A stretch of 12,459 nucleotides of DNA from positions 1-12,459 of the forward strand of contig JAFOHW010000027.1 of the NCBI GenBank assembly GCA_017421685.1, written 5' to 3'. This DNA comes from Candidatus Saccharimonadota bacterium. Its GTDB lineage: Bacteria > Patescibacteriota > Saccharimonadia > Saccharimonadales > Saccharimonadaceae. A program made the translations under genes and the position numbers. This document shows, piece after piece, positions 1 to 12,459 of this stretch (its first letter is position 1; the number at the start of each line of letters is the position of its first letter). The notes beneath the pieces were generated by a model, which was not told the origin of the DNA, ran no database searches, and worked only from the letters and a program-made list of their open reading frames with translations.

Positions 1-914
1 CAGATGCGAATGCGGGGACTAAACTGCTGAACCATGAATCTGTGACGGTGTATGGGCCAAATCAAGTAGTGAAGTTAGATAATGCATTTACTAGTAATGC
101 GGATGCCAATAATCAGATTACGCTTTATGCGGTATGGTTGCCGGCGGATACGACTGATACGATGCAGAGCTTTGGTAGCACTCGCTGTGCTACGTTGAAT
201 ACGGGTGAATATTTGGCACTTCGTGATGAGCGAGATAGCAATGTGTATGCAGTGACGAAACTAGCGGATGGCCATTGTTGGATGACGGAGAATTTGAGAT
301 TGGATCCTTCGGCGGTGGCGTTTAGTGCTACTAATACGAATGGCCCGACTGCTGATTTTATTGACGAGGCGCCTTTGTCACAAGATTCTAATACGCTTTG
401 TAATACTGATAGCTCGGCTTGTATCGACCAGGTGTTGTTTAATGCGAATGATATTAATAGAGGTAGTAGTATGACGCCTTCACCTAGTGGTGACGGCACC
501 ATTTATTCCTGGTATAGTTATGGTGTGATGTATGGCTGGTATACTGCCACGGCAGGGAATGGTAATTATGAAATGGCGAGTGGCAATGTGGCTGGGGATA
601 TCTGCCCAGCGGGATGGAGATTGCCGACTGGTGGTGGAAGTGGGGAATATGTGAGTTTAACGAATGCGGTGGGTGGAGCAAACAATATGGAAAAGAATAA
701 CAATTTGCTGGCATTCCCGAATAACTTTATCTATTCTGGTGATTATAATTATAATACTAGTGGCGGAAGAGGCACCTATGGTAGGTACTGGAGTGCAACG
801 CCAAATGGTAAGGCGAAGGCATTCCGTCTAGGTGTGGCGTCTACTAACTGGGTGACGCCGGATGGGTCATGGAACAAATGGGATGCGTTTGCAGTGAGAT
901 GCATTGTGAAATAA
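1..914 (+). CDS. FISUMP-domain secreted surface protein, 3' part (5' end outside window)
   Basis: The frame is open from position 3 with no stop, so the GTG at 42 is internal and the true start lies upstream of the window. The visible 303 residues begin in an InlB-like segment ending YGPNQ...LYAVW. A FISUMP domain follows: DERDSNVYAVTKLADGHCWM, then ICPAGWRLP, FPNNFIYSGD, YGRYWSAT and a C-terminal VRCIVK. The same ordered motifs occur in the complete paralogue at 6663-8558, which has a signal peptide, so this protein is inferred to be exported. The conserved cysteines (HCWM, ICP, RCI) may form disulphides outside the cell. No LPXTG motif or C-terminal membrane helix is visible, so the mode of surface attachment is unclear. 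FISUMP domains have no established biochemical activity; a surface or adhesive role is inference. The gene ends 32 nt before the tRNA-Arg-linked element. Confidence 0.85.
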   Translation, partial: DANAGTKLLNHESVTVYGPNQVVKLDNAFTSNADANNQITLYAVWLPADTTDTMQSFGSTRCATLNTGEYLALRDERDSNVYAVTKLADGHCWMTENLRLDPSAVAFSATNTNGPTADFIDEAPLSQDSNTLCNTDSSACIDQVLFNANDINRGSSMTPSPSGDGTIYSWYSYGVMYGWYTATAGNGNYEMASGNVAGDICPAGWRLPTGGGSGEYVSLTNAVGGANNMEKNNNLLAFPNNFIYSGDYNYNTSGGRGTYGRYWSATPNGKAKAFRLGVASTNWVTPDGSWNKWDAFAVRCIVK

Positions 915-938
915 AAATAAGTTCTATGGGCTTATTTT
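914..938 (+). terminator. AT-rich hairpin after the first FISUMP gene
   Basis: AAAATAAG (914-921) pairs with CTTATTTT (931-938) around a 9-nt loop and is followed by ATTTTA. It begins at the last base of the stop codon. It is weak because it has almost no G-C pairs, but its placement suits an intrinsic terminator. Confidence 0.45.
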
Positions 939-946
939 ATTTTAGT

Positions 947-965
947 TGGTACACCGGGAGGGATT
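947..965 (-). repeat. Detached copy of the tRNA-Arg 3' end
   Basis: These 19 bases match the 3' end of tRNA-Arg (1131-1149) at 18 of 19 positions, in the same orientation, 184 bp away. They include the T-arm 3' strand, the acceptor 3' strand and CCA. The single difference is one C/G change in the acceptor strand. No 5' tRNA half lies next to it, so this is not a second tRNA gene. It closes the structured element at 966-1130. Confidence 0.9.
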
Positions 966-1130
966 AGACTTTTGCTTTAGCAAAAGTCTTCCACTGGGCG
1001 TCGCCTCGATAAATCTAAAATATGCTTTAGATTTATACTCGGCTCCTACAGCGGGCGAACCCTACGGGTTCTCATCTCTTTCGGCATATTAGAGAATTAA
1101 AAAAGACCCTTTGGGTCATTTTTAATTCTC
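966..1130 (-). ncRNA. tRNA-Arg-linked structured element (copy 1)
   Basis: Read on the minus strand from the tRNA, this holds four helices. P1 (1092-1130) starts at the first base after CCA and pairs GAGAATTAAAAA with its complement, with GACCC/GGGTC at the tip. P2 (1057-1071) is GAACCC-gta-GGGTTC. P3 pairs 1049-1054 with 991-996 (one G-U) and 1026-1036 with 1009-1019, separated by an internal loop containing GGAGCCGAGT and GAGGCGACG. P4 (966-989) is AGACTTTTGC against GCAAAAGTCT. The same order, loop sequences and P4 core recur after tRNA-Ser at 6349-6504, with changed but still paired stems. The helices are seen in the sequence. Whether the element acts as RNA or is a small mobile DNA element is not decided. 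No protein is encoded. Confidence 0.6.
1092..1130 (-). terminator. P1 hairpin, probable tRNA-Arg terminator
   Basis: On the minus strand the short GACCC-aaa-GGGTC stem is followed directly by six T, with an A-rich run before it, as in an intrinsic terminator. The flanking A and T runs pair too, giving 39 nt of near-perfect inverted repeat. It starts immediately after the encoded CCA. Confidence 0.65.
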
Positions 1131-1207
1131 TGGTACACCCGGAGGGATTCGAACCCCCGACCCTCTGTTCCGAAGACAGATGCTCTAATCCGCTGAGCTA
1201 CGGGTGC
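1131..1207 (-). tRNA. tRNA-Arg (anticodon UCG)
   Basis: A complete 77-nt cloverleaf on the minus strand with an encoded CCA. The acceptor is GCACCCG against CGGGTGT, with a terminal G-U pair, and the discriminator is A. The anticodon stem is TCTGT/ACAGA around the loop CTTCGGA, giving anticodon TCG at 1173-1171, which reads CGA and related arginine codons. The T-loop is GGTTCGAATCC. The predicted transcription start is about two bases before the mature 5' end. The 3' end is repeated at 947-965. Confidence 0.95.
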
Positions 1208-1215
1208 GCTCTGTT

Positions 1216-1224
1216 ATTATATCA
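1216..1224 (-). promoter_or_regulatory. Extended -10 promoter of tRNA-Arg
   Basis: The minus strand reads TGATATAAT, a perfect extended -10 box, whose hexamer (1221-1216) puts the start near 1209, almost at the tRNA 5' end. No good -35 is visible. The expected -35 position (about 1239-1244) overlaps the -10 box of the helicase gene on the other strand. Confidence 0.75.
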
Positions 1225-1232
1225 TATTATTG

Positions 1233-1241
1233 TGATATAAT
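1233..1241 (+). promoter_or_regulatory. Extended -10 promoter of the helicase gene
   Basis: TGATATAAT on the plus strand, with the hexamer at 1236-1241. The predicted start is near 1248, leaving only about 8 nt before the ATG at 1256 and no room for a Shine-Dalgarno sequence. It is arranged back-to-back with the tRNA-Arg promoter. Confidence 0.7.
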
Positions 1242-1255
1242 AAAGGCTAATATTG

Positions 1256-3718
1256 ATGGATGAGATAAATATTTTTTTAAGTGAATTAGAAAATTTGTAC
1301 CGAGAGCGGTACGTTTCTTTTAGTGACCTGGAAGAAGTAAAAGAAAAATTTTCGGATTTCGATTTAGATAAAAGGAAATTCTGTAAGGAAAAGGCCAAAT
1401 TATTTTTTAGTTTTCGGTTTAAGAGATTTTTAGAGTTGAGAAAAAAGACGAAAGCTTTGGAGTCATTTTTAGAAAAAAGAAATGAACTGAATCGCGATTT
1501 TATAAAAAAAGAACAAAGGAAAGTCTATCAAGTTGAAGGAAACAGCTTAGACCCACAACAAATTGAAGCAGTTGTTGCCTGTGAGGATGCGGAATTATTT
1601 TTAGCACCGGCGGGAAGTGGGAAAAGTGCAAGTTTATTGGCGAAAATTGATTATTTAGTAAATACGTTAAAAATTCCAGCAAGTAGAGTTTTAGTGATTG
1701 CTTTTACGAATAAAGTTGTTGCGGAGCTAAAAGAAAGAGTTTCTAATGAAGATGTAGAAATTCGAACCTTCCATTCGCTGGGAAACAAAATATTAAAATC
1801 TTACCAAGAAGAGGGGCAAACGAAAAAATTGCTTAGTGATGGGGAAATGAAGAGATTTTTCCGTGAGAAAGTCAAAGAACTAAAAACACAAAATGAAGAG
1901 TATGCGAAAAAATATAATAATTATTTACTTTTTTATCAGTCCGTTCCGGTAGATTTGGAAACTTTAAAAACCGAAAAAGAACGGATTGATTTTAATAGGA
2001 TGTTTTTACGTCAAACATTAAAAACGATTTCATTATCGAAAGAAAATCGAAATATAAAAAATCCAACTTTGAACCAAGAATATGTAAAATCCAAAGAAGA
2101 ACAAATTATTGCGAACTGGTTATTTATTAATAATATTGATTATGAATATGAAAGACAATATGAATTTTGCAATACCAAATATAAGCCGGATTTTACGATT
2201 TTTAATTTTTCGGAACCGATTTATTATGAGCATTTTGCGATTGGAAAAAATGGGAAGACTTGGTATGAAGGATATGACGAAAAAGTTGAATGGAAACGTG
2301 ATTTACACCAAAAAAATAATACGATTTTGATTGAGACTTATAGTTATGAATGGCAAGACGGGACATTATTAACGAATCTAGAAAAGAGATTAAAAGAGGC
2401 GGGGTTAAAAATAGAACGTAGACGAGAAAAAGAAATTACTGAATTGATTGAGAAGGATTTAAAATATCATGAGGATGCAGAATCTTTAGAATCGTTATTT
2501 ATTTCGGTTTTGCAATTGCAGAAAAGTGAGCGAGTCGAGATAGGGGAACTAGAAGAAAGGATTAAAAAAATTGAAAACCAATATATTAGGAAGAGAGCGC
2601 TCTTATTTTTTGAATTATATAAACCGATTTATCAGGGATATATCGAGTTTTTGAAGAAAAATAATTATTATGATTTTTCAGATATGTTGAATGAGTCGGC
2701 GGATATTGTAGAAAAATTGCCTGAGAATAGTTTAGATTATGGATATATTTTAGTGGATGAGGCGCAAGATTTGTCGACGAGTAAATATATACTTTTAAAA
2801 GCGATTTTAGAGAAATGTCGAAAGGTGAAATTGTTTGCGGTCGGGGATGATTGGCAATCGATCTATCGTTTTGCGGGAAGTAACTTAAAAGTGTTGGATG
2901 ATTTTGAAAAAATTTTTGAGTATGAAACTTATCGTGGATTAATCGAATTGACTTATCGCTTTGGCGAGCCGACTGCGTATATTAGTAATAAGTTTATTCA
3001 GAAGAATCCTTATCAATCTAAGAAAAATGTGGTAGCGAAGGTTAAGAAAAAAACGCCAATAGAAGTTAAATTAAATATGGAATATAAAAAAGAAGAACCG
3101 AGCGATTATGAGACGATGAATCGGAGGATCCAGGAACTTTACGAGGAATATGGAAAAGATTTACTGAAAAAGCGGATTCAAGTTATTTCGCGTTATAATC
3201 GTGACGTCAATAGGTTAATTGATAAAAAAAGTAGAAAATATAAAAACGCGAGGCTTGTTAGTGATACGGAAAATAAGAGGGAATTTGAATGGAAGATAGA
3301 CGGTACAAATTTAAAATTGACAATTCCTTTTTGCAGTATGCATAAAGCAAAGGGGATTACTCGGGATATAGTTTTTGTGATAAATATGAATGCAGGAATG
3401 TTAGGGATGCCTTCAACGAGGGACGATGATCCGGTTATGGCGACGATGTTGACAAAATTAGATCCGTATCCGTTTGCGGAGGAAAGAAGATTGTTTTATG
3501 TTGCGATTACGCGAGCAAAAGAAAAAACAATTATCATTTCGGATGCGAATCAAATTTCAAAGTTTGTTTATGAAATTAATCCGGATTTAGATAATTCTGG
3601 GGTTTTAGTTTGCCCAAAATGTAAGACGGGGATTTTGGTTAAAAGAACAAGAAAACGCGACGGTAAAACCTTTTATAGTTGTTCGAATTTTATTAATGGA
3701 TGTAAGTATACGGAATAA
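1256..3718 (+). CDS. UvrD/Rep-type SF1 helicase with inserted nuclease-like module and zinc ribbon
   Basis: An 820-residue ATP-dependent DNA helicase, presumably 3'-5' as in its family. SF1A motifs appear in order: Q-like DPQQIEAV near 100, Walker A APAGSGKS at 117-124, Ia VIAFTNK, DEAQD at 501-505, GDDWQSIYRFAGS from 530, SMHKAKG at 694-700, and ERRLFYVAITRAK at 743-755. Between motifs Ib and II, residues about 275-370 carry KPDF (D312), YYEHFAIG (E325), EWKRDLH (K347) and LIETYSYEW. This resembles the restriction-endonuclease-like module inserted in some UvrD-type helicases. The C-terminus is a four-cysteine zinc ribbon of the topoisomerase I type (C786, C789, C809, C816). The ATG at 1256 is preferred over the adjacent TTG at 1253. 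A role in DNA repair or processing is inferred. No terminator is evident before comEC, 139 bp downstream. Confidence 0.93.
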   Translation: MDEINIFLSELENLYRERYVSFSDLEEVKEKFSDFDLDKRKFCKEKAKLFFSFRFKRFLELRKKTKALESFLEKRNELNRDFIKKEQRKVYQVEGNSLDPQQIEAVVACEDAELFLAPAGSGKSASLLAKIDYLVNTLKIPASRVLVIAFTNKVVAELKERVSNEDVEIRTFHSLGNKILKSYQEEGQTKKLLSDGEMKRFFREKVKELKTQNEEYAKKYNNYLLFYQSVPVDLETLKTEKERIDFNRMFLRQTLKTISLSKENRNIKNPTLNQEYVKSKEEQIIANWLFINNIDYEYERQYEFCNTKYKPDFTIFNFSEPIYYEHFAIGKNGKTWYEGYDEKVEWKRDLHQKNNTILIETYSYEWQDGTLLTNLEKRLKEAGLKIERRREKEITELIEKDLKYHEDAESLESLFISVLQLQKSERVEIGELEERIKKIENQYIRKRALLFFELYKPIYQGYIEFLKKNNYYDFSDMLNESADIVEKLPENSLDYGYILVDEAQDLSTSKYILLKAILEKCRKVKLFAVGDDWQSIYRFAGSNLKVLDDFEKIFEYETYRGLIELTYRFGEPTAYISNKFIQKNPYQSKKNVVAKVKKKTPIEVKLNMEYKKEEPSDYETMNRRIQELYEEYGKDLLKKRIQVISRYNRDVNRLIDKKSRKYKNARLVSDTENKREFEWKIDGTNLKLTIPFCSMHKAKGITRDIVFVINMNAGMLGMPSTRDDDPVMATMLTKLDPYPFAEERRLFYVAITRAKEKTIIISDANQISKFVYEINPDLDNSGVLVCPKCKTGILVKRTRKRDGKTFYSCSNFINGCKYTE

Positions 3719-3759
3719 ATTTTGATGTGAAATATTTTGGTGGTTGAGGCGAATTTTTG

Positions 3760-3810
3760 GCGTAGGTTTTTTGTGTCTTTAGCGTAAGTTGGATAGTTTT
3801 AAGCGTAAGT
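3760..3810 (+). repeat. Three GCGTARGT octamers at 21-22 bp spacing
   Basis: GCGTAGGT (3760-3767), GCGTAAGT (3782-3789) and GCGTAAGT (3803-3810) lie in the gap before comEC. Spacing of about two helical turns would place them on one face of DNA, as in an operator array. They are short and could be chance. Confidence 0.35.
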
Positions 3811-3857
3811 GAGATGTTTGGCTTGAAATGATTTTTTTGGTGTGGTAGAGAAGGATT

Positions 3858-5336
3858 ATGTTTAGGCTTTTAATAGGGAAGATTCATCAGTCGTATTTTT
3901 TAGTAATGGTTTGTTTTGGAGTTATTTTTGGAATGATATTTGCGTTAATTTTTCGGATTGGATTTTTTTCTTCGTGGTTGTGGATGCTCTCCTCGATTTT
4001 GTTATTAGTTTTAATGTATTTTTTCCCGAGAAAAATATTTTTAGGCTTAGCGTTTCTCGTTGGAATAGTCATCAGCTTTTTTAGAGCTTCGAGTGAGATT
4101 TATGGCGGGGATTATATTAGTCAATTTCTGAATCAGACAATCTTAGTTAGCGGAGTCGTAAGCGGGGAGCCGGAGACGGATGAGAAAGAGACAAAAATGA
4201 AATTGTCGGATTTAAAATTCGGGGAAGAAGAAATTTTGGTTCAGGGAAGTATCTTTATTTCGGCGAGTCGAAATGAAGGAATTTTTCGTTCAGATAGGAT
4301 TTTGGTTTCGGGAAAGTTAACGGAGGGGTTTGGAATATATTCTGGATATATGTATCGGCCAAAGATTTTAAAGATTTTTAGACCGGAGCCGGGAGATTTT
4401 AGTTTAAAAATTCGAGATTGGTTTTCTGAGCGGATTCGGGGGTTAATTCCGGAGCCGGAAGTTGGCTTAGGGTTGTCATATTTATTAGGTTTAAAAAATG
4501 GACTTTTGGACGAGATTTCGGAAGAGCTTAGAATAGTTGGATTAGTTCATATTGTCGTAGCTTCGGGGACACATTTATCGATTTTGGTTGAAGTAGCGCG
4601 AAAGGTTTTTGGGAAAATTTCGAGATTTTCGAGTTTATTATTTTCGGAACTTTTCATTTTATTTTTTATGGCGATGGTGGGGTTTACGCCATCAATAATG
4701 CGAGCAGGAATAATGTCGGCATTAAGCTTATTGGTTGGATATACTGGGCGAAAATTTAAACCTTGGCGAATTATTTCGATTGTTATGGCGATGACGTTAT
4801 TAATCGAGCCGATGAACATGATTAATTTAGGATGGCTACTTTCTTTTTCGGCATTTATTGGGATTATGGTACTTGGTCCTAAGTTATCGGAATTTTTTTA
4901 TGGCGATAGGAAGCCGAAGTTTATTGCGTCGATGATTATCACGACGGTTTCGGCGACTTTAATGACTTTACCGATTAGTTTATATTATTTTGGGTCGATT
5001 TCGTTAGTTTCGATTGTTGCAAATTTATTAATTTTACCGACTTTGCCTTGTGTTATGGGGGCAGTATTTTTTGTCGGAGTTTTTTCGGGAGTTCCGATTT
5101 TTCAAGACACATTATCTTTTTTTGCGACGAAAATGCTGGATTTCCATATATCGGTCGTCGGGTTTTTTAGTGAGATGAGAAGTTTTTTAGTCGAAATACC
5201 AACTGGTCAGAGTTTAGTATTTTTGATTTATATAATTCCTGGGCTAATGATTATAATTGGATTTTTAAGGAGAAAAATGGTAAAATTAAGAAAAGAAAAG
5301 TTAACTTTAAGCGGGAGAGAAAATGTCAGGACATAG
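3858..5336 (+). CDS. comEC: ComEC/Rec2-family DNA uptake channel, without C-terminal metallo-beta-lactamase domain
   Basis: A 492-residue polytopic membrane protein. Three hydrophobic segments (about 12-36, 40-56, 60-76) are followed by a soluble beta-rich stretch (about 88-175), matching the N-terminal region of ComEC. The competence domain then has its usual landmarks: HIVVASGTHLSIL at 231-243, PSIMRAGIMS near 278-287, GWLLSFSAFIGI at 325-336 and SLVSIVANLLILP near 382-394. In the family ComEC carries single-stranded transforming DNA across the inner membrane. The usual C-terminal metallo-beta-lactamase-like domain is absent: the protein ends about 20 residues after its last helix, in a basic tail. 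The gene overlaps yebC by 14 bp, so the two are co-transcribed. GAAGGA lies only 2 nt before the ATG, closer than usual, so the exact start is slightly uncertain. Confidence 0.9.
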   Translation: MFRLLIGKIHQSYFLVMVCFGVIFGMIFALIFRIGFFSSWLWMLSSILLLVLMYFFPRKIFLGLAFLVGIVISFFRASSEIYGGDYISQFLNQTILVSGVVSGEPETDEKETKMKLSDLKFGEEEILVQGSIFISASRNEGIFRSDRILVSGKLTEGFGIYSGYMYRPKILKIFRPEPGDFSLKIRDWFSERIRGLIPEPEVGLGLSYLLGLKNGLLDEISEELRIVGLVHIVVASGTHLSILVEVARKVFGKISRFSSLLFSELFILFFMAMVGFTPSIMRAGIMSALSLLVGYTGRKFKPWRIISIVMAMTLLIEPMNMINLGWLLSFSAFIGIMVLGPKLSEFFYGDRKPKFIASMIITTVSATLMTLPISLYYFGSISLVSIVANLLILPTLPCVMGAVFFVGVFSGVPIFQDTLSFFATKMLDFHISVVGFFSEMRSFLVEIPTGQSLVFLIYIIPGLMIIIGFLRRKMVKLRKEKLTLSGRENVRT

Positions 5337-6024
5337 TAAATGGGCGACAACTAAAAGGCAGAAGGCGGTAGTTGATGCGAAAAGGGGAGCATTATTTACG
5401 AAAATTGGAAATCAGATTGCGATTGCGGCGAGAGGTGGAACGGATCCGGCGATGAATCCGAGTCTTGCGATGGTTCTAGAAAAAGCACGCCGAGCAAATA
5501 TGCCAAAGGCGAATATCGAGCGAGCGATTGCAAGGGCTTCAGATAAATCTAGCGCAGCCTTAATTGAGGAACTTTATGAAGCATATGGACCGGGGGGAGT
5601 TGGAATTATTATTGAAGTTGCGACAGATAACAAGAACCGAACTTTACCGGCGGTAAGGCATACTTTAGATAAGAATGGTGGAAGAATGGCGGATTCTGGA
5701 TCAGTTATGTTTCAATTTAGTAGGAAGGGGGTAATTGAAATTTCAGAGAAAGGCGAAGAGGCTTTAATGACTGTTCTAGAAGCTGGCGTTGAGGATGCGA
5801 CAGAGGAGGATGAAGGTATTACGGTTTATACGGAGCCTTCAGATTTGATGAAAGTAAAGGAATCTCTGGCTTCTTCGGGGCTTACGATTACTTCGGCGGA
5901 AGTTCAGTATGTTCCAACTTCGTATGTTCCGATAGAAGGTGATAATGCGGAAAAATTGGAAAAATTGCTTAATGCGGTTGATGATTTAGATGATGTTACA
6001 AATGTCTATACGAATGCGGAATAA
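5323..6024 (+). CDS. yebC: YebC/PmpR-family protein
   Basis: 233 residues, close to the family's usual length of about 240. The N-terminus MSGHSKWATTKRQKAVVDAK, followed by RGALFTKIGNQI, is the hallmark of the family. LVMVLEKARRANMPK-type sequence (here LAMVLEKARRANMPK) and YEAYGPGGVGIIIEVATDNKNRT follow, with NGGRMADSGSVMFQF before the acidic C-terminal domain. Members have been described as DNA-binding transcription regulators and, more recently, as factors acting on translating ribosomes; the sequence alone does not say which applies here. The start lies inside the 3' end of comEC (14-bp overlap), with GGGAGAG just upstream, so translational coupling is likely. A strong terminator follows. 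Confidence 0.96.
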   Translation: MSGHSKWATTKRQKAVVDAKRGALFTKIGNQIAIAARGGTDPAMNPSLAMVLEKARRANMPKANIERAIARASDKSSAALIEELYEAYGPGGVGIIIEVATDNKNRTLPAVRHTLDKNGGRMADSGSVMFQFSRKGVIEISEKGEEALMTVLEAGVEDATEEDEGITVYTEPSDLMKVKESLASSGLTITSAEVQYVPTSYVPIEGDNAEKLEKLLNAVDDLDDVTNVYTNAE

Positions 6025-6040
6025 TTAGAGCAGGATTTAT

Positions 6041-6073
6041 AAAAAATAGGCCCGGAAGTCGGGCCTATTTTTT
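6041..6073. terminator. Strong bidirectional terminator between yebC and the small basic gene
   Basis: A perfect 14-bp stem, AAAAAATAGGCCCG (6041-6054) with its complement at 6060-6073 and a 5-nt loop, has a T run on each strand. It ends yebC on the plus strand and the convergent small gene (stop at 6087) on the minus strand. Confidence 0.93.
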
Positions 6074-6086
6074 AGTTAAAATCAGA

Positions 6087-6191
6087 TTAGCGACCATTTT
6101 TTAAGCGAGGGTGTTTTCGCTTATCGCTGTGTTTATGGTTATTGTTTCGATTTTGCTTCGAAACCGGTTTCATCTTAAATTTTCTTGCCAT
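6087..6191 (-). CDS. 34-residue highly basic protein, function unknown
   Basis: The minus strand encodes MARKFKMKPVSKQNRNNNHK then HSDKRKHPRLKNGR and a TAA stop. Nearly half the residues are K, R or H, there is no cysteine and only two acidic or hydrophobic clusters at most, so it should bind nucleic acid or the ribosome. I do not recognise it as bL34, bL36, bTHX or another known small ribosomal protein. Support for a real gene comes from context. It has a near-consensus promoter (TTTACA, 17 bp, TGCTATAAT) whose -10 box ends exactly 6 nt before the ATG, predicting a leaderless mRNA. Its stop is 13 nt from a strong terminator that works in this direction. The promoter quality suggests high expression. 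It is too short for most gene callers. Confidence 0.65.
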   Translation of the reverse strand: MARKFKMKPVSKQNRNNNHKHSDKRKHPRLKNGR

Positions 6192-6197
6192 GATAGG

Positions 6198-6226
6198 ATT
6201 ATAGCATAAATAGGGAAAGATGTAAA
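6198..6226 (-). promoter_or_regulatory. Promoter of the small basic gene (leaderless)
   Basis: On the minus strand: -35 TTTACA (6226-6221), a 17-bp spacer, and an extended -10 TGCTATAAT ending at 6198. The ATG starts 6 nt later at 6191, where transcription should begin. Confidence 0.8.
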
Positions 6227-6227
6227 A

Positions 6228-6255
6228 TTGACAGGGGGAAGATTTATGATAAAAT
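6228..6255 (+). promoter_or_regulatory. Promoter of tRNA-Ser
   Basis: A consensus -35 TTGACA (6228-6233), a 16-bp spacer and -10 TAAAAT (6250-6255). The start is predicted at about 6262, one base before the mature tRNA. Its -35 box is one base from the -35 box of the divergent small-gene promoter. Confidence 0.85.
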
Positions 6256-6262
6256 AGTAGGT

Positions 6263-6348
6263 GGAAAGGTGGCCGAGTGGTTTATGGCACTGGTCTTGAA
6301 AACCAGAGAGGGAAACCTCCGCAGGTTCGAATCCTGTCCTTTCCGCCA
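6263..6348 (+). tRNA. tRNA-Ser (anticodon UGA)
   Basis: An 86-nt type II tRNA with encoded CCA. The acceptor is GGAAAGG with CCTTTCC and discriminator G. The anticodon stem is CTGGT/ACCAG, with loop CTTGAAA giving TGA at 6297-6299. The long variable arm is GAGGG-aaa-CCTCC, and the T-loop is GGTTCGAATCC. The 3' end is repeated at 6505-6525. Confidence 0.97.
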
Positions 6349-6385
6349 AATAATAAAGAAGACCCGAAGGGTCTTGTTTATTATT
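6349..6385 (+). terminator. P1 hairpin, probable tRNA-Ser terminator
   Basis: AATAATAAA (6349-6357) pairs with 6377-6385, and AAGACCC (6359-6365) with GGGTCTT (6369-6375), around loop GAA with one G-G mismatch. It begins at the first base after CCA. The T-rich 3' arm after the GC core can serve as a terminator tract. It is the counterpart of 1092-1130. Confidence 0.6.
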
Positions 6386-6504
6386 TGATTGGATAGGGTA
6401 AGAACCGTAGGTTTGGACGCCGGAGGAGGCGAGTGAAAAAGTTAAGTTTACTTAACTTTTTTTGAGGCGACGTCCGGCGTCATGCTTTTGCGAAGCAAAA
6501 GTAT
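6349..6504 (+). ncRNA. tRNA-Ser-linked structured element (copy 2)
   Basis: This has the same layout as 966-1130. P1 is 6349-6385. P2 is AACC-gta-GGTT (6403-6413). P3 pairs GACGCCGG (6416-6423) with CCGGCGTC (6474-6481), and AAAAAGTTAAG (6436-6446) with 6451-6461. Between those two helices is an internal loop with GGAGGCGAGT (6425-6434) and GAGGCGACG (6464-6472). P4 is CTTTTGC-gaa-GCAAAAG (6485-6501), extended by CATG/TATG with one G-U. Loop sequences match copy 1 closely, whereas the P1 base, P3 arms and P4 flank differ but still pair. That is a compensatory pattern typical of selected RNA structure. Transcription past P1 is not proven. Confidence 0.6.
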
Positions 6505-6525
6505 GAATCCTGTCCTTTCCGCCAA
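6505..6525 (+). repeat. Detached copy of the tRNA-Ser 3' end
   Basis: 21 identical bases shared with 6329-6349, 176 bp apart and in the same orientation. The copy runs from the T-loop (GAATCC) through the acceptor 3' strand and CCA, plus one further A. There is no tRNA 5' half beside it. Confidence 0.95.
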
Positions 6526-6601
6526 GCCAAAAGTAGCAGAAAAACGAAGTTTTTTAGCGAACTGAAGGGAATAAAAATTTGGAGCTTGCTCTGGTTTTTT
6601 G

Positions 6602-6658
6602 TTGATTTTATTCTGGTTATGGTATAATGAAGATATTATTGTCAACCAAAACGAAGGA
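6602..6658 (+). promoter_or_regulatory. Promoter and ribosome binding site of the second FISUMP gene
   Basis: The extended -10 TGGTATAAT (hexamer 6623-6628) has a possible -35 TTGATT (6602-6607) at a short 15-bp spacing. The Shine-Dalgarno AAGGA (6654-6658) lies 4 nt before the ATG at 6663. The in-frame ATG at 6627 sits inside the -10 box, so it cannot be in the mRNA from this promoter. Confidence 0.75.
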
Positions 6659-6662
6659 TAAT

Positions 6663-8558
6663 ATGTCATACTTAAGAAAATTCATCGGATTATCGTTATT
6701 ATTAGCGGGGTTTTGTTTTGTTTCGCTTTTTTTCTTATCCTCTCCCCCCACCTCCGCCGACGAACCCTCCTCTACAGCTCACGCTACAGCTACAATCACA
6801 GTTCCAGAAGCCTGTACCTTTTCTGGTACAGTAAATACTCCACACAGGGCAGAAGTTCCTGCTGGAACCTACGTTGCCGATATTGGTTCTACTATATTTA
6901 AAGTAGTATGTAATGATAGTGGAGGCTTTTCAGTATATGCCATAGGTTATACAGGAAAAAGAGAAAAGAATGATAATAACAATGTACTAGACGCTACCAT
7001 AGGAGGAACTCTAACTCCAGCTTATAATATAGCTTCAGGAACTGCTACTTCTGGCAATACATCTAACTGGGCCATGAAACTAACTCCAGTAACAGGAACC
7101 TATGCGCCAACAATTACGAATAGTTATGATGATTACAATACAGTACCATTAACTAGTACTAAAGTAGCACAATTTACTTCAGTGACTGATGCTGGAAATA
7201 ATGCTACAGGTTCATCCTTTACTGCTACTTATCGTGCCTATGTATCAGGAGGACAACCAGCAGGGACTTATGATGGTAAAGTGAAGTACATTATGGTGCA
7301 TCCTGCTACTAATGTCCCAAATGAGCCGAAGGATTGTCCTGCGAATAACCTTTGTTACTTCCCGAATGCTGGAAATACTGTTGCTGATTCTATGGGGGAT
7401 CAGAGCATCTCTTCTACAACCTCCGCTACTCTATGGGCAAGTAACTTTAAGAGACCTGGCTATGGCTTCGCAGGATGGTCTGATGCTTATGATTATGTAG
7501 TTAATGAAGGCAGTGAATCTAATCCTGATGCTCATATCTATGGTCCTAATGAAACAATAGAATTTACCGCTGGAACCTATAGCTCTACAAACGGAGGACT
7601 AAGACTTTATGCCGTCTGGGTCCCTTCAGCAGGAAGTCTACAAGGCTGGAGTGGATGTAGTACTCTAGGTGAGGGAAAAATCACAGCTCTTACGGATGAA
7701 CGAGATAACGATACTTATGCTGTAACAAAACTGGCTGACGGTAAATGTTGGATGATAGAAAACCTAAGGTTAGATACAGCAGGTTCATTAGACGCCACGA
7801 AGTCTAGTACAGGGTCTTATGGTGGAGTTTTCTCAGGACTTGCTAACCCGGAGACGGCGGCTTTTACCAACTCTACGACTGTTAATAGTAGGTATAAATC
7901 AGATGGTTCGGGTGATATCTATAACGGGGCTACTAATCCGACTACTTTAAACGATATAGGGACAAATAATTATCCAGGCTATAGGATGCCTCGTTATAAT
8001 AATAGTAATACTAATGACGATAGTGCTATAAATCCTAATACGACAGTAATTAATATGGACGGAGTAAATCAAAATATTTATAGTTATGGTAATTATTATA
8101 CTTGGGCTTCGGCCATTGTGGATACAGCATATTATGGGACTGGGAATGTTAGTGTCGCTACTTCGCTTTGTCCTACGGGATGGAGACTACCTAGAGGAGG
8201 AAACAAATCCAACGAAGCTAATAATGATTTTTGGAATTTAGTAGTAAACGAATTAAACGGTGGGACTAAACCGGCTAATTACGAAAGCCAGGTGCGACCA
8301 TATTACACGGGAACCGCAGAAGCTGGTCCAGTAGACAAGAAAATCAGAAAATATCCGAATAACTTTATTTATTCTGGAAATATTACCGGTGGAGGGTCGG
8401 CTAATAGTCGGGGTTCGTATGGGGAATACTGGTCTTCTACGGCGTATGATAGGTATTATGCCTATAAATTGGTTTTCTACAATTCGGGTGTCTACTCAGG
8501 GACGTATAATAATGCTAAGTATGGTGGACTCGCTTTACGTTGTGTCTTTGGTTCGTAG
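6663..8558 (+). CDS. Secreted FISUMP-domain surface protein with InlB-like segment
   Basis: 631 residues starting MSYLRKFIGLSLLLAGFCF. The Sec signal peptide has a likely cleavage after TSA (residue 32, before DEP). Residues about 40-215 are a threonine- and serine-rich beta domain beginning ATITVPEACTFSG, with two cysteines. Residues about 225-320 are an InlB-like segment (CYFP, GYGFAGWS, YGPN, LYAVW). The FISUMP domain follows: LTDERDNDTYAVTKLADGKCWM near 343-364, SLCPTGWRLP near 501-510, YPNNFIYSG, GEYWSST near 588-593, and LRCVF at the end. It is paralogous to the gene at 1-914. The product is inferred to be exported and displayed or released; no LPXTG or C-terminal anchor is seen. The first two thirds use many more GCT, ACT, CCT and C-containing codons than the neighbouring housekeeping genes, which may mark recombination or transfer. 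Confidence 0.93.
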   Translation: MSYLRKFIGLSLLLAGFCFVSLFFLSSPPTSADEPSSTAHATATITVPEACTFSGTVNTPHRAEVPAGTYVADIGSTIFKVVCNDSGGFSVYAIGYTGKREKNDNNNVLDATIGGTLTPAYNIASGTATSGNTSNWAMKLTPVTGTYAPTITNSYDDYNTVPLTSTKVAQFTSVTDAGNNATGSSFTATYRAYVSGGQPAGTYDGKVKYIMVHPATNVPNEPKDCPANNLCYFPNAGNTVADSMGDQSISSTTSATLWASNFKRPGYGFAGWSDAYDYVVNEGSESNPDAHIYGPNETIEFTAGTYSSTNGGLRLYAVWVPSAGSLQGWSGCSTLGEGKITALTDERDNDTYAVTKLADGKCWMIENLRLDTAGSLDATKSSTGSYGGVFSGLANPETAAFTNSTTVNSRYKSDGSGDIYNGATNPTTLNDIGTNNYPGYRMPRYNNSNTNDDSAINPNTTVINMDGVNQNIYSYGNYYTWASAIVDTAYYGTGNVSVATSLCPTGWRLPRGGNKSNEANNDFWNLVVNELNGGTKPANYESQVRPYYTGTAEAGPVDKKIRKYPNNFIYSGNITGGGSANSRGSYGEYWSSTAYDRYYAYKLVFYNSGVYSGTYNNAKYGGLALRCVFGS

Positions 8559-8654
8559 GGTTCGTTTTCTTCAGAGCCCTACAGAACGTTCAAGGATTTC
8601 GCATAAAGCGAAATACCTTGAACACCCCGAAAAATCCCGACAGAATTTTCGGGG
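8555..8654. terminator. Three consecutive hairpins between convergent genes
   Basis: GTAGGG (8555-8560) pairs with CCCTAC (8577-8582). GTTCAAGG (8588-8595) pairs with CCTTGAAC (8616-8623), enclosing TTTCGC/GCGAAA. CCCCGAAAA (8625-8633) pairs with TTTTCGGGG (8646-8654). They lie between the FISUMP stop and the convergent DUF1846 stop, so termination in both directions is likely. None has a clean T tract, so the exact terminator is uncertain. Confidence 0.55.
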
Positions 8655-8684
8655 GTAGATTTGGGTGACTTAAGATTTTAGGGG

Positions 8685-10148
8685 TTAATCGATGTCGATT
8701 TCGGTTCCGCAGGTTGCGTTAATGCCGAGGTTGCTTAAAACTACCATTTCTTCGTCGGTAATCATATGAGTTGAATGGAGTTCGGTGCCTTCGAGCTTAT
8801 TTAGATTTTCGATAACCTTTTTTACGATTGGGTTCGTTGTTGAACAAATAGAGAGGGCGAGAAGAACTTCACCGAGCTTTAGATACGATTCTTGAAAATT
8901 GCTAACTTTGTTTTTTATTTCGAGGATTGGTTCTAGGACGTTTGGGGAAATTAGGTCGACCTCATCGGGGATTTTATTAATAGTTTTCAAGGTGTTTAGC
9001 ATGGTGCTAGAAATTGGGGAGAGATAGTCGGTTTTTCGGCCAGTAATATATTTTTTTCCGATTTCGATACAGGCGCTAGGGAGATTATTCGAGCTTAAGC
9101 GTTTTTCGGAAGCTTTAATAACGACTTTACGATCATTTTCGGAGATACCAAGTTCATTCATGAGCATTTTGATTCGTTCTGGGACTTCTGGGGTTACGGC
9201 ACCTTTTTTCAAGTCAGTTAAAGCACGATAATAGCGACGGATAATTTCATCTTTTGCAGATTTTCTTACGCCTTTATCATCAGTAATGCATTCTCCGATA
9301 ACGTTGACGCCCATGTCAGTTGGAGAATAATAAATATTTTTTCCAGTTATACGATGAAGAATTTCCTTTAGAACTGGAAAAGTTTCAAGATCGCGATTAT
9401 AGTTCACGGCTTTAACGCCGTATTTTTCAAGATGGAAGTGGTCGATCATGTTTTTATCATTTAGGTCAGCAGTAGCGGCTTCGTAGGCGATATTAACGGG
9501 ATGCTTTAAGGGGAGAGACCAGACGGGGAAGGTTTCAAATTTTGCATATCCGGCTTTAATTCCGCGCTTAGATTCGTGGTAAAGCTGGGAAAGAGATGTC
9601 GCAAGTTTTCCAGAGCAGGGGCCGGGGGCAGAAACGATAACAAGCTGGCGAGAAGTTTTAATGTATGGGTTTGCGCCATAGCCTTCATCAGAAACAATAG
9701 TATCAACATCGGTCGGATATCCTTTTGTGAAAGTATGGAAGTAAGTTTTAATTTTATAATCTTTTAATCTTTCGGCGAAATCTTTAGCTTTTTTCTGGCC
9801 GTTGAATAGGGTTATGACTACAGAACTAACGTAAATGTCACGAGAGCGTAAAAATTCAATTAGGCGGAGGACTTCGATTTCATAAGAAATCATATGATCG
9901 GCGCGGATTTTAGATTTTTCAATTGCGTCGGCATTAATGCAAAGGATAACTTCGGCGTCGTCTTTAAATTCTTGGAGGAGGCGGATTTTTAAGTCTGGGA
10001 GAAAACCGGGAAGAGTACGAGCGGCGTGTTGGTCGTCGATAAGTTTTCCGCCGAATTCGAGATAGAGTTTATCGAACATTTTGATGCGGGCTTTAATTTT
10101 TTGTTTTTGAATTTTTAGATATTTTTCAGCAGAAAAACATTTCTTCAT
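8685..10148 (-). CDS. DUF1846 (UPF0371) family protein
   Basis: 487 residues, close to the full length of the family. Recognisable stretches include FGGKLIDDQHAARTLPGF near 32-49, the family's glycine-rich SAPGPCSGKLATSLSQLYHE at about 173-192, and SPTDMGVN near 275. The central stretch resembles a nucleotide-binding loop (GPCSGK), but no activity is established for the family and none is claimed here. No signal peptide or membrane segment is visible, so it is cytosolic. The start at 10148 is well supported by AGGAGGT six bases upstream. It is a single-gene transcription unit, divergent from pilB and convergent with the FISUMP gene. Its function in this organism is unknown. Confidence 0.9.
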   Translation of the reverse strand: MKKCFSAEKYLKIQKQKIKARIKMFDKLYLEFGGKLIDDQHAARTLPGFLPDLKIRLLQEFKDDAEVILCINADAIEKSKIRADHMISYEIEVLRLIEFLRSRDIYVSSVVITLFNGQKKAKDFAERLKDYKIKTYFHTFTKGYPTDVDTIVSDEGYGANPYIKTSRQLVIVSAPGPCSGKLATSLSQLYHESKRGIKAGYAKFETFPVWSLPLKHPVNIAYEAATADLNDKNMIDHFHLEKYGVKAVNYNRDLETFPVLKEILHRITGKNIYYSPTDMGVNVIGECITDDKGVRKSAKDEIIRRYYRALTDLKKGAVTPEVPERIKMLMNELGISENDRKVVIKASEKRLSSNNLPSACIEIGKKYITGRKTDYLSPISSTMLNTLKTINKIPDEVDLISPNVLEPILEIKNKVSNFQESYLKLGEVLLALSICSTTNPIVKKVIENLNKLEGTELHSTHMITDEEMVVLSNLGINATCGTEIDID

Positions 10149-10154
10149 TATTGG

Positions 10155-10182
10155 ACCTCCTGGATTTTATTCTATTATATCA
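10155..10182 (-). promoter_or_regulatory. Extended -10 promoter and strong Shine-Dalgarno of the DUF1846 gene
   Basis: On the minus strand, TGATATAAT (10182-10174) is followed about 12 bp later by AGGAGGT (10161-10155), six bases before the ATG at 10148. No -35 match is seen. This is the best Shine-Dalgarno in the window. Confidence 0.8.
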
Positions 10183-10233
10183 CGGAATGGATAAGGGCGG
10201 AGAAGGAAAAAGCCGTTCATATTATAACTCTTA

Positions 10234-10242
10234 TGCTATAAT
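10234..10242 (+). promoter_or_regulatory. Extended -10 promoter of pilB (leaderless)
   Basis: TGCTATAAT (10234-10242) ends 6 nt before the ATG at 10249, so the predicted start is the A of the start codon. There is no Shine-Dalgarno and no clear -35. Confidence 0.75.
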
Positions 10243-10248
10243 TGTGGT

Positions 10249-11871
10249 ATGAATGAGAATGAAATTCAGTTAAAGCGAAGAGATAATGAGGAACAAGCGA
10301 CGGCCGGAAGAGCGCGAATTCTGAATTTGCCATATTTAGATACAAGAGGATTTGAGAATGAGATACCTTTAGTTCCGAATCTTTTGACGATTCAGGAGAT
10401 GCATCAGAATTTCATGATTCCTTTGCAAGAAGGGGGAGGAGAAGAGCATTATCAGTTTATGGTCACGAGCCAGACGCCGAGAACAGTAATAGAGCGAATG
10501 CGACAGGAATATATGGACGAGGGGGAAAGGGCGGATTTCTTCTTAATTTCGGGGTCAGCTTATAAAGTTTTTATGTTGAGATATGATCCGCCGAAACAAG
10601 TTCATTATGATGATATTAAAATTGCGGGGGAGGGAGATTCGGAGACAATAGCGGAAGTTTCACAGACTTTAGCGTCGGTTTCGACGGAGAAGGTTTTTGA
10701 CTTCTTAATCGATCAGGCGGAAAAATTAGGAGCTTCGGATATTCATATTGAGAATCTTAGGAATGAAATTCGGATTAGGATGCGAGTTGATGGGATTTTA
10801 CATCCGGTTGCGATTATTGATAGAGATAAGTATCGAATTTTTATGGGGGAACTTTCTTCGCGAGCGAATATTTCGACAGCTTCGAATGAGCCACAATCTG
10901 GACATATGCAGAAGGAGATTAACCGAGATGGGACGACATATATCGTAAATATTAGGGTTGAGACGATTCCGACAATGTATGGGCAGGATGCGGTGCTGAG
11001 GTTATTTAATTTCGATGAATCTTTGCTTAATCTTGATTCGTTAGGGTTATCCGATGAGGAAAAAAGCGAAATTATGAAAGTTATTTCGCATCCGAGAGGG
11101 CTAGTTTTAATCGTTGGGCCGACGGGTTCAGGGAAATCGACGACTTTATATTCAATGTTAAATGCTTTAAATACGACGGATAGGAAGATTATTACGCTAG
11201 AGGATCCGATTGAGTATGGGATTACAGGGATTTCGCAGATTCCGATTAATACGAACGCGGGAGGGTCGTTTGCGGAAGGGCTTCGTTCGGTGTTACGTTT
11301 AGACCCAGATGTTGTCATGGTTGGGGAGATTCGAGATTCGGATACGGCAAGAACGGCGATTCAGGCTTCGATTACGGGACATTTAGTTCTTTCGACTTTC
11401 CATGCGAACTCTTCTTCGGCGGCGTTTTCGAGAATGATTGATTTAATTGGAGTTAACCCGATATTCTCTAGTTCGATTCGGCTAGTCATGGCGCAGAGAC
11501 TGGTTAGGAAATTAGCGGATTCGAAAAAAGAGCGTCCGGCGACGGAGTCGGAGGCGAATTATATCCGCGAGGTTTTAGAGGGGGCTTCGCCGGAAGATTT
11601 AGCAGGAATAGATTTAGGAAATATTGTACTTTATGATCCGGTTCCGACTGAAGAAGCGCCGTTTGGGTATAGCGGGAGGACGGCAATCATGGAACAGTTA
11701 GTTGTTTCGGAAGAAATCCAGGCGTTTATACGAGGGGATATTGCCGATGTTAATACGAAGGCAATTGAGAAAGTTGCGAGAGCGAATGGGATGTTGACTT
11801 TAGAACAAAAAGGGATTTTAGCTGTACTTCGAGGAGAAACTACTTTAGAGGAGATATCGCGTGTGATATAA
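10249..11871 (+). CDS. pilB: PilB/GspE-type secretion and pilus assembly ATPase
   Basis: A 540-residue cytosolic hexameric ATPase of the type IV pilus / type II secretion family. The N-terminal 140 residues are divergent. The core begins GASDIHIENLRNEIRIRMRVDG near 161. Walker A is GPTGSGKS (290-297), the Asp box TLEDPIEY (316-323), Walker B LDPDVVMVGEIRDSDTA (351-367) and the His box GHLVLSTFHAN (377-387). These motifs and the order with RLV(A)-type MAQRLVRKL near 414 fit an extension ATPase better than PilT. The tetracysteine zinc site usual in GspE/PilB after QRLVRKL is missing: residues 422-470 have no cysteine. The gene is probably read from a leaderless mRNA. In Saccharibacteria such ATPases drive type IV pili used for surface movement and DNA uptake, which may connect it to comEC. 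No pilin or platform gene is in the window. Confidence 0.93.
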   Translation: MNENEIQLKRRDNEEQATAGRARILNLPYLDTRGFENEIPLVPNLLTIQEMHQNFMIPLQEGGGEEHYQFMVTSQTPRTVIERMRQEYMDEGERADFFLISGSAYKVFMLRYDPPKQVHYDDIKIAGEGDSETIAEVSQTLASVSTEKVFDFLIDQAEKLGASDIHIENLRNEIRIRMRVDGILHPVAIIDRDKYRIFMGELSSRANISTASNEPQSGHMQKEINRDGTTYIVNIRVETIPTMYGQDAVLRLFNFDESLLNLDSLGLSDEEKSEIMKVISHPRGLVLIVGPTGSGKSTTLYSMLNALNTTDRKIITLEDPIEYGITGISQIPINTNAGGSFAEGLRSVLRLDPDVVMVGEIRDSDTARTAIQASITGHLVLSTFHANSSSAAFSRMIDLIGVNPIFSSSIRLVMAQRLVRKLADSKKERPATESEANYIREVLEGASPEDLAGIDLGNIVLYDPVPTEEAPFGYSGRTAIMEQLVVSEEIQAFIRGDIADVNTKAIEKVARANGMLTLEQKGILAVLRGETTLEEISRVI

Positions 11872-11872
11872 T
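11864..11872 (+). promoter_or_regulatory. Extended -10 promoter over the pilB stop codon
   Basis: TGATATAAT contains the last codons and the TAA stop of pilB. It ends 7 nt before the ATG at 11880, so the methyltransferase gene can be transcribed alone as a leaderless or nearly leaderless mRNA, besides read-through from pilB. Confidence 0.65.
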
Positions 11873-11879
11873 TAGGGCT

Positions 11880-12459
11880 ATGAGTGAAAAAGAAAAAGTT
11901 GTTTCAGACTATAATGGATATGATTATAAAAAAGAATTTTGGGAAAAAGTTGATCGTGAATACGAAGATCAAGCTGACCGGATGGCGATTCGAAAATTAC
12001 TACCGAAGCGAATGGAAAAATTTGCGGATATTGGTGGGGGTTATGGGCGACTCGCTAATGAATATCTAAAACGAGCACATAAGGTCTTTTTGTTTGATTA
12101 TTCAAAAACCGAGTTAGAACAGGCGAAAGAGATTTATGGAGATAAAATTGAAACAAAGGCGGGGGATATTTATAAGTTGCCTTTTAAAGACGAAGAACTT
12201 GATGGTTTGATGATGGTTAGGGTTACGCATCATTTAAAACATTTAGATAAAGCGGTTGCAGAATTGTATCGAGTTTTGAAGCCGGGAGGAGTTGCGGTGA
12301 TTGAGGTTGCGAATAAACGAACTTTACCGAAGATGGTACGTTTTATAACGAGGCGTTCGAAAGTTAATCCGTTCGATAAGAAGGTTGCGAATTATAAGGA
12401 AATTTCGAAAGACGGATTTTATAATTACCATCCGAAATATGTTGAGGAGATTTTCGATA
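11880..12459 (+). CDS. Class I SAM-dependent methyltransferase, 5' part (3' end outside window)
   Basis: The 193 visible residues begin MSEKEKVVSDYNGYDYKKEF and run to the window edge with no stop. The SAM-binding motif I is FADIGGGYGRLA (about 48-59), followed by FDYS (72-75), the acidic GDIYKLPF (95-102) and VLKPGGVAVIEV (132-143). This is the Methyltransf_11 pattern typical of small-molecule, lipid or RNA methyltransferases. The substrate cannot be told from the sequence, and the C-terminal part is missing. The start lies 8 nt after the pilB stop, with no Shine-Dalgarno but a TGATATAAT box just upstream. Confidence 0.85.
   Translation, partial: MSEKEKVVSDYNGYDYKKEFWEKVDREYEDQADRMAIRKLLPKRMEKFADIGGGYGRLANEYLKRAHKVFLFDYSKTELEQAKEIYGDKIETKAGDIYKLPFKDEELDGLMMVRVTHHLKHLDKAVAELYRVLKPGGVAVIEVANKRTLPKMVRFITRRSKVNPFDKKVANYKEISKDGFYNYHPKYVEEIFD

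Follow-up and report, generated by a model that had tools for sequence, protein, structure and literature searches.

Introduction

Among the described systems, tRNA-borne genomic islands are among the closest to the elements reported here. According to the 2014 Islander paper, such islands show an intact tRNA gene together with a downstream 3′ tRNA fragment in the same orientation, the tRNA is restored and tandem arrays occur; the length filter of that study retains islands of at least 2 kb, and no integrases other than those of the tyrosine type were known to target tRNA genes (PMC4383910). The small units that we found behind tRNA genes of Candidatus Saccharimonadota resemble these islands in that a like-oriented fragment of the tRNA's own 3′ end lies downstream of it, in the occurrence of tandem arrays, and in that relatives possess an empty site with a single tRNA end. 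They differ from them in length (about 60–210 bp vs. at least 2 kb), in serving many tRNA isotypes, in having a terminator-like hairpin (P0) and an arm complementary to the fragment, and in carrying no integrase gene, as is the case for the 184- and 176-bp units described below.

Polar insertion, arrays and hairpin sites of variable sequence (i.e., attC) characterize integron gene cassettes. The units compare with such cassettes in their polar insertion next to a fixed platform, which was seen at four loci (i.e., L058, L106, L123, and L090), but the platform is a tRNA gene and most of the units are without ORFs. Two other small elements are also comparable: Rickettsia palindromic elements (RPEs), which are small palindromic repeats found in-frame in unrelated conserved ORFs, and MITEs, which are small, non-coding and mobile with a partner in trans (PMC10969869). 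The likeness to RPEs is one of habit, seen for the structured core of the units in relatives, whereas the units themselves directly adjoin the 3′ end of a tRNA gene, repeat its tail and come from another host phylum. In the case of MITEs, the partner in trans is inferred for our units, in which no conserved terminal inverted repeats were noticed and the arms vary with each tRNA. In the literature searched, where coverage of subscription papers was limited, no description of this element family was found.

Results

Structure of the Two Units in the Window

The window, i.e., the whole stretch of 12,459 nt that was analyzed (contig JAFOHW010000027.1 of assembly GCA_017421685.1), contains two units, one behind tRNA-Arg(tcg) and the other behind tRNA-Ser(tga) (Table 1). 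Their lengths are 184 and 176 nt, respectively. In both of them, a P0 of 37–39 nt is followed in order by the arm, the hairpins P2, P3, and P4 and the tail copy, so placed that the structured core (P2-P3-P4) sits between the arm and the copy; P3 has the sequence frame CGAG...GAGGCGACG in both units. The same layout, in which each tRNA is directly followed by the same helices in the same order and then by a copy of its tail, had been read from the letters in an earlier note. The helices of that description were recovered, but it missed that the start of the copy pairs with the arm just upstream, closing a four-way junction in the folds of both units. It had also given the extents of the copies as 18/19 and 21/21. 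Both copies are present, with 17/18 and 18/18 identities over tRNA positions 59–76; the identity of the Ser copy spans 20 nt from G57, and the value of 21/21 and the end at 6525 include the A after CCA.

Table 1. Features of the two tRNA-associated units in the window.
Feature	Position	Strand	Basis
tRNA-Arg(tcg), host gene of unit 1	1131..1207	-	ARAGORN and Rfam
Unit 1 P0, terminator-like hairpin from first base after CCA	1092..1130	-	Fold; terminator-like stem 1117-1105 found on both strands
Unit 1 5′ arm complementary to start of tail copy, ends approximate	1074..1088	-	Fold; arm test 7/10
Unit 1 core P2 hairpin GAACCC-GTA-GGGTTC	1057..1071	-	Sequence, fold
Unit 1 core P3, long hairpin with conserved internal loop GGAGNCGAG / GAGGCGACG	991..1055	-	Fold
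Unit 1 core P4 hairpin	967..988	-	Fold
Unit 1 copy of tRNA-Arg positions 59-76	947..964	-	17/18 to own tRNA; 18/18 to tRNA-Arg(tcg) tail of relative L064
tRNA-Ser(tga), host gene of unit 2	6263..6348	+	ARAGORN and Rfam
Unit 2 P0, terminator-like hairpin from first base after CCA	6349..6385	+	Fold; terminator-like stem 6359-6375 on both strands
Unit 2 5′ arm complementary to start of tail copy	6391..6399	+	Fold; arm test 8/10
Unit 2 core P2 hairpin GAACC-GTA-GGTTT	6402..6414	+	Sequence, fold
Unit 2 core P3, long hairpin with conserved internal loop	6416..6481	+	Fold
Unit 2 core P4 hairpin	6482..6504	+	Fold
Unit 2 copy of tRNA-Ser positions 59-76	6507..6524	+	18/18

Compared to dinucleotide shuffles, the single-strand folds of the Arg and Ser units had z values of −10.2 and −9.0, respectively, and none of 200 shuffles was as good. 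No ORF of at least 80 aa lies over either unit. At gathering score, the level at which the Arg unit was compared, Rfam matched nothing in the two units except the tRNAs, and a known RNA family was therefore rejected; the six weak matches of the Ser unit below gathering score were all far under the cut-offs.

Distribution of the Tail Copies

The earlier note had proposed a search for further copies behind the tRNAs of this genome and its relatives, and such copies were found. In the window's genome, a copy of the tRNA's own 3′ end (at least 17/19 within 330 nt) stands behind 15 of the 37 tRNAs examined; the genome has 40 Rfam tRNA matches in all, and the 37 include two Pro tRNAs that are perhaps double-counted at contig ends. 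Copies of 17–18/18 were found at 44–175 nt behind 11 of the 46 tRNAs of the related genome G018, while the reversed tails had no match of at least 16 over its 728,773 bases. At the loci examined, 76 of 188 tRNAs, a sample biased toward core-bearing units, had a copy of at least 16/18. The tail of another isotype reached this level at none of the 188 and at least 14 at three of them. Tail copies arising by chance are excluded. Copies of at least 16/18 were less frequent in the parts examined of genomes from five other genera, at 0/11, 1/18, 1/9, 2/28, and 2/17 of the tRNAs, and the units of other genera hold different structured bodies, such as that at tRNA-Trp in two genera.

Borders of the Copy and the Complementary Arm

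Across the 76 units, the copy corresponds to tRNA positions 59–76: identity is 0.37 at position 58, 0.96 at 59, 0.97 at 76, and 0.46 at the first position beyond. In the 46 core-bearing units, identity rises very abruptly at the left edge (from 0.24 to 0.96); the rise is softer in the 30 core-less units (from 0.57 to 0.97), where identity is already 0.4–0.63 at positions 54–58. For 75 of the 76 copies, none of 117 distinct tails fits better than the tRNA's own. The sole exception is that of unit 1 in the window, which may record an older tail because it matches the tRNA-Arg(tcg) tail of L064 at 18/18 positions. The starts of P0 and the ends of the units, as judged by eye, vary between copies, and no conserved termini were noticed.

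The arm pairs better with its own copy than with that of another isotype. Its mean fit was 0.89 to the copy of its own unit vs. 0.72 to that of another isotype, and a perfect fit was found in 17 of 45 units with their own copy vs. 0.5% with another isotype's. A cruder test, which required at least 8/10 pairs, gave 41/76 with the own copy vs. 10/76 with another copy and is not clean, because the arms of the core-less units are imperfect. With G-T counted as paired, the stems of 45 units also covary: the outer stem of P3 paired at 0.87 within units vs. 0.60 in mixed pairings, the apical stem of P3 at 0.82 vs. 0.59, and the closing stem covaries too. This covariation could be compatible with an RNA function as well.

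Empty and Filled Sites

We compared the sequence after the copy of a unit with that directly after CCA at the same tRNA in other genomes. The scores given here are from the best 22 comparisons, some of which are tandem copies; the largest score with shuffled sequence was 13.5. The 62-nt unit at tRNA-Tyr in L058 matched the empty sites of L148 and L091 with scores of 97.5 and 90, and the 80-nt unit at tRNA-Ser in L183 matched those of L187, L199, and L141 with scores of 50, 50, and 45. Other filled/empty pairs were L106 and L216 (34.5), L123 and L105 (39.5), and L090 and L155 (34.5; a 37-nt match). For the 176-nt Ser unit of the window, the scores were 36.5 and 35.5 to L197 and L180, and what these sites share is in turn another element rich in hairpins. 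Thus, in the site pairs of the relatives, whole units are inserted exactly between A76 of the tRNA and its former flank, and the relatives without a unit have a single, uninterrupted tRNA end. The proposal of a small, non-autonomous element that inserts at tRNA 3′ ends, which had been made from the window alone, is supported by these sites and by the many copies.

In L058, L106, L123, and L090, the additional unit separates the tRNA from a unit that is older, which makes the insertion tRNA-proximal in these four pairs. Tandem units were found at tRNA-Leu in L096, where units of 182 nt close to a contig end are identical at 182/182 positions, and at tRNA-Gly, where the units are of 83 nt and near-identical. 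The presence and type of the unit at one tRNA differ from species to species.

Unit Types and the Mobile Core

The four helices that had been taken as the shared hallmark are not essential, as several types of core-less units have the same tail copy. A unit of the minimal kind, for example that of 80 nt at tRNA-Ser, has P0 and the arm, then a short loop and the copy, and nothing else; further core-less units have different hairpins and total about 60–120 nt.

A strict pattern of the core was scanned in the contigs of 84,980 genomes and found in 116 stretches. Of these, 102 bear the title Candidatus Saccharibacteria, with many of animal gut or rumen origin, and one has no title beyond bacterium. 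The other 13 are named as other bacteria and are without the hairpin, with self-complementarity of 0.07–0.36 vs. 0.7–0.9 in most true copies. No viral contig contained the pattern, and viral spread of the core was rejected on this ground. In a sample of 195 genomes of the class, the pattern occurred in 16 genomes and in 2 of 96 genera, both of the window's family, which is a lower bound because the pattern misses the window's own Ser unit.

Within one genome, the cores behind tRNA-Gln(ctg) and tRNA-Arg(ccg) (loci L084 and L118) are nearly identical, while their P0, arm, and copy are local. A comparison of L170 with L093 revealed, behind tRNA-Lys(ctt), a whole unit of the tRNA-Glu site including its copy, with borders at the two CCA ends, and the core-less unit that follows tRNA-Arg(ccg) in L064 bears the tRNA-Arg(tcg) tail. 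A unit can therefore travel together with its copy, the alternative at these two loci being deletion between neighboring tRNAs. The earlier view that the duplication follows its target does not hold for L170 and L064, whose units carry the tail of another tRNA. Mean similarity was 0.718 between cores of the same genome at different tRNAs, 0.736 between cores of different genomes at the same tRNA, and 0.657 where neither was shared, and the nearest neighbor (n = 74) had the same anticodon in 32 cases and another in 42; these tallies are rough and not decisive, with 11 rows labeled His though a Gly tRNA stands between.

The same core is also found in-frame and in both orientations inside 11 listed ORFs of relatives, one of which is short and unrecognized (L136). 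Pfam identified five of the core-bearing ORFs as a methyltransferase, a P-type ATPase, ValS, QueA, and a diacylglycerol-kinase-like protein, and further ones were read by eye as what we take to be TrmD, RecX, GyrA, and Der. The core formed by P2, P3, and P4 is itself palindromic and mobile, a second element that is present inside these ORFs as well as in the units. Tandem duplication of a tRNA that was later reduced to a minihelix was also considered, given the P0 repeats in L143, L144, L025, and L122, and rejected: the exact empty sites and the traveling core favor insertion.

Serine Recombinase Elements at tRNA Genes

Directly downstream of tRNA-Ala(ggc), G018 has an element of 9.7 kb that begins with an ORF for a serine recombinase (PF00239, 2.4e-9) and also encodes a C5 DNA methylase and a restriction domain of the NgoFVII type. 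Its distal end has a P0 hairpin, an arm and, at 9,739 nt, an 18/18 copy of the Ala tail, and the fold of this right end is very similar to that of a solo unit in G018, although the letters differ. The survey covered the serine recombinase families PF00239 and PF07508, and recombinases of the latter were found in 49 of 100 genomes of the genus. A tRNA 3′ end faces the recombinase nearby at 18 of 30 loci, examined out of roughly a hundred matches listed, and the other 12 are without a tRNA in their flanks; by chance, as estimated from random positions in G018, a tRNA would face the recombinase at about 0.08 per locus (P = 1e-12). The presence of serine recombinases at these sites contrasts with the Islander paper, which gives tyrosine integrases as the sole type known to target tRNA genes (PMC4383910).

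Distal tail copies were found in 3 of 20 recombinase regions, in which a facing tRNA was not established in each case and several of which are cut by contig ends: Gln in G061 (18/18 at 11,346 nt), Asn in G052 (17/18 at 8,576 nt) and a third one (15/18 at 9,261 nt). A distal tail of at least 17/18 outside a tRNA was therefore seen in only two of the 20; one 16/18 match is another tRNA, and the reversed-tail control gave one match of at least 15. In G018, three of the four recombinase-adjacent tRNAs had no distal copy of at least 15/18 in the 18–33 kb examined. The arrangement of an integrative element with a serine recombinase gene at the tRNA 3′ end and a distal tail copy is thus seen in relatives, but not in the units or genome of the window. 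The latter, which is 93% complete, has no match to PF00239 or PF07508, so that its recombinase, if there is one, would have been lost, was missed or is of another family.

Discussion

The two elements of the window are probably, though by no means certainly, miniature, non-coding and non-autonomous integrative elements that are mobilized in trans, and the best candidate for the enzyme is a serine recombinase. The 18-nt copy would then be the footprint of an attachment site: site-specific recombination would have displaced or regenerated a piece of the tRNA, in the manner of tRNA-borne genomic islands. The arm and copy together may form an imperfect inverted-repeat recombination site. The recombinase acting in trans would most likely be a large serine recombinase, because the serine recombinase elements of the genus, which are of 8.6–11.3 kb, use tRNA 3′ ends and because one of them ends in a hairpin, arm and copy like those of a solo unit. 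The units would most likely be stripped-down relatives of such larger, recombinase-carrying elements that land at tRNA ends. As each unit starts with a terminator-like hairpin, the tRNA keeps a terminator-like stem after insertion. We know of no attachment site that the 110-nt core between arm and copy matches. The best reading of the units is as a variation on the theme of tRNA-borne islands rather than as a categorically new system.

Transposition with an 18-bp target-site duplication, along the lines of the earlier note, is an unlikely alternative. An enzyme would cut at 58|59 on one strand and at 76|77 on the other and insert small palindromic DNAs, to which the arm would become complementary later by quasi-palindrome correction. 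Such an origin is consistent with borders that lie at 59 and 76 regardless of isotype (sharp where a core is present, softer on the left where it is absent), with the best fit of 75 of the 76 copies to their own tRNA, and with the tRNA-proximal polarity, which would be expected if only the tRNA retains the TTCRA motif. The units of L170 and L064 with foreign tails, however, argue against it, as does the match of arm to copy, since plain target-site duplication predicts no tRNA-specific 5′ side. It is also at odds with the lack of conserved termini to the eye and with the rarity of the Y1 transposase; RAYT/Y1 (PF01797) was rejected as the enzyme, being found in 1 of 40 genomes of the genus and not in the window's genome.

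The earlier note had offered, as its other possibility, an RNA coupled to the tRNA, and this we regard as improbable. In a functional tRNA-linked RNA, the arm and copy would mimic an acceptor-T minihelix with CCA, such as a signal or decoy for RNase P or RNase Z, and the core would be an RNA domain. The covariation of the closing stem and of both P3 stems over 45 units speaks for it, and so does the tRNA-Trp unit of two other genera, in which the hairpin and tail are strongly conserved. Against it stand the turnover of units between species and the existence of empty sites, the position of the terminator-like hairpin in front of the structured part, and the lack of Rfam matches other than the tRNAs at gathering score; moreover, a minihelix would not require the sequence of its own tRNA.

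A system like integrons appears very unlikely. The tRNA 3′ end would serve as attI, the arm-core-copy hairpins would serve as attC, and a tyrosine recombinase would act on them as folded single strands, with genes on some of the cassettes. That structure is kept while sequence varies, that insertion was polar in the four pairs showing an order and that arrays form would all fit, as would L095, where GNAT and isochorismatase ORFs separate tRNA-Val(cac) from a unit whose tail copy is exactly that of Val(cac). Such gene-bearing cases are, however, few, with seven distant tails in 514 kb, of which two fall inside called tRNAs, and ordinary rearrangement may account for them; the enzymes found facing tRNAs, among the serine families searched, are serine recombinases.

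The primer-binding site of LTR retroelements has a length of 18 nt. A reverse transcriptase that started at the CCA of the tRNA and stopped at a modified A58 would accordingly make a copy of nt 59–76, as observed, and PF00078 was matched in 39 of 60 genomes of the genus, but this origin was rejected as next to impossible: the units have a sense copy and no LTR was seen, the window's genome (G000) has no reverse transcriptase match (PF00078), and the m1A58 methyltransferase family PF08704 was found in 0 of 40 genomes.

The near-exact footprints of positions 59–76 at many isotypes raise the question of how one mechanism can serve any tRNA. It is conceivable, though doubtful, that the tRNA genes of Saccharibacteria are general cassette platforms, where a recombinase recognizes the frame of T-loop and CCA and reads the isotype through the 18-nt homology or the folded arm-copy hairpin. 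Were this true, serine recombinases would target tRNA genes in a system that resembles integrons but has no single fixed attachment sequence, and small, structured cassettes, sometimes with genes, would be inserted behind almost any tRNA. Island searches that demand an integrase and a length of at least 2 kb (PMC4383910) would pass over these units. In two genomes, a quarter to two fifths of the tRNA genes examined bear them, and the tRNA 3′ ends of these tiny epibiont genomes are busy insertion sites; if mobile, the units would be a natural tool for integration at multiple sites.

X core copies in protein-coding genes and inverted repeats

The X core, the structured P2-P3-P4 part between the arm and the tail copy in both window units, is also held in-frame, and in both orientations, by conserved ORFs of loci from relatives' genomes (L061, L072, L082, L088, L107, L149, L050, L104, L124 and L123). 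In two genomes its orientation is opposite within putative RecX genes, an identity that we assume from reading the sequence. In L063 and L141, X core copies lie within an inverted repeat (TTAGCACT...AGTGCTAA) upstream of a promoter-like stretch, and this repeat, as we take it, resembles CIRCE. The ValS ORF of L107 contains a different in-frame repeated insert, two copies of SEGVRSAAAREVAPAAHGDGPAGRAPKI, which is perhaps a further palindromic family.

Coordinates of features in the window and in relatives' loci
Feature	Sequence	Positions
Segment with ORFs of the GNAT and isochorismatase families	L095	1934-3344
Hairpin-rich stretch past the tRNA-Ser unit	window	6525-6615
ValS ORF	L107	1406-4621

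Units of other composition, and reverse transcriptase and serine recombinase genes

In L095, the tabulated ORFs separate tRNA-Val(cac) from a unit that carries an exact Val(cac) tail, and this tRNA-to-unit segment is possibly a gene-bearing cassette. The tRNA-Trp units of L306 and L317, from two other genera, have the hairpin and tail strongly conserved in common, while the remainder of the unit is divergent.

Among the genus genomes, matches to the reverse transcriptase family PF00078 were found in 39 of 60, with open frames mostly of ~340-480 aa. In G018, a relative of the same genus, four serine recombinase ORFs (one on contig C7, two on C9 and one on C2) terminate 29-64 nt within the tRNA gene that they face.

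The hairpin-rich stretch past the window tRNA-Ser unit is related to the sequence immediately after tRNA-Ser in L197 and L180, and is probably an older element.
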